Shown here: one piece after another, positions 1 through 64,000 of the stretch
How the letters are laid out: each line of letters starts with the position of its first letter
Position numbering within the stretch: the stretch's first letter is position 1
NCBI GenBank assembly: GCA_947463325.1
Contig: CANHQT010000007.1
Span: forward strand, 1 to 64,000
Origin: Sphingomonadaceae bacterium
GTDB lineage: Bacteria; Pseudomonadota; Alphaproteobacteria; Sphingomonadales; Sphingomonadaceae
Reading direction: 5' to 3'
Length of the DNA: 64,000 bases
Program-made: the position numbers and the translations under genes
Notes under the pieces: model-generated
The model's database searches: none
What the model saw: only the letters and a program-made list of their open reading frames with translations
Told to the model about the DNA's origin: nothing

Positions 1-599
1 AAATAAAGCAGGACGATCGGGCCGAAGAAACGGCTGATTGCCGCCGTCCCGCGCGACTGTACCAGAAACAGCCCGACCAATATGCCCACCGCGATCGGCA
101 GCACCAATGGCTGGAGGCTGGCTTCGACAACGGTGAGTCCCTCAACCGCCGAGAGCACCGATATGGCGGGCGTGATGATCGCGTCACCAAAGAATAGCGC
201 TGTAGCCACCACAGCAAGGACCGCGATGGTCGTGGTTCGCGTGCCATCCGTCTGTCGGGTAATGAGCGCCAGCAACGCGAGGCTACCGCCCTCTCCCTTG
301 TTGTCGGCGCGCAGCACCGTCATCACATATTTGAACGTGACGACGATCATGAACGTCCAGAAAACAAGGCTCAAAACCCCATAAACATGGACCAGATCGA
401 CCGGCATCGGATGATGGCCGGCGAAGGTTTCCTTGAGCGCATAGAGGGGTGACGTTCCGATATCGCCGAAGACCACACCAATCGCGCCAATCGTCAGCTT
501 GGCCAAACCGTCACTGGCGTGGGTCGGCCCAACGCTATCAAGCGCGGAATCACCGACAGTGTTGATGTCACCGCCGCGCTGGTCTTGCTGTGCGGTCAT
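1..599 (-). CDS. kup: Kup-type low-affinity potassium transporter, N-terminal part
   Basis: This is the first 199 residues of a KUP/HAK/KT family inner-membrane potassium uptake protein, read off the complementary strand and cut by the window start. The family signature [10 protein letters not shown] lies at residues 45-54, and hydrophobic segments near 68-85, 105-125 and 145-165 fit the first membrane helices. ATG at 599 is chosen because a GGAG box sits about 8 bases upstream and the 35-residue cytosolic tail before the first helix is normal for the family. It lies 68 bp after ccmI on the same strand, with no sign of functional linkage. Family assignment is firm. The rest of the protein is not visible. 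Confidence 0.93.
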
Positions 600-667
600 G
601 CCGCGACTCCGCAGAATATCGCCCGATCAGGCCGGGCGGGCGCGCCTATCACGCGCCGCGCCATGCT

Positions 668-1333
668 TCAATTGCCTTGTGCAGGGGCGGCTGGCACCGC
701 AGAATTCTGGACCGGACCAGCCACAGGCGGTGGCAGCTGAGACAGGCTCATTGTCAGATCCTCCCGCCAGGGGGCATCAGGCGGGCTGCGATCAAGCAAC
801 TGCTGCCAGACGCGGCGCGCGCCTTCGAAATCGCCACTTTGAACCAGCCCAAGGCCAGTGAAATAGGCTGGGGCGGGATGAGCAGGGTTGATCGCCGCTG
901 CACGGTCAAACGCCATCCCCGACGCAGGGGTCATCGAACCCCCCGCATGCGCCACCAGAGCGCTCCCATAGCCGATCCAGAGATCGGCATTATCAGGGTA
1001 ACGGCGCAACGCTTCCTGCAGCAGGCGCGCTGCCGATCCGGTACGCCCCCCCCGCATCAAACCATCCGCCATGCCCAGCCATTGCGCGGCATCGCCTTCG
1101 CTGCCGCCCATAACCCCGCGCAGTTCGCCCAATTCCTCGCCAAAGCCCTCAGGCTCGGCAGATTCAACGGTGGAGCTGGCCACAGTGGGGCTGCCCACCA
1201 GCAGATAGCCTACCAATCCAAGGACAATGGCCGCCGCGACCGGTGCGCGTGCAACCGCCCCGAGCCTGCCGCCGAACTGAAGCGCCGCCCATGTGACAGC
1301 CGCAATCAGCAACACCAGAAGAAGTGTGGTCAT
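668..1333 (-). CDS. ccmI: c-type cytochrome biogenesis protein CcmI (TPR subunit)
   Basis: A 221-residue membrane protein and last gene of the ccm cluster. Two hydrophobic helices (about 1-17 and 29-47) are followed by a periplasmic region with tetratricopeptide-like repeats from about residue 85 to 200 (LLQEALRRYPDNADLW and a later AINPAHPAPAYF-type repeat). CcmI is the apocytochrome chaperone that presents the CXXCH-bearing peptide to the CcmF/H heme ligation complex. The start codon overlaps the ccmH stop by 4 bp (ATGA), which implies translational coupling. It is shorter than CcmI of enterobacteria, but two helices plus a TPR domain are common in alphaproteobacteria. The assignment rests on architecture and position. 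Confidence 0.85.
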   Translation of the reverse strand: MTTLLLVLLIAAVTWAALQFGGRLGAVARAPVAAAIVLGLVGYLLVGSPTVASSTVESAEPEGFGEELGELRGVMGGSEGDAAQWLGMADGLMRGGRTGSAARLLQEALRRYPDNADLWIGYGSALVAHAGGSMTPASGMAFDRAAAINPAHPAPAYFTGLGLVQSGDFEGARRVWQQLLDRSPPDAPWREDLTMSLSQLPPPVAGPVQNSAVPAAPAQGN

Positions 1334-1782
1334 GCAGGTGTTTCCCTTTCGGTATCCGGAGCGCGCTGTAGGCGCCCCAGCACCAGCCAGCCGCCGAACA
1401 GCAGCGCAAGCAGCGGGGCGACGAACAGCAGGAACGTCTCCGGCCCAAGCGGCGGATCATAGGTCACCCACGCGCCATAGCGATCAACCAGCCATGAGCG
1501 GACCTGATCCGGGGTTTCCCCCGCCGCAATACGTTCACGCACCTGACTGCGCATATCACCGGCAAGCGGGGCATCGGAATCGGCAATCGACTGGCCTTGG
1601 CAGACCAGGCAGCGTAGTTCGTGCATCAGCTCACGTGCCTGCTCTTCCTTCACCGGATCATCGATCTGCTTATAGGCATAGGGCGCAGGGGGCAGGCCTG
1701 ATTGGCCGTGCGCCGGCGGCGGCGCAAGCATGGCGCCCAAGGCAACAATGACGGCAACCAGCCAGGCGAGAAAGCGGATCAT
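1330..1782 (-). CDS. ccmH: cytochrome c-type biogenesis protein CcmH
   Basis: A 150-residue protein with a signal sequence (about residues 1-25), a periplasmic three-helix domain and one C-terminal membrane helix (about 118-138). The hallmark LRCXXC motif is present as LRCLVC, with cysteines 58 and 61. In system I maturation this thioredoxin-like pair reduces or holds apocytochrome c for heme attachment by CcmF. The gene overlaps ccmG upstream and ccmI downstream by 4 bp each. Length and topology match the short, single-domain CcmH of alphaproteobacteria, where the TPR part is a separate gene (ccmI). The call is secure. Confidence 0.95.
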   Translation of the reverse strand: MIRFLAWLVAVIVALGAMLAPPPAHGQSGLPPAPYAYKQIDDPVKEEQARELMHELRCLVCQGQSIADSDAPLAGDMRSQVRERIAAGETPDQVRSWLVDRYGAWVTYDPPLGPETFLLFVAPLLALLFGGWLVLGRLQRAPDTERETPA

Positions 1783-2339
1783 CGTTCCATCCTCTCCAAC
1801 CGCGCGACAATCTCCGGCACCATCTCCGCCGTGACGACGCCTTGGATCTGTTCGCGAATGATGCCGTCACCATCGACAAGGAAAGTCTCAGGAACCCCCG
1901 AGGAACCGAGCGCGATTTGCACCGCGCTCTGCTGATCGGCGCCGATACCGACAAAGGGATTGCCATGGTCGGCAAGGAAACGGGCCAGATCCTCCGGCCG
2001 GTCGCGGATGGCGATGCCTTCGATGATGACGCCGCGATCACGCAGAGCTTCAAGCTGGGGCGCTTCAACCCGGCAAGGGATACACCAACTGGCGAAGATG
2101 TTGATGAGACGTGGCTTGCCATCACTGAACTGGCGGCTGGAGACGCCCGGCTGGCCCGGCATGGCAGGAGGCAGATCGAATTCAGGAACGGGCTTATCAA
2201 TCCATCGCGATTCGACGAGGCGGCTTTCCCCGCCCGAGGACAAGCCCCACCAGATTAGGACACCGAGGCTGAGCACCAGCGCGAAGGGCAGCCACAGCAC
2301 CCAGCTGGACCGGGCAGGCTTGTCCGCTTCTGAGGTCAT
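1779..2339 (-). CDS. ccmG: periplasmic thiol:disulfide oxidoreductase CcmG/DsbE
   Basis: A 186-residue membrane-anchored thioredoxin-fold protein. One N-terminal helix spans about residues 13-32. The active site is WCIPC (cysteines 86 and 89), and the cis-proline loop GVPETF has proline 150. CcmG reduces the apocytochrome c heme-binding cysteines, taking electrons from CcdA/DsbD. The reading frame is open further upstream, but ATG at 2339 is preferred because it overlaps the ccmF stop by 4 bp (ATGA) and places the membrane helix at the usual distance from the N-terminus. It is part of the tight ccmC-to-ccmI cluster. Confidence 0.94.
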   Translation of the reverse strand: MTSEADKPARSSWVLWLPFALVLSLGVLIWWGLSSGGESRLVESRWIDKPVPEFDLPPAMPGQPGVSSRQFSDGKPRLINIFASWCIPCRVEAPQLEALRDRGVIIEGIAIRDRPEDLARFLADHGNPFVGIGADQQSAVQIALGSSGVPETFLVDGDGIIREQIQGVVTAEMVPEIVARLERMER

Positions 2340-4264
2340 GCCGCTGCCTTGTTCCCGCGGAAGGTCCGCAGCGGCTGAATGCGGCCGATAAGCGACAGGA
2401 GACCGCCCAGAGCGATAAGACCGCCACCGGCCCAAATGAACCAGACCAAAGGCTTCCACCACAGACGCAGCTGCCAGCGTTCACGACCTTGCTCATCGCG
2501 CCCGGCAGACTGGCCAAGCACGGCATAAAGCTGACCATTCCAGACGGTTTTCAGCGCTGCTTCATTGGTTTCCGTCTGCGGCTGATTGAAGGTACGGGCC
2601 TGCGGGCGCATGGTTTCCACGTCGCTATTGCCACGCTGGACATCGAGCACCGCTTCGACTGCGGTCCAGTTCGGGCCGACAACAGGGCGGACATCGGTGA
2701 GGCGGACGCGCCAATTGGCAACTTCCACTGTTTCACCGACACGCACCGCGGCCAGCCGTTCCTTGATGAAGGCGCTTTCAGTCGCCATGCCGACCAGCGC
2801 AACCGCTACACCGAAGTGCGCAAAGACCATGCCCCATACAGGGAGCGGTGTGCGGCGCAGATTGCGACCGACGAGCGGCGCGAGGCTAACAATGCCGACC
2901 CCGACAGCCAGCGCAAGACCGAGCAAGGGAAGGATACCCATGCCGGGCGCAAAGATGAGGCACAGCACGATAGTGATCACGATCGCGCCGATCAGCAGCG
3001 GCGCCCATTTGCGGACCTTCGCGCCATCATCCTGCCGCCAGCGCAGCAGCGGCCCTAGCACCATCACTGCGACGAGCGGCAAGGCAAAGGCTGCAGTCCA
3101 GGGATTATAATAGGGCGGGCCTACCGAAATCTGTGAGCCCAGCGCCTCTGCGACAATCGGCGACATAGTACCGACGAGCACAATGACGAGAATCACCGAG
3201 AGCAGCAGATTGTTGAGGACCAGCGCGGCTTCACGGCTCATCCAATTGAACCGCTGGCTTTCCGCAACCGCACCAACGCGCAGGCCGAACAGCAGCAGCG
3301 CACCGCCAATATAGAAGGCGAGCAACCCGAGAATGTACAAGCCGCGCTCCGGATCGACCGCGAAACTATGAACACTGGTGAGCAGGCCTGAGCGGACGAT
3401 GAAAGTGCCGAGCATCGACATCGAAAAGCCGACCACTGCGAGCATCAGCGTCCAGGTTCGCAGCGCATCGCGAGTGGCGGTGACACTCACCGAATGGAGC
3501 AGCGCGGTCGCCGCAATCCACGGCATCAACGAAGCATTTTCTACTGGATCCCAGAACCACCAGCCGCCCCAGCCGAGCTCATAATAGGCCCAATAGCTGC
3601 CAGCGACGATGCCGATCGTGAGGAATATCCACGACAACAGCACCCAAGGCCGCATCGCGCGGGCAAAGGCCGGGCCGACATCCCGCGTGATCATCGCCCC
3701 GACAGCGAAGGAAAAGGCGACCGACAGGCCAACATAGCCGAGGTAGAGCGTCGGCGGATGGAAAGCGAGGCCGGGGTCCTGCAATAAGGGGTTGAGCCCC
3801 AAGCCCTGTGGCGGCGCCGGAACAAGCCGCTTGAACGGGTTGGAGACAAGCAAAAGGAAGGTGAAGAAACCCAGCGCAAGGCTGGCCTGAGCCACCAACG
3901 TGGCCGTCAAGGTGCGGGCATCGAGCCGTTTCTCGAACAGGCCGACCATAGCACCGGCAAAGCCAAGGATGGTAAGCCAGAGCAGCATCGAGCCTTCATG
4001 GTTCCCCCATGTGCCCGAGATGCGATAAATGAGCGGCTTATCCGAATGGCTGTTGCGGGCGATCAGATCGACCGACATGTCGGAGCGGACGAACAGCCAG
4101 ATCAGCAGAAGGAACGCGATCATCGTCAGCACGCCCTGCGCGATGGCAAGCGGACGCGCGGCAACGATATGGCGCCCGCGCAGTTCGAAGATGCCGGCGA
4201 CAATCTGAAGCAGCGCGAGGCCAGCCGCGATCCAAAGCATGGCATGGCCGAGTTCAGCGATCAT
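2336..4264 (-). CDS. ccmF: heme lyase CcmF
   Basis: A 642-residue polytopic membrane protein of the CcmF/CcsA heme-handling superfamily. The WWD heme-binding domain is clear at about residues 232-249 (WGGWWFWDPVENASLMPW). The many flanking hydrophobic helices and a large C-terminal periplasmic loop fit the family, and the length matches the usual 640-660. CcmF takes heme from holo-CcmE and ligates it to apocytochrome c together with CcmH and CcmI. The start overlaps the ccmE stop by 4 bp and the stop overlaps ccmG by 4 bp. Nothing appears broken. Confidence 0.97.
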   Translation of the reverse strand: MIAELGHAMLWIAAGLALLQIVAGIFELRGRHIVAARPLAIAQGVLTMIAFLLLIWLFVRSDMSVDLIARNSHSDKPLIYRISGTWGNHEGSMLLWLTILGFAGAMVGLFEKRLDARTLTATLVAQASLALGFFTFLLLVSNPFKRLVPAPPQGLGLNPLLQDPGLAFHPPTLYLGYVGLSVAFSFAVGAMITRDVGPAFARAMRPWVLLSWIFLTIGIVAGSYWAYYELGWGGWWFWDPVENASLMPWIAATALLHSVSVTATRDALRTWTLMLAVVGFSMSMLGTFIVRSGLLTSVHSFAVDPERGLYILGLLAFYIGGALLLFGLRVGAVAESQRFNWMSREAALVLNNLLLSVILVIVLVGTMSPIVAEALGSQISVGPPYYNPWTAAFALPLVAVMVLGPLLRWRQDDGAKVRKWAPLLIGAIVITIVLCLIFAPGMGILPLLGLALAVGVGIVSLAPLVGRNLRRTPLPVWGMVFAHFGVAVALVGMATESAFIKERLAAVRVGETVEVANWRVRLTDVRPVVGPNWTAVEAVLDVQRGNSDVETMRPQARTFNQPQTETNEAALKTVWNGQLYAVLGQSAGRDEQGRERWQLRLWWKPLVWFIWAGGGLIALGGLLSLIGRIQPLRTFRGNKAAA

Positions 4265-4710
4265 GCTGCGTCGCCTTCTACAACCGTATCGCCGGCATTG
4301 AGGGGGATATGATCCATCTGCGGCGCCATGTAGCGCTCATCATGCTTGGCGAGGATGCGGTCTGCCACGAAGGTGCCATCAGCGCGGAAGCGGCCATCGG
4401 CGACGGCTCCAGACCCTTCGGCAAACAGATCCGGCACAATGCCGGTGTAGCGAACCGGGACCACGGCCGTGCCATCCGTCAGGCGAAAAGCAATGGTGAG
4501 ACCATCGGTTTGCCGTTCAATGCTGCCCCGTTCCACCACACCGCCGAGACGCACTTCCTCTCCCGGCGTGATGGTTGCCGCCTTGGCCTCTGCCGGCGTG
4601 AAGAAATAGGCCGCCTGATCGCGCAAAGCGAGCGTGGCGAGGAGCCCGGCACCAATGACGGCGATAAGGGCGACGACGGCGAGGATCAGTCGCTGCTGCT
4701 TTGGTTTCAC
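4261..4710 (-). CDS. ccmE: periplasmic heme chaperone CcmE
   Basis: A 149-residue single-helix protein with an OB-fold periplasmic domain. The covalent heme ligand motif HXXXY is present (histidine 123 and tyrosine 127 in KHDERY). CcmE receives heme from CcmC and passes it to CcmF. I choose the GTG at 4710 because it sits one base after the ccmD stop codon and gives the family-typical start MKPKQQRL. An ATG at 4737 would add nine residues and overlap ccmD by 26 bp, and is less likely. The first residues are followed by the helix at about 8-28. Confidence 0.93.
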   Translation of the reverse strand: MKPKQQRLILAVVALIAVIGAGLLATLALRDQAAYFFTPAEAKAATITPGEEVRLGGVVERGSIERQTDGLTIAFRLTDGTAVVPVRYTGIVPDLFAEGSGAVADGRFRADGTFVADRILAKHDERYMAPQMDHIPLNAGDTVVEGDAA

Positions 4711-4711
4711 G

Positions 4712-4849
4712 TTAGGTATCGCGTCCGCGCAAATCATCCGCGCGGCGCTCCGCCCGCCGCATCGCGATGTAGGAATGGATCAGAACGGCCATCGTCCCCA
4801 CAGCGGTCACCGCATAAGCGGCAATTACGAAATCCCACTGGTCGTTCAT
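4712..4849 (-). CDS. ccmD: heme exporter accessory protein CcmD
   Basis: A 45-residue protein with one membrane helix (about residues 6-27) and a basic cytosolic tail (RRAERRADDLRGRD), as expected for CcmD. CcmD helps release holo-CcmE from the CcmABC complex. ATG at 4849 is chosen over longer in-frame starts because the upstream extension is arginine/cysteine-rich and lacks similarity to the family, and 40-60 residues is the usual size. It sits 64 bp after ccmC and one base before ccmE. The small size means the call rests mainly on topology and position. Confidence 0.85.
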   Translation of the reverse strand: MNDQWDFVIAAYAVTAVGTMAVLIHSYIAMRRAERRADDLRGRDT

Positions 4850-4913
4850 GCCGTCCCCTTTGCCCGAAGCGCAGAGGCAAGTCGAGCGAAAGCGTGCGAA
4901 TTGCTCCGCGAAA

Positions 4914-5633
4914 TCAACCTTCGGCGGCGAGGCGGCGCAAGCGCGCCTCAACCTTCGCATCCGCAAGGATAGCGCGCATGCGCATCAGGACAAACGCACC
5001 GAATAACAGCGAAAATCCGAGCACGGTGAAACCGAGCGGCCAGAGCAACTCGGGTTCGATCGCGCTGCCGCCGGTGGTGATGCTCGCCGGCTGGTGAAGG
5101 CTGTTCCACCACACCACCGATCGATTGATGATCGGGATGTTGATGGCGCCGACAACGGCATAGATCGCCGCAGCACGGCTGATAGCGGCGCGTTCTTCCC
5201 CTTGGTTCACGAAGGCGATGAAGCCGAGGTAAAGAAAGAGCAGCACGAGCATAGAGGTCATACGCCCGTCCCATTCCCACCAGGTGCCCCAAGTGGGCTT
5301 GCCCCAGATCGATCCGGTCGCAAGGCAAATGGCGGTGAACAGTGCGCCGGGCACAGCAATGGCGCGGGCCGACACGCCAGCCAGCGGATGCCGCCACACG
5401 AGCTGCACGAGGCCCGCAATCGCGAGCGCCATCCACCCGCCCATGCCCAGCCACGCGGCAGGCACGTGGATATAGAGGATGCGCGCACTATCCCCCTGCC
5501 GCGCCTCTGGCGGGACGATGGCGAGGCCGGCGTAACAGCCCCACAGTATTGCGGCGAGGCCGATACCGAGCAAAGCCGGGGTAAGCGGGCGGGCGATCGA
5601 CAGAAAGCGGGTCGGGTTGGCGAAACGATGCAT
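4914..5633 (-). CDS. ccmC: heme transporter/handling protein CcmC
   Basis: A 239-residue, six-helix membrane protein of the heme handling family. The WWD motif WGTWWEWD lies at about residues 115-122, and external histidines flank it (His56 in IHVPAAW and a second in NSLHQP). CcmC loads heme onto CcmE. It is the first ccm gene seen here. No ccmA or ccmB lies upstream, because the next upstream gene is divergent, so the ABC subunits must be encoded elsewhere. The cluster promoter presumably lies in 5634-5743. Confidence 0.96.
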   Translation of the reverse strand: MHRFANPTRFLSIARPLTPALLGIGLAAILWGCYAGLAIVPPEARQGDSARILYIHVPAAWLGMGGWMALAIAGLVQLVWRHPLAGVSARAIAVPGALFTAICLATGSIWGKPTWGTWWEWDGRMTSMLVLLFLYLGFIAFVNQGEERAAISRAAAIYAVVGAINIPIINRSVVWWNSLHQPASITTGGSAIEPELLWPLGFTVLGFSLLFGAFVLMRMRAILADAKVEARLRRLAAEG

Positions 5634-5696
5634 GGCGCGCGGCTTAGCCGCTCTTGCCGCGTCGCAAAAGAGGCTGCCCTATTTCGCTATTGCGAA

Positions 5697-5709
5697 CTAA
5701 TATCATTAG
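5697..5709. promoter_or_regulatory. AT-rich dyad, possible operator
   Basis: CTAAT and ATTAG form a perfect 5-bp dyad with a 3-base spacer in the short gap between divergent ccmC and the small gene at 5744. It lies just after a TTGCGA hexamer (5690-5695) that could be a -35 box. The position, between plausible promoter elements in an otherwise GC-rich sequence, is what suggests an operator. No known regulator consensus is matched with confidence. Confidence 0.3.
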
Positions 5710-5743
5710 ACTTAGCTATGCATCATTCCTGAGGAGAATGATC

Positions 5744-6154
5744 ATGCGCCCCAGCCTGCCCGCGACCCTCGCCTGCCCCCGCCCGACGGAGTCACTGCAC
5801 CCGGGTGCGCACCGTATGTTGATGGCGCTGCGATCAGCCGCTGCCTTGCATGAACGCGGGCATGATCCGATGGAGCGCACAACGCGATGGCTGGGCAGTG
5901 AACGGCGCGCTGCGGCCTTTCTGGTCCTGCTCGCCAATGCCGGCGCGGCCTGGCCCGATCCTATTGCTGTCCACCGCATGTGTTGCCCGCGCCTGACCCC
6001 TGACGAAGGCCTGATCCTCGATTGTATCGCGCTGGCTGCATGCGAGGATCAGCCGCGATTCGACCGGCACACTCATGAAATGCTGGGCAGCGATGGGCGC
6101 GAGGCATTGTGGCGTGCGGCCTGCCGCTTCGTCGCCTGCTGCGGCAAGCGCTGA
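5744..6154 (+). CDS. small hypothetical protein, DUF6628-like
   Basis: A 136-residue protein without signal peptide or clear membrane helix. The central motif MCCPRLTPDEGLILD and an upstream LMALRSAAALHERGH stretch resemble a small family common in sphingomonads (DUF6628, recalled from memory, not searched). Three cysteines cluster as CCP and, near the end, CC. ATG at 5744 is chosen because GAGGAG at 5731-5736 has an ideal 7-base spacing. Another ATG at 5738 is too close to that box. The gene stands alone, divergent from ccmC and convergent with the dehydrogenase at 6159. Function is unknown. Confidence 0.6.
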   Translation: MRPSLPATLACPRPTESLHPGAHRMLMALRSAAALHERGHDPMERTTRWLGSERRAAAFLVLLANAGAAWPDPIAVHRMCCPRLTPDEGLILDCIALAACEDQPRFDRHTHEMLGSDGREALWRAACRFVACCGKR

Positions 6155-6158
6155 TCGC

Positions 6159-7217
6159 TCAGCCGCGTCCGATCAGCTTCCGCGCCATTGCGTCGGCAAC
6201 ATCGCTGGCCGGGCGGTTGTTGGCGGCGCTTTCATCCCAGATGGCTTCGAGCCGTTCGGGGATGCGCGCAATGCGGCTTTCGACCTCCGAGCGCGAGCCT
6301 TGACCCAGATATTCGAGCGCGACATTGATGATGCCACCAGCGTTGATGACATAATCAGGCGCATACAAAATGCCGCGATCATGGATGCACTGGCCATCCG
6401 CAGCGATAGCGAGCTGATTGTTTGCGCCGCCCGCCACCACCGGCACCTTAAGCGCGCCAATGCTGTCCGCGGTCAGAATCGCGCCGAGCGCATTGGGGCT
6501 GAGCACGTCCGCCTCTACGGTCATGATCGCCGCGCTATCGACGAGATCGGCACCGAGTTCATCCGCAAGCGCCTTGGCGCGGGCGAGATTGACATCCGCC
6601 AGCGTGAGGCGGGCCCCGTCTGCCGCGAGGCGACGGGCGACACCGCCGCCGACACTGCCGACACCCTGAATGGCCACATGGACACCCTGCGCGCTATCCT
6701 TGCCAAGCCCGCGGCGGATGGCGGCACGGATGCCGAGATAGACGCCGAGCGCGGTCAGCGGACCGGGATCGCCGCCCGCTTCGCCGCTCGCAACCGGAAG
6801 GCCGGAGACATGGCGAGTTTCGCGAGCGATGGCGACCATGTCCGCATCCGACATGCCGACATCTTCAGCGGTCACATAGCGGCCGCCCAGCGAATCGATG
6901 GCACGGCCGAAAGCGGCGAGCAGCTCCGGCGTCTTGGCGTCGGGATTATCGGCGATGATCACGGCCTTGCCGCCACCCATGGGAAGGCCAGCCATGGCAT
7001 TTTTATAGCTCATCCCGCGCGAAAGGCGCAGCGCATCGGTTATCGCTTCCTGCCGATCGGCATAGGCCCAGAAACGGGCACCGCCGGCCGCCGGGCCGAG
7101 ATGAGTCGAATGAATGGCAATAACGGCGGTGAGGCCTGATTCAGCATCGCGGAACAGGTGCACGCCCTCATGCTCATCAAAGTCGGGCAGATCCCATACA
7201 GAAGCCATCATCGCCAT
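6159..7217 (-). CDS. Glu/Leu/Phe/Val dehydrogenase family enzyme, leucine dehydrogenase-like
   Basis: A 352-residue NAD(P)-dependent amino-acid dehydrogenase. The substrate-binding half carries lysines 72 and 84 in MSYKNA and MGGGKAVI, 12 residues apart as in leucine dehydrogenase. The dinucleotide-binding half carries VAIQGVGSVGGG. It catalyses reversible oxidative deamination of branched-chain or aromatic amino acids to 2-oxo acids and ammonia. Length fits leucine or valine dehydrogenase rather than the larger glutamate enzymes. The exact substrate cannot be read from sequence. Start choice among ATGs at 7217, 7211 and 7208 is uncertain, with no strong ribosome binding site. It stands as a single gene next to tRNA-His. 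Confidence 0.85.
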   Translation of the reverse strand: MAMMASVWDLPDFDEHEGVHLFRDAESGLTAVIAIHSTHLGPAAGGARFWAYADRQEAITDALRLSRGMSYKNAMAGLPMGGGKAVIIADNPDAKTPELLAAFGRAIDSLGGRYVTAEDVGMSDADMVAIARETRHVSGLPVASGEAGGDPGPLTALGVYLGIRAAIRRGLGKDSAQGVHVAIQGVGSVGGGVARRLAADGARLTLADVNLARAKALADELGADLVDSAAIMTVEADVLSPNALGAILTADSIGALKVPVVAGGANNQLAIAADGQCIHDRGILYAPDYVINAGGIINVALEYLGQGSRSEVESRIARIPERLEAIWDESAANNRPASDVADAMARKLIGRG

Positions 7218-7310
7218 CCCGTGAAGCCGGCCTACGCGAGACCGATCGTTACCATTTCGCGCAATAATATAACCCGGCGCCGGAGTCACGCGCGAAGCTG
7301 ACGGGAGAAA

Positions 7311-7388
7311 TGGGGCGATCGACGGGGCTCGAACCCGCGACCTCCGGTACCACAAACCGGCGCTCTAACCAGCTGAGCTACGATCGCC
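7311..7388 (-). tRNA. tRNA-His (anticodon GTG)
   Basis: The complementary strand folds as a cloverleaf. The acceptor stem is GCGATCG with CGATCGC, the D arm is GCTC..GAGC, the anticodon stem CCGGT/ACCGG has loop TTGTGGT (anticodon GTG), and the T arm is GCGGG TTCGAGC CCCGT. The extra 5' G (position -1, base 7388) faces C73 (base 7314), the classic histidine identity element. CCA is encoded at 7313-7311. It lies between divergent genes. Confidence 0.96.
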
Positions 7389-7517
7389 ACACGCCGGTAG
7401 CAGTGCCCGGCCAAGGCGCGCCCGATACAAGGGGCAGCGCGGACGGGCAAGGGAAAAGCGCGAACGGCACAGCGGGCTTTGCCTTGGCAAGACCGAGGCT
7501 GCTATGAGCTGCCCGCC

Positions 7518-8171
7518 ATGCCTTATGACATGACCCTTTCAGGCGCGGACGCAACCGCCGCGCGGATCGCCGCCAGCCGGAGCGCGCGCAAGGTACCGAT
7601 CCCGCACCTCCACCAATTCCTGTTGCCGGGATTTCTCTCCGCCAAGCAATGCGCCGGCCTGATCGAGCGGATCGACACCTGTGTGCGACCATCGACCATC
7701 ACGGACGATACCGGCGATCCAGAATTCCGCACCAGCGAGACCGGAGACCTTGACCATAATGACCCACTAGTGGCCGAGGTGGATGCAATGCTGAGCGCGC
7801 TGACCGGCATTGCCGCGCGGTTCGGCGAGCCATTGCAAGGACAGCGCTATGAGCCGGGGCAAGAGTTCAAGGCGCACACCGACTATTTCGAGCCGACCGG
7901 CATCGATTATGAGGCGCACACCAGCGTATCTGGCCAACGCACATGGACGGCGATGGCCTATCTCAACACAGTTGAAGCCGGGGGTGCGACACGCTTTCCG
8001 CACCTCGACAAGATCCACCGGCCCGAACAGGGCAAGCTGCTGGTGTGGTGCAACCTCGACATCAACGGCAATCCCAACCCCTGGACGCTTCACCACGCCA
8101 TGAAAGTGCGCAAGGGTCGGAAATATGTCATCACCAAATGGTACCGCGAACGGGAATGGCCGTGGGACTAG
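7518..8171 (+). CDS. 2-oxoglutarate/Fe(II) dioxygenase, prolyl 4-hydroxylase-like
   Basis: A 217-residue soluble protein of the P4Hc family. The iron site is HTD (His120, Asp122) with the distal histidine at HH192-193, and a basic 2-oxoglutarate-binding residue follows in GRKYVITKW (near Lys202). These enzymes hydroxylate prolyl or other residues using O2, 2-oxoglutarate and iron. Bacterial targets are mostly unknown, though ribosomal or elongation-factor prolines are examples. ATG at 7518 gives the usual short N-terminal region. A longer TTG start is unsupported. Single gene, convergent with the SIMPL gene (6 bp gap). Confidence 0.85.
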   Translation: MPYDMTLSGADATAARIAASRSARKVPIPHLHQFLLPGFLSAKQCAGLIERIDTCVRPSTITDDTGDPEFRTSETGDLDHNDPLVAEVDAMLSALTGIAARFGEPLQGQRYEPGQEFKAHTDYFEPTGIDYEAHTSVSGQRTWTAMAYLNTVEAGGATRFPHLDKIHRPEQGKLLVWCNLDINGNPNPWTLHHAMKVRKGRKYVITKWYREREWPWD

Positions 8172-8177
8172 CTGCGT

Positions 8178-8933
8178 TCACCGCTCCAGCCGATAGTGGA
8201 CGCTGAGCGTTACGCTGTTTGAAACCTGACCCGGCTGGACCGGGGTAGGCGCGGCAACAGCATCCATCACCTCCATGCGCATCATAGGCATGGGCTGTGG
8301 CATGATCATGCCCTGCCCTTCGGTCAATGAGACTAGGCGAGCATGGGAATAGCCAGCGGCGCGGGCGTAGCGCGCAGCACGTTCACCCGCACGGCGCAAA
8401 GCGTTCTCGCGCGCGGTTTCCAAAACTGCATCGGGATTATCGAGGAAGAAGTGCGGGCCATCGATGTTGGTGCCGCCGGATTCCACCAGCGCATCAATGA
8501 GCGCGCCAAGCCGGCCGATGTCCGCCGTGGTCACGCGCACCTGGTTCGAGACCTGATAGCCGATCAGGCGCGGTGGCTGGCCCTGTTCCTGCGGGCGATA
8601 GTCATATTGCGGCGAGAGGCTGATGCCACTGGTCTGAATGTCGCGATCAGCAATGCCGCGCGCCTTCAACGCGCGAACCATCCGATCCATTGCCGCAGCA
8701 TTTTGGCGCATCGCCTCGACAGCCGTAGTCGCCGTTGTGGTGACGCCGGCACCGATGCTGGCGCGATCAGGCGCTGCGCGCACTTCCTCTGTGATCGAGA
8801 ACGCGATCAGCGGGGAATCGCGATCATCCATATGCTGCATAGCGTGAGGGACGGCGGGGACAGTCTGACCAGCGGCTGCAAAAGGCGCGGCGGCGATCGT
8901 TGAGGCGAGAAGCAGAGTCGGTATGCGCATCAT
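8178..8933 (-). CDS. SIMPL (DUF541) domain periplasmic protein
   Basis: A 251-residue exported protein. A signal peptide (about 1-22, ending AAAGQ) is followed by a full SIMPL/YggE-like domain with characteristic stretches IQTSGISLSPQY, GYQVSNQVRV and SNSVTLSVHY. Members of the family bind hydrophobic ligands or assist envelope stress tolerance, but no reaction is known. AAAGGA lies 4-7 bases before the paired ATGs at 8933 and 8930, supporting the start. The methionine-rich stretch MIMPQPMPMMRMEVM near residue 215 is unusual and could bind metal, which is inference only. The upstream 126 bp holds short repeats. Confidence 0.85.
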   Translation of the reverse strand: MMRIPTLLLASTIAAAPFAAAGQTVPAVPHAMQHMDDRDSPLIAFSITEEVRAAPDRASIGAGVTTTATTAVEAMRQNAAAMDRMVRALKARGIADRDIQTSGISLSPQYDYRPQEQGQPPRLIGYQVSNQVRVTTADIGRLGALIDALVESGGTNIDGPHFFLDNPDAVLETARENALRRAGERAARYARAAGYSHARLVSLTEGQGMIMPQPMPMMRMEVMDAVAAPTPVQPGQVSNSVTLSVHYRLER

Positions 8934-8947
8934 TTGATCCTTTAGTC

Positions 8948-8994
8948 GTCCGTTAATGGACGCAACGCATGACGTGGCGTTGCGGATGCAACGC
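8948..8994. repeat. two short inverted repeats upstream of the SIMPL gene
   Basis: CGCAACGC (8961-8968) and GCGTTGCG (8977-8984) form a perfect 8-bp inverted repeat with an 8-base loop, and a further GCAACGC copy follows at about 8988. Beside it lies an imperfect 14-base dyad, GTCC..TTAA..GGAC, at 8948-8961, only 15 bases before the SIMPL start. Together they could be an operator or an mRNA hairpin for the minus-strand gene. No known motif is matched. Confidence 0.4.
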
Positions 8995-9059
8995 GCATTA
9001 AAAGGATTAAGGCGGTGCGCCTGTCACGGCGCTGAACCTTTCATGCAGCAATGCGAAAG

Positions 9060-10043
9060 TCAGCGACCTGCGGGATCGAGCGGAACGATATCAAGAGCCG
9101 GCGGTGGCGCATCCTCAACAGACGGTTCGACGGTATCAGAGCCGGGCGCATCGGGCCCCTCGCCGCCCGGCGAGTCTTCGGCAATGCGCACCTGCATTTG
9201 GCGGATACCGCCGCCAGTATAGCGGAAATGCCAGGGCTCCGCTGCAATGCCTGCGGCATTGCCCGGCGGGAAGGACAAACGGAAGCCGAAACGGCCAGCG
9301 TTAGCCGCCAGCCAGCGCCCGACGCGGGTCTCGCCAAAGCAGGGTTCGACATGACAATCAGGCCGGTTCCTGTCCCCGAAATCGAGGCTGAGACCGGTGG
9401 CATGTTCAGAATAGCCCGGAGGAGCGACCCAATAGGCCTGCCCCGCATAGCCGCGCGTGGCAATCTTGCCCGGCGCGCAATAGAGCTGCGCCTGACGCGG
9501 CGGATCACGATGGCAGGACAGGCCGACAATGGCTGCGCCCAGCGCCGGATCCTCGGCACGCGCGGCGGCAAGCAGGGCGCGCAAAGGCTCAATCATCGAA
9601 CCATGGATGCGGGCACAGCCCCCAGCGCCGAAGCCCGGCGGCGGAGCGATCAGCGCTGCATCGGGCGCAGCCGGATTGCGGCGGTGGCCGAACAGGGTCG
9701 CAGGCGCACCGGCGAGGACGGACAGGTCACCCTGACATAGCTTTTGCGCGAAGGCTTCTTCGGAATTGGTGGGCTCGGGGAGATTATTTGCGACAGGCAC
9801 CTCTATTCCACCTGTAGTTCCGATGCCAGGGACAACGCCTTCGCCCCCTTCGCTCCAAGGCTCGCTGCCTTCGATGCCCGGCCAATCGGCGACAAAGCCG
9901 CGCGGTTTGAAGGCGAGCCAAAGCACGACCCCGGCAAACAGCGCGAGGACGAGGAGAGCGACAATCAATCCCTTGCGGGGCACAGCCAACCTTTGCGGAT
10001 TCTGAGGGTTAAGCGCTAATGATGCGCCAGCGAGCTGGCTCAT
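9060..10043 (-). CDS. M15 family D,D-carboxypeptidase, VanY-like
   Basis: A 327-residue protein with one N-terminal membrane anchor (about 25-46), a low-complexity linker and a C-terminal peptidase domain. The zinc ligands and catalytic residue of VanY/DD-peptidases are visible as SEHATGLSLD (His214, Asp221) and EPWHFRY (Glu269, His272). It should trim terminal D-alanine from peptidoglycan stem peptides in the periplasm. Six cysteines in the catalytic domain suggest disulfides. ATG at 10043 is preferred over a GTG six bases upstream, and AGGTGAGG directly precedes it. The C-terminal tail of about 40 residues after the domain is acidic and proline-rich. Confidence 0.87.
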   Translation of the reverse strand: MSQLAGASLALNPQNPQRLAVPRKGLIVALLVLALFAGVVLWLAFKPRGFVADWPGIEGSEPWSEGGEGVVPGIGTTGGIEVPVANNLPEPTNSEEAFAQKLCQGDLSVLAGAPATLFGHRRNPAAPDAALIAPPPGFGAGGCARIHGSMIEPLRALLAAARAEDPALGAAIVGLSCHRDPPRQAQLYCAPGKIATRGYAGQAYWVAPPGYSEHATGLSLDFGDRNRPDCHVEPCFGETRVGRWLAANAGRFGFRLSFPPGNAAGIAAEPWHFRYTGGGIRQMQVRIAEDSPGGEGPDAPGSDTVEPSVEDAPPPALDIVPLDPAGR

Positions 10044-10184
10044 CCTCACCTAGAAAGATTCATCGCATTGCGAAAGCAGGAGATTGCCCAATGGCTTGGG
10101 CATGAGGCAATCGAGTGCCAGTCACACGCCATACCAGCGGCCCATCCGGACAGCGCAAGCCGCGATGCCGTAGATGCCGTGCCC

Positions 10185-10213
10185 TTGCAATTTTTGCACT
10201 CCAAGCCCATAAA
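10185..10213 (+). promoter_or_regulatory. candidate sigma-70 promoter of cspA
   Basis: TTGCAA at 10185-10190 and CATAAA at 10208-10213 are separated by exactly 17 bases, inside the AT-richest part of the 290-bp gap between vanY and cspA. A start near 10220 would give a 5' leader of about 115 bases, a length typical of cold-shock mRNAs. The rest of the gap (10044-10184) shows no convincing gene. Confidence 0.45.
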
Positions 10214-10333
10214 CATGGAGCTACAGTCGCAATCGAACGGCATCGGGCGCTTTGCGGCACCTCTTCCTTCTCTCTGCAGCCGAAGCATCGTGCGCGTCAT
10301 TCCGACACGCATTTCAAGAAGGAAGTCTCTATC

Positions 10334-10546
10334 ATGAGCACCACCGGAACCGTCAAATTCTTCAATGCAGACAAGGGCTACGGCTTTATTGCTCCCGATG
10401 GCGGCGGCAATGACGCCTTTGTCCACATCTCCGCAGTCGAGCGCGCCGGCATGACCACGCTCCAGCAGGACCAGCGCGTTTCCTATGATCTGGAAGAAGA
10501 CCGTCGCGGCAAGATGTCCGCGGTCAACCTCCAGCACGCTGACTAA
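10334..10546 (+). CDS. cspA: cold-shock protein, CspA family
   Basis: A 70-residue single cold-shock domain. The RNA-binding motifs are KGYGFI (RNP1) and FVHIS (RNP2), and the opening GTVKFFNADKGYGF is canonical. It binds single-stranded RNA or DNA and acts as an RNA chaperone in cold or growth transitions. ATG at 10334 follows an AAGGAAG box by about 9 bases. A promoter-like pair at 10185-10213 predicts a leader of about 115 bases, consistent with post-transcriptional thermoregulation seen in the family. A strong terminator follows at 10558. Which csp paralogue this is cannot be decided. Confidence 0.96.
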   Translation: MSTTGTVKFFNADKGYGFIAPDGGGNDAFVHISAVERAGMTTLQQDQRVSYDLEEDRRGKMSAVNLQHAD

Positions 10547-10557
10547 CCATCAAACCC

Positions 10558-10589
10558 GGGGGCATGGCATCACGCCATGTCCCCTTTTT
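10558..10589 (+). terminator. intrinsic terminator after cspA
   Basis: GGGGGCATGGC (10558-10568) and GCCATGTCCCC (10574-10584) form an 11-bp stem with one G-T pair and a 5-base loop, followed by five T residues. It ends the cspA transcript and separates it from the small gene at 10611. Confidence 0.9.
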
Positions 10590-10610
10590 CTAGCTCCAAT
10601 GGAGGCAGGC

Positions 10611-10796
10611 ATGGCGCAACAGCCCAGCTATCGCGATCAGGCGGAAACCGCCCGGCTTGCTGCCGAGCGCGCCACCCTCGCCAATGTCAGGGACAATCAC
10701 CTGCGGGCAGCCGCCGCATGGACCGAACTGGCCGATCGTAAAGATCTTACCGACAAGCTCCGCGCCGAACGCGAGCGCATCACGCAAGAATCCTGA
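10611..10796 (+). CDS. conserved small charged protein (61 aa)
   Basis: A 61-residue, highly helical and charged protein (QAETARLAAERATLANVRDNHLRAAA and a basic/acidic tail) with no signal or membrane segment. GGAGG at 10601-10605 lies 5 bases before the ATG, a very good ribosome binding site, which argues that the gene is real despite its size. It lies between the cspA terminator and tRNA-Arg, so read-through from cspA past the terminator could co-express it. The pattern resembles small proteins seen in other sphingomonads, but I do not recognise a named family. Function is unknown. Confidence 0.7.
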   Translation: MAQQPSYRDQAETARLAAERATLANVRDNHLRAAAAWTELADRKDLTDKLRAERERITQES

Positions 10797-10831
10797 GCGC
10801 GTTGCGCCAGTCTATCACGATGATGGGAAAA

Positions 10832-10908
10832 TGGCGCACCCGAAAGGATTCGAACCTCTGACCCCCAGATTCGTAGTCTGGTGCTCTATCCAGCTGAGCT
10901 ACGGGTGC
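10832..10908 (-). tRNA. tRNA-Arg (anticodon ACG)
   Basis: The complementary strand forms a full cloverleaf. Acceptor GCACCCG pairs with CGGGTGC, the anticodon stem CCAGA/TCTGG has loop CTACGAA (anticodon ACG, wobble A expected to be inosine), and the T loop is TTCGAAT. CCA is encoded at 10834-10832. It reads the CGN arginine codons CGT, CGC and CGA. Confidence 0.96.
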
Positions 10909-10960
10909 GCGTTGGAGCGGCGCTGATAGGAGCGGCGGGCGGGCCGCGCAACCCCCTTTT

Positions 10961-11497
10961 TTACGATGCCGACGAAGCCCTGACGACGCCGCAGCGCGCC
11001 TGGCTACGGATTGGATCAACGGTGGCTGCCTCAGCCGGATCAGCGAGCAGTACGCGCTGCAGCACGATGCCCTTGGGCGCCTTGAGCCGCACCACCTCCA
11101 CCCCGGCAGGTACGGCCTGACCGGCGAGAGCGAGAACAACGCGCATCGGTTGGCCGGCCATCTGTTCGTCATTCTTGACGAACACGACATCGGTCCGGGC
11201 GTCGAACACGCTGATCGAGTTGTAGCGATCCGGCACCGGAACCGCCGTTACCTCCACCGGCCCTGCCGAAAGGTCGAACGGGCAGGTTGAATAAAGGAGA
11301 TCAGGGCTAGGCCGCACAACGAACTGGCGGCGGGCATCGACCGGTGGCGAGTGGGTGAAGACATTCCACGGTGACTGGGTGGTAATGCGCTGGGTGGCGA
11401 CCTCCATCAACGCATAGGGCGTGACTGACATGGCAAAAAACCATGAGCCGGCTGCACAGGCTGCACCGACAATGAGCGGAAGGATCCAGCGCGTCAT
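10961..11497 (-). CDS. membrane-anchored DUF1254-domain protein
   Basis: A 178-residue protein with one N-terminal hydrophobic helix (about 4-24) and an exported domain resembling the DUF1254 part of DUF1254/DUF1214 proteins (RYNSISVFDARTDVVFVKNDE). The ATG at 11497 overlaps the upstream DUF1214 stop by 4 bp (ATGA), which fixes the start over a GTG nine bases upstream. In many bacteria the two domains are fused in one long protein. Here they are two short anchored proteins in tandem. No biochemical role is established. An envelope location is inferred from the helix. Confidence 0.75.
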   Translation of the reverse strand: MTRWILPLIVGAACAAGSWFFAMSVTPYALMEVATQRITTQSPWNVFTHSPPVDARRQFVVRPSPDLLYSTCPFDLSAGPVEVTAVPVPDRYNSISVFDARTDVVFVKNDEQMAGQPMRVVLALAGQAVPAGVEVVRLKAPKGIVLQRVLLADPAEAATVDPIRSQARCGVVRASSAS

Positions 11498-12072
11498 GAG
11501 CGGCACTCCCCGCGAGTGATGGTGGGCAGACGTGCGGACCCCGGATCAGATGCGAGGCCTCCGCGCGGACGATAGGTGCGCAAGGTGAGGTCAAATTCAC
11601 CGTCAGTGGCGGTAGGGATCCAATTGCCCTCCTGCTCGCCGGGGGAGACAGTGAAGGTCCAATTGCCCGACGCATCCGGCGTGACAGCGGCACTGCCGAC
11701 AGAATGGCGGTTCCAGCGGTTGACGATCAGCCAGCCTTCCGGATCATAAAGGGTGATGCTCCACCAGCGTGCCTCCATTGGGCCGCCCGCAACCGTATAG
11801 CTGCATTTGCCCGAAAGCGGTTCACCCGCGCTGTCGGTGCGGGTGGTGAAATAGCGCGCTTCTTCCTTCGGGAGGGCGAGCAAGCCACGCAGCGCGACGA
11901 CGGCGCGGGTCTGAAGATCGGTATTCTCCGTGCCAATATCGCGGCCCGTGACCCAAGGGCCGATTGTGATATCCGCCCCCATCCCCGAACTGCGGATCTG
12001 CCAGATGGCGACGCCTGCACCGACTGCGAGGCCAGCGAGGACGATGCCCAGCCATTTGAAAAACGTGCGCAT
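11494..12072 (-). CDS. membrane-anchored DUF1214-domain protein
   Basis: A 192-residue protein with one N-terminal helix (about 5-25) and a DUF1214 domain. Typical stretches are YTVAGGPMEARWWSITLYDPEGWLI-like text around residues 92-118 and a C-terminal FDLTLRTYRPR. It pairs with the DUF1254 gene by a 4-bp overlap, so the two are almost certainly made together. Upstream lies ppdK, 77 bp away on the same strand, but a functional tie is not evident. A GGGGAGGGG stretch 9 or more bases upstream supports the ATG at 12072. Confidence 0.8.
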   Translation of the reverse strand: MRTFFKWLGIVLAGLAVGAGVAIWQIRSSGMGADITIGPWVTGRDIGTENTDLQTRAVVALRGLLALPKEEARYFTTRTDSAGEPLSGKCSYTVAGGPMEARWWSITLYDPEGWLIVNRWNRHSVGSAAVTPDASGNWTFTVSPGEQEGNWIPTATDGEFDLTLRTYRPRGGLASDPGSARLPTITRGECRS

Positions 12073-12149
12073 GGGTTAAGCGCCCCTCCCCTTTATCTTT
12101 CCCAAGGCATCAAAACAGAAAGCCCGTGCTTCGGCAAGGTCGGTATGGT

Positions 12150-14807
12150 TCAACCCCTTAGCGCCGCCTGCGCTGCCGCAAGGCGCGCGATGGGAACACG
12201 GTAAGGCGATGCACTGACATAATCGAGCGCCTGCGCTTCGCAGAAGGCGATGCTGGCCGGATCGCCGCCATGTTCGCCGCAGATGCCGAGTTTGAGGCCA
12301 TCGCGCGCCGCCCTGCCCCGCTCCGCCGCGAGCGCAATGAGTTGGCCCACACCTGCCACATCGAGGCTGACGAAGGGGTCGGCCGCAAAAATGCCCTTGT
12401 CGACATAAGTGGTGAGGAAGCGCGCGGCATCATCCCGGCTGATGCCGATGGTGGTTTGCGTCAGATCATTGGTGCCGAAGGAGAAGAATTCGACCGAACC
12501 CGCAATCTCTCCTGCCATCAGTGCGGCGCGCGGCAGCTCAATCATCGTCCCCACGAGATAGTCGACGCGCAGACCCTTTTCAGCGAACACCGCCTCTGCC
12601 GTGCGGTCGACCACTGCCTTCATGAGATCAAGCTCGGCGCGGGTGGCGACGAGCGGGATCATCACTTCGGGGATCGGCGGCTCGCCACTGCTCGCGGCAA
12701 CATCACAGGCGGCCTCGAAGATAGCGCGAGCCTGCATTTCATATATTTCCGGGAAGGTGACACCCAGCCGGCAACCGCGATGGCCGAGCATCGGATTGAA
12801 TTCATGCAATTCGCTCGCCCGCCGCTTGAGCACGTCGATGGCGACACCGGCAGCCTCAGCAACCTCAGCGAAATCCTCCTCACGGTGGGGAAGGAATTCA
12901 TGCAGGGGCGGATCAAGCAGGCGGATGGTGACCGGCAGGCCGACCATGATCGCGAAAATCTCCGCAAAGTCGGAGCGCTGTTCGGGCAGCAGACGGTCGA
13001 GCGCGGCGCGGCGGCCGGTTTCATCCTCGGCGAGGATCATCTGGCGCACGGCTGTGATGCGATTGGCATCAAAGAACATATGCTCGGTACGGCACAGGCC
13101 GATCCCTTCAGCCCCGAACTGACGCGCGACGCGGCAATCCTGCGGGGTTTCGGCATTGGTGCGCACCCGCATACGGCGTGCGGCATCGGCCCATTCCATC
13201 AGCGTGCCAAAGTCGCCGACCAGCTCGGGTTCGACGGTCGCCACACGGCCGGCCATGACCTCTCCCGCTGACCCGTCAATCGTCACAATGTCGCCTTCGC
13301 GCAGCGTGCGCCCTTCGGTGCGCAGCACGCGCGCGGCTGTATCGATGGAAATGCCACCTGCGCCTGACACGCAAGGACGCCCCATGCCCCGCGCGACGAC
13401 GGCGGCGTGGCTGGTCATGCCGCCACGCGCAGTCAGAATGCCGCGCGCCGCATGCATGCCGTGAATATCCTCCGGGCTGGTTTCGATGCGGACGAGGATG
13501 ACATCATCACCCTCCGCCGCACGCCTTTCCGCAGCATCAGCATCAAACACGATCGCGCCCGAGGCAGCGCCAGGCGAGGCGGGAAGGCCACGGGCAATCA
13601 CATCGCGCGGCGCCTTTGGGTCGAGCGTCGGGTGAAGCAGTTGGTCGAGCGCGCCGGGATCAATGCGCAGCACCGCTTCTTCGCGGCTGATCAGCCCTTC
13701 GTCGACCATCTCCACCGCGATACGCAGCGCGGCGCGCGCCGTCCGCTTGCCGCTGCGGGTCTGCAGCATCCACAGCTGGCCGCGCTCCACGGTGAATTCG
13801 ATGTCCTGCATGTCCCGATAATGACGTTCGAGGATGTCGAACACACGGCCCAACTCACCAAAGGCGTCGGGCATCGCCTCTTCCATGCTGAGCGGTTTGG
13901 CGCGCGCTTCTTCCCGCGCGGCCTTCGTCAGATATTGCGGGGTCCGGATGCCGGCGACGACATCTTCGCCCTGCGCATTGACCAGCCATTCGCCATACCA
14001 GGCGCGCTCTCCAGTCGAAGGGTTGCGGGTGAAAGCGACGCCGGTCGCCGAGGTATCACCCATGTTCCCAAACACCATCGCCTGCACATTGACGGCGGTA
14101 CCCCATTCGGACGGAATGGCGTTGAGCCGGCGATAGACCTTTGCCCGGTCACTCTCCCAACTTTCGAACACCGCACCGATCGCGCCCCACAGCTGGTCAT
14201 GCACATCCTGCGGGAAGGGACGGCCGAGCCCCTCTGCGACAATGTTCTTGTATTCGGCGACCAACGCCTGCCAATCCTCGGCCAGCATCTCGGTATCGAG
14301 GAAATAGCCGCGGTCTTCCTTGGCGACCTCCAGCGCTTCTTCGAAAGCATGATGATCGAGGCCGAGCACCACGTCCGAATACATCTGGATGAAGCGGCGA
14401 TAGCTGTCCCATGCAAAGCGCGCATCGCCCGAGGTGGTGGCCAGCCCCTGGACCGTCGCGTCGTTGAGGCCGAGGTTGAGGACGGTGTCCATCATCCCCG
14501 GCATCGAAGCCCGCGCGCCCGATCGGACAGAAACAAGCAGCGGATCGGCGGCATCGCCAAAACGGCGGCCGGTCACCCCCTCGATATGCGCGATACCGGC
14601 GGCAACCTCGGCATCAAGACCAGCGGGATAGGCGCTTCCATTGGCGTAGAAGGCAGTGCAGACCTCTGTCGTCAGCGTGAAGCCGGGCGGCACGGGCAGG
14701 CCGATCGAGGCCATCTCCGCAAGGTTCGCGCCCTTGCCGCCAAGCAGGTCCTTTGACCGTTCTGTGGTGGTGGCGGCGCCGCCGAACAGGTGCACGTGAC
14801 GGGTCAT
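12150..14807 (-). CDS. ppdK: pyruvate, phosphate dikinase
   Basis: An 885-residue cytosolic enzyme interconverting pyruvate, ATP and phosphate with PEP, AMP and pyrophosphate. The N-terminal ATP-grasp domain (LLGGKGANLAEM), the phosphohistidine swivelling domain (GGMTSHAAVVARGMGRPCVSG, His467) and the C-terminal TIM barrel with catalytic Cys843 in GICGEHGGDP are all present. Length is typical of bacterial and plant PPDK. ATG at 14807 has AAAAAGG about 6 bases upstream. It follows glyS by 28 bp, a neighbourhood seen in several alphaproteobacteria. With PEP carboxykinase at 62402 it gives two routes to PEP in this window. Confidence 0.97.
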   Translation of the reverse strand: MTRHVHLFGGAATTTERSKDLLGGKGANLAEMASIGLPVPPGFTLTTEVCTAFYANGSAYPAGLDAEVAAGIAHIEGVTGRRFGDAADPLLVSVRSGARASMPGMMDTVLNLGLNDATVQGLATTSGDARFAWDSYRRFIQMYSDVVLGLDHHAFEEALEVAKEDRGYFLDTEMLAEDWQALVAEYKNIVAEGLGRPFPQDVHDQLWGAIGAVFESWESDRAKVYRRLNAIPSEWGTAVNVQAMVFGNMGDTSATGVAFTRNPSTGERAWYGEWLVNAQGEDVVAGIRTPQYLTKAAREEARAKPLSMEEAMPDAFGELGRVFDILERHYRDMQDIEFTVERGQLWMLQTRSGKRTARAALRIAVEMVDEGLISREEAVLRIDPGALDQLLHPTLDPKAPRDVIARGLPASPGAASGAIVFDADAAERRAAEGDDVILVRIETSPEDIHGMHAARGILTARGGMTSHAAVVARGMGRPCVSGAGGISIDTAARVLRTEGRTLREGDIVTIDGSAGEVMAGRVATVEPELVGDFGTLMEWADAARRMRVRTNAETPQDCRVARQFGAEGIGLCRTEHMFFDANRITAVRQMILAEDETGRRAALDRLLPEQRSDFAEIFAIMVGLPVTIRLLDPPLHEFLPHREEDFAEVAEAAGVAIDVLKRRASELHEFNPMLGHRGCRLGVTFPEIYEMQARAIFEAACDVAASSGEPPIPEVMIPLVATRAELDLMKAVVDRTAEAVFAEKGLRVDYLVGTMIELPRAALMAGEIAGSVEFFSFGTNDLTQTTIGISRDDAARFLTTYVDKGIFAADPFVSLDVAGVGQLIALAAERGRAARDGLKLGICGEHGGDPASIAFCEAQALDYVSASPYRVPIARLAAAQAALRG

Positions 14808-14835
14808 GGCAAGCCTTTTTGGAGAGTGGGTCGGT

Positions 14836-16830
14836 CTAACCCTCGATCTTCGAGAAATCCGCGACGGCGTGGCAGGCGTCACGGAAGCGGGAGAGGAGCG
14901 AGAGGCGGAAGGCGCGGATCGCGGGGTCGGGATCGTTGACCATCACGCCATCAAAGAAGGCATCGATCGGCGCGCGCAGCGAGGCAAGCGCAATCATCGC
15001 GGCAGTGAAATCCTCCGCGCCGACGGCCGCGCGAGCGGCAGGCTCGGCGGTATCGAGGGCGGCGAGCAGTGCGGCCTCTTCTGGCGACGGCCCTTGCAGC
15101 GGCTCTGTCCCATCAGCATCCGACTGCTTGAGGATGTTCGCGGCGCGCTTGTAGCCAGCGAGCAGATTGGCGCCGTCGCCGGTCTCCATGAACGCCTGCA
15201 GCGCCTTCACCCGCGCGAGCAGGCGAACAACAAGGTTTTCGGCGCCTGCCCCGACTACCGCTTCGATAAGGTCGTGGCTGATACCTGCTTCGCGCTGTTG
15301 AACCTTTAACCGGTCAACGATGAAATCCCATTGCCCGTGCGCGTCACCAATCGGATAGCGCACATTGTTGGTCGTCATGAGCGCAATAATGCCCAGCCCC
15401 GCCCTCCGTAGAGCGAACGGATCTTTAGACCCGGTCGGTTGCATGTCGACACCGAAGAAGCTGTGGAAGGTATCCAGTTTGTCAGCGAGCGACACCGCCA
15501 CCGTGACCGGCGCGGTGGGGACATCATCGCCCTGCCCGACCGGCTTGTAGTGATCGCGGATCGCGTCGGCGACCGCATCGGGCTCGCCCTGTGCGCGGGC
15601 GTAGTAGCCACCCATGATGCCCTGAAGCTCGGGGAACTCGCCGACCATGCCAGTGACAAGATCGGCCTTGGCAAGGCGGGCCGCGCGTTCAGCCTGGTCG
15701 GGATCGCCCTTGACGATACCTTCTTCGACCAGCCAGCGGGCGAGCTTTGCTAACCGTTCCACCTTGTCGGCGACGGTGCCGAGCTTCTCATGGAAGGTGA
15801 TGCGGTCGAGCTTTTTCGCCTGATCGTCGAGCGCGACCTTGAGGTCCTGTTCCCAGAAGAATTTGGCGTCGGAGAGGCGGGCCGCCAGCACCTTTTCATT
15901 GCCCGCGACGATCGCTGCGCCGCCATCATTGGCGACGATGTTGGCGGTGCAGACGAAGGCGTTGGCGAGCTTGCCCGCGCTGTCATGACAGACAAAATAT
16001 TTCTGGTTCACGCGCGCGGTCAGCTGGATCACCTCCTGCGGCACCGCGAGGTAGGCGGGGTCGAAGCGGCCGAGCATCGGCACCGGCCATTCGGTAAGGC
16101 CGGCATTTTCTGCGACCAGCCCTTCATCCTCGACTAGGGTGAGGCCCGCCGCACTCGCCGCGGCGCGCGCGCCATCGCGGATGATGGCGCAACGTTCGGA
16201 GAAATGGACGATGACATGCGCGACGCGCAGCGTTTCGACATAGGCGCCCGCGTTGGCGATCTCAACCGGACCGCTGCTGTGGAAGCGGTGCCCCATGGTG
16301 GTGCGGCCGCTGACAATCCCGTCAACCTCGCACGGCACGACCTGGTCACCGAGCAGCGCGACAATGCCCTGCAGCGGGCGCACCCAGCGCAGGCTCTCGG
16401 TCGAGATGGAGGCCGCACCCCAGCGCTGCGATTTCGGCCAAGGAAAGGCGCGAATGATGGCGGGGATCGCTTCGGCGAGGACATCAGCCGTCTTGCGGCC
16501 GGGCTTATCGACAACCGCGAAATAAACGCCGTCGCTCTCGACCAGCTGATCCTGTGTGAGGCCGACCTTGCGCAGGAAACCTTCCATCGCCTGCGGCGGC
16601 GCGCCGACCTTCGGCCCCTTGGTTTCTTCCGAGACCGCTGCGGTTTCGAGCGGCAGACCGGTGGCGATCAGCGCGAGGCGGCGCGGCGTGGCGAATGTCT
16701 CGACACTCGCAGCGGCGAGACCGGCCTTGGCCAGCGCGTCAGCGAACAGGCGGGCGAGATCCTCCTTCGCCTTGGCTTGCATGCGCGCGGGGATTTCCTC
16801 GGAGCGGAGTTCGAGCAGGAAGTCGGTCAT
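14836..16830 (-). CDS. glyS: glycyl-tRNA synthetase beta subunit
   Basis: A 664-residue beta chain of the bacterial alpha2beta2 glycyl-tRNA synthetase. The opening FLLELRSEEIPARMQ and the internal EFPELQGIMGGYYA are family signatures, and the C-terminal third contains the anticodon-binding-like region. It charges tRNA-Gly together with GlyQ. Two tandem ATGs (16833 and 16830) overlap the glyQ stop. The second gives the family-typical first residues MTDFLLEL, so I use it. Coupled translation keeps the subunits equimolar. Confidence 0.96.
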   Translation of the reverse strand: MTDFLLELRSEEIPARMQAKAKEDLARLFADALAKAGLAAASVETFATPRRLALIATGLPLETAAVSEETKGPKVGAPPQAMEGFLRKVGLTQDQLVESDGVYFAVVDKPGRKTADVLAEAIPAIIRAFPWPKSQRWGAASISTESLRWVRPLQGIVALLGDQVVPCEVDGIVSGRTTMGHRFHSSGPVEIANAGAYVETLRVAHVIVHFSERCAIIRDGARAAASAAGLTLVEDEGLVAENAGLTEWPVPMLGRFDPAYLAVPQEVIQLTARVNQKYFVCHDSAGKLANAFVCTANIVANDGGAAIVAGNEKVLAARLSDAKFFWEQDLKVALDDQAKKLDRITFHEKLGTVADKVERLAKLARWLVEEGIVKGDPDQAERAARLAKADLVTGMVGEFPELQGIMGGYYARAQGEPDAVADAIRDHYKPVGQGDDVPTAPVTVAVSLADKLDTFHSFFGVDMQPTGSKDPFALRRAGLGIIALMTTNNVRYPIGDAHGQWDFIVDRLKVQQREAGISHDLIEAVVGAGAENLVVRLLARVKALQAFMETGDGANLLAGYKRAANILKQSDADGTEPLQGPSPEEAALLAALDTAEPAARAAVGAEDFTAAMIALASLRAPIDAFFDGVMVNDPDPAIRAFRLSLLSRFRDACHAVADFSKIEG

Positions 16831-17717
16831 CATTCCGCCCACCCGTTCTTGGCCATCCACGCTTCGCAGCTGCCCTTGGCGAGATCCCGCACGCGGCCGA
16901 TGTAGCTGGCGCGTTCCTGCACGCTGATAACGCCGCGCGCCTGAAGCAGGTTGAAGAGGTGGCTGGCCTCGATCGCCTGATCATAAGCGGCGAGCGGCAC
17001 GCCGGCTTCGATGCAGCGCTTGCACTCCGCCTCGGCGTGCTGGAAGCCCTTGAAGAGCTGGTCGGTGTCCGCGATTTCGAAATTATACTTCGAATGTTCG
17101 CGCTCATTTTCGAGGAAGACGTCACCGTAAGTGACACCCGCATCGTTGAACCGCAGGTCATAGACGCGGTCAACACCCTGGATGTACATCGCCAGCCGTT
17201 CGAGCCCATAGGTGAGCTCGCCCGCGACCGGCTTGCAATCAAAGCCGCCCACCTGCTGGAAATAGGTGAACTGCGTCACCTCCATCCCGTCACACCATAC
17301 TTCCCAGCCGAGACCCCATGCGCCGAGCGTGGGCGATTCCCAGTCATCCTCGACAAAGCGGATATCGTGCTTGAGCGGATCGATGCCGATGGCATCGAGG
17401 CTGCCGAGATAGAGTTCCTGCAGGTTCGCAGGGCTCGGCTTCATGATCACCTGATATTGGTAGTAGTGCTGCAGCCGGTTCGGATTTTCGCCATAGCGGC
17501 CGTCGGTCGGGCGGCGCGACGGCTGCACATAGGCAGCGTTCCAGGGGTTCGGCCCCAACGCACGCAGCGTGGTCGCCGGGTGAAACGTGCCTGCGCCCAT
17601 GCGCATGTCATAAGGCTGAAGGATGACGCAGCCCTGCCGACCCCAATAGTCATGGAGTGTCAGGATCAGATCCTGAAAACTGAGCGGCCGGTTTCCGGAT
17701 GAATTGGCCCCGGACAA
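16830..17717 (-). CDS. glyQ: glycyl-tRNA synthetase alpha subunit
   Basis: A 295-residue class II synthetase catalytic chain with [39 protein letters not shown] and [14 protein letters not shown] signatures. It forms glycyl-adenylate and charges tRNA-Gly with GlyS. No ATG lies at the family N-terminus. I choose TTG at 17717 because AAGGAA (17729-17724) precedes it by 6 bases and the product matches the usual 290-305 residues. A TTG at 17807 would add a 30-residue low-complexity extension. It is first gene of glyQ-glyS-ppdK. Confidence 0.93.
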
Positions 17718-17752
17718 GACGGATTCCTTCGCAGGTGCAACAGATGCCCCGC

Positions 17753-17809
17753 CTTTGGCGAAGGGACTGGCGGGGGTCAAGGCAAGGCCGCCTAAACCGT
17801 TCGCCAAAG
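17753..17809. repeat. 10-bp inverted repeat upstream of glyQ
   Basis: CTTTGGCGAA (17753-17762) and TTCGCCAAAG (17800-17809) are perfect complements separated by 37 bases. They fall within the probable glyQ 5' leader and could form a hairpin close to the ribosome binding site. The loop is C- and G-rich (GGGACTGGCGGGGG). It is not a recognisable T-box, as no specifier or antiterminator consensus is seen. Confidence 0.5.
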
Positions 17810-17842
17810 AGACAAAGATATACGACTTTTTGTCAGGTTATA

Positions 17843-17872
17843 TTGACAATTTCTGCTGCCTGAACCAGATAA
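17843..17872 (+). promoter_or_regulatory. candidate promoter driving the structured leader
   Basis: A perfect TTGACA (17843-17848) is followed 17-18 bases later by a weak -10 (CAGATA or AGATAA at 17866-17872). A start would fall near 17880, exactly where the first strong RNA hairpin begins. The surrounding 17811-17872 is AT-rich, unlike the flanks, and probably also holds the divergent glyQ promoter. Confidence 0.45.
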
Positions 17873-17880
17873 GGGGAGAC

Positions 17881-18024
17881 GACTGTTCCGGCGGGCTGAC
17901 AGGACGCGTCGGACAGTCTAGCCATTCCTGCTAGGGATCATCGGCTTTGCGCGAGGGTCTCCGCTGTTGGCAGGTTACCTGGCCGGAACCCGCCAACCCC
18001 CCGATGTGGGTTCCGGCCATTTTT
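17881..18024 (+). ncRNA. structured leader RNA or small RNA of unknown class
   Basis: This 144-base stretch has no plausible reading frame but dense complementarity. Hairpin P1 pairs 17881-17890 with 17910-17918 (nine pairs, one bulge). P2 pairs CTAGC at 17918 with GCTAG at 17930. A third hairpin (17966-17997) pairs GTTGGC with GCCAAC and GGTT with AACC. This third hairpin uses the same bases as the 5' arm of the terminator at 17980-18024, so the two cannot coexist. That switch design suggests a cis-acting attenuator for the gene at 18044. A free-standing small RNA with its own terminator is the alternative. It does not match the riboswitch classes I can recall. Confidence 0.5.
17980..18024 (+). 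terminator. strong intrinsic terminator upstream of the membrane-protein gene
   Basis: TGGCCGGAACCC (17980-17991) and GGGTTCCGGCCA (18008-18019) form a perfect 12-bp stem with a 16-base loop, followed by TTTTT. It lies only 20 bases before the next start codon on the same strand and has no plus-strand gene before it, so it must end a leader or small RNA. Confidence 0.88.
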
Positions 18025-18043
18025 GTGATAGAGGGTGCGTGCC

Positions 18044-18487
18044 ATGGCCCGTTTTAACCGATATCGCCTCTATTTCAGACTGATGGACGTCGCACTACTG
18101 CTGACGCTGGCGGGAATCGTTCAGCTTGTCGTCGAGCCGGAAGCGCTGCGCCCTGAATTCGTGCCGGGGCCACTCCACCTCGCGGTCGGCATCGGCAGCG
18201 TGCTGCTGACCACATTCCTTATGTTCGCAGGCTTCATGCGCGATGAATATGCGCAGGCCTGCTGGGAACAGGCGGCGGCGACCACGGTCAAAGGAATGGT
18301 GATCATCCCCTTTGTAACGCTGTTCATCAGCGGCCTGATCGCCGGGTTCAATGCCGAGCCGGGTGCGACCCCCGGCCCATCCCCGCTCGAAGCGGTCAAT
18401 GGCGCGGTCATATTCGCCTGGGGCTGGAGCCTGTTGCTGACGCTGTTTGTGCTTTCATTCCAATGGCATCGCTGGCGGGGTCGTTAA
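18044..18487 (+). CDS. four-helix membrane protein of unknown function
   Basis: A 147-residue integral membrane protein with four predicted helices at about 14-30, 46-67, 86-108 and 118-140. The N-terminus is basic (ARFNRYRLYFR), so it probably faces the cytosol. No catalytic or transport motif is recognised. ATG at 18044 is favoured over GTG at 18035 because GAGGG at 18031-18035 is then about 8 bases away. The XRE gene follows with no gap, so the two form a pair. The preceding attenuator-like RNA suggests conditional expression. A membrane partner next to a compact XRE regulator is a recurrent bacterial arrangement, but its role is not known. Confidence 0.75.
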   Translation: MARFNRYRLYFRLMDVALLLTLAGIVQLVVEPEALRPEFVPGPLHLAVGIGSVLLTTFLMFAGFMRDEYAQACWEQAAATTVKGMVIIPFVTLFISGLIAGFNAEPGATPGPSPLEAVNGAVIFAWGWSLLLTLFVLSFQWHRWRGR

Positions 18488-18685
18488 GTGAAGAACCGCC
18501 TCCGCGTCCTCAGAGCCGAGCATGAATGGAGCCAGGCCGATCTGGCCGAGCGACTGGGCGTTTCGCGCCAGGCGGTCAACGCCATCGAGACAGGCAAACA
18601 TGATCCTTCTCTGCCGCTCGCATTCCGCATTGCCCGTCTCTTCGGACAATCGATCGAACAAATATTCGACGATCTCGCCGACTGA
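18488..18685 (+). CDS. compact XRE-family transcriptional regulator
   Basis: A 65-residue protein that is little more than one helix-turn-helix domain (WSQADLAERLGVSRQAVNAI, about residues 14-33) and a helical tail. The GTG start follows the stop of the membrane gene directly, with no intervening bases. Such short XRE proteins (the ETGKHDPSLPLAFRIARLF signature) usually repress their own operon. With the adjacent membrane protein it could act as an autoregulated pair. The DNA site and signal are unknown. Confidence 0.88.
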   Translation: MKNRLRVLRAEHEWSQADLAERLGVSRQAVNAIETGKHDPSLPLAFRIARLFGQSIEQIFDDLAD

Positions 18686-18715
18686 GCTTCCCCCCTCCTG
18701 AAGGAACCTCCACCG

Positions 18716-19645
18716 ATGAAGACTAGCATTACTATCCGTCGGCTGCTTACCGCGGCTGCGATATGCCTTGCACAGCCTGCCCTAGCGCAGAGCGAAGCCG
18801 CACCGGCGGCAACGCCTGCCGCGTCAGAAGGCACCGACGCCGATCCCGCGCTTTGGGTGGTACGCGACGCGGACACGACCATTTACCTGTTCGGGACCAT
18901 CCACCTGCTGCGCCCCGGCCTCAGCTGGTTCGATGAAGCGGTGCGGGAGGCATTTGACGCGTCAGACGAGCTCAAGGTCGAGGTTGTGATGCCGGCTGAC
19001 CCCACATCACTGGCTCAAGCCTTCACCGCCGCCGGCACCTATCCGGAGGGCGTTACACTACAGTCACGGATGACCGAGGAGCAGCGCGCCGCCTATCGCG
19101 CTGCCATCGCCCCGACGGGTATTCCGCCCGAAGCCATCGACTCGCTTGAGCCGTGGTTTAGCGGTTTGCAGCTGGCGCTGGCCATCTATGCGCAAATGGG
19201 TTTCCAGCCGGGCGCCGGTGCCGAAGCCGTCCTGAAAGAGGCAGCAGGTAGCGCGGGCAAGCCGGTCAGCGGTTTCGAGACGGTCGAAGAACAGATCACC
19301 TTCCTCGATAGCACGCCCGAGAGCGAGCAAATCGCCGGGCTGATCCAATTCTTCGAGCGCGGGCGCGAGATGCCGGCCTATGTCGAGCGGCTGCTGGCGA
19401 GTTGGACGAGCGGATCCCCCGATGACACGGCGGCGATCATGAATGAAGCGATGGCGACCAGCCCCGAGACGGCACGTATCCTGCTGACTGATCGCAACCG
19501 CCGCTGGGCCGACACATTGAAGGCGCGGATGGACCAGCCTGGCACGGTTTTCGTCGCAGTCGGTGCTGGCCATCTGGCCGGCGAAGGCAGTGTCCAGCAG
19601 TTCTTGGCCGAACACGGGCACACTGCTGAGCGGATCGCCTATTAA
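18716..19645 (+). CDS. TraB/GumN family protein, secreted
   Basis: A 309-residue exported protein. A signal peptide (about 1-24, ending ALAQ) is followed by a TraB/GumN (Tiki-like) domain. The first GX2H-type motif is FGTIHLL (residues 59-65) and the last is VGAGHLAGEGS near the C-terminus, and these conserved glutamate/histidine motifs are thought to form a metal-protease-like site in the superfamily. The substrate is unknown. A ribosome site (GAAGGA) lies 8 or so bases before the ATG. It overlaps the second paralogue by one base (TAATG), so the two are co-translated. Confidence 0.87.
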   Translation: MKTSITIRRLLTAAAICLAQPALAQSEAAPAATPAASEGTDADPALWVVRDADTTIYLFGTIHLLRPGLSWFDEAVREAFDASDELKVEVVMPADPTSLAQAFTAAGTYPEGVTLQSRMTEEQRAAYRAAIAPTGIPPEAIDSLEPWFSGLQLALAIYAQMGFQPGAGAEAVLKEAAGSAGKPVSGFETVEEQITFLDSTPESEQIAGLIQFFERGREMPAYVERLLASWTSGSPDDTAAIMNEAMATSPETARILLTDRNRRWADTLKARMDQPGTVFVAVGAGHLAGEGSVQQFLAEHGHTAERIAY

Positions 19646-20541
19646 TGCAGCGCATGCGGCGGGCATGGCTGGCGCCGGTTTTGGCCTGCGCGGCCATGCT
19701 GGCTGCCTGCGCGCCCGCTGCACCCCCGATTGTCGAGGGCCAAGCCCGGCCGGCGGTGTGGGAAGCAAGGCTGGGCGAGACGCGGCTGATCCTGTTTGGC
19801 AGCATTCACCAACTGCCCGCGGAACTGGACTGGTTCGACAGCGTCCTCGCGCGCGAGGTTGCATCAGCGGACCGGCTGTATCTGGAGATTGCACCGGAGG
19901 AAGCAGCAGGGGCGCCTGCTCTGTTTGACGCGATCGCCGATGATGAACCGGTGGCTCCGCTGGACCGGCGCATCGGCCTGACCGCGACAGATCGGGCGCT
20001 GAGTCTCCTGCCCGGAATAGACGAGGCAGCGATCGACGGGACCGAAAGCTGGGCGCTGGCCCTGATGATCGGCAATGCCATCGCGGCCAACAACGGCCTA
20101 TCCGGCGATGCAGGCGTCGAAAGCCGGCTGACCACGGCGTTCGAACGGTCAGGAAAGCCCGTCACCGGCCTTGAAACTGCACGCGACCAGCTGAGCCTGT
20201 TCGATACCCTCGACCCTGCCGTTCAAGATGCGATGCTGGTGCGCGCCATCAACCGCAGCGAGGGCGCACGCGAGCGGACCCGCGACCTTATCCGCGCCTG
20301 GGCGCGCGGCGATGTGGCAGCCATCGGCGTGGCGGCTGCAAGTGAGCTGTCCGAATTCCCCGCGCTGGAAACGGGCCTAATCAATGGGCGCAATCGAGTC
20401 TGGGCAGACCAATTGGCAGCGCAGGCGCAGACAATCAGCGGAACGGCGATCGTTGCCGTCGGCGCCGGTCATCTGGCGGGCGACGGTTCGCTCGATCGAC
20501 TGCTCGCCGAGCGCGGCTTTACGGTGCGGCGGATCCAGTAA
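19645..20541 (+). CDS. TraB/GumN family lipoprotein
   Basis: A 298-residue paralogue of the preceding gene. The N-terminus is a lipoprotein signal with lipobox LAAC (Cys22), whereas its neighbour has a type I signal peptide. The TraB domain motifs recur as FGSIHQL and VGAGHLAGDGS, but the two proteins are strongly diverged elsewhere. The role is unknown. A periplasmic, membrane-tethered hydrolase is inferred from the family. The 3' end overlaps the convergent hydrolase gene by 23 bp. Confidence 0.87.
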   Translation: MQRMRRAWLAPVLACAAMLAACAPAAPPIVEGQARPAVWEARLGETRLILFGSIHQLPAELDWFDSVLAREVASADRLYLEIAPEEAAGAPALFDAIADDEPVAPLDRRIGLTATDRALSLLPGIDEAAIDGTESWALALMIGNAIAANNGLSGDAGVESRLTTAFERSGKPVTGLETARDQLSLFDTLDPAVQDAMLVRAINRSEGARERTRDLIRAWARGDVAAIGVAAASELSEFPALETGLINGRNRVWADQLAAQAQTISGTAIVAVGAGHLAGDGSLDRLLAERGFTVRRIQ

Positions 20542-21511
20542 CAGGAGGCAGCCGACGCGCGAGGAAATCCCGGATGGCGTTCGCGGTCTGCGCCGGCGCC
20601 TCCTCCATCGGCAAATGGCCGATAGCATCGAACAACACCGTCTCGCTCCCCGCAATTCGCTCGGCAAAGCTCAGCGCCGCACTGGGATTGATGATGCGGT
20701 CTTCCTTGCCGAACAAGATCAGCGTCGGCACGCGGATCTCACGCGCACGCTCGGCGATGGCCGGATCAGGGCGCGGAGAACCAAAACGCGCAATGGTCGC
20801 TTCGCGGTTGCCAGGGAAGCGCAGCAATTCCCAATAGCGGTCGACCATCGCCTCATCGATCAGCGCCGGATCAGCGACCGATTGTTCTAGGCTGCGGCGG
20901 ATGAGGCTGCGCGGAGTGACTTCGCCACCGATCCAGCGCCCCAACGGCGAGCGTGCAATACGGAAGCCGATATTGCTTTTGGGGGCTGCATCCTGAGCGC
21001 GAGGGGGCATCCCGCCGGCATTCAGCAACAGGATGGCGCGCACCTTTTGAGGATTTTCGACTGCATAGCGCCAGCTGATGCCGCCACCCATTGAGTTGCC
21101 GCCGAGAATGACACTGTCGACACCAAGGGCCGTCAAAGTGCCGTCGACTGCCGCCATCATATCCTCGACTCGGTAGCTGCGCGCGGCATTGGCGCCAGTC
21201 AGGCCATGGCCAGGCAGATCGAGGCGGATGATGCGATATTCACCGGAAAGCTCGCGCACCAGCGGCTCCCATGTGTGCAGGCTGGCGTTGGAACCGTGCA
21301 GCAGCACCATTGGCGGGAGGGTCCCGCCGGTATCGCGGACATGGACGCGCGCGCCATCCGCGAGGGTCACAAACTGACTTGTCGGGCCGCCATATTTGGC
21401 AATCATTGCGTCACGATCCGTATCGGGCGTGCGCAGTATCAAGAAGGCCACGCCGAGGATGGCGAGCAGGATGCCGAGCGCCCAGCCGATGCGTTTTGCC
21501 CATTTGGCCAT
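20519..21511 (-). CDS. alpha/beta hydrolase, membrane-anchored
   Basis: A 330-residue protein with an N-terminal hydrophobic helix (about 6-25) and an alpha/beta hydrolase domain. The oxyanion HG is in LLHGSN, the nucleophile is Ser140 in GGNSMGGG, the acid is in GKEDRI and the histidine is in AIGHLPMEE. Substrate cannot be inferred. An esterase or lyase of small molecules is likely. ATG at 21511 is preferred, and ATG at 21529 is possible. It follows cckA by 44 bp on the same strand. Its last 23 bases overlap the convergent TraB gene. Confidence 0.85.
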   Translation of the reverse strand: MAKWAKRIGWALGILLAILGVAFLILRTPDTDRDAMIAKYGGPTSQFVTLADGARVHVRDTGGTLPPMVLLHGSNASLHTWEPLVRELSGEYRIIRLDLPGHGLTGANAARSYRVEDMMAAVDGTLTALGVDSVILGGNSMGGGISWRYAVENPQKVRAILLLNAGGMPPRAQDAAPKSNIGFRIARSPLGRWIGGEVTPRSLIRRSLEQSVADPALIDEAMVDRYWELLRFPGNREATIARFGSPRPDPAIAERAREIRVPTLILFGKEDRIINPSAALSFAERIAGSETVLFDAIGHLPMEEAPAQTANAIRDFLARRLPPVTGSAAP

Positions 21512-21555
21512 GCCTTGATGTTCCCCCATATCGGGCGCGGTCAATCCACTGCGCC

Positions 21556-23952
21556 CTATTTGCCGTCCTTGATTGCCGCGACCGCCTCTACCAACTGTGC
21601 CACGGAAAAGGGCTTTGCAAGGAAGGCGACATTACTGAGAGCGATGCTTTCCCTGAGCTGCGCTTCGGCATAGCCGGACATGAACAGGACCGGCAGATCA
21701 GCGCGTTTGCGGCGGATTTCGCCGGCCATGGTTGGCCCGTCCATTTGCGGCATCATCACATCGCTGACGAGCAAGTCCACTTCGGCCAGTTCCCCGAACC
21801 GTTCCAGCCCTTCCTCACCATTGGCAGCGGTGATGACGGTGTAGCCGGCGCGGGACAGCGCACGTTCGGCCACCGCGCGCACCATATCCTCGTCTTCGAC
21901 GAGAAGGATTGTGCCGCTGCCCCAATGGAGGCTCCGCGCGCCTTGCGGCGCGGCGGCCTTGGTCTGCTCCACCTCGCCATGCTGGACGGGAAGATAGACC
22001 GAGAAGCGAGTGCCCTGCCCGACGGTCGAATCCGCGAACACATAGCCGCCGGACTGTTTGACGATGCCATAAACAGTGGCGAGGCCAAGGCCAGTGCCCT
22101 GCCCCACATCCTTGGTGGTGAAAAAGGGCTCAAAAATCTTGGGCAGCACATCCTCAGCGATACCCGTGCCAGTGTCCGATACGCTGAGCAGACAATAGTC
22201 CCCCGGCGGAATTGAGGGATCACCGAGTGCCGCAATATCTTCGGGGCCAATAGCGCGGGTAGCGATCGTCAGCGTGCCGCCGCCCGGCATGGCATCGCGC
22301 GCGTTGACCGCGAGGTTGACGATAACCTGTTCGAGCTGGACCGGATCGGCTCGCACGGTTCCGAGCCCGCGACCATGCTGGACATCGAGGCGGATCTTTT
22401 CCCCAATCAGTCGTTGCAGCAGATGCGAGACATCGGAGACGATGTCCGACAGGTTTAGAAATTGCGGCCGCAATGTCTGTTGGCGCGAGAAGGCCAGCAA
22501 CTGGCGCGTCAGATTGGCGGCGCGATTGGTGTTGCTGCGGATCTGCTGGATATCGTCATAATCGCTATCGCCCGGCTGGTGGCGGAGCAGCATGAGATCG
22601 CAGTTGCCTATGATGGCGGTAAGAATGTTATTGAAATCATGAGCGATTCCGCCAGCAAGCTGGCCGACGGCCTGCATCTTGGTTGCTTGCAGCATCTGCT
22701 GGTTGAGATGCAGGTTTTCGCCATCGCCCTTGAGGGTCAGCAGCACCGCCGCCTGCCCCATGCCGCGCACACCAACTAGGCCGACCGACACAGTCTGGTC
22801 CGGCCGCGCCCGCAGGCGAACGCCGATTTCGCCGGCCGTAGACCGCCCGCTGGCGTGGCGGCGGATCGCTTCGCCCATTACGCCCATGTCTTCGGAGAGA
22901 AGCAGATCACCCGGATAGGCTGGCATGGCACCTTGCGCGACGCCGGCGGCGGCAACGAAGGCGGGGTTGGTGAACAGGAAGCGTCCGTCGCGGTCCACCA
23001 TGGCGAGGCCGAACGGCAATTGACCGAGCAGGTTCGCGACATAATCGAAAGCGATGCCGCGTTCCTGCGGGCCGCCATCCTCATCAAGCAGCAGCAACAG
23101 CAAGGGTGATTGATCCACCTGCCGGTCAAACGGGACCTCGACAATGCGCACAGGCGTCGCACCATCGCCTTCCTTTTCGCGTGCAAAACGGATCAGGCCC
23201 GCGGCGTCGACACGCAGCAACTGGCTGAAGTCCTGACCCTTCACCACAGCATCGATCGCGCCGCCAGCGCGGAGGCGAAATGCGGCATTGGCGCCCAGCA
23301 CTGTCCCAGACGGCGTCACCACCACGGTCATCACACCCGATGCGCCGATGGCCACACCCGCTGCCCCTTCGATGGCCGCAAGCGTCTCTGCCACCGGATC
23401 GCGCTGTTCGTGCACACGCCAGCGCCACAGCAAGTGATCGCCTGCACGGCCGACCCGCTGCACCGTCCCGGTCATTTCCCGCCCGCCGCATTCGAAGGCA
23501 GCCACCGCGGCCTCGCCCGATTGCCAGGCGGTCCTGCCCGCCTCGGCCAGAAGCGCGGCGGTACGCTGGTCGACGGGAAGGCCGGGTGGCGTTACCGCTC
23601 CACCAAACCAGTCACAGTAAAGATCATTGGCGCAGACGAGCCGACCAGTGCGTTCGGTGATGGCGATGCCGCGCCGCTCGCTGTCGGCAACCGCGCGGAC
23701 CAGCGACCAATCATGGCCTTCCTCGACTGGCACCGCGTCCGATCCACGCCGGCCAGAGATAGCCCACAGCAAAGCTGCTGCCACCAGGCCTATGCCGACG
23801 AAGCCGCCGCTTAAGGCCGCGGATTGGGTCGGCAGCCAAATGATCAGGCCAGACAGGAGCGCAGCACCGCCGACGACGAGCGCAGGCAGCCGCGCCTGTG
23901 CTCCGACGTCATCGCCGAAAAGTCTGTTGGCTGCAGCGCCGCCCAATCTCAC
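21556..23952 (-). CDS. cckA: hybrid sensor histidine kinase CckA
   Basis: A 798-residue hybrid kinase. Two N-terminal membrane helices (about 23-40 and 47-66) precede PAS-like regions (about 90-410). The dimerisation domain has His438 in [18 protein letters not shown], the ATPase domain is at about 540-655, and a receiver domain has Asp731 in [14 protein letters not shown]. The GGIAHDFNN context and receiver [10 protein letters not shown] match CckA, the master kinase/phosphatase that feeds ChpT and CtrA in the alphaproteobacterial cell cycle. The GTG start overlaps the M13 peptidase stop by 4 bp (GTGA), which supports it. No ctrA, chpT or divK lies in the window. Confidence 0.93.
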
Positions 23953-26006
23953 CAGATGCGCACCCGCTCATCAGGAGCCAGATAGAGGCGCTGGCCGGGA
24001 GCAATGCCATAGGCGTCATACCACTGGTCCAGGTTGCGCATCACCCAGACGCGCTGGGCAGACGGCGAGTGCGGACCGGTGGTCAGGCGTTGCAGCATAT
24101 CTGCATCGCGGTGATTACGCCGCCAGACCTGCGCCCAGCCGAGGAAGAAGCGCTGATCCCCGGTCAGCCCATCAATCACTGGTGCCTCACGCCCGCCGAG
24201 CGAGGTACGATAGGCATCATAGGCAATCGAAAGACCAGCAAGATCTGCGATATTCTCGCCCAGAGTCAGCTCTCCGTTGATGCGCTCCCCCAACACCTCA
24301 TAGGCGTTATACTGTTCGATCAGGCGACGTCCTGCCGCTTCGAAAGCGGCGACATCCTGCGGGGTCCACCAATCGGCGAGACGGCCGTTTTCGTCATATT
24401 TGGCGCCCTGATCGTCGAAATGATGGCTGATTTCATGACCGATCACCGCACCAATGCCGCCATAGTTGATCGCAGGATCGGCATGTGGATCAAAGAAGGG
24501 CGGTTGCAGGATGGCCGCCGGGAAAACAATCTCGTTCATGCCGAAATTGGCATAGGCGTTGACCGTCATTGGGGTCATGAACCATTCCCAGCGGCGCAAC
24601 GGCTGGCCGAGCTTGCCCAGCTGATAGTCATGTTCGAAGCGGTTCGAGCGCCACATGTTACCGAACAGGTCATCGGCGCGAATATCCAGCCCGTCATAGC
24701 TGCGCCACTGGTCGGGATAGCCGATCTTGGTGGTGAAATTGGCAAGCTTAGTGCGGGCTCGTTCCCGGGTTTCCGGCTGCATCCAAGACACGGTTTCGAG
24801 CCGCCGGCCCATCGCCGCGACAACGTTCGTCACAAGCTGATCCATCGCCGCCTTGGTCGCGGGTGGGAAATGGCGCGCGACATAGACCTGGCTGACCTCG
24901 TCAGCGAGGATGCGGGAGGTAAAGTCGGTCGCACGCTTGCCACGTTCCTGACGCTGCGGCGTGCCAGTCAGCGCCGTACCGTAGAAGGCGAAATCGGCGT
25001 CGCCGACCGCACGGGGCAGCCCTTCGTCATAGGCCGAAAGACTGCGGACGATCATCTGGTCGCGCAGCACCTGCATTGGGGCCGAAGCGAACAGCCGCGC
25101 GATGCCGGTAAAGGCACTCGGCTGATTGACGATCACGTCATTCTGATTAGCGCCAATCCCCTGCAGATAGGCGGAGAAATCGAAACCGGGGGCGGATTCC
25201 TCAAGCTGGGCGATGGTCAGCTTGTTATAGGTCTTGGTCGCATCCGTGCTGTCGACACGGTTCCAGTGGACCCGGGCGATTTCGGTTTCGAAATCCATGA
25301 TCGCGCGGGCGCGAGTAGCGGCGTCAGCCTCTCCCGCCAGCGTCAACATCGCTTCGAGATGGACGAGATAGGCAGCGCGCACACGCTCAAACCGCTCGCT
25401 CGTGCCGAGATAAAACTCACGGTCGGGCATGCCGATGCCGCCCTGCCCCATGGTGAAGATGTAGTTTTCCGGTGCGCGGTCATCCTGACCCACATAGCCG
25501 CCGAACAGACCGCCTATGCCTGCACGATCAGCCTCCGCAGCAAGGGCAACATAGGCCGACCGGTCCTGAAGACCCCGGACGCGATTGAGCCAAGGCTGGA
25601 TCGGCGCCATGCCGAGCGCTTCGACGCGCGCTTCATCGAGGTAGCTGGCATAGGCGCGGCCGATCCGGCTGCCGGCATCAACGCGCGCTTCATCAAGGAT
25701 GGCACGAGTGCGCTCCTGGCTGAGATCGGCCAGCAAGGTGAACATGCCATAGTTGGACTTGTCCGCCGGGATCGGCGTGTTGCGTGCCCAGGTGGCATTG
25801 GCAAAGGCATAGAAATCATCGCCCGGCGCGACGCTGGTGTCCTTACCCGTCAGGTCGAAACCGAAGCTGCCGATTTGCGGGCTCGATGCAGGGGCTGGAG
25901 CTTCCGCCACCGGTGCCGGCGTATCGGCATTGGCCGTCGCACAGGCAGACAGGCTGATCGCAGAAATCCCTGCCAGCATCGCCGCGGCAACAGTCTTGAG
26001 ACGCAT
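23949..26006 (-). CDS. M13 family metalloendopeptidase, lipoprotein
   Basis: A 685-residue neprilysin/PepO-type zinc peptidase. A lipoprotein signal has lipobox LSAC (Cys22). The catalytic domain shows NAYANFGMNEIVFPAAILQP, the zinc motif HEISH (His524, Glu525, His528) and ENIAD (Glu584, Asp588). The C-terminus ends in a tryptophan, as often in the family. It cleaves oligopeptides on the outer side of the inner membrane or on the outer membrane. The ATG at 26006 is chosen because the signal peptide begins there. It overlaps cckA by 4 bp. Confidence 0.95.
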   Translation of the reverse strand: MRLKTVAAAMLAGISAISLSACATANADTPAPVAEAPAPASSPQIGSFGFDLTGKDTSVAPGDDFYAFANATWARNTPIPADKSNYGMFTLLADLSQERTRAILDEARVDAGSRIGRAYASYLDEARVEALGMAPIQPWLNRVRGLQDRSAYVALAAEADRAGIGGLFGGYVGQDDRAPENYIFTMGQGGIGMPDREFYLGTSERFERVRAAYLVHLEAMLTLAGEADAATRARAIMDFETEIARVHWNRVDSTDATKTYNKLTIAQLEESAPGFDFSAYLQGIGANQNDVIVNQPSAFTGIARLFASAPMQVLRDQMIVRSLSAYDEGLPRAVGDADFAFYGTALTGTPQRQERGKRATDFTSRILADEVSQVYVARHFPPATKAAMDQLVTNVVAAMGRRLETVSWMQPETRERARTKLANFTTKIGYPDQWRSYDGLDIRADDLFGNMWRSNRFEHDYQLGKLGQPLRRWEWFMTPMTVNAYANFGMNEIVFPAAILQPPFFDPHADPAINYGGIGAVIGHEISHHFDDQGAKYDENGRLADWWTPQDVAAFEAAGRRLIEQYNAYEVLGERINGELTLGENIADLAGLSIAYDAYRTSLGGREAPVIDGLTGDQRFFLGWAQVWRRNHRDADMLQRLTTGPHSPSAQRVWVMRNLDQWYDAYGIAPGQRLYLAPDERVRIW

Positions 26007-26085
26007 GGTACTAACCCTTTCAAAAAGAGCCCGCGCCCCCACGCAGACGAATAGAAACGGGACTATAGCTGCGCCAATGCGGCGT

Positions 26086-26673
26086 TCAACCAGCCTCGTT
26101 GCCCGACATCGAAGCCAGACGTGCGGCAATGCGCGCCTTCATCCTGAGGCGCCAGCGCCAGCGCAGCCAATTGTTCCAGATGACCGCACCAAGCACATAG
26201 CCAACCGCTGCTGAAACCACCGAAATGATGAACAAGCCCGCCATCAATGCGGGCGCAGCATCAGACAAGAGCCAGCTGACCCAGTGCCCGGCCGAAGCCC
26301 CTTCGTCCCAAAGTCGGTTGAAGGTGGTGATGTCCGCCTTGTAGCCGAAACTGACATTGCCGACTGCAACAGCGCCTGCAAGGATGAGCGGTGTCGTTGC
26401 CGGATTGGAAAGGAAGGTCATCGCCGCACCAATAGGAATGTTCGCGCGGCATGGCAGGGCAAGCATCGCAACGCCGACAATCTGAACGCCCGGAATCAAC
26501 AGGAAGATACCGACGAACAGACCAAGCGCGACACCACGCGGCACCGAGCGGCGGGTGAAGCGCCACAATTCGCTGTGCGCGATGCGGTGTGCGAAGGGAC
26601 GCAGCCAGCGGCTGGCCATTAGCTCGTCACGGCTCGGGCTGTTGCGCCGCACCCATCGACCAAAGCGCGACAT
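26086..26673 (-). CDS. DUF2062 membrane protein
   Basis: A 195-residue inner-membrane protein of the DUF2062 family. The hallmark FTRRSVPRGVALGLFVGIFL and the NPATTPLIL stretch are present, with three to four helices. Function is unknown, though the family is sometimes fused to glycosyltransferases. The start overlaps the smpB stop by one base, so it is part of dapA-smpB-DUF2062. The basic C-terminal tail (RWRWRLRMKAR) is probably cytosolic. Confidence 0.88.
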   Translation of the reverse strand: MSRFGRWVRRNSPSRDELMASRWLRPFAHRIAHSELWRFTRRSVPRGVALGLFVGIFLLIPGVQIVGVAMLALPCRANIPIGAAMTFLSNPATTPLILAGAVAVGNVSFGYKADITTFNRLWDEGASAGHWVSWLLSDAAPALMAGLFIISVVSAAVGYVLGAVIWNNWLRWRWRLRMKARIAARLASMSGNEAG

Positions 26674-27155
26674 CAGCCGCGTTCCTTCATGATACGGGCC
26701 GCCTCGCGCTTCCAGTCGCGTTCCTTGATCGTCTCACGCTTGTCATGCGCTTTCTTGCCCTTGGCGAGCGCGAGTTCGACTTTGGCCCGGCCACGCCCGT
26801 TGAAATAGATAGTGAGCGGAACGAGCGTCATCCCTTCGCGCGCCACCGCGCCGTGCAGCTTGCGGATCTCGCGGCCGGACAGGAGCAATTTGCGCGGGCG
26901 ACGCGGCTCGTGATTGAAACGATTGCCGTGGCTGAATTCGGGGATGTGGCTGTTGACCAGCCAGACTTCCCCATCCTTCACCTCGGCATAGCTATCTCCG
27001 ATATTGCCTTCCCCGAAGCGCAGCGATTTGACCTCCGTGCCAGTCAGCGCAATGCCCGCTTCGAACAATTCGTCGAGCGAATAGTCGAACCGCGCGCGGC
27101 GATTATCCGCGACGATCTTTTTCTTGTCGAAGGCAGCTGGGTGCGGGCGCGCCAT
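26673..27155 (-). CDS. smpB: SsrA-binding protein SmpB
   Basis: A 160-residue RNA-binding protein essential for trans-translation. It carries a conserved core ([21 protein letters not shown]), a [16 protein letters not shown] stretch and the lysine/arginine-rich C-terminal tail ([21 protein letters not shown]) that mimics the codon-anticodon helix. It delivers tmRNA to stalled ribosomes. The tmRNA gene itself is not in this window. Its start touches the dapA stop (shared base 27155), a common alphaproteobacterial pairing. Confidence 0.97.
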
Positions 27156-28030
27156 CAGAGAATGCCAGCCTCCGCCATGGCGGCATCGACTGCACGCTGT
27201 GCCGGTTCATTCGCGGGCAGCAGCGGCAAACGTATTTCGGGATCGAACCAATCGTGCAGCTGCGACAGCGCATATTTGGCGGGCGCAGGGCTTGCATCCG
27301 CGAACATCGCCTTGTGCAGCGCAAACAGCCGGTCGTGGAGCGCCAGCGCCGCCGCCCATTCGCCCTTGGCGCAATGCATGGCAAAGGCGGCGCACTGGGC
27401 GGGGGCGACATTGGCAGTAACCGAGATGCATCCCGTGCCGCCCATGACTGCATGCGGCAGCCACAGATCATCATTGCCGGATAGCTGGCAGAATTCTGCT
27501 CCGAGCAAGGCGCGGTGCTGTGTAACGCGGGCGAGATCGCCGCTGGCATCCTTGACCGCAACAATACCGGGAATCGCCGCGATACGCGCGAGCGTCTCCG
27601 GCAGAATGTCAGTGACCGTGCGGCCAGGCACATTGTAAGCGACGATCGGAAGGTCGGCGGCGGCGGCCACCGCTTCGAAATGTGCGACGAGTCCGTCCTG
27701 ACCTGGACGGTTATAATAGGGCGCTACTACCAGCGCGGCATCGGCACCGGCGGCCTTGGCGCGCTGCATATGACGGATGGCGGTTGCAGTGTCGTTGGAG
27801 CCGCAGCCCGCAATCACGGGAACGCGGCGGGCCGCGGCCTCGATGACGGTATCGAACACGCGATAATGTTCTTCGAACGACAATGTCGCGCTTTCGCCGG
27901 TGGTGCCGCAGGGAACAAGTGCGCTGCTGCCAGACGCAATCTGCCATTCGACGAGTCGCGCGAGCGCCCCTTCATCCAACCGTCCGTCGCGAAACGGGGT
28001 CACCATAGCCGGGATAGAACCCGAAAACAT
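27155..28030 (-). CDS. dapA: 4-hydroxy-tetrahydrodipicolinate synthase
   Basis: A 291-residue class I aldolase of the lysine/diaminopimelate pathway, condensing pyruvate with aspartate semialdehyde. The Schiff-base lysine is Lys160 in [10 protein letters not shown], Tyr132 lies in YNVPGRT and the phosphate-like loop is GTTGESAT. The product feeds both lysine and peptidoglycan. The gene is divergent from slt, whose product cleaves peptidoglycan, with about 115 bp between their starts. Length and motifs are typical. Confidence 0.97.
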
Positions 28031-28145
28031 CGCTAAGCTCCTTTACAGGCCGGATTCCGCCGTCCTAGACTCAACCACGACAGATTGTGCTGGGAAAGCG
28101 GCGAAATCGCCCCGTTCAGCGCCAGATAAGGAAGTGACCCCCATC

Positions 28146-30173
28146 ATGGCAAGCATGCAGTTCCGTGGTTCTGCTTCGCGCATCATCCTCGCCGGCCTGT
28201 TGCTCGGTCCGGTGGCGGTGATTGCGCACGAATTGACCGTTGCAGCCCCGGCAGCAAGCGCCCCCGCCCTGACCAGCACAAGTGCCGCGGCTGTACCCGT
28301 ACCGACCATGTCTGCACGGAACGCAGTCACTGAATGGCAGGCGCTAACCCGGGAGCAGCAGCCATCATTTGACCGGGTTGCAGCATTTCTGATGGCCAAC
28401 CGCGGCTGGCCGAACGAGGCCGAGCTGCGTCGGGCAGCGGAAAATGCGCTCGACATCAACGGATACATCCCTGCCCGCGCTGCGGACTATTTTGCTGTCG
28501 TCGCGCCGACCAATGCGGCAGGCCATTTGCGCCACGCGCTTGCCCTTGTGTCCGCCAATCGTCTCGAGGAAGCGACCGAGGCAGCCCGACGCGCCTGGAC
28601 CAGCGGGACGCTGAACGCCGAAGAGGAGAGCCGACTGCTCGCATCCTTCCCCGGCGCGCTCTCCAGCGCCGATCATGACAACCGTATGGACCGGCTGCTG
28701 TGGTCGGGTTCCAACGCTGCCGCAACGCGCCAGATCGCCCTGGTTTCTCCTGCGCGGCAGCTGGAGTTTTCCGCGCGCCTCGCCATGCGCACGCGGGCGA
28801 CCGCAGCGGCGCTGCGCGCTGCCGAGGCGGAATCCGCTAATCCCGAGCTGCTCACCAGCGATGCTGGCTATATCGCCGACAAGGCGAGCTGGCTCGCCGC
28901 CACCGGCCAGACCGGCGCTGCACAAGCGCTGCTCGCAGGGCCGCGCACGCTTACCTCCCCGCCACGCGACGCCGAGCGCTGGCTGGAGCTGATCGTCGCG
29001 CAGGCACGGGCCGCTTCGCGCGCAGGCGACCATCGCACCGCCTATGACATCGCCCGCCGGGTCGAGGATGCCTTGCCGCTGGGCACCGACGTGCTGGCGC
29101 AGCCGCTTGGCGTGCGCGACGAATACACCAACGCGCTGTGGCTGGCAGCGACGACGGCGCACCGCCAACTCGGCCGGCCACGTGAGGCGGCGGGGCTCTA
29201 CCTCCTCTATTCAGCGGGTGGGCGATCCCCGCAGGTGAAGGCACGCGGGCTTTATTGGGCCGGGCGTGCTGCACTTGATGCCGGCGACAGCAATCTCGCC
29301 AATGATTATTTCCGGCGCGCCGCCACCCACTTCGATCAGTTCCACGGCCAGCTAGCGCTGGAACGACTGGGCGAAGCGCAACCCCGCCCCACCCTGTCCG
29401 GCAACGAATTGTCCGATGCCGAGCGCGAGGCTTTCGATGCGTCGAGTATCGTCCAAGCGGCACGGTTTCTGGGTGAGCAAGGCCAATGGCGCGAGCAGAC
29501 GCTGTTCCTGCGCGCCATCGCGAACAATGCCCGCAGCGATGCCGAACATGCACATGCCGCCCTGCTTTCCGCGGAGATCGGCCGGCCTGACCTGGCGGTG
29601 ATGATCGGGCGCAGTGCGCGGGTGAACGGGCATGACGGCATGTTGCCCGTCGCCTATCCAACCATGGCGGTGCCAGAAGGGCATGAGAGCAACTGGACCT
29701 TTATCCACGCAATCAGCCGGCAGGAAAGCCAGTTCGATCGTGCGGCAGTGAGCCATGCCGGCGCCCGCGGCCTGATGCAGCTGATGCCCGGAACCGCGCG
29801 CGAGACCGCCGGGCAGATCGGCCTCAGCTACGATTTCGACGCGCTGACAACCGATACGCGCTACAACATCATGCTTGGGTCGACCTATTTTCAGCGGATG
29901 CTGCGCTACTATGGCGGCAGCTATCCGCTCGCGGTGGCGGCCTATAATGCGGGGCCGGGCAATGTGAACCGCTGGTTGCGCGCCAATGGTGACCCGCGCA
30001 CCGGCAGCATTGCTATCCTCGACTGGATAGAGGCGATCCCGATTTTCGAGACACGCAATTATGTGCATCGCGTGTTGGAGAATGCGGTGGTTTATGAATC
30101 GCTGCGCCCAGGCGTGAGCGAAGCGCCGCGCAATCGCCTGAGCTACTATCTCGGCAAGCGCGAACCGGGCTGA
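28146..30173 (+). CDS. slt: soluble lytic murein transglycosylase, Slt type
   Basis: A 675-residue exported enzyme with a long helical superhelix (about 60-490) and a C-terminal goose-lysozyme-like domain. The catalytic glutamate is Glu527 in ISRQESQF, followed by GARGLMQLMPGTA and VAAYNAGPGNV. It cleaves glycan strands with formation of 1,6-anhydro-muramic ends. The start at 28146 opens a signal-like helix, and AAGGAAG lies about 10 bases upstream. The reading frame is open further upstream but overlaps dapA. It is followed by greB after 3 bases. Confidence 0.92.
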   Translation: MASMQFRGSASRIILAGLLLGPVAVIAHELTVAAPAASAPALTSTSAAAVPVPTMSARNAVTEWQALTREQQPSFDRVAAFLMANRGWPNEAELRRAAENALDINGYIPARAADYFAVVAPTNAAGHLRHALALVSANRLEEATEAARRAWTSGTLNAEEESRLLASFPGALSSADHDNRMDRLLWSGSNAAATRQIALVSPARQLEFSARLAMRTRATAAALRAAEAESANPELLTSDAGYIADKASWLAATGQTGAAQALLAGPRTLTSPPRDAERWLELIVAQARAASRAGDHRTAYDIARRVEDALPLGTDVLAQPLGVRDEYTNALWLAATTAHRQLGRPREAAGLYLLYSAGGRSPQVKARGLYWAGRAALDAGDSNLANDYFRRAATHFDQFHGQLALERLGEAQPRPTLSGNELSDAEREAFDASSIVQAARFLGEQGQWREQTLFLRAIANNARSDAEHAHAALLSAEIGRPDLAVMIGRSARVNGHDGMLPVAYPTMAVPEGHESNWTFIHAISRQESQFDRAAVSHAGARGLMQLMPGTARETAGQIGLSYDFDALTTDTRYNIMLGSTYFQRMLRYYGGSYPLAVAAYNAGPGNVNRWLRANGDPRTGSIAILDWIEAIPIFETRNYVHRVLENAVVYESLRPGVSEAPRNRLSYYLGKREPG

Positions 30174-30176
30174 ACC

Positions 30177-30668
30177 GTGGCCAGCACGCCGGGGCCGCGC
30201 CCCAATTACATCACGCCCGCAGGCTTTGCCGCGCTGCGCGAAGAATATGACCGGCTGCTCGGTACCGAGCGGCCGGCGATTGTCGAGGTGGTAAGCTGGG
30301 CCGCATCCAATGGCGACCGCAGCGAAAATGGCGACTATCTCTATGGGCGCAAGCGGATGCGGGAGATCGACCGGCGGCTGGGCTGGCTGGCGAAGCGGAT
30401 GAAGGCCGCGAAGGTCATTGATCCTGCGGCACAGCCCGACAAGAGCCGGGTGTTTTTTGGTGCCACGGTCGAAATCGCTGATGAGGACGACCGGCGTCGC
30501 ATTCTCACCATCGTCGGGAATGACGAGGCAGACGCGGGCGCCGGTCGGATCGGCTGGGACAGCCCATTGGCGCGAGCCCTGCGCGGCGCGGCCGTAGCGG
30601 ACATGCGGCGGGTGCAATTACCCGGCGGAGAGCTAGAATATGAGGTGATGGCGATCCGCTACGATTAG
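30177..30668 (+). CDS. greB: transcript cleavage factor GreB
   Basis: A 163-residue Gre factor. The coiled-coil tip holds acidic residues, and the sequence NGDRSENGDYLYGRKRMREIDRR is the GreB-specific basic patch rather than GreA. It rescues backtracked RNA polymerase by stimulating cleavage of long extruded RNA. The GTG start lies three bases after the slt stop, so translation is probably coupled. No other start fits. The C-terminal FKBP-like domain is complete. Confidence 0.93.
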   Translation: MASTPGPRPNYITPAGFAALREEYDRLLGTERPAIVEVVSWAASNGDRSENGDYLYGRKRMREIDRRLGWLAKRMKAAKVIDPAAQPDKSRVFFGATVEIADEDDRRRILTIVGNDEADAGAGRIGWDSPLARALRGAAVADMRRVQLPGGELEYEVMAIRYD

Positions 30669-30677
30669 CGGGCGCGC

Positions 30678-31499
30678 TCAGTCCGCACCTTTACTGTCGA
30701 CGTCGGCTTCGCCTTCTCCGGCCGGCTGATAACCAAAGGCCTCTTGGGCAAGTGCCTCAACATGCGCATCGCGCGGGAGCGGCACCATCGGAACGCGCCG
30801 TTCGAGCGTATCGGCAATGTGGGTCAGCGCAGCAATGCGCGCAGCCTTCTTGCCATTGCCGTCAATCACCGTCCACGGCGCCCAGCGCGTATCGGTACGA
30901 TCGAACATGTCGGCATAGGCCTTAAGATAATCGGCGCGTCGGGCGCGGTTGCGATAGTCGTCTGCCCCCGTCTTCCACCGTTTCCAGGGATCATCGAGCC
31001 GCGCAGCGAGGCGACGGTCCTGTTCCTCCTGCGTCACATGGACAAACAGCTTGAGAATGTTCGTGCCGCTCTCGGTCAGCTGCGCTTCGAATTCGTTGAT
31101 CTCATCATAGCCGCGCTGCCAGTCGCGCTCTGACGCGAAACCCTCAACGCGTTCCACCGCGACGCGGCCATACCAACTGCGGTCGAACACGCCGATATCG
31201 CGCTTTCCGGGCAGGCGCTTCCAGAAACGGTAAAGGAAATGACGGGCCTTTTCCTCCTCAGTCGGGGCGCCAATCGGCCAGACTTCGAACCAGCGCGGAT
31301 CCCATTCGGCACAGAGCCGCTGGATAATGCCGCCCTTACCGGCTGCGTCCCAGCCCTCAAACAGAATGACGGTCTGGCAGCCATGCATGATGTGCGCGGC
31401 CTGAATGCGGGCCAGCCGGTCCTGCAATGCGGCCATATCTGCCGCATAATCACCGGCGTATTTGCCGCCAGATTCGTGGTCGGCGAGGTTGATCGGCAT
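30678..31499 (-). CDS. ppk2: polyphosphate kinase 2 family protein
   Basis: A 273-residue PPK2-family P-loop enzyme. Walker A is GWDAAGKGG (residues 49-57) and the lid/Walker B area contains DRSWYGR (Asp106). Short single-domain PPK2 proteins use polyphosphate to phosphorylate ADP or AMP, or GDP. Which class this is cannot be decided from motifs alone. ATG at 31499 has AGGAG nine bases upstream. It is convergent with greB (9 bp gap) and lies apart from ppk1/ppx at 37914-41544. Confidence 0.92.
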   Translation of the reverse strand: MPINLADHESGGKYAGDYAADMAALQDRLARIQAAHIMHGCQTVILFEGWDAAGKGGIIQRLCAEWDPRWFEVWPIGAPTEEEKARHFLYRFWKRLPGKRDIGVFDRSWYGRVAVERVEGFASERDWQRGYDEINEFEAQLTESGTNILKLFVHVTQEEQDRRLAARLDDPWKRWKTGADDYRNRARRADYLKAYADMFDRTDTRWAPWTVIDGNGKKAARIAALTHIADTLERRVPMVPLPRDAHVEALAQEAFGYQPAGEGEADVDSKGAD

Positions 31500-31548
31500 G
31501 AATAAGCGCTCCTGCACCCGTCCTTAGCGCAAAGCGGTGGCGAAGGGG

Positions 31549-32445
31549 TTAACCAATCCGAGCTCCACCCTGTTCCGCGATCAGCGCGGCGACGCGGTCC
31601 GGCGCTTCCATCGGGATGAAATGCGAGCAATCGGGCCAGTGAAGGTCGCGACCGCCCGGAATCGCAGCCGCAAGGCCTTCCCAGGTAGGGCTAACTGAAA
31701 AATCCATCGGTGAGGCGCGCTCGCCACCACGCCCGCGCAATACGGTGACGGGCACGGCAATGCGAGAGAGCCAGCGGTGCGGGTCTTGCATCGCTGAACC
31801 CATGTAGCAGCTCGCCTCGATAACCGGTGGGCAAGCGAGTTCGAGAGCTTCGCCTTCGCCTGTGGGAACAAGACCATGGTGGCAATAGTCGGCAAGCACT
31901 TCGTCCTGCCATTCGGAATAGGGCGGGCGTTCGGCAAAGCGGGCGATCATTTCCTCCGCGTTTGCCCAAGCGTTGCGGCGGCGTGCGACCGGGTGGGCGG
32001 CAGGATCACCGATCAGCTGTCCAGCCGCACCGGCATAGACATCCGGCGCGAGGATGACCGGATCAATGAGCAGTGCGGCACTGACCAGCTCCGGCCGATG
32101 CGCGGCAATCCAGGCGGCGGCATAGCCGCCCATGCTGTGGCCGGCGACAACGAGCGGGCCAGTCGCCACGCTTTCGGCAAGAGCGGCAGCTTCGGCAGCG
32201 GTCACCTCCCAATCGCCAGCACCGCCGGGCGGGCGATAACTGAGGCCATGACCGCGCAGGTCAGGCGCGATGACGCGAAAGCTTGGCGGCAAGGCCGCTA
32301 CCACCCGGTCCCACAGCCGGGCATGAAAGCCAGTGGCGTGGAGCAGGAGCAAGGTCGGTGCCCCTGCCCCCTCTCCAGGCCAGTCATACGAGACGAGATC
32401 GCCTGCGGGCGCCTGAAAGCAGTGGCGTTCTGGCTCCCCCCGCAC
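31549..32445 (-). CDS. alpha/beta hydrolase
   Basis: A 298-residue cytosolic alpha/beta hydrolase with nucleophile Ser104 in AGHSMGGYAA, an HATG oxyanion loop and the histidine in DCSHFIPMEAP. The overall pattern resembles small-molecule esterases or haloalkane-type enzymes, but the substrate is not evident. A GTG at 32445, nine bases after the aspS stop, is the only reasonable start and has an AAGGG abutting it. Translation is probably coupled with aspS. It ends 49 bp before ppk2. Confidence 0.82.
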   Translation of the reverse strand: MRGEPERHCFQAPAGDLVSYDWPGEGAGAPTLLLLHATGFHARLWDRVVAALPPSFRVIAPDLRGHGLSYRPPGGAGDWEVTAAEAAALAESVATGPLVVAGHSMGGYAAAWIAAHRPELVSAALLIDPVILAPDVYAGAAGQLIGDPAAHPVARRRNAWANAEEMIARFAERPPYSEWQDEVLADYCHHGLVPTGEGEALELACPPVIEASCYMGSAMQDPHRWLSRIAVPVTVLRGRGGERASPMDFSVSPTWEGLAAAIPGGRDLHWPDCSHFIPMEAPDRVAALIAEQGGARIG

Positions 32446-32454
32446 CCTTCGCGC

Positions 32455-34236
32455 TCAGGCCTTGGGGCCGTCGACGAGGCGAATGTGAAGCTCGCGTAGC
32501 TGCTTTTCGGTGACGCGCGATGGCGCGTTCATCATCAGGTCCTCGGCCTTCTGGTTCATCGGGAAGAGGACGACTTCACGGATGTTGGGTTCGTCCGCCA
32601 GCAGCATGACGATGCGGTCAACGCCCGGTGCCGAGCCACCGTGCGGCGGAGCGCCATATTTGAAGGCGTTGATCATCCCGGCGAAGTCGCGGTCGACATC
32701 TTCCTGAGAGTATCCAGCGATCTCGAACGCCTTGTACATGATGTCCGGGCGGTGGTTGCGGATCGCGCCGGAGGACAATTCGATGCCATTACAGACGATG
32801 TCATACTGCCAGGCGAGGATATCGAGCGGATCCTTGTTTTCCAGAGCGTCCAGCTCGCCCTGCGGCATCGAGAAGGGGTTGTGGCTGAAATCGATCTTGC
32901 CGGTGTCCTCGTCCGCCTCGAACATCGGAAAATCGACGATCCAGCAGAATTTGAAGCAGCCTTGCTCGATGAGGCCCAGCTGTTCGGCGACGCGGGTGCG
33001 CGCGGCACCAGCGAGCTTGGCGGCCTGTGCTTCCTTACCGGCGGCAAAGAACAGGCCATCATCCGGCCCGAGGCCGAGCGCATCATAAAGCGCGGCAATG
33101 CCCGCCTCGCCATGGTTCTTGGCGATCGGGCCGCCGAATTCGCCGCCCTTGCGCGTGACATAGCCGAGGCCCGCATGGCCTTCTCCACGCGCCCATTCAT
33201 TCATGTCGTCGAAGAATTTACGGCTCTTGTCCGCCGTGCCCGGTGCCGGAATTGCGCGGACCACGCCGCCATCGCCGACGATCTTCGCAAACAGGCCGAA
33301 GCCAGAGCCCACGAAATGCTCGCCGACATCGTATATGATCAGTGGGTTGCGCAGATCAGGCTTGTCGCTGCCGTATTTCAGCATCGATTCGCGATAGGGG
33401 ATGCGCGGGAAGGTGCCGGCGGGCGTCACGCTCTTGCCGTTGGCAAATTCCTCGAACACGCCAGCCAGGACGGGTTCGATGGCATTGAATACGTCATCCT
33501 GGGTAACAAAGCTCATCTCGAAGTCGAGCTGGTAGAATTCGCCCGGGCTGCGGTCGGCGCGGGCATCTTCATCGCGGAAGCAGGGGGCGATCTGGAAATA
33601 GCGGTCGAAGCCGGCGACCATCAGCAACTGCTTGAACATCTGCGGCGCCTGCGGGAGCGCATAGAATTTGCCGGGATGCAGGCGGCTGGGCACGAGAAAG
33701 TCGCGCGCGCCCTCTGGGCTCGAGGCAGTAAGGATCGGCGTCTGGAACTCGGTGAAGCCCTGGTCCACCATGCGGCGGCGCAAGGATGCAATGACGTTCG
33801 AACGCAGCATGATGTTGCGGTGAAGCCGCTCGCGTCTGAGATCGAGGAAGCGGTATTTGAGGCGGATATCCTCCGGATATTCCTGCTCGCCTGCGACCGG
33901 CATAGGCAGTTCAGCTGCGGCTGACTGCACAGTCACGCTGCGGGCGCGCACCTCAATCTCCCCGGTGGGGAGGCCGGTGTTGACCGTTTCGGACGAGCGG
34001 GCGACAACATCACCATCGATAGTCAGCACGGATTCAAGCCGCGCGCCCTCCAGTACCGCAAAGTCGGCGTCGGCGGCGTTGGCGACGATCTGGGTAATGC
34101 CGAAATGGTCGCGGAGATCGACGAACAGGAGGTTGCCGTGATCGCGCTTGCGATGGACCCAGCCGGACAGACGGACGCTGCTGCCGACATCGGCGGCGCG
34201 GAGCTGGCCACAATGGTGGGTGCGATAGGCGTGCAT
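32455..34236 (-). CDS. aspS: aspartyl-tRNA synthetase, probably non-discriminating type
   Basis: A 593-residue bacterial-type AspRS with an N-terminal anticodon-binding OB fold, class II catalytic core ([19 protein letters not shown]) and inserted GAD domain. In the OB fold the sequence HRKRDHGN has histidine 33 where discriminating enzymes such as E. coli AspRS have leucine. Published work on Pseudomonas AspRS ties that histidine to recognition of both tRNA-Asp and tRNA-Asn. A GatCAB amidotransferase would then complete asparaginyl-tRNA, and it is not in this window. ATG at 34236 matches the family N-terminus. Confidence 0.95.
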
Positions 34237-34384
34237 GGATGGTCTTTCGTGTATGGCGTTGGGGGCGCGGCAGCGCGCTCCTGAAGGAACGGCGCCTAAC
34301 ACAGGTGGGCGGGGGATTTGTCAAGTTTCTGGGCAATGGACATTCCTTGCCCTGCCGCTAGACCAGCCCCGATAAGGGGGGCGG

Positions 34385-35965
34385 ATGCCGCTGGCGTTTA
34401 CGGGGTGGGACTGGGCAGTGCTGGGCGGCTATGTCGCCGCGCTGGCGCTGGCCGGCTGGCTGGCGAGCCGCAGGCGGATCGCATCGACCGAGGGCTATTT
34501 CCTTGCCGGTCACCATGCGCCGACCTGGCTGGTGACCATCTCCGTTTTGTCGACCACCCAGTCGGCAGCGACCTTCCTCGGCGTGCCCGATCATGCCTAT
34601 CGCAGTGACTGGAGCTATCTCGGCGCAAACATCGGCGCGATCATCGCGGCCTTCATTGTCGCGACAGTGCTGATTCCGCGCTTCTATGCTCTGGGCGTGA
34701 CGACGGTCTATGAGCTGCTCGCCGCACGCTATTCGGCAATGGCCTGCCGCGCGGCGGCGGCAATGTATCTGGTCGGTCGGGTGCTGGCGAGCGGGGCGCG
34801 GCTCTACCTCGCGGCCATCGCTGTCTCCATGATCATCTTTCTTGATGTCGAGCCCGATCATATCGCCATCTCGATCGGGGTGCTGGTGCTGTTCGGAATC
34901 GCCTTCACGCTGTTCGGCGGCCTCAATGCCGTGATCTGGAGCGATCTCGTGCAGGTTGTCCTCTATGTCGGAGCGGCGATCCTCGTTCTCGTCCTGCTCC
35001 TCTCCAGCATCACCGCGCCACCTGCGGAAGTGATCGCGGCACTGACCGGTGCCGAAGGCGGCAGCAAGCTCAGCCTCATTGACACCAGCCTTGATTTTTC
35101 GGCGCCTTTTTCCCTGTTCGCGATTCTGACCGGCATCGTCCTCCTCAACATCGGCAATGCCGGGCTCGATCAGGATACGACGCAACGCTTCCTCGCCTGC
35201 GAAAATGCGCGCGAAGGGCAACGGGCGCTCTATGCCTCGGCCATCGCCACCATCCCTGTGGTCGCGATCTTCATGGCCATCGGCACTTTGCTTTGGCTTT
35301 TCTTTGAGCGGCCCGAGCTGATGGGCGGTGGCGGGGATGCGGTACGACAGGCGTTCGCGGGAGAGAAGATAACAGTCTTCATGTCCTACATCCTGTCCGA
35401 AGTGCCGCCGGGCCTGCGCGGGCTGGTGACCGTCGGCGTAATCGCGGCGGCTGCGATCAACAGCGGGCTCATTTCCATGTCGGCGGTGCTGGTGAGCGAT
35501 TTCTATCGCCCCTGGCGCGGTGATACGGGCCTCGACGAGGCGCATTATGTTCGCGTCGGGCGCTGGGCAGTGGTGGTGCTGGCGCTGGTGCTTTTCGCGG
35601 TCGCCATCTTCTGTTTCCACTGGCAGCGCGCGACGGAAACGCCGCTGCTCGAGTTCGTACTGGGCGTGATGGCCTTCGCCTATTCGGGGCTGCTCGGCGT
35701 GTTCGCGACAGCGGTTTTCACGCGGCGCGGCACGACCGCATCGATCATCGCCGCGCTCATCGCCGGGTTCCTGACGACGCTCGCCATGCAACCCTATGTG
35801 GCCGCTGCCATCGGCCTGCCGCCAGCCTTCGGGCAGTTGGCCTTCCCCTGGCAGCTGGTGATCGGCACAGCTGTCGCCTTTGCCGTAGCCGCTGCACCAC
35901 GGGGCACCGCGCGCGAAGAAAAGGGGCGCCCGAAGCGCCCCTTCCCCTCTGCCGCATCGGCTTAG
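34385..35965 (+). CDS. sodium:solute symporter (SSS family)
   Basis: A 526-residue transporter with about 13 membrane helices. Family features include the opening GGYVAALALAGWLASRRR, the helix with EGYFLAGHHAPTW, and LFGGLNAVIWSDLVQVVLY in the middle. The related proteins (SGLT-like) move sugars, nucleosides or small carboxylates with sodium. The substrate is not readable. It ends with a low-complexity tail (REEKGRPKRP). Its stop overlaps the convergent KGG gene by 4 bp, and a terminator for that gene is embedded in its last 50 bases. Confidence 0.92.
   Translation: MPLAFTGWDWAVLGGYVAALALAGWLASRRRIASTEGYFLAGHHAPTWLVTISVLSTTQSAATFLGVPDHAYRSDWSYLGANIGAIIAAFIVATVLIPRFYALGVTTVYELLAARYSAMACRAAAAMYLVGRVLASGARLYLAAIAVSMIIFLDVEPDHIAISIGVLVLFGIAFTLFGGLNAVIWSDLVQVVLYVGAAILVLVLLLSSITAPPAEVIAALTGAEGGSKLSLIDTSLDFSAPFSLFAILTGIVLLNIGNAGLDQDTTQRFLACENAREGQRALYASAIATIPVVAIFMAIGTLLWLFFERPELMGGGGDAVRQAFAGEKITVFMSYILSEVPPGLRGLVTVGVIAAAAINSGLISMSAVLVSDFYRPWRGDTGLDEAHYVRVGRWAVVVLALVLFAVAIFCFHWQRATETPLLEFVLGVMAFAYSGLLGVFATAVFTRRGTTASIIAALIAGFLTTLAMQPYVAAAIGLPPAFGQLAFPWQLVIGTAVAFAVAAAPRGTAREEKGRPKRPFPSAASA
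35916..35943 (-). terminator. minus-strand terminator of the KGG gene, inside the symporter 3' end
   Basis: AAGGGGCGC (35921-35929) and GCGCCCCTT (35935-35943) pair perfectly over nine bases with loop CCGAA. Read on the minus strand the loop is a UUCG-type tetraloop closed by GC pairs and the stem is followed by TTTTCTT. It therefore fits the KGG transcript, yet it lies within codons of the symporter. Confidence 0.75.
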
Positions 35966-36162
35966 CGTTTGTTGCTGGTGCCAGCTTGGCTGGCCTCGCC
36001 GACCTTGCGTTCTGCCTCGGGTGCACGCTCGGGGACGTCGGCAACGCCAACACCGTGGCTGGTTTGACCGCCCTTGCTGGCGATCTCACGCTGCTTTTCC
36101 GCGTCCTTCGAGGCGAAGCCCTGATTGCTTTTGCTACCGGACTGGTTCTGCTGATTGGCCAT
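35962..36162 (-). CDS. KGG-motif stress-response small protein
   Basis: A 66-residue hydrophilic, probably disordered protein with one KGG repeat (GFASKDAEKQREIASKGG at residues 15-32) of the stress-induced family that includes GsiB. Such proteins accumulate in desiccation, salt or general stress. AAGGAG lies 8 bases before ATG at 36162, which decides this start over longer frames. A perfect 7-bp hairpin, GGCAGAA/TTCTGCC, lies in the leader at 36195-36211. A clean EcfG-type promoter was not found. Confidence 0.85.
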   Translation of the reverse strand: MANQQNQSGSKSNQGFASKDAEKQREIASKGGQTSHGVGVADVPERAPEAERKVGEASQAGTSNKR

Positions 36163-36405
36163 GTTCCTGCTCCTTTTGCTGGTTGCCAATAGCCGGCAGA
36201 AGGGTTCTGCCAGCTGTTCAGCCCCCGGCGCCGTTGCGTCGGGAACAGGAGACAAACGCGCAGCATGCCGCGCACGGTTCACAATATTCATCCGATTAAA
36301 GCCATCGTCCGTCGCGACCGTTTCGAAACGGGCACGCAGCAAGGGCAGGCGGTAGCCGCGCACACGGGACTTCCCCGTGCGGGTCAAGCGGGTTAAGGCC
36401 CGTCG

Positions 36406-37581
36406 ATGGCCGAACATCTGCTGATTACCGATACCGACGCACTCGAGGATTTCTGCGACCGCATCAGCGACGCGCCTTTCATCACCGTCGATACCGAGTT
36501 CATGCGCGAATCGACCTATTATCCCGAGCTCTGCCTGGTTCAGGTGGCGACGCCGGAGATTGCCGCCGCCATCGATCCGTTAGCGCCGGGGATAGACCTC
36601 GATCCACTGCTCGATCTGCTCGTCAACCGCGAGGACATGCTGAAAGTGTTCCACGCCGGCGGCCAGGATGTGGAAATCATCTTCAACCTGACCGGCAAAA
36701 CGCCGCACCCCATTTTCGACACGCAGATCGGCGCCATGGCGCTCGCCCAGGCGGAACAGCTCGGTTACTCCAATCTCGTCGAAAGCTGGCTCGGCCTCAG
36801 CCTCGACAAGGGTGCGCGCTTTACCGACTGGTCGCGCCGCCCGCTCGACAAGCGGCAGATTGACTATGCCATCGCCGATGTGACGCATCTCGCCAAAATC
36901 TTCCCGATGATGCTGGAAAAGCTGCGCAAGACCAATCGCGGTCACTGGCTCGACGAGGAAATGGAGCGGCTTGCAGACCCGTCCAACTACCAGCTTGACC
37001 CTGACGATGCCTGGCAGCGGGTGAAGGTCCAGTCGAAGAAGCCCGACGTGCTGGGCCGCTTGCGGGCGATAGCGGCATGGCGCGAGCGCGAGGCCCGGCA
37101 GAAGAATTTGCCGCGCGGGCGCATCGCCAAGGATGAGACGCTCGCCGAACTCGCCGCACATCCGCCGCGCCAGCAGGATGATCTCGGTCGTATTCGCGGC
37201 CTTTCCGCCACATGGCGTAACAACGACATCGGCGCGCGGCTGATGCAGGCGATCGAGCGGGCCGAGCCAATGACGCGCGAGGACATGCCGGCAACCGCGC
37301 CGCGCGGGCCCAGCCTGGGCAAGGATGGCGCGCTCGTCGCCGACCTGCTGAAGCTGCTGCTCAAGATCCGCGCCAAGGAAATGAATGTAGCAGCGCGCCT
37401 CATCGCGCGCAGTGAGGAGCTGGAGCAGCTGGCGGCGGGTGTGCGCGAAGGGCTCTCCATCCTTGCCGGCTGGCGAGCCGAGGTATTCGGGGGCGATGCA
37501 TTGGAACTGGTCGAGGGGCGACTTGGTTTCACGGTGAAAAACGGGCGACTGACCATGACCCGCCCGCAGACGGAGGATTGA
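36406..37581 (+). CDS. rnd: ribonuclease D
   Basis: A 391-residue DEDDy 3'-5' exoribonuclease. Catalytic acids are in VDTEFMRE (Asp29, Glu31), FHAGGQDVEII and DYAIADVTHLAKI, and an HRDC-like helical domain (about residues 210-290) follows. RNase D trims tRNA and other stable RNA 3' ends. ATG at 36406 gives the normal N-terminus. The upstream 243 bp (36163-36405) between divergent starts holds the KGG leader hairpin and a 16-base GC palindrome around GCATGC at about 36257, nothing else evident. Confidence 0.95.
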   Translation: MAEHLLITDTDALEDFCDRISDAPFITVDTEFMRESTYYPELCLVQVATPEIAAAIDPLAPGIDLDPLLDLLVNREDMLKVFHAGGQDVEIIFNLTGKTPHPIFDTQIGAMALAQAEQLGYSNLVESWLGLSLDKGARFTDWSRRPLDKRQIDYAIADVTHLAKIFPMMLEKLRKTNRGHWLDEEMERLADPSNYQLDPDDAWQRVKVQSKKPDVLGRLRAIAAWREREARQKNLPRGRIAKDETLAELAAHPPRQQDDLGRIRGLSATWRNNDIGARLMQAIERAEPMTREDMPATAPRGPSLGKDGALVADLLKLLLKIRAKEMNVAARLIARSEELEQLAAGVREGLSILAGWRAEVFGGDALELVEGRLGFTVKNGRLTMTRPQTED

Positions 37582-37585
37582 CGCC

Positions 37586-37909
37586 ATGCGAGCTGCCCCT
37601 GCCCTGCTGACCATCGCCGCCGCCCTCGCGGTCAGCGCATGCTCGAGCCGCGAGCAACGCTATGAGACCGGCGTGCGCGAGCCCATTTCGCTGCGCGATG
37701 ATGGCGATGAATGCGGCGCATCGCTGGTGCAGAGCTTCACCGGCCTGCGTGCCAACGCAACATTGCGAGAGGAAATTGCCAGCCGCTCGGGGGCGCGCAC
37801 CATCCGCTGGATCGAACCAGGGACGGCGGTGACGATGGATTACAGCGTCGACCGGCTCAACGCCGAGCTCGATCCCGACGGGGTCATCCTGACGCTGCGC
37901 TGCGGCTAA
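37586..37909 (+). CDS. I78 family peptidase inhibitor lipoprotein
   Basis: A 107-residue lipoprotein. The lipobox is VSAC (Cys19), followed by a small domain with the I78 features CGA (from DECGASLVQSFTG), SGARTIRWIEPGTAVTMDY and DRLN..DPDGVI..LRCG. Family members inhibit serine proteases, elastase-like or autologous. Two cysteines probably form one disulfide. It sits four bases after rnd, but the link is likely only positional. The 3' end is 4 bp from the convergent ppx gene. Confidence 0.9.
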   Translation: MRAAPALLTIAAALAVSACSSREQRYETGVREPISLRDDGDECGASLVQSFTGLRANATLREEIASRSGARTIRWIEPGTAVTMDYSVDRLNAELDPDGVILTLRCG

Positions 37910-37913
37910 GAAA

Positions 37914-39377
37914 TCAGCGGACGCTTTCGGCCTTTAGGCCAAGACCAGCGGCGAGCTGACGCAGGCGCTTGTCCACCTGTTCGCCCGCAAAATCTGTACC
38001 CGAGCCATTGTAACTCAGGCGAAGCACATCACCGATGCGTTCAATGCGCGTCACCTCCAGCCCGGCCAGCGCGCCGCCTGAAAGCCGCTGCGCGAGACGA
38101 ATGGCCAACCCCCACTGGCTGGCACGGGCGAGGCGCGCGTCAAGGATGGGATCAGTGCGCATATCAAAGGGCCGGCCGCTGCCGCCCGCGCTCGAAAAAA
38201 GAGCCTGAGCAAGCACCAGCCGGTCTGCAAGATCAATCCCAAGCCATTGCCCGTGCAGCGCCATCTCCGCCGCACGCTCGTCCCGGAAATCGGGGTTGGC
38301 GGTCGAGGCGACATCCGAAAGGAGACAGGCGGCGAGGCGCAGGCGCGCCGCGGCGGCATCGTCATCTGCAAACAGGGGCGCGATCCACGCCTCAATCGCA
38401 CGGCCATGCGGCACGAAGCGGGCAAAGCGGCGTCCTTCGGCCTCGGCAGCGAGAATGAGCGGATCCTGCCGGCGGAGATCAGCCGGCAGTGCACCGAACA
38501 ACAGGCCTTCGCGGAGGCCACTGGTCGACACGACGAGATGACTGCTCTTGAGCTGACGCACCAATGGAACGAGCAGCGCTGCTGCATCCGGCATGGTGCC
38601 GACGCGCGCACTGCTGAGGCCGGGAATGGACATGGTTGAAAGATCGGCATTGGCGAGACGACGGGCCAACCGCGCCGCGGCCTCCACCGGCATCAAATGG
38701 CCCGAAACCACTGGCATCGGATCACGCGCGATCATCATGTCGTAGCGGGCCAGCGCGCGCCAGGAGCCCCCCACGAGATAGAGCGGCAGGGCCGTATCGC
38801 CATCCGGCCATCCGGCATCGGCCAACATCCGCCCGATCACCTTGGAAAAGCGCGGACCATGGGCCGTGCGAAGTGCGGCAAGGCGCAGCACGCCCAGAGG
38901 AAAGCTGCTGTGATGGCGCGTTTCGCCATCGCTGACCCGCACCAGTTCAAGGCTGCCGCCCCCAAGATCGGCAACAATGCCGTCGGCATCAGGAATGGCA
39001 GAGATGACGCCGAGGCCAGCAGCACGAGCCTCTTCCTCGCCTGACAACAATTCCACATCAAGACCGATAGCGCGTGCGTCGGCGAGGAATTGCGCGCCAT
39101 TGCTGGCATCACGGACAGCCGCCGTGGCGACGCAGCGCAGCTCGTCAATCGCCATCGCCTGTGTGAGCGCGCGGAACCGGGCAAGGCCGGAAATGGCACG
39201 GCGATAAGGTTTGGGTTCGATAGCGCCAGTGGTCGCGAGGCCCGACCCCAGCCCAACCATCAGCTTTTCGTTGAACACGGGACGCGGAGCACGCCTCGGC
39301 CCCGCATAGACGACCAAGCGAACGGAGTTCGAGCCGATATCAATAATCGCAATGCGGCGCGCCGCGCGGTCTGCCAT
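37914..39377 (-). CDS. ppx: exopolyphosphatase/GppA family protein
   Basis: A 487-residue Ppx/GppA phosphatase with an actin-like ATPase fold. Motifs include IDIGSNSVRLVVY at residues 12-24, ATAAVRDASNG, LSGEEEARAAGLG and DLGGGSLELV. It removes terminal phosphate from polyphosphate or hydrolyses pppGpp, and the sequence does not separate the two. It follows ppk1 by 31 bp, so synthesis and degradation of polyphosphate are co-transcribed. Length is typical of the long Ppx with a C-terminal helical domain. Confidence 0.94.
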   Translation of the reverse strand: MADRAARRIAIIDIGSNSVRLVVYAGPRRAPRPVFNEKLMVGLGSGLATTGAIEPKPYRRAISGLARFRALTQAMAIDELRCVATAAVRDASNGAQFLADARAIGLDVELLSGEEEARAAGLGVISAIPDADGIVADLGGGSLELVRVSDGETRHHSSFPLGVLRLAALRTAHGPRFSKVIGRMLADAGWPDGDTALPLYLVGGSWRALARYDMMIARDPMPVVSGHLMPVEAAARLARRLANADLSTMSIPGLSSARVGTMPDAAALLVPLVRQLKSSHLVVSTSGLREGLLFGALPADLRRQDPLILAAEAEGRRFARFVPHGRAIEAWIAPLFADDDAAAARLRLAACLLSDVASTANPDFRDERAAEMALHGQWLGIDLADRLVLAQALFSSAGGSGRPFDMRTDPILDARLARASQWGLAIRLAQRLSGGALAGLEVTRIERIGDVLRLSYNGSGTDFAGEQVDKRLRQLAAGLGLKAESVR

Positions 39378-39408
39378 TCTGTTTCTGCCCCCTGCCCCGC
39401 TGTCGTGC

Positions 39409-41544
39409 TCAGCCGTTCCAGCGCGTCAGGTCAAGCTTGGGCACATCCTTTCGCCGCCGCAGCGTATCACCACGGCCAGAAAGCGAGGCATTGTTCATGA
39501 AATATCGGTGCAAGTTGAACGGTTTGTCGCCGGCATCGACGCGGGTGTAGCCGCCATCAGGCGCGAGTCGCCAGCTTTGTTCATTGTCGATGAGATTGGC
39601 GACCATCACCTGATCGAGCAGCTGATCGTGCACGGTCGGGTTTTCGATGGGGATCATATACTCAACGCGGCGGTCAAAGTTGCGGTTCATCCAGTCCGCC
39701 GAGCTGATGTAAACGAGCGCCCCGCGCGAAGGCAGCGCGGCGCCATTGCCAAAGGCGAACAGGCGGCTGTGTTCAAGGAAACGCCCGACCACCGATTTGA
39801 CGCGGATATTTTCGCTAAGGCCGGGCACGCCGGGACGCAGGCAGCAGATGCCCCGCACCACAAGGTCGATCGGGACACCAGCCGCGCTGGCCTCATAGAG
39901 TTTTTCAATGATCTGCCGGTCAACCAGACTGTTCATCTTGGCCCAGATACCGCAGCCTTGACCCGCCTTTGCGTTGGCGATTTCGGCATCGATCAAGGCC
40001 ATCAGCCTCGGACGCAAGTGCAGCGGCGACATGGTGATCATCTCGAGACCGCGTGGTTCGATATAGCCGGTGATGTAGTTGAACAGCTGCGCCGCATCGC
40101 GCCCGGCGCGCGCATCAGCTGTGAAGAAGCTGAAATCCGTGTAAATTCGCGCCGTGACAGGGTGGTAATTGCCGGTGCCGAAATGGCAGTAGGTGCGATA
40201 GGCCCCACCTTCGCGCCGCACGACCATGGAAACCTTGGCGTGGGTTTTCCATTCGATGAAGCCGTAGACCACCTGCACGCCGGCGCGCTCGAGCTGCCCC
40301 GCCCAGTGGAGATTCTGCTCCTCGTCGAAACGGGCCTTGAGTTCGACAACAGCGGTTACCGACTTACCGGCCTCTGCCGCCTCGATCAGCGCGCGGATCA
40401 CCGGCGACTGGTCACCTGCACGGTATAGCGTCTGCTTGATCGCCACCACATCAGGGTCTGCCGCCGCCTGACGGAGGAAGGAGAGCACAACATCGAAGCT
40501 CTCATAAGGGTGGTGGACGACGATATCCTTGGTGCGGATCGCGGCGAAGCAATCCCCGCCATGATCACGGATGCGTTCCGGAAAGCGCGCAGTGAAGGGC
40601 GTGAACTTGAGGTCAGGCCGGTCTTCCCCGACAATCTGATCGAGATCAGCCAGCCCAATAAATCCTGATGAAACAAGAACTTCTGGTTCTTGCCCATCAG
40701 CCTCCTCGACCAGATCGGCAATCAGCGCCTCAGGCGTTTCGCTGTCGAATTCGAACAGCACGATGCGCCCGCGACGACGGCGGCGGATAGCGGTGCGGAA
40801 ATGCTGGACAAGATCCTCCGCCTCTTCCTCAAGCTCGATATCGCTGTCGCGGATCAGGCGGAAACGGCCGTGACCGAGCACAGTGAAGCCGGGGAACAAA
40901 CGGTCGGCGAACAGCGCAACCAGCGTATCGACCGCGACATAGACCGCGCGCTCCCCCGGCACGCGTGCAAAGCGCGGGAGCGTCGGCGGGATCATGACCA
41001 GTTCGCGCACTGCCTCCGCGTCCGACTGGCGGACGAGATCGAACACCACCGCCAGCCCCTTGTTGGGGATGAAGGGGAAAGGATGGGCAGGATCGAGCGC
41101 CTGAGGCGTGAGGATGGGGAAAATCTGTTCGATGAAATGCTGTTCGAGCGCCGCGCGCCACCGGGACGCCCCGGCGACATCATGCACCACCTCTATCCCG
41201 CGCCGCGCGAGTTCAACCGAGAGATGGTGCCACTCTGCCTGCTGTTCACCGACCAGAGTCTGCGTCGCGGCGGCGATGGCGTCGAGCTGTTGCGTCGGCG
41301 TCAGTCCATCCTGCGAGCGTTCCTCGATCCCCTGCAACTGGTGCGCCTTGATCCCGGCGACGCGCACCATGAAAAATTCATCGAGATTGTTGCCGGAGAT
41401 GGAGAGGAAGCGAAGACGTTCGAGCAGGGGATGGGCGGCGTTACGCGCTTCTTCCATCACCCGCCGGTTAAAGGCGAGCCAGGAGAGTTCGCGGTTGAAA
41501 TAGCGGGCTTCGGCAACGCCAGGTGCGGTCACGGGGGCGTTCAT
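39409..41544 (-). CDS. ppk1: polyphosphate kinase 1
   Basis: A 711-residue polyphosphate kinase. The N-terminal domain (FNRELSWLAFNRRV) and catalytic motifs are intact. The phosphorylated histidine is in YCHFGTGNYHP and a second histidine is in RVKSVVGRFLEHSRL. It polymerises the gamma phosphate of ATP into polyphosphate. The ATG overlaps the hdaA stop by 4 bp (ATGA), so it is coupled to the replication regulator. ppx is next downstream. All key residues look present. Confidence 0.97.
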   Translation of the reverse strand: MNAPVTAPGVAEARYFNRELSWLAFNRRVMEEARNAAHPLLERLRFLSISGNNLDEFFMVRVAGIKAHQLQGIEERSQDGLTPTQQLDAIAAATQTLVGEQQAEWHHLSVELARRGIEVVHDVAGASRWRAALEQHFIEQIFPILTPQALDPAHPFPFIPNKGLAVVFDLVRQSDAEAVRELVMIPPTLPRFARVPGERAVYVAVDTLVALFADRLFPGFTVLGHGRFRLIRDSDIELEEEAEDLVQHFRTAIRRRRRGRIVLFEFDSETPEALIADLVEEADGQEPEVLVSSGFIGLADLDQIVGEDRPDLKFTPFTARFPERIRDHGGDCFAAIRTKDIVVHHPYESFDVVLSFLRQAAADPDVVAIKQTLYRAGDQSPVIRALIEAAEAGKSVTAVVELKARFDEEQNLHWAGQLERAGVQVVYGFIEWKTHAKVSMVVRREGGAYRTYCHFGTGNYHPVTARIYTDFSFFTADARAGRDAAQLFNYITGYIEPRGLEMITMSPLHLRPRLMALIDAEIANAKAGQGCGIWAKMNSLVDRQIIEKLYEASAAGVPIDLVVRGICCLRPGVPGLSENIRVKSVVGRFLEHSRLFAFGNGAALPSRGALVYISSADWMNRNFDRRVEYMIPIENPTVHDQLLDQVMVANLIDNEQSWRLAPDGGYTRVDAGDKPFNLHRYFMNNASLSGRGDTLRRRKDVPKLDLTRWNG

Positions 41545-42248
41545 GCAGCCTCCTCCTGCCCTTCCTCGCTCTGCCCCGCAGGGTCGAACAGTCCAGTTTC
41601 AATCAGCGCCATGCGAGCGAGACGCACGCCGGGCGCCGCCCCGGAAGCGAGACTGGCGGCATCGATCGCGCCTACAGCGGCATGAATAGCAGAGTAGCTG
41701 CGTTCAATCCGCGCCGCGACATAGGAACCCAATTGGGGGGCGGGCACGAGACCACGGCGCGTGAGCAGGAGTTCAACAAGATCGCGGGTCAGACAGGCGT
41801 CCGGCGCGCCAATCTCTGCCACCGGCGATGCACGCAAACGGGTACGAAGGTCAGGAACTGCGAGCGTATCAATACTGGCAGTCGAAGCCGTAACGATGAG
41901 CAGGCGTCCTCCGTCATCGCGCGCCCGGTTCCAGGCGTGGAACAAGGCCTCCTCATCGGCCAATTCCAGCGGATCGACCACAGTGCAGCCGAGCCGTTCC
42001 GCAGCGAGCCCTGCAAGGGTCGAGCGGCCAGATCCGGCGGGGCCTGTGAGTAGCATCGCGGGCGCGGCCCAATCCGCTTCAAACAGGTGGCGCACCGCCT
42101 CCCGATTGCTGTCGCTGACCAGGAAATCCGGGGTGTTGCCGCCATTTTGCCCGGCCCAGGCGAGCGGCAAAGGCAATTGCCGGGCTTTGCCCCCAGCGGC
42201 GGCAAGCGGCGTGCCAAACAGGTCAATCGCAGGCGCAGGCTCGCTCAT
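41541..42248 (-). CDS. hdaA: HdaA-type DnaA inactivator, ATPase-related
   Basis: A 235-residue DnaA-like protein without the DNA-binding domain. A beta-clamp-binding motif QLPLPL (residues 24-29) and a Walker A (LLTGPAGSGRSTLAG) are seen. Alphaproteobacterial HdaA binds the clamp and stimulates DnaA-ATP hydrolysis (RIDA), limiting initiation. The ATPase sensor regions appear reduced compared with DnaA, as is usual. It overlaps DUF2066 upstream and ppk1 downstream by 4 bp each, an unusually tight neighbourhood. Confidence 0.9.
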   Translation of the reverse strand: MSEPAPAIDLFGTPLAAAGGKARQLPLPLAWAGQNGGNTPDFLVSDSNREAVRHLFEADWAAPAMLLTGPAGSGRSTLAGLAAERLGCTVVDPLELADEEALFHAWNRARDDGGRLLIVTASTASIDTLAVPDLRTRLRASPVAEIGAPDACLTRDLVELLLTRRGLVPAPQLGSYVAARIERSYSAIHAAVGAIDAASLASGAAPGVRLARMALIETGLFDPAGQSEEGQEEAA

Positions 42249-43495
42249 CGGCTGATGCGGAACGTGCCGCCGCTCTCCGAAACGCGCCAGCCACCCGCGG
42301 CGAGCGCTGCGCGCATAGCGGATGCATCACCACGGAAGCGCACACGCACCACAGAAACACCGCCAATCGCGACGCTGCTGGTCGAAGCGCTTTCGACACC
42401 ACGAAGCCCGCGCAGAGCGGATTCGACCGCAAGGACCGCCTGGGCATCGGGCGTATCAACCTGCACCGAGTAGCTGGCGGTAACGGTTGCCTCTTCCTCG
42501 CCAGCTCCTGCGGTACCGATTTCAACCGCATCGTCGGCCTCGGCCTCGGCTTCAGCTGCTGCTTCTTCGAGCTCCTCGGGATCGACCGGCTCTTCGATGA
42601 TCAAGGAGGGGTCAGTGCGCAGGCGACCGTCAGCCAGCGCGGCGATGTAGAGTCCATCAATGCGGCGCACCCCATCGACCATCATCTGGCGAAGGCCTGC
42701 AGGCGAGCGGGCAGTGAGCGTGAATGTACCAAGCAGGTCATTGTCAGGGCCCGAGCGCGCCGAGAAATAGCCGATGATCGGCCCGCCCGGCCACATGCGT
42801 TCGATCCGCACAGTCGGCATCAGCACGTCCGACGCGCCATATTGATCGAGAATATCACGCCACCACGTGCGGCTGCGCCGCCGCACCTGCCCAGGGTTGA
42901 GAAGCAGGAGGTCCGATCCCGTTCCTGCCGTGCGGACGTAATCGATGCTGCTGTCGCTGGTGCGGAATTGTGCCCAAGCGCGCTGCCATTCGCTGCGCTG
43001 TTCGAATGCCTGTGGCACGCCGCCTTCATAGACGATCGGCAGCACCAAATAGGGCGGTGAACGGAACACGCGACCCGATATGCCGAGAATCTGGCCCGCA
43101 CGGGCGCGATCAAACTGAACGCCAAGCGTCGCAATGTAGCGGCCGGGGCCGATCTGTTCGCGCTCGACAACAATCGCCGAGACGATGCCGTTCAACGTCG
43201 AATCAGGGAGCGCCGGGCCGCCGCTGCCGCCATTCATCTGACGCACCAGTTCCTGCCAACCTTTGCGCTGCGCCTCCTGCCAGCCCTTCATCCGGGCATC
43301 GTCGGCATTATCGCCTGTGACGTCAATGCGAATGCCGGTGACAATCAGATCATTAGTGCTGGCAATCGGCGCAATACCGCGATTCCCGGACTCAATCTGC
43401 GCATAAACGACCGCTCCCGCACCGAAGCCGAGCAGCAACGCCAAGGGCAACAGATACCGGGCGCGGGGGCGCAATGTCGGGGCAGACTGGGTCAC
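42245..43495 (-). CDS. DUF2066 membrane-anchored protein
   Basis: A 416-residue protein with an N-terminal helix (about 13-32) and a large exported domain of DUF2066 type (MKGWQEAQRKGWQELVRQMNGG). A glutamate/alanine-rich acidic linker (about residues 320-348) precedes a C-terminal ferredoxin-like region. Function is unknown. GTG at 43495 is chosen because AAAAGG lies six bases upstream and the signal/helix starts there. Longer frames run into the divergent purM gene. It heads the operon hdaA-ppk1-ppx, 60 bp from purM. Confidence 0.8.
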   Translation of the reverse strand: MTQSAPTLRPRARYLLPLALLLGFGAGAVVYAQIESGNRGIAPIASTNDLIVTGIRIDVTGDNADDARMKGWQEAQRKGWQELVRQMNGGSGGPALPDSTLNGIVSAIVVEREQIGPGRYIATLGVQFDRARAGQILGISGRVFRSPPYLVLPIVYEGGVPQAFEQRSEWQRAWAQFRTSDSSIDYVRTAGTGSDLLLLNPGQVRRRSRTWWRDILDQYGASDVLMPTVRIERMWPGGPIIGYFSARSGPDNDLLGTFTLTARSPAGLRQMMVDGVRRIDGLYIAALADGRLRTDPSLIIEEPVDPEELEEAAAEAEAEADDAVEIGTAGAGEEEATVTASYSVQVDTPDAQAVLAVESALRGLRGVESASTSSVAIGGVSVVRVRFRGDASAMRAALAAGGWRVSESGGTFRISR

Positions 43496-43555
43496 GGAGG
43501 GCCTTTTGGCCAAAGCAGCGTGGAAATCCAAGCGCGATATGGCTAGGCGGGCGCA

Positions 43556-44662
43556 ATGAGTGACACGAATAACAGCAGCGCCCCCTATACCTATGCGCAG
43601 GCGGGGGTCTCCATTGCCGCCGGAAACGCACTTGTCCGCGCGATCGCGCCGCTCGCCAAGGCGACGCGCCGGCCAGGCGCAGACGCCGACCTGGGTGGGT
43701 TCGGGGGATTTTTTGATCTTCGGGCCGCCGGTTTCCATGATCCGCTGCTGGTCGCGGCGAATGATGGCGTCGGCACCAAGCTGAAACTTGCCATCGACAG
43801 CGGGCGGCATGACGGAGTCGGTATCGATTTGGTGGCGATGTGCGCCAATGATCTGGTTGTTCAAGGCGCCGAGCCGCTCTTCTTTCTCGACTATTATGCG
43901 ACCGGCAAACTGGACAATGACGTGGCGACGGCGGTCGTCGCCGGCATTGCCGAGGGGTGCAAGCAGGCCGGCTGCGCGCTGATCGGCGGGGAGACTGCCG
44001 AAATGCCCGGCATGTATTCCGACGGCGACTATGACCTCGCCGGTTTCTGCGTTGGCGCGGTGGAACGCGACCAGGTGCTGACGGCGGACAAGGTGGCGGC
44101 GGGCGACGTGATCCTCGGCCTCGCCTCATCCGGCGTCCATTCGAACGGATACAGCCTCGTCAGGCGCCTCGCGGCGGACAAGGGCTGGAAGCTCGACCGC
44201 CCAGCACTGTTCGACCCCGAACGGCTGCTGATCGACCATCTGATGGAACCGACGCGCATCTATGTGCGCAGCCTGCTGCCGCTAATCCGCGACGGAAAAA
44301 TCCACGCGCTCGCACACATCACCGGCGGCGGCCTGCTCGAGAACATCCCGCGCGTTCTGCCGGCGCACCTCCATGCCCATGTCAACGCCGATGCCTGGGA
44401 ACAGCCCCGGCTGATGGCGTTTCTGCAAGCGCAAGGCGCAATCGAGCCCGAGGAAATGGCGCGGACGTTTAACTGCGGTATCGGCATGGCCGTCGTCGTG
44501 GCGGAAGGCGATGTCGCGGCGGTCACCGCTGCGCTCGAAGCGGCAGGAGAAACCGTCCAGCGCATCGGCACCATCCGCGAAGGCGAAAAGGGCTGCACGG
44601 TCAGTGGCAGCATCGAGACATGGAGCGCCCGCGCGCCATGGAGCGCGACGCATGCGGGGTAA
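43556..44662 (+). CDS. purM: phosphoribosylformylglycinamidine cyclo-ligase
   Basis: A 368-residue AIR synthetase catalysing the fifth step of purine biosynthesis. Signatures include [35 protein letters not shown] and [13 protein letters not shown]. It joins purN after three bases. The promoter must lie in the 60-bp gap shared with the divergent DUF2066 operon. Length and motifs are standard. Confidence 0.98.
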
Positions 44663-44665
44663 GCG

Positions 44666-45274
44666 GTGAAGCGCGCCCGCGTCGCCGTCCTCATTTCAGG
44701 CGCGGGGACGAACATGGCGGCGCTCATCTCCGCGAGCCGCGCCGACGACTGCCCCTATGAGGTGGCGTTGGTGGTATCCAACCGCGAGGATGCAGCCGGA
44801 ATTGAAGTCGCCAAGGCGGAAAGCATCCCGGCCTTTGTCATTCCGTCAAAGGGTTTGGCACGGGACAAGCATGACAGCCTCGTCAGCGAGCTGCTCGGCG
44901 CGCACGACATCGATTTCGTTGCGCTCGCCGGCTATATGCGCATCCTGACGCCGACGTTCGTGCTGCAGTGGCAGGGCCGGATGCTGAACATCCACCCCTC
45001 GCTGCTGCCCGACTACAAAGGGCTCGACACCCACGCCCGCGCGCTTGCCGACAGGCAGAGCCATGCCGGATGCAGCGTCCATCTCGTCACCGCGGAACTT
45101 GATGACGGGCCGGTGCTGGGTCAGACGCGTGTCGCCATCCTGCCCGGTGACACGCCGGAGACGCTGGCCGCGCGGGTGCGCATTGCCGAGCATCAGCTTT
45201 ATCCGCGTATCCTCAGCCAATGGGTGATGCGCGAGGCCGTATCTGGGCGGATATCCGCCGATGGATCGAGCTGA
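44666..45274 (+). CDS. purN: phosphoribosylglycinamide formyltransferase
   Basis: A 202-residue folate-dependent GAR transformylase. The active-site signature is NIHPSLLPDYKGLDTHARAL, and catalytic Asn and His follow the formyl-transferase pattern with the later DDGPVLGQ. It uses 10-formyl-THF for the third purine step. The GTG start lies three bases after the purM stop. It is convergent with ndk. A hairpin at 45343-45370 lies between. Confidence 0.97.
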   Translation: MKRARVAVLISGAGTNMAALISASRADDCPYEVALVVSNREDAAGIEVAKAESIPAFVIPSKGLARDKHDSLVSELLGAHDIDFVALAGYMRILTPTFVLQWQGRMLNIHPSLLPDYKGLDTHARALADRQSHAGCSVHLVTAELDDGPVLGQTRVAILPGDTPETLAARVRIAEHQLYPRILSQWVMREAVSGRISADGSS

Positions 45275-45342
45275 ACTGGAAGCGGTGACGCCGAAAAAGC
45301 TGACCGCAATGTGACAGGTGCTCGAGCTGTTCTGAAAAGCGA

Positions 45343-45370
45343 AAGGCCGCCGGATCTCTCCGACGGCCTT
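45343..45370 (-). terminator. bidirectional-looking hairpin between purN and ndk
   Basis: AAGGCCG (45343-45349) pairs with CGGCCTT (45364-45370), continuing with CGG/CCG across a single mismatch, loop ATCTCT. On the minus strand it is followed by a T-rich tail (TCGCTTTTC), so ndk probably ends here. On the plus strand the tail is weaker. Confidence 0.65.
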
Positions 45371-45398
45371 GCTGCTTTGGTCATGCCGGAACCGGCAA

Positions 45399-45821
45399 TC
45401 AGCCGACGATTTCTTCCGGCTTGAAGAAGAAGGCGATTTCGATCGCGGCATTCTCTTCCGAGTCCGAACCGTGGACAGTGTTTTCGCCGATCGACAGGGC
45501 ATGGGTCTTACGGATCGTGCCTTCGGCGGCGTCGGCGGGGTTAGTGGCGCCCATCACTTCGCGGTTGCGCGCGACGGCGTCTTCACCTTCGAGCACCTGC
45601 ACGACGACCGGTTCGCTCATCATGAAATCGCAGAGTTCACCGAAGAAGGGGCGTTCCTTGTGCACCGCGTAAAAACCTTCGGCCTGTGCGCGGGTCATGT
45701 GGATGCGCTTCGAAGCGACGACGCGCAGGCCGGCTTCTTCCAGCATCTTGGTGACCGCGCCAGTGAGGTTGCGGCGGGTGGCATCAGGCTTGATGATCGA
45801 AAAGGTGCGGGTGACCGCCAT
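45399..45821 (-). CDS. ndk: nucleoside diphosphate kinase
   Basis: A 140-residue NDP kinase. The active histidine is His117 in [13 protein letters not shown], and the opening [18 protein letters not shown] is canonical. It equilibrates nucleoside di- and triphosphates. It is a single gene followed by a hairpin terminator. No peculiarities. Confidence 0.98.
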
Positions 45822-45925
45822 GGGAAAGCTCCTGCGAGGGGCGGATACGCCGATTTCCGCGCTCCGCTGTTGTCATTAAGGCGCGCCCCTAGCGGCGAGG
45901 CGGCGTTGGCGCAAGCGTGAGCGGC

Positions 45926-46345
45926 CTATTGCGTCACATCGAACATCAGCGTGACGTTGGAATATTCGCTCTTACGCAGCACGGTAACGCCGAAGGTGCG
46001 AGGGGTGCCCTCCCCTTCACGACGGCCTTCCCAACTCAATATCTCGCCGGCGTTCAGCCGCCCGGCATAGGCAAGACCAGCCGCCTCAGCCTCGCGCTCA
46101 TAATGGCGGAGGATTTGTTCAGCCGGCGCAATCACCGAGAAGGTGATGATCTTGCCCCCGGTGGGCGGGCTGGATTCCTGCACTTCCAGCGCGTCTTGTT
46201 GCCCCTGATACAGGGTGAAGCCGTCCGGCAACCGCTCATCGGCGACCGCGACCGGGCGGGCATCCGCCTGCTTCTCGACTTCCCCGCCCGAACAGGCAGC
46301 AAGCGCAAACAACGGAACGGCAACAACGGCAAGTAGGCGGGTCAT
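45926..46345 (-). CDS. uncharacterised lipoprotein (139 aa)
   Basis: A 139-residue exported protein with lipobox LAAC (Cys18) followed by a small soluble domain of mixed beta strands (TLYQGQQDALEVQESS, IITFSVIAPAEQILRHYE and a C-terminal SNVTLMFDVTQ). No family is recognised. It lies between holC and ndk on the same strand, with gaps of 79 and 104 bp. The periplasmic or membrane location follows from the signal. Its role is unknown. Confidence 0.8.
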   Translation of the reverse strand: MTRLLAVVAVPLFALAACSGGEVEKQADARPVAVADERLPDGFTLYQGQQDALEVQESSPPTGGKIITFSVIAPAEQILRHYEREAEAAGLAYAGRLNAGEILSWEGRREGEGTPRTFGVTVLRKSEYSNVTLMFDVTQ

Positions 46346-46424
46346 GGCAGGGCCTTTCGTTCACATCGGAAGCGTCGGGAAAAACGGATATGTTGCGAGG
46401 GCGTTCCGCTTGCAAGCAATGCGA

Positions 46425-46877
46425 TCACGGCCCCTCCTGCCAACGGCCGCTTTGATCCTGCCGCCAGTAATGGCAGTCGACGCCCTTACGCTTCGACAGC
46501 GATTTCCAAGCCGCACGCGCGCCATCAATGCCCGCACCATCAAACAGCAGAAACACGCGATCGAAGCCGAGTGCTTCGTCCCGCCATTCGCCATCCGCGA
46601 GCGCAATCAATCGTGCACCATTGGCGGGGGTGGCAACATCAGCGGCAATCAGGATCGGCTCCTGCGCAGCTTCCGCGCCCGGATGATCCACAGGTGGATG
46701 GGGGAGGAAGCTCTCGGGAATCGCAGCCCATAGGCCAGCATCAACAGCCTCGCGCTGGTCCCGTCCGGCAGCAACTACCAGCAAGCGGTCGCCGCCAGCC
46801 AGCACACGGCTGGCAAGGCGAGCGAGCACCGCGGGCGCGGGATCACGCGTCAGATGATAGAAATCTACGCGCGTCAT
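46425..46877 (-). CDS. holC: DNA polymerase III chi subunit
   Basis: A 150-residue HolC-type protein (VDFYHLTRDPAPAVLARLASRVLAGGDRLLVV opening in shorter form, and the typical SLSKRKGVDCHYWRQD near the end). Chi links the clamp loader to SSB. It lies 11 bp after pepA, the standard pepA-holC neighbourhood of proteobacteria. Length is normal. Confidence 0.92.
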   Translation of the reverse strand: MTRVDFYHLTRDPAPAVLARLASRVLAGGDRLLVVAAGRDQREAVDAGLWAAIPESFLPHPPVDHPGAEAAQEPILIAADVATPANGARLIALADGEWRDEALGFDRVFLLFDGAGIDGARAAWKSLSKRKGVDCHYWRQDQSGRWQEGP

Positions 46878-46888
46878 GCCCGTTTTCC

Positions 46889-48358
46889 TCAGCCCTCCAG
46901 CTCGGCCGCAACGAAGGCGTCGAGCAGGCGCACGCCATAACCGGTCGCACCCTTGGCATATGTCGGACCGTCCTTGTCCGACCAGACCATGCCCGCGATG
47001 TCGAGATGCGCCCAGCGGGTGTCACCTTCGACAAAGCGCTTGAGGAACTGTGCGGCGGTGATCGAACCGGCGTCGCGCGGGCCGACGTTCTTGATGTCGG
47101 CAATGGGGCTATCGATCAGCTTGTCATAGGCGTCCCCAAGCGGGAAGCGCCACAGCTTCTCTCCCGTCGCGAGGCCGCATTCGGTGAGGCGTGCAGCGAG
47201 CGCATCGTCATTAGCGAACATGCCGCCATGTTCGCGGCCGAGGCTGATGATCATCGCGCCGGTGAGGGTGGCCAGATCGACGATCGTCTTCGGCTTATAT
47301 TTGCGCTGAGCCCAGGTGATCGCATCGCACAGCACCAACCGTCCTTCGGCGTCAGTGTTGATCACCTCCACCGTCTGGCCTGACATAGTGGTGACGATGT
47401 CGCCGGGACGCTGGGCGTTGCCATCCGGCATATTCTCAGCGAGCGCGCAGACGCCGACGACATGGACCGGAGCCTTCCTTCGAGCGAGCGCGAGCATCGC
47501 GCCAGCGACAGCGCCTGCCCCGCCCATGTCCCATTTCATATCCTCCATGCCAGCCGCCGGCTTGATCGAGATACCGCCGGTGTCGAAAGTTACGCCCTTG
47601 CCGATGAGAACCAGCGGTGCACCATCGGCAGCGCCCTCACCCTTCCATGTGATGGCGAGCAGGCGCGGTGGGCGCACCGAACCCTGACCGACGCCAATGA
47701 AGGCACCCATGCCAAGCTCCGCCATCTGCTTTTCATCGAGCACTTCGAGCGCAAGGCCGGCCTCGGTCAGGCGCTGGCAGCGTTCGACAAAGCTCTCGGG
47801 ATAAATGACATTGCCCGGCTCAGAGACGAGTTCGCGCGTGAAGGCGACGCCTTCTGCCACCGCGCGCAAACGATCCCATGCCCCTTCGGCCCCTTCGCCA
47901 GCACCGGCAATAGCAACCCGTTCAAGCGTCGGCTTCTGCTTGTCGGCGAGGCGCGTGCGATAGCGGTCAATCCGCCAGCCGCGCAGGACCGTGCCAAGCG
48001 CAAAGCGGGCAGCATTGTCGGCCGATGCGCCCGAGAGATCAGCGAAAGCGGACGTTGCGCCCGATATCTGGAGCCGTGCGGTAAGCGCGCCGCCAGCGCG
48101 TTCAAAGCCCGCGGCATCGCCGCTTCCGGTCCCGACCAGCAGCAGGCGGCGCACGAGCGGGCCTTGCGACAGCCAGCCTTCAAATGCGGTGCCAGCTGCA
48201 CCGTCGAAACGCGCCTGTTCAATTGCACCCGCAAGGATCGCGCGATGATCGGCAGGCAGACGATCAAGCGCCGCAGGAACAGCGCCACTGGCCACGGGAA
48301 CGACGAGGACATCGCGATCGCCAGGCTGGCCGGACACGAATTCGATAATCATGCGCAT
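46889..48358 (-). CDS. pepA: cytosol (leucyl) aminopeptidase PepA
   Basis: A 489-residue M17 metalloaminopeptidase. The signature NTDAEGRL and KGVTFDTGGISIKPA metal-site stretches are present. The N-terminal macro-like domain precedes it. It cleaves N-terminal residues. In some bacteria it also binds DNA. Several ATGs at 48361, 48358 and 48352 follow AAGGAAG. I take 48358 by spacing. It is divergent from lptD with about 130 bp between. Confidence 0.95.
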   Translation of the reverse strand: MRMIIEFVSGQPGDRDVLVVPVASGAVPAALDRLPADHRAILAGAIEQARFDGAAGTAFEGWLSQGPLVRRLLLVGTGSGDAAGFERAGGALTARLQISGATSAFADLSGASADNAARFALGTVLRGWRIDRYRTRLADKQKPTLERVAIAGAGEGAEGAWDRLRAVAEGVAFTRELVSEPGNVIYPESFVERCQRLTEAGLALEVLDEKQMAELGMGAFIGVGQGSVRPPRLLAITWKGEGAADGAPLVLIGKGVTFDTGGISIKPAAGMEDMKWDMGGAGAVAGAMLALARRKAPVHVVGVCALAENMPDGNAQRPGDIVTTMSGQTVEVINTDAEGRLVLCDAITWAQRKYKPKTIVDLATLTGAMIISLGREHGGMFANDDALAARLTECGLATGEKLWRFPLGDAYDKLIDSPIADIKNVGPRDAGSITAAQFLKRFVEGDTRWAHLDIAGMVWSDKDGPTYAKGATGYGVRLLDAFVAAELEG

Positions 48359-48489
48359 CATCTTCCTTGTGCGATGGGAACCAGACGACGATGCGCCGGG
48401 CAACAAATGTTGCCGGGCAGATAGATGCACCCGCGCCCGGTTGCAAAGCCCCCGGTGCGGCTTATTAGCACGAACGCTGGAGGGATGGC

Positions 48490-50781
48490 GTGGCGCCACA
48501 CCCCCCTTTCTCGCGAGGAACCCGAGTGTTGCCGACGGCCGCCCAGCCGACATCGCCCGGATTGCGGCTTTGGCTGCACGGCGGAACCGCGCTTGCGCTG
48601 GGCTGGACCGTGCTGGCTGCGGCGCCCGTGAGCGCGCAGCAGGCGCAACCGGCTGCACCTGCGGTTACTCCGGAGGTCGAAGAGAGCATCGGCTTTGCCG
48701 CAGATACCGTCAATTACGACAACAGCGCCGACACGGTCACCGCATCGGGCAATGTCGAACTGGAGCGTCAGGGCTGGCGGCTGCGCGCAGACAGCGTGAT
48801 ATGGAATCGCCGATCTGGCTTGGTCACCGCTAATGGCAATGTCGCACTGACCAATCCCGAAGGTGACATCGCCTATGGCGAATCAGTCGAGCTGACAGAC
48901 ACGCTGCGCGACGGGGTGGTCGAAAATCTGCTGCTCGTCTTTACCGAGGGCGGACGACTGGCGGCGAACCGCGGCGAGCGTGTAGCGAACGGCGACATGA
49001 CGCTCGAGCGGGCGGCTTATTCGCCCTGCCCTATCGAAGATGCCAATGGCTGTCCGACGGACCCCAGCTGGCAGGTTCGCGCTGCGCGCGTTTATTATGA
49101 CCGGGCAGCCGACCGTATCCGGTACCAAGGTGCCCGAATCGAACTGTTCGGACTACCGCTGGTGCCTCTGCCTGGACTGTCCCACCCGGCATCAAGTGCC
49201 GCAGGATCCGGCTTTCTAGTTCCTGATCTGCGGGTCGACCGGGTCAATGGCGTCGAGATCGCCCTGCCATGGTATTGGCGCATCGCTCCAAACCGGGACC
49301 TTACCCTCACCCCGCACATCTATTCCAATGCCGCGCCAATGGCCCAAGCGGAGCTGCGCGGTTTGGCGGCCAAGGGTGCTTGGCAGGTGCGCGGATTCGC
49401 AACCTACAGCCAGCGCGTTTCCGTTACCAATCCGGGCGCGACAGGCGAGAATGCGTTCCGCGGCTATCTGGAAGGCAGTGCTGGATTCCAGTTCGATCCG
49501 CGCTGGAGCCTTTCGGCATCAGGCCGAATCGCAACCGACCGCACATTCCTGCGCCGCTATGACATCAGCCGGGACGACCGGCTGCGATCAACTTTCAGCC
49601 TGGCACGCAACGGCGGCTCATCCTACCTCACCATCGCTGGCTGGGCGGTGCAGACGCTGCGTGTCAACGACCGGCAGGGCCAGCAGCCCATAGCATTACC
49701 GCTCATCGATTTCCGCCAGCGCCTCGACGATCCCTGGCTGGGCGGCCAGTGGCTGTTGCACGCCAATACGCTCGCCCTCACCCGTACCTCGGGGCAAGAC
49801 ACGCAACGCCTGTTCGCCAGCGCACAATGGGACTGGCGGCAGTTGACCCCGCTGGGACAAGAAGTTCGGCTGACCGCCCTTGCGCGCGGCGACATTTATC
49901 ACACGCAAGACTCGGCGATGACAGCTATCCCCAGCTATCGCGGCCGTGACGGGTGGCAGGGGCGTGCCTTTGCCAGCGGCGCGATCGATGTCAGCTGGCC
50001 ATTTGTTGGTCCGTTCGCCGGCGGGACACAGCGCATTAGCCCGCGTATCCAGCTGGTCGCGACATCGCCGGTGGATAACATCGACATCCCCAATGAAGAC
50101 AGCCGCGCCTTTGAGCTGGAAGACAGCAACATCTTCGCGCTCAACCGCTTTCCGGGCAACGACCGGTTCGAGGACGGTACGCGGCTGACCTATGGTGTCG
50201 AGTGGACGGTCAACCGGCCGGGTCTTTCGGCATCGACCAGCATCGCGCAAAGCTATCGCCTCGACGATCGGCCATCACTGTTCCTCGACGGCACCGGCCT
50301 GACCGACCGGTCATCCGACATTGTCGGGCGGACCACGGTCGCGTTCCGCAGTTTTGTGAGGCTTACGCACCGCTTCCGGCTCGACAAGGACGACCTTACC
50401 GTCCGCCGTAACGAGATCGACGCGACCATCGGCGGGCGCCAGACCTATGTGACGCTGGGGTATTCCCGGCTCAATCGCGACATCGCCAATCTGGGCGAGG
50501 ATCTGCGCGATCGCGAGGAAGTGCGTGCCGGCGCGCGTATCCGGGTTGCGCGCTATTGGTCGGTCTTCGGTTCTGCCATCGTCGATCTGACCGGGGCTTT
50601 GGACGATCCCTCGACCACCTCCGACGGATTTACGCCGATCCGCCACCGTCTCGGCATATCCTATGACGACGACTGCCTGTCGATCGGACTTACATGGCGG
50701 CGCGACTATCAGGACACCGGTGACGCACGGCGCGGCAACAGCTTCCTGCTGAGGCTGGCATTCCGCAACCTTGGCGTGTAG
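48490..50781 (+). CDS. lptD: LPS-assembly protein LptD
   Basis: A 763-residue outer-membrane protein. A signal region (to about 50) is followed by an OstA/LptA-like domain with repeating VTASGNVELERQG-type strands, then a 26-strand barrel ending in a phenylalanine-rich strand (LRLAFRNLGV). Cysteines occur in SPCPIEDANGC and near the end (DDDCLSIGL), consistent with the disulfides of the alphaproteobacterial LptD. It inserts LPS with LptE. The GTG at 48490 has GGAGGG five bases upstream. It leads lptD-surA-pdxA-rsmA. Confidence 0.95.
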   Translation: MAPHPPFSRGTRVLPTAAQPTSPGLRLWLHGGTALALGWTVLAAAPVSAQQAQPAAPAVTPEVEESIGFAADTVNYDNSADTVTASGNVELERQGWRLRADSVIWNRRSGLVTANGNVALTNPEGDIAYGESVELTDTLRDGVVENLLLVFTEGGRLAANRGERVANGDMTLERAAYSPCPIEDANGCPTDPSWQVRAARVYYDRAADRIRYQGARIELFGLPLVPLPGLSHPASSAAGSGFLVPDLRVDRVNGVEIALPWYWRIAPNRDLTLTPHIYSNAAPMAQAELRGLAAKGAWQVRGFATYSQRVSVTNPGATGENAFRGYLEGSAGFQFDPRWSLSASGRIATDRTFLRRYDISRDDRLRSTFSLARNGGSSYLTIAGWAVQTLRVNDRQGQQPIALPLIDFRQRLDDPWLGGQWLLHANTLALTRTSGQDTQRLFASAQWDWRQLTPLGQEVRLTALARGDIYHTQDSAMTAIPSYRGRDGWQGRAFASGAIDVSWPFVGPFAGGTQRISPRIQLVATSPVDNIDIPNEDSRAFELEDSNIFALNRFPGNDRFEDGTRLTYGVEWTVNRPGLSASTSIAQSYRLDDRPSLFLDGTGLTDRSSDIVGRTTVAFRSFVRLTHRFRLDKDDLTVRRNEIDATIGGRQTYVTLGYSRLNRDIANLGEDLRDREEVRAGARIRVARYWSVFGSAIVDLTGALDDPSTTSDGFTPIRHRLGISYDDDCLSIGLTWRRDYQDTGDARRGNSFLLRLAFRNLGV

Positions 50782-50804
50782 ACCACACATTGCGTGGTGT
50801 TTTT
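50782..50804 (+). terminator. weak terminator-like hairpin after lptD
   Basis: ACCAC (50782-50786) and GTGGT (50794-50798) pair over five bases, followed by G and five T residues. It is weak and probably only attenuates read-through into surA. Confidence 0.45.
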
Positions 50805-50908
50805 CTGGATCAACGGCTCAGGCTGCGTTCAGGGGACAAGGCGCACAGGCCGGCCTTACAGGGGCTGGGAGCCCCGGGTGATGGCAACTACAGGATGATC
50901 GGACAAGC

Positions 50909-52261
50909 ATGACTGGCAGCATAGGCACCGCCCGCAAGCGCTTTGCGCTGGGCGCTGCGGCAATGGCGATGATCGCGACCGGCGCTTTCGCCCAGACGGT
51001 CGGTGACCAGCCCGGTTCGGGCGAATCGCTCAACATTCCGAGCAATGTGCAACTGTTCGGGAATGCCGACAGCAACGTGTTCCGCCCTACCGCACGGGTG
51101 AATGACGAAATCATCACGGCGACCGACGTTGAGCAGCGCGTTGCTTTGGTCCGCATCGCCAACGGCGGCAACATTCCCGCCGAGCAGCTCGATGCCGTGC
51201 GCCAGCAGGTGTTCAACCAGCTGGTCGACGAGATCCTCAAGATCCAAGAAGCGCGTGCGCAGGAACTGGAGGTCGAAAACAGCGAGATCGATCAGGAATT
51301 CGCCCGGATCGCCGCTGCTCAGCGGATGACCCCCGAGCAGTTTACGCGCTTTCTGACGGAAAATGGCTCATCGGTCGCATCCATGCGCCAGCAGATTCGG
51401 GGGGATGCCGCATGGGAGCGGCTGCTCGGCCGCAACATCGAACCCTTTACCAACGTCAGCCAGGAAGAGGTGACGTCGCTGGTCGAGCGCCTGCAGGCGC
51501 AGCGCGGCACGATCGAGTATCGCGTAGCCGAAATCTATCTGCCCGCGACTCAGGACACACTGGCGGCGACGGTCGAGACCGCGCGTCGTATCGCGCAGGC
51601 TCTGTCCGAAGGCGCACCCTTTGCGCAGCTGGCGCAGCGCCATTCCCGCGCATCGAGCGCGGCAGTTGGCGGCGACCTCGGCTGGATCCGCATCAATCAG
51701 CTGCCTGCTTCGATGGGCGAGGAAGTCCAGCGCATGCAACCCGGCCAGCTGGCTGGGCCGTTGCAGGTACCAGGCGGCCTGTCGATCATCTATCTGGTTG
51801 ACCAGCGTCAGGTGCTGACCGCCGACCCGCGGGACGCAACGCTCTCGCTTAAGCAGCTCTCCTTGAATTTCCCCGAAGGCCTGTCTGTGGCGCGGGCTAC
51901 GGAACTCGCCGCCAATTTCGCCAATCAGACGCGGACCATTGCCGGTTGCGGACAGGCTGATGCCGTCGCAGCATCGCTCGGCGCCGAATTGATCAGCCGT
52001 GATCAGATTTCGGTACGCGACCTGCCGCCGCAGCTGCAGGCGACGCTGACGACCCTGCAAATCGGACAGGTGACACAGCCCTTCGGTTCACCCGAAGCCG
52101 GTGTCAGCGTCCTTGTCCTGTGCGGACGAGACATGCCGCAGGAAGTCACCATTCCTTCGACTGACGATATTGCGGAAAACATCCGCCGCGAGCGCATCAA
52201 CCGGCGCGCACAGCGCTTTCTGCGCGATCTCCGCCGCGATGCGGTGATCGAGTATAGTTGA
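50909..52261 (+). CDS. surA: periplasmic chaperone / peptidyl-prolyl isomerase SurA
   Basis: A 450-residue exported chaperone for outer-membrane proteins. A signal peptide (to about 29) precedes the N-terminal SurA domain (FNQLVDEILKIQEAR, about 100-170) and one clear parvulin domain (GTIEYRVAEIYLPA...SSAAVGGDLGWI, about 195-300). The second parvulin half looks degenerate. The 128-bp gap to lptD contains a 6-bp hairpin (GGGGCT/AGCCCC, 50861-50875) in the leader. Position after lptD is standard. Confidence 0.92.
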   Translation: MTGSIGTARKRFALGAAAMAMIATGAFAQTVGDQPGSGESLNIPSNVQLFGNADSNVFRPTARVNDEIITATDVEQRVALVRIANGGNIPAEQLDAVRQQVFNQLVDEILKIQEARAQELEVENSEIDQEFARIAAAQRMTPEQFTRFLTENGSSVASMRQQIRGDAAWERLLGRNIEPFTNVSQEEVTSLVERLQAQRGTIEYRVAEIYLPATQDTLAATVETARRIAQALSEGAPFAQLAQRHSRASSAAVGGDLGWIRINQLPASMGEEVQRMQPGQLAGPLQVPGGLSIIYLVDQRQVLTADPRDATLSLKQLSLNFPEGLSVARATELAANFANQTRTIAGCGQADAVAASLGAELISRDQISVRDLPPQLQATLTTLQIGQVTQPFGSPEAGVSVLVLCGRDMPQEVTIPSTDDIAENIRRERINRRAQRFLRDLRRDAVIEYS

Positions 52262-52334
52262 TCCAGCAGGAGCCGCGCGGCAAAGGACGCCGCCTGGTTC
52301 CAGCTGCCTTGCGACAGCACAAGGAAACCCGGGA

Positions 52335-53321
52335 TTGCAGCCTGTCGTTATTTCGCTTGGCGATCCGGCCGGAGTAGGGCCGGAAGTGGTCGCCGCCGCC
52401 TATCAGCGCAAGTCCGACCTTCCGGCCGTACCCTTCTTCGCTGTGGGCGACATTGCATCCGTGCGCGCGGTCTATGACGGCCCTATCCGGCAAATCGATA
52501 GCGCAGCCGAGGCTGCCGCGGTGTTCGAAGAGGCGCTACCAGTCTGGCATATCGAGGATTCTGGGCCGTTGACGCCCGGCCAGCCGACCATCGAAGGCGC
52601 GCATTGCGCTCTTCATTCGCTGGAGATGGGTGTCGGCCTGGCTCGCAGTGGCGAGGTTTCAGCGCTCGTCACGGCGCCCATCTGCAAGGAACAGATGTAC
52701 AAGGTCGGCTTTACCCATGCCGGCCAGACCGAATTCATCGCTGACCGTTGCGGCGTATCGCGCACCAATGCGGTGATGATGCTTGCCGGGCCCAGCCTGA
52801 AAGTCGTGCCGATCACCGTCCATGTTCCCTTGCGCGACGTGCCCGAATTGCTGACGCAGGAGCTGATCATGGCCCGCGCGCAAGCCGCAGCACGCGGCTA
52901 TTCGAAAGCGTTTGGTGACTGCAACCCGCGCATAGCGCTTGCCGGTTTCAATCCTCATGCTGGGGAGAATGGCGCGATCGGGCGCGAAGAAATCGAGATA
53001 CTCCTGCCCGCTGTCACGCAGTTGAGGGAAGAGGGGCTCGACATTTTCGGCCCTGTCTCGCCCGATGCGCTGTTCACGCCGCGCATGCGCGAAACCTATG
53101 ATTTCGCGCTATGCCTTTATCATGACCAAGCCCTGATCCCGCTGAAAGCGCTCGATTTCGACAGCGGGGTCAATGTGACGCTCGGCCTTCCGATCGTGCG
53201 CACCTCGCCCGACCATGGCACCGCTTTCGACATTGCCGGAAAGGGCATGGCCGAGGCCGGTCCCATGCTTGCCGCGATCCGTATGGCGGCGGATATCGCG
53301 CGCCTGCGCGCCTGCGCTTGA
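52335..53321 (+). CDS. pdxA: 4-hydroxythreonine-4-phosphate dehydrogenase
   Basis: A 328-residue PdxA of pyridoxal 5'-phosphate biosynthesis. Signatures include [27 protein letters not shown] with metal histidine, and [12 protein letters not shown] with a later histidine. No ATG is near the family N-terminus. The TTG at 52335 has AAGGAA (52321-52326) eight bases upstream and gives the usual length. It is followed by rsmA with TTGA overlap. Confidence 0.94.
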
Positions 53322-54160
53322 GCGGCCCCGCCCATCCTGTCCTGCCGCCGCTGCGTGAGGTGATCGCGCGGCACAACCTTTCCGCCAGCAAGGCGCTTGG
53401 CCAGAATTTCCTATTCGACGAACAATTGCTTGACCGGATCGCTGCAATCCCGGGCGATCTCACAGAAGCGCGCGTCTTTGAAGTCGGGCCGGGACCGGGT
53501 GGGCTGACCCGCGCCCTGCTTCGCGCCGGTGCCAAAGTCACCGCCGTTGAACGCGATGCCCGATGCCTCCCCGCGCTAGCCGAGGTGGCAGACGCCTTTC
53601 CGGACCGGCTGACTGTCAGCCACGGTGATGCCATGCAAGTCGATGCCACAGCTGCAACCGGCGGGCCTCACCATATCGTGGCCAACCTGCCCTATAATGT
53701 TGGCACCGCGCTGCTCGTCGGCTGGCTGGAGAGTGCGGCCTGGCCGCCGGCCTGGGCTTCGCTGACGCTGATGTTCCAGGCCGAGGTGGCGGAGCGGATC
53801 GTCGCCGCGCCGGGCACAAGCGCCTATGGGCGGCTCGCGGTGCTGGCGCAGTGGCGCAGCAAGGCAAGGATTGCGATGCGCGTCCACCGATCGGCGTTCA
53901 CCCCGCCGCCCAAGGTGATGTCGGCTGTCGTGCACATCGTCCCCAAAGATATGCCCTCAGGTGTTCGCCCGCAGACAATTGCCCGGCTGACCGCTGCGGC
54001 TTTCGGACAAAGGCGCAAAATGCTGCGGCAGTCGCTGAAGGCGCTTCCCGGCGCGGCAGAGGCGATGGCGGCTTGTGGCATAGACTCGGAGCGGCGCGCA
54101 GAAACGCTGACCGTTGCCGACTATGTGGCGCTAGCGCGGGTGATCGACGCCCGCGACTGA
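53318..54160 (+). CDS. rsmA: 16S rRNA dimethyladenosine methyltransferase RsmA/KsgA
   Basis: A 280-residue SAM-dependent enzyme dimethylating A1518 and A1519. Motifs are [22 protein letters not shown], and the catalytic NLPYN in ANLPYNVG. The first codon TTG overlaps the pdxA stop (TTGA), an economical but non-canonical start. The next possible start (GTG near 53357) would shorten it into the conserved helix. Length 270-285 fits. Ends the lptD-surA-pdxA-rsmA operon. Confidence 0.94.
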
Positions 54161-54162
54161 GG

Positions 54163-54179
54163 GGCAGGCAAGACCTGCC
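54163..54179. terminator. short hairpin between rsmA and the TPR gene
   Basis: GGCAGG (54163-54168) and CCTGCC (54174-54179) pair over six bases with a five-base loop in the 24-bp gap between convergent genes. There is no T tract, so it may act only weakly or bidirectionally. Confidence 0.4.
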
Positions 54180-54184
54180 AGTGA

Positions 54185-54715
54185 TCAGTTGGAAGACGTC
54201 GGTGCGCCAGCCACGGTCGGACGCGGCATCACATCCTCTGCGCGCAGGGCAGTGTGCGAACCCGCAGCGCTAATCGCGGCACCAAGGTTAGCTGCCTCCG
54301 GGCAGTCGGCCGTTCCACACAACGTCTGCAGACGGGCGAGATTCTCGCGCGCTTTTTCCACCGCACCGCGCTGCACCAGCGCCTCGCCCTGTGCGGCAAT
54401 GACGCGGCGGTCATCAGGCAGAAGGCTCAGCGCCTCACGGAAATAGCCGACTGCCTTGCCCGGCAGATCCTGCGCCTGTGCGATACGGCCGAGGCCGATG
54501 TAGGCATCCGCATTGCGGGGGTCAGCGGCCAGGGCGGTTTCGAACCAGCCGATCGCCTGATCATATTCACCAGCCGCATAGAGCCGCTCACCCTCTGCCT
54601 GCATGGTGCGCGACAATTCCGAAATCGGTCGTGGGGCGGGCATGTTACCGTACGAGGCACTAGACACAGTCACCAGCATCGCAGCCGCAACAATCGCTGT
54701 GGGGGTGAACCGCAT
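54185..54715 (-). CDS. periplasmic TPR protein
   Basis: A 176-residue exported protein with a signal peptide (about 1-23) and two to three TPR motifs (GERLYAAGEYDQAIGWFETALAADPRNADAY region and GKAVGYFREALSLLPDDRRV). A pair of cysteines in CGTADC may form a disulfide. TPR domains mediate protein contacts. The partner is unknown. ATG at 54715 follows GGGAGA by 7 bases. It lies 47 bp after the RsmB-like gene. Confidence 0.78.
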   Translation of the reverse strand: MRFTPTAIVAAAMLVTVSSASYGNMPAPRPISELSRTMQAEGERLYAAGEYDQAIGWFETALAADPRNADAYIGLGRIAQAQDLPGKAVGYFREALSLLPDDRRVIAAQGEALVQRGAVEKARENLARLQTLCGTADCPEAANLGAAISAAGSHTALRAEDVMPRPTVAGAPTSSN

Positions 54716-54762
54716 AATCGTCTCCCAACGCGTTTCTTGCCTGTGAATCTTCATGGCAGAAA

Positions 54763-55929
54763 TCATCCTGCCCGCATTCGCGCGATAAAGAAACCGTCTG
54801 TCGCATCATGGGCTGGAGTGAGGATGATCCCGGCTCCAGCGGGCCTGCCTGCCGACACCGGTACCGGCTCTGGCACGAAACGGGGGTGGCGGGCGATGAA
54901 CGCACGGACCTGCCCTTCGCCCTCGGCGCTGGTAAGGGCGCAGACGGCATAGACGAGCACTCCGCCCGGGCGGACTAGCGGGGCAGCAACATCGAGCACA
55001 TGCGCCTGAAGCGCCAGCAAACGGTCCAAACGGTCGCGGCTAAGGCGCCAGCGCGCTTCGGGATTGCGGCGCCAGGTGCCGCTGCCCGAACAGGGCGCAT
55101 CGACCAGCACAACATTGGCGCTGCCTTCAAGATCAACCAGCGCAGCGGCTTCACGCCCCGGATCGAGCAGACGGGTTTCAACCGCTGCCCCAGCACGTGC
55201 AGCACGCGGCGACAATTCAGACAGGCGACGACGATCGGTATCGCAGGCGATCAAGCGGCCTTCGCTAGTCATAGCGACTGCGAGCGCGAGTGTTTTTCCG
55301 CCGCCCCCTGCGCACAGATCAATGACGGTCATGCCGGGACGCGCGGCACAGGCCGCTGCAATCCACTGGCTGCCGGCATCCTGCACTTCGATCGCGCCGG
55401 CAAGCATAGCCGGATGATCAGCGAGCGGCGTGTCTGCGGGCAGTCGCAGCCCTTCAAGCGGGGCGGGCAAGGGCTCGCCCTCCGGCAATTCGATGCCAAC
55501 CGCACGGGCACGGTTGATTCTGAGATCGAGCGGCGCGCGTTCCAGCAACGCCGCGCCTTCGGTACTGTCAATGCGCGGATCGAGCAGTGGCATCAGCCAG
55601 ACTGGCAGAGGGCCTCCGTCAGCGCGGGGCTCGCTTGCAGAAATAGCGTCCGGAGCGCGCGGCTCTCCCGTAAACAAGGCGGCAAGATCACCGTCACCGT
55701 CGGCCAGCGCCACCATCGCCGCGCGCCCGCTCGCTGGACGCTCGCCGAAGCGGCGAATTGCTGTCCAGGCGAGATCACGGATCGCCCGCCGGTCCTTGGA
55801 GCCCGCGTAGCGCCTTTCCTTGAAGAAGCGTGTGGCAATGACATCTGCAGCAGCCCCGCCATCACGGGCGGCGGCAATGACGGCATCGAGTAGCTCGATA
55901 GCAGTTTGGACGCGGGCAGCAGGGGTCAT
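54763..55929 (-). CDS. RsmB-like rRNA (cytosine-C5) methyltransferase
   Basis: A 388-residue RsmB/NOL1/NOP2-type methyltransferase. SAM-binding VIDLCAGGGGKTLAL, the PC motif DAPCSGSGTWRRNP and catalytic cysteine in VYAVCAL are visible. An N-terminal NusB-like domain (about 1-60) is suggested. It probably methylates 16S C967 or a related cytosine. The exact site is inferred from the family. It follows guaB by 66 bp. Confidence 0.88.
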   Translation of the reverse strand: MTPAARVQTAIELLDAVIAAARDGGAAADVIATRFFKERRYAGSKDRRAIRDLAWTAIRRFGERPASGRAAMVALADGDGDLAALFTGEPRAPDAISASEPRADGGPLPVWLMPLLDPRIDSTEGAALLERAPLDLRINRARAVGIELPEGEPLPAPLEGLRLPADTPLADHPAMLAGAIEVQDAGSQWIAAACAARPGMTVIDLCAGGGGKTLALAVAMTSEGRLIACDTDRRRLSELSPRAARAGAAVETRLLDPGREAAALVDLEGSANVVLVDAPCSGSGTWRRNPEARWRLSRDRLDRLLALQAHVLDVAAPLVRPGGVLVYAVCALTSAEGEGQVRAFIARHPRFVPEPVPVSAGRPAGAGIILTPAHDATDGFFIARMRAG

Positions 55930-55995
55930 GACTGGCGCGCCTTCCCTACGCAGGGCACGAACGGGCTTATGGTGCGACCACCTTGGCCCAGCCGC

Positions 55996-57558
<1,563 letters not shown>

Positions 57559-59040
57559 TCAGGGCCGCGGATAGATGGCGCGGCTCCCGAAATGGCGGGC
57601 GAGTGCGACATGCAGGTCGGCATCGTCTGCGGCACCGCCGAGCGGCACGGCATCGGTCAATTCATCATCTGGTGCGTGATAGGGGCCGGAAAGAAAGGCA
57701 TTGAGCAACGCCATGTCCGAAAAACTGCCGCCCGCCATGATCGAGGCGACACCCTTTGCGGTCAGTGCCCAACCATCCTGCCGGCGGATGAAGGCATTGC
57801 CTTCCTCATCGCTGTCGACCGCCCGACCAAGCGAACGGGCAACGGAATCCACACCGGCTTCGAGCCCCGGCACAGTGCCACGCCCGACCATGGCAACCGG
57901 GGTACCACGCGGGGCGATGGCGACGGTATCAATGTTGAGATTGACGACGATACGGTCGAGCGGGACGGTGGGATGGTCTGCCCAGTGATAAGCGCCAAGC
58001 AGCCCCTGTTCCTCCGCAGTGGTGGCGATGACGATGATGTCACGATCCGGCCGGTCGCCGGCACCCAGCCGCTCGGCAGCCTCAAGGATGACGGCAATGC
58101 CGCTGGCGTTGTCGACCGCACCATTACAGATCCGGTCCTCCGCGCCTTCGGGACGGCACAGGCCGGTATGGTCCCAATGGCCCATCAGCATCACTGCACC
58201 ACTTTCCGCCACACGGCCCGGCAGGCGACCGACGACATTATAGCTGGTGTAACGGCGGACGTAGGTTTCGGCCTCAACATCGGCCGTGAGAGCAAGCGGC
58301 GCGGCTGTGAAGCCTTCTGCAGCAGCCATTTCCGAGGCACGTTCAGGATCGACACCGCCTGCGCGCAAGAGGGCGGCTCCACCGTCAGCGGACACCAGAA
58401 CCTCGGCAGGCGCAGTGCCCGCGCGGGCGGCGAGCTGCATCGTCCGGCCTAAAAACTGGCGCGAGAATGCCTCAAACGGGAAGTTGGCAGGCGGCAGGAT
58501 GACGATGGCCGCCGCACCGGCCCGAGCCAGCGCTGCACGCCGATCCGCACCCGACATGGGATTTTCTCCCGGCCGCGGCGCGGAGAGCATCACCGCAACC
58601 TTGCCGCGCACATCGGCAACGACTTGGCCTGCGGCATCAACTCCATGGCCGACAAAGACCATCTGCGCCCCGCTTGCAATCCCGCGACCGACAGGCGAGC
58701 GCACCGCCAATTCCGGGAGCGCTACTGCGCGCCCCTCAGCGTCGCGAACGCTCATCCTGCCATGGCTGTTGTAATACTCGACAAGCGGCACCGGCTGGTA
58801 CCAGCTACCATCCGCCGCACCGCCCACAAAGCCGGCCGCCGACAGGTGGCGCGCGATATAATGGGCAGTCGCGGTTTCCCCCGGCGTGCCGGGGAACCGC
58901 CCTTCACGCGCATCATCAGCAAGCCAGGCAATATGGCCCCGCAAGTCGGCTTCGGTCACAGGGGCATTGCCGAGTGTCTGGGCAGCAAGCGGTGCGGTGG
59001 TGAAGGCCGCGATCGCGGCGAAAGCGTAAATTGTCTTCAT
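57559..59040 (-). CDS. M28 family zinc peptidase, secreted
   Basis: A 493-residue exported aminopeptidase-like protein. A signal peptide (about 1-20) is followed by a PA-type insert and the M28 catalytic domain with zinc ligands in GHWDHTG, NGAVDNASG, TTAEEQG, NIDTVA and YHAPDDE. Substrate is unknown. It overlaps the upstream lyase gene by 4 bp (ATGA). Length is typical of PA-domain M28 enzymes. Confidence 0.93.
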   Translation of the reverse strand: MKTIYAFAAIAAFTTAPLAAQTLGNAPVTEADLRGHIAWLADDAREGRFPGTPGETATAHYIARHLSAAGFVGGAADGSWYQPVPLVEYYNSHGRMSVRDAEGRAVALPELAVRSPVGRGIASGAQMVFVGHGVDAAGQVVADVRGKVAVMLSAPRPGENPMSGADRRAALARAGAAAIVILPPANFPFEAFSRQFLGRTMQLAARAGTAPAEVLVSADGGAALLRAGGVDPERASEMAAAEGFTAAPLALTADVEAETYVRRYTSYNVVGRLPGRVAESGAVMLMGHWDHTGLCRPEGAEDRICNGAVDNASGIAVILEAAERLGAGDRPDRDIIVIATTAEEQGLLGAYHWADHPTVPLDRIVVNLNIDTVAIAPRGTPVAMVGRGTVPGLEAGVDSVARSLGRAVDSDEEGNAFIRRQDGWALTAKGVASIMAGGSFSDMALLNAFLSGPYHAPDDELTDAVPLGGAADDADLHVALARHFGSRAIYPRP

Positions 59041-59891
59041 GGAGCCGTCATGCCTGCACGCCGCTCGGCGCGCAACGCCTCGCGCTCAATGAGTTGGCGT
59101 GCGGCAGCAACATGCATATCCTCGACCATCGCGCCCTCATGCCTCTGCGCTCCGCCGCTCGCCGCAGCGACCAGAGCCACGGCCGCAGCGATCGCCGCAG
59201 GAGACGGGGCGAAGGCCGCATTGCAGGGATCAACCTGCGAGGGATGGATCAGCGTCTTGCCATCGAAGCCGAGCCGGTGGCCGTCGCGTGCCTCGGCTGC
59301 GAATGCCGCCGCATCGTCAATGAGATTGCAAACGCCATCATAAGCAAGCTTTTCCGCCGCGCGTGCGGCAAGGACGATCGTCTGGATGGCCATCGCCATC
59401 GCGATACGATCGCGCCCGTCGGGCAAGCGCAGTTCATGTGCCAGATCGTTGAGCCCGGCGATCAGACCGGCCACGCGGGGGTGCGCCGCGATCGCGCGGG
59501 CATCGAACACCGCCACAGGGGTTTCGATCATCGCGAAGACCGGAAGTCCATCGGGCACAGCCAGAGCATCGAGCGTGGCGGTCGACTCCACTTTCGGAAG
59601 GACGATGGCGTCAGGGTGAACGCTGGCGAGCAGGGCAAGATCATCGGCATGGTGCAGGCTGTCCGTTGCGTTCAGGCGCAACGCGACGGTCTTCCCCGGA
59701 AAGCCCGCGGCGAGAGCTGCGGATGCGCCCGCCCTCGCCTCAGCCTTCGCATCGGGCGGCACCGCATCCTCGAGGTCGATAATCAGCATGTCGGCGGCAA
59801 GCCCGCGCGCCTTTTCCAGCGCGCGTGCCTTATGCCCCGGGACATAGAGAAGCGAGACGGGCGGGGCCACAAAGGGCGAAGCGACTGGCAT
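59037..59891 (-). CDS. HpcH/HpaI-type CoA-ester lyase (citrate lyase beta-like)
   Basis: A 284-residue TIM-barrel enzyme. LLYVPGHKARALEKAR, DLEDAVPPDAKAEAR and GKTLIHPSQVD are signatures of CitE/malyl-CoA lyase-like proteins. It probably cleaves or condenses a short acyl-CoA ester with a magnesium ion. The substrate is not decided. ATG at 59891 is chosen as the family start, since longer frames are hydrophilic and overlap the divergent qmcA promoter. It overlaps the M28 gene by 4 bp. Confidence 0.9.
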   Translation of the reverse strand: MPVASPFVAPPVSLLYVPGHKARALEKARGLAADMLIIDLEDAVPPDAKAEARAGASAALAAGFPGKTVALRLNATDSLHHADDLALLASVHPDAIVLPKVESTATLDALAVPDGLPVFAMIETPVAVFDARAIAAHPRVAGLIAGLNDLAHELRLPDGRDRIAMAMAIQTIVLAARAAEKLAYDGVCNLIDDAAAFAAEARDGHRLGFDGKTLIHPSQVDPCNAAFAPSPAAIAAAVALVAAASGGAQRHEGAMVEDMHVAAARQLIEREALRAERRAGMTAP

Positions 59892-59981
59892 GGCGTGGCT
59901 TTCGAAAAAAACGTCGATTCTGCGTGAATGCACGCGCAGCCCCGCTATAGTCCACACCACAAGCTCACGGGGAGACTCATC

Positions 59982-60941
59982 GTGGAATTCTTCTGGCTGC
60001 TGGTCATCCTGGCAATCGTGTTTCTCTTCGCTTCGGTGAAGATGGTCCGCCAAGGCTTCAACTACACCATCGAACGGTTTGGTCGTTACACCAAGACAGC
60101 ATCGCCGGGCCTTACTGTCATCGTTCCCTTCTTCGAGCGCGTCGGGCGCAAGGTGAACATGATGGAGCAAGTACTGGACATTCCGGGGCAGGAAATCATC
60201 ACCCGGGACAATGCGATGGTCGGCGTCGATGCGGTGGTCTTTTTCCAGGTGCTGGACGCCGCCAAGGCCGCCTATGAGGTGAGCGACGTCTATGTCGCGA
60301 TCATGCAGCTGACGACCACCAATCTGCGTACAGTGATGGGGTCGATGGACCTCGACGAGACACTGTCGAAGCGTGACGAAATCAATGCGCGCTTACTCTC
60401 TGTCGTCGATCATGCGACCGGACCGTGGGGCGTCAAAATCACTCGCGTCGAGATCAAGGATATCCGCCCGCCGCAGGACATTTCCAACGCCATGGCCCGT
60501 CAGATGAAGGCCGAGCGTGAAAAGCGCGCGCAGATCCTCGAAGCAGAGGGCCTTCGCGCCTCGGAAATCCTGCGCGCCGAAGGCGAGAAGCAGGCGCTGA
60601 TCCTGCAAGCCGAAGGCCGTCGCGAAGCAGCCTTCCGCGACGCAGAAGCACGCGAGCGTGAAGCCGAAGCCGAAGCCAAGGCAACCCAGATGGTGTCAGA
60701 GGCGATCTCGGGTTCAGGGTCCGCCGCAATCAACTATTTTATCGCGCAGAAATATGTCGAGGCGATCTCCGGCTTTGCAACATCGCCCAATGCCAAGACC
60801 ATATTGTTCCCGGTCGAGGCGACGCAACTGATCGGCACGATTGGCGGTATCGGCGAGCTTGCGAAAGAAGCCCTGTCGGGCGGAACACCGCCAACGCAGG
60901 CGCCTGCCCCGCGCCGGCCTGGACCCTTTGAGAGCGCGTAA
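59982..60941 (+). CDS. SPFH/band 7 membrane protein, QmcA type
   Basis: A 319-residue stomatin-like protein. One N-terminal helix (about 3-20) precedes a band 7 domain ([13 protein letters not shown].. to ..[11 protein letters not shown]) and a long alanine/glutamate-rich coiled coil (about 175-250). It oligomerises at the membrane and modulates proteases or lipid domains. GTG at 59982 is chosen because GGAGA precedes it by six bases and the helix then starts at residue 3. The NfeD gene follows after 49 bp, the canonical partner. Confidence 0.92.
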
Positions 60942-60990
60942 GCAAAAATGTGCAACGCCGCTGCGATCAAACAATGAAAGGATCGAGATC

Positions 60991-61431
60991 ATGATCCCGG
61001 AATTCCTTCAGAACCATTCTACCGGTTGGCTGAGCATTGGTCTGGTGCTGTGCATTGCCGAGATGATAGTGCCGGGCGTGTTCCTGCTTTGGCTGGGCAT
61101 CGCCGCCCTGCTGACAGGACTTGTGGTCTTCCTCGCGCCCATTCCTTTGGCGGCGCAGCTCGTGGTGTTCGCCGTTTTGGCGGTGGCGAGCGTCTATATC
61201 GGGCGGCGCTGGTCAGCGAGCGCGGAAATACCAAGCGCCGATCCGCTGTTGAATGACCGGCTGGCACGGCTGGTAGGCGAACCGGTGGTCGTCGAAGATC
61301 CCATTGTCGGCGGGCGCGGGCGGGTGCGCGTGGGTGACAGCGTATGGCCGGCAACCGGTGCCGATGCACCGGCTGGCACGCGCCTAACCGTCACTGGCGC
61401 GACCGGAGGGGTGCTCCAGGTCGCGCCTTAG
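60991..61431 (+). CDS. NfeD-like membrane protein
   Basis: A 146-residue protein with three to four helices (about 12-75) and a C-terminal OB-fold (VGEPVVVEDPIVGGRGRVRVGDSVWPA). It is the short NfeD class that accompanies SPFH proteins such as QmcA. AAAGGA lies 8 bases upstream of the ATG at 60991. It converges on the DUF937-like gene after 6 bp. Confidence 0.9.
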   Translation: MIPEFLQNHSTGWLSIGLVLCIAEMIVPGVFLLWLGIAALLTGLVVFLAPIPLAAQLVVFAVLAVASVYIGRRWSASAEIPSADPLLNDRLARLVGEPVVVEDPIVGGRGRVRVGDSVWPATGADAPAGTRLTVTGATGGVLQVAP

Positions 61432-61437
61432 AAACGG

Positions 61438-61755
61438 TCAGCGACCGAACAACTTGCTGGCTAGACCAGTGATATCATTGAGCGGATTGCCATCCCCATC
61501 GCGGTCGATCATCTGACTGACCTGTGCCAGCGCGCCTTCACCACCGATACGGGATAGCAGCTGGTTGAGAACATCGGGCGACAGGCCGGTCGCGGCAGCG
61601 GCACTGGCGACGGTATCGCCCGGCTGAGGATGTGCGGTACCGAGCGCGGCCATCGCCTGACGCACCTGATCCTCACTGATACCAAGCTGGCCGGCGATGG
61701 CGCCCAGATTCTGGGCCCCGCCGAGCTTACCAAGAATCGAATCGAACAATGACAT
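61438..61755 (-). CDS. small DUF937/YidB-like protein
   Basis: A 105-residue protein with the N-terminal pattern FDSILGKLGGAQNLGAIAGQLGIS and a glycine-rich helical body (GEGALAQVSQMIDRDGDGNPLND), which resembles DUF937/YidB proteins. No signal peptide. The DRDGDGNPLND loop could bind calcium, but this is only a pattern guess. Function is unknown. It is the last gene of a short minus-strand stretch, convergent with NfeD. Confidence 0.7.
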   Translation of the reverse strand: MSLFDSILGKLGGAQNLGAIAGQLGISEDQVRQAMAALGTAHPQPGDTVASAAAATGLSPDVLNQLLSRIGGEGALAQVSQMIDRDGDGNPLNDITGLASKLFGR

Positions 61756-61876
61756 GGGCTGGTCCTTCCCTCTGGATCAGCGCCCGGATGGGCGGATCGA
61801 ACCATGTGCTGACGCATGGCGGAGGCAGACGCAACGCGCTTGGACCAAGCAATTGAATTGCCAGAGGCCGACGATT

Positions 61877-62394
61877 TCAGTCGAGCGGCTTTTCCAGGAT
61901 CACGAAGGCCAGATCATCACGCACCGGCTCACCAAAGCGCGAATCGCCATAGGGGAAAGGCGCTGTCTCACCGCTGTCGCGATAGCCGCGCCGCCGGTAC
62001 CAGCCGATCAGTTCGGTTCTGAGCGAAATGAAACTCATCCGAGCGCGCGTGTGGCCGAAGCCCTCACGAACTTGCCTCTCAGCCGCCCCCAACAGCGTGC
62101 GGCCAAGGCCGCTGCCCTGCTCAGAAGGGGAAACAGTGACCATGCTGACATAGCCATGTGTGTCGCGGTCCTCGGCTGCGACACAGCCGATTAGTACGCC
62201 GTCAACTTCGGCGACCAGCAATGCTGTCCGCTGGTCCGCCAGCATCGCGGCAAGCATGGTCCGGTCGGTGCGCTGCCCACCGAGCAGATCAGCCTCGTGC
62301 GTCCAGCCGGAGCGCGCGCTGTCCCCGCGATAGGCCGATTCAACGAGAGCGTGCAGCGCCGGAATGCGGAGACAGCCGCGGCGCGGATCAGCAC
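61877..62394 (-). pseudogene. GNAT-family N-acetyltransferase with an N-terminal frameshift
   Basis: The C-terminal part is an intact 126-residue GNAT domain from ATG 62257 (VSMVTVSPSEQGSGLGRTLLG gives the acetyl-CoA loop). Upstream, the same frame reads IPALHALVESAYRGD, a normal GNAT beginning, but the first residues VLIRAAAVS (from GTG 62394, eight bases after the pckA stop) lie in another frame. Removing the discrepancy requires one missing base at 62366-62367. Either a true frameshift, a sequencing error, or expression from the internal ATG explains it. Substrate is unknown. Confidence 0.7.
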
Positions 62395-62401
62395 CTCAGG
62401 C

Positions 62402-63997
62402 TCAGGCCGCGCGCGGTGCCGCCTCGCGGACCCCTGCATCGACATGCTCGGCAAACTGCTCGAAGTTCGCAATGAACTTGGCGACCAGATCCTGCGCCGT
62501 GCGGTCATATTCCGCACCGTCGGCCCATGCCCCGCGCGGATCCAGCAGCTTGCTGTCGACGCCCGGCACCGCGACCGGGACTTCGAAACCGAAGTTCGGG
62601 TCCTTGCGGAATTCAACGGTGTTGAGGCTTCCGTCGAGCGCGGCATTGAGCAACGCGCGGGTCGCCTTGATCGGCATGCGACTAATCCCCGGCATCGTTG
62701 CCTTGCCACCCGACCAGCCGGTGTTGACCAGCCAGCATTTCACGCCGCCCTTGGCGATCCGCTCCTTGAGGAGGTTGCCATAGACGCTGGGGTGACGAGG
62801 CATGAAGGGCGCGCCGAAACAGGTGGAGAAGGTCGCTTCCGGTTCAGTCACGCCGATTTCGGTGCCCGCAACGCGCGCCGTGTAACCCGAGAGGAAATGG
62901 TACATCGCCTGATCCGGCGTCAACCGCGCAATCGGGGGCAGAACACCATAGGCATCGGCAGTGAGAAAGATGATGTTCTTCGGTACTGGCCCGAGATTTT
63001 TTTTCGACGAATTCGGAATAAAATCAATCGGGTAGGAACCGCGGCTGTTTTCAGCCAAGCTCGCATCATCGAGGTCGATAATGCGGGTGTCCGGATCAAT
63101 CACGACATTTTCGAGCACCGTACCGAACCGCTTGGTGGTGGCGAAGATTTCCGGCTCGGCCTCTTCGGACAGGCGGATCATCTTCGCGTAGCAGCCGCCC
63201 TCGAAATTGAAGACTGCTGTATCGGACCAGCCATGCTCGTCATCGCCGATCAACGTACGGCTGGAATCGGCCGAGAGCGTGGTCTTGCCGGTACCCGACA
63301 AGCCAAAGAAGACCGCCGTATCACCGCCCGCACCGATATTGGCGGAACAGTGCATCGGCATGATACCGTCTTCGGGCAGCAGATAGTTGAGGAGGCCGAA
63401 CACCGACTTCTTCATTTCTCCGGCATAAGCGGTGCCGCCGATCAGGATCAGCTTTTCCGCAAAATTGACTGCGATCACTGTCTCGCTGCGGCACCCGTGT
63501 CGCGCGGGATCGGCGCGGAAGCTCGGCAAATCGATGATGGTGTAATCGCTAGTGAAACCAGCCAATTCCTCGGCGGTCGGGCGGCAAAGCATCGTGCGAA
63601 TAAAAAGATTGTGCCAGGCAAATTCGTTGATCACCTGCACACTGACGCGGTGTTCGGGCTGCGAGCCGCCAAACAGATGCTGGACGTAGAGTGTGTCCTT
63701 CTGCGCGAGCGCGGCGAAAAAGTCAGCCTTCAGCGCCGCAAAATGCGCAGGCTCCATGCCCTTGTTGGTCTTGCCCCACCAGATGGTCGATTCGGTGGTG
63801 GCATCGCGTACAATGAACTTGTCATTGGCACTGCGACCAGTGTGTTTGCCGGTGGCAACGACCAACGGGCCATCCTTTGCCAGCAGGCCTTCCCCATTGC
63901 ACACGGCATGTTCAACTAACGGAGCTGTCGTCAAATTTTCGAACAAGGTCGCATTCGTTGCCACCTTTTCGCCGCCGATAATCAGCGCCATTGCCAT
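62402..63997 (-). CDS. pckA: phosphoenolpyruvate carboxykinase (ATP)
   Basis: A 531-residue ATP-type PEPCK. The kinase-1a motif [12 protein letters not shown] (residues 231-242), the kinase-2 GDDEHGW and the [15 protein letters not shown] region are intact. It converts oxaloacetate and ATP to PEP and carbon dioxide for gluconeogenesis. ATG at 63997 is three bases from the window end, so a slightly longer start cannot be excluded. An unbroken run of eight A residues (minus strand, about 63004-62997) falls in its coding sequence. The GNAT gene follows after eight bases. Confidence 0.95.
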
Positions 63998-64000
63998 GCA

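Follow-up and report, generated by a model that had tools for sequence, protein, structure and literature searches.

A putative fixed terminator in the leader of a membrane-protein/XRE gene cluster that has probably lost urcA, and a covarying RNA element 3' of urcA in Sphingopyxis

The non-coding stretch at positions 17843-18043 of the window (the whole 64,000-nucleotide stretch of DNA analysed here) was originally predicted to be a structured RNA with its own promoter and terminator ahead of a membrane-protein/XRE gene pair, a description that our analyses uphold. We propose that it is the leader of this gene pair, left after the loss of urcA, in which the hairpin would act as a fixed terminator or attenuator. 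We put the probability of this reading, in which the mechanism is inferred, at about 0.6. The evidence for it includes synteny, a promoter that tracks the cluster, reciprocal matches of two covariance models (R2 and R3), an ungapped PSSM, five compensatory changes, the absence of UrcA and the T tail of the window. This checkable evolutionary account takes the place of a guess at a riboswitch, and the comparison has also revealed, 3' of urcA in Sphingopyxis, an RNA element that is conserved, covaries and has no Rfam family. The features discussed are listed in Table 1.

Table 1. Features of the leader and its surroundings (positions in the window)
Feature	Position	Strand	Remarks
glyQ (divergent, synteny anchor)	16830-17807	-	Pfam PF02091; start at 17807
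Cluster promoter	17834-17871	+	TGTCAGGT half-site at 17834-17841, then -35 and -10
-35 element, TTGACA	17843-17848	+	Read directly
-10 element, CAGATA	17866-17871	+	17-nt spacer from -35
Strong leader hairpin	17881-17918	+	-20.9 kcal/mol (folding)
Diverged homologue of post-urcA two-hairpin element	17938-18022	+	Best R3 match in the window, ungapped
Proposed antiterminator stem	17966-17997	+	-15.4 kcal/mol (folding)
Intrinsic terminator, corresponding to element hairpin B	17980-18024	+	Perfect 12-bp stem at 17980-18019, 16-nt C-rich loop, T5
Membrane protein, four hydrophobic segments	18044-18487	+	ATG at 18044, 147 aa; segments judged by eye
XRE regulator	18488-18685	+	65 aa; Pfam HTH_3, E 4e-16
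Two GumN/TraB-family genes, conserved cluster end	18716-20541	+	PF01963 in both; same order in relatives

The TTGACA box with which the region was said to begin is present, accompanied by a -10 element at a 17-nt spacing, and conservation among related loci backs this promoter. The perfect 12-bp terminator followed by TTTTT was also borne out. Its stem folds with -27.4 kcal/mol, the five T residues at 18020-18024 follow directly, and a GC-rich stem with a U tract immediately 3' is what characterises an intrinsic terminator. This terminator lies far above chance: a perfect 12-bp stem followed by TTTT occurs a single time in the 64 kb, counting both strands, and in none of 10 dinucleotide shuffles. 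The folding z-score of the 179-nt stretch is -2.56. Two strong hairpins had been described further upstream, of which the one at 17881-17918 is indeed strong, but the other, at 17918-17934, is weak (-5.0 kcal/mol) and has a probability of approximately zero in the full-length ensemble. Where the window has the hairpin at 17881-17918, its relatives have the urcA 5' UTR and gene. Comparison of 17873-17933 with the relatives' 5' UTR gave no similarity above shuffles, and a decayed urcA 5' UTR or start within 17866-17945 was rejected on the same ground.

Downstream of the terminator, the predicted four-helix membrane protein and compact XRE regulator are both recognisable (Table 1). The sole Pfam match of the membrane protein is a weak one to SLAC1, below the cut-off of that family. 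Its relatives are 26-37% identical and nearly all adjoin an XRE gene in the same type of cluster, and XRE relatives in such clusters are 70-85% identical. Since blastn found no close DNA relatives of the stretch among 60 relatives, and a search for the membrane protein in named genomes found none, a synteny route was used: of 80 genomes of the same genus, Sphingopyxis, 79 gave a glyQ position, and the flanks of glyQ were read. The conserved order is glyQS (divergent), promoter, urcA, two-hairpin element, (membrane protein), XRE, (DUF) and gumN. The membrane protein before XRE is present only sometimes, the DUF after XRE is a membrane protein too, and the gumN position corresponds to the two GumN/TraB genes. 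Clusters of a similar kind are also present in other genera of the family. At loci L052, L059, L060, L064, L066, L067 and L068 from such genera, a strong hairpin of different sequence lies 3' of the cluster urcA.

Thirty-six loci carry urcA, 32 (the window included) have XRE without urcA, and several have neither. The window retains the promoter, the element, the membrane protein, XRE and gumN; urcA is missing. No match to the UrcA family was found in the whole 2.3-Mb genome of the window, and 75 of the 80 genomes of the genus contain at least one. Genomes G090 and G016 are two others in which an UrcA family protein was not found.

The promoter offers a second line of evidence. The motif TGTCAGGTnTTGTTGACATAGTCAGCGAATCGCGACATATAGTCA, with 44 positions, of which 17 form the core TGTCAGGT...TTGACA, is matched at 27 or more positions in every glyQ-adjacent XRE-cluster locus except the window, where 25 of 44 positions match overall and the core is matched at 15 of 17. 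Loci without the XRE cluster at glyQ reach at most 23/44 overall and 12/17 in the core. Because the motif tracks the XRE cluster, and the window keeps this much of it, the promoter ahead of the RNA is that of the cluster itself in a partly degraded form. TTGACA...CATATA is flanked by the half-sites TGTCAGGT and ACCTGACA, each the reverse complement of the other. The inverted half-site motif is found at 17834-17848 in the window and also in the glyQ-divergent promoters of L004-L034 and L070-L113. Its presence with the XRE cluster and absence without it make the TGTCAGGT/ACCTGACA motif a likely XRE operator, and the reverse complementarity of the half-sites suggests autoregulation, with the XRE protein as the probable autoregulator of the cluster.

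In the cluster loci examined, strong hairpins lie 3' of urcA. When a covariance model was built from the window only (R2), its best non-self matches in the relatives were to this post-urcA stretch; its best non-self genome match (E 0.004), which fell in a genome of another family, was treated as chance. An alignment of 34 post-urcA stretches from relatives was then the basis of model R3, from which the window was excluded. The element consists of two hairpins, A, in which the CUCCCCGG loop hardly varies, and B, GGCUGGAGCGCC...GGCGCUCCAGUC; example copies are L022:896-979:-, L070:563-647:+ and L093:623-706:+ (set A3). Across the 34 relatives pairing is possible in 96.7% of cells, and double changes occur in 26 cells against 5.7 in shuffles (0 of 500 as high), a comparison made among related sequences. 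C-rich motifs are present in loop B of 21 of the 34 relatives, as compared with 13 in shuffled loops (0/500 as high). In the relatives the CUCCCC loop hardly varies, which suggests that the element is more than a terminator. After hairpin B, the window has 6 T in 8 positions and the relatives only 1-4 in 8, a poor U tract. Strong R3 matches occur once per genome, at the glyQ locus, and a multi-copy sRNA family was therefore rejected.

The Rfam check of the region yielded weak sub-threshold matches and none at the gathering threshold, in agreement with the original statement that no known class could be recognised. Likewise, twelve loci from relatives, eight of them with the Sphingopyxis element, gave no match at the gathering threshold, and no description of the post-urcA element was found in the literature searched. 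The 6S RNA, which had been named as a possible refutation, gave no RF00013 match in the region, and this identity was rejected, as the likely 6S RNA of the genome lies elsewhere, at positions 3321-3478 of contig C22 (L001), where it scores 43.4 bits, just below the Rfam cut-off of 46.4. Judged from these comparisons, the Sphingopyxis post-urcA element is a modest new covarying RNA motif without an Rfam family match, and it is not a riboswitch class.

Model R3 finds its best window match at 17938-18022, with 28.1 bits (E 2.8e-4 in 64 kb and 1.8e-6 in a 401-base neighbourhood). This is the syntenic place, after the glyQ-divergent promoter and ahead of the XRE genes. It should be noted that 28.1 bits is marginal genome-wide, and filtered genome scans did not list this position. 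For this reason, the case for homology rests on position and on an ungapped PSSM, which served as a control against attraction to GC-rich hairpins. In this control, position 17938 is the single best of approximately 128,000 positions, and none of 3000 shuffles reaches its score. Hairpin A and the linker suffice for this result, whereas the sequence of hairpin B does not reach significance when taken alone. When the terminator pairs are mapped onto the relatives, 89.5% of cells pair as compared with 31-55% in slid controls, and 5 of the 12 stem pairs are altered on both sides between the window and its relatives, that is, in a compensatory manner. In hairpin A of the window, 9 of 12 pairs are possible; its CUCCCCGG loop is altered, and it is absent from the predicted fold. 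We regard it as well supported that the window stretch is a homologue of the post-urcA element, although, unlike the copies of the relatives, it has no urcA directly upstream. A second R3 match in the window (54806-54881, 20.3 bits) lies inside a 388-aa open reading frame on the same strand and was taken as chance.

The element was not found in 36 other urcA-less or cluster-less loci; among the loci searched, the window alone keeps it. One of the urcA-less loci, L020 (genome G096), has a leader of approximately 200 nt at about 2515-2717, between the cluster promoter and XRE. No element copy is present there, and the leader contains an apparent relic of the urcA ribosome-binding site and start.

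The loss of urcA would also be consistent with a locus that was broken recently in a reduced genome, in which the promoter and hairpin are non-functional and have not yet eroded. The genome of the window measures 2.29 Mb as compared with mostly 3-5.7 Mb in the genus, and UrcA is gone from it; G090, likewise unusually small at 2.3 Mb, has lost the whole cluster. The degraded spacer motif of the promoter and the partial loss of hairpin A point in the same direction. However, all 12 bp of the terminator stem still match although its sequence has changed heavily, including the five compensatory pairs, the T tract and TTGACA are intact, and both the membrane protein and XRE retain open frames. We consider such a relic unlikely.

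The original prediction envisaged a riboswitch or attenuator in which terminator and antiterminator hairpins exclude each other. The two folds do overlap, in that the stem at 17966-17997 covers part of the 5' arm of the terminator, and by ensemble prediction the antiterminator could form before the 3' arm is synthesised (P ~0.98 for an RNA that stops at 18004), falling to P ~0 once that arm is made. What found no support is a function for this mutual exclusion. Pairing of the 60 nt upstream with the 5' arm of the terminator yields -9.7 kcal/mol for the native sequence and -10.0 +/- 3.0 kcal/mol after shuffling, and 48.7% of shuffles do as well as the native pairing (11.7% when 107 nt upstream are used). 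As shuffled upstream sequence pairs about equally well, the rival stem is what would be expected by chance for this composition. Compensatory changes had been expected in both stems; they are seen in the terminator, but the antiterminator pairs form in 40.7% of cells across the relatives, no better than slid controls (41-69%). In addition, no conserved aptamer-like domain was seen in 17873-17933. A riboswitch or attenuator of this kind is therefore highly improbable, and a ligand- or translation-operated switch is not needed, with no rival fold conserved.

Under the reading that we prefer, a fixed terminator left behind by urcA, a conserved Sphingopyxis transcription unit would have lost its first gene. 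The promoter and the element both persist while urcA is missing, so that the element now stands directly after the promoter. RNA polymerase would start near 17878 and make an untranslated RNA of approximately 150 nt. Most transcription would stop at the terminator, and a fixed fraction would read through into the membrane-protein and XRE genes, so that the hairpin would set a low, constitutive expression downstream. In the urcA-bearing relatives, the same hairpin may serve as an intercistronic partial terminator or as a 3'-end stabiliser. If the element is only a terminator, nothing more than common attenuation would be at work, in a small gene cluster that is probably autoregulated.

The main alternative is that the element is a small RNA, namely a two-hairpin RNA with a CUCCCC loop in the urcA 3' UTR of the relatives, which would have become free-standing in the window with its own promoter and terminator, and whose C-rich loop could pair with Shine-Dalgarno sequences. 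Three observations make it the main alternative: loop A (CUCCCCGG in the relatives) shows more conservation than a terminator would require, the loops are C-rich as in CcsR RNAs, with loop B exceeding its shuffled controls, and CcsR RNAs, too, share a transcript with a small-protein gene, from which they are processed (PMC10253847). The retention of the element in the window alone, with a good U tract, fits as well. In one relative, CcsR1 (RF02791) is matched with 21 bits against a gathering threshold of 65.3 (E 0.0023 over the full model). This match does not recur in two other relatives, RF02791 is not among the sub-threshold matches of the window, and in the window loop A is altered and hairpin A lies outside the predicted fold. 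We regard a small RNA as possible, though on the unlikely side. The more specific idea that an anti-Shine-Dalgarno-like RNA of the urcA 3' UTR outlived the lost gene, and is now a free-standing regulatory RNA with its own U-tract terminator, seems quite improbable. Should the small-RNA reading hold, the urcA-less genome would be a natural example of a 3'-UTR RNA that has become independent of its host gene.

Among known systems, the CcsR or cuckoo RNAs (RF02791; CIN1 locus, PMC10253847) resemble the element in being alphaproteobacterial, in having two stem-loops with C-rich loops and in sitting 3' of a small-protein gene in the same transcript. They differ in that the host gene of the element in the relatives is urcA (TIGR04433) and not DUF1127 (the window has neither as host gene), that the CCUCCUCCC motif is not general in the element and that there are no tandem copies. 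Because the Rfam support is weak and inconsistent between relatives, CcsR membership was rejected and none is claimed here. The 6C RNA (RF01066) also has C-rich hairpin loops and matches the window terminator weakly, with 27.9 bits against a threshold of 47, but its first hairpin is hardly matched and the GC-rich terminator stem carries most of the match. The urcA locus of Caulobacter (UzcRS regulon; PMC8963506) encodes the same protein family, TIGR04433, as the locus of the relatives, whereas its promoter motif is different and the window is without UrcA. Finally, intercistronic hairpins and partial intrinsic terminators in bacterial operons differ in that the hairpin of the window lies in a leader without a preceding gene, and that the element of the relatives adds a further hairpin, whose CUCCCC loop is conserved; they share with it a GC-rich stem placed after a promoter-proximal unit and ahead of downstream genes and, in the window, a T5 tail, an arrangement that would reduce downstream expression.
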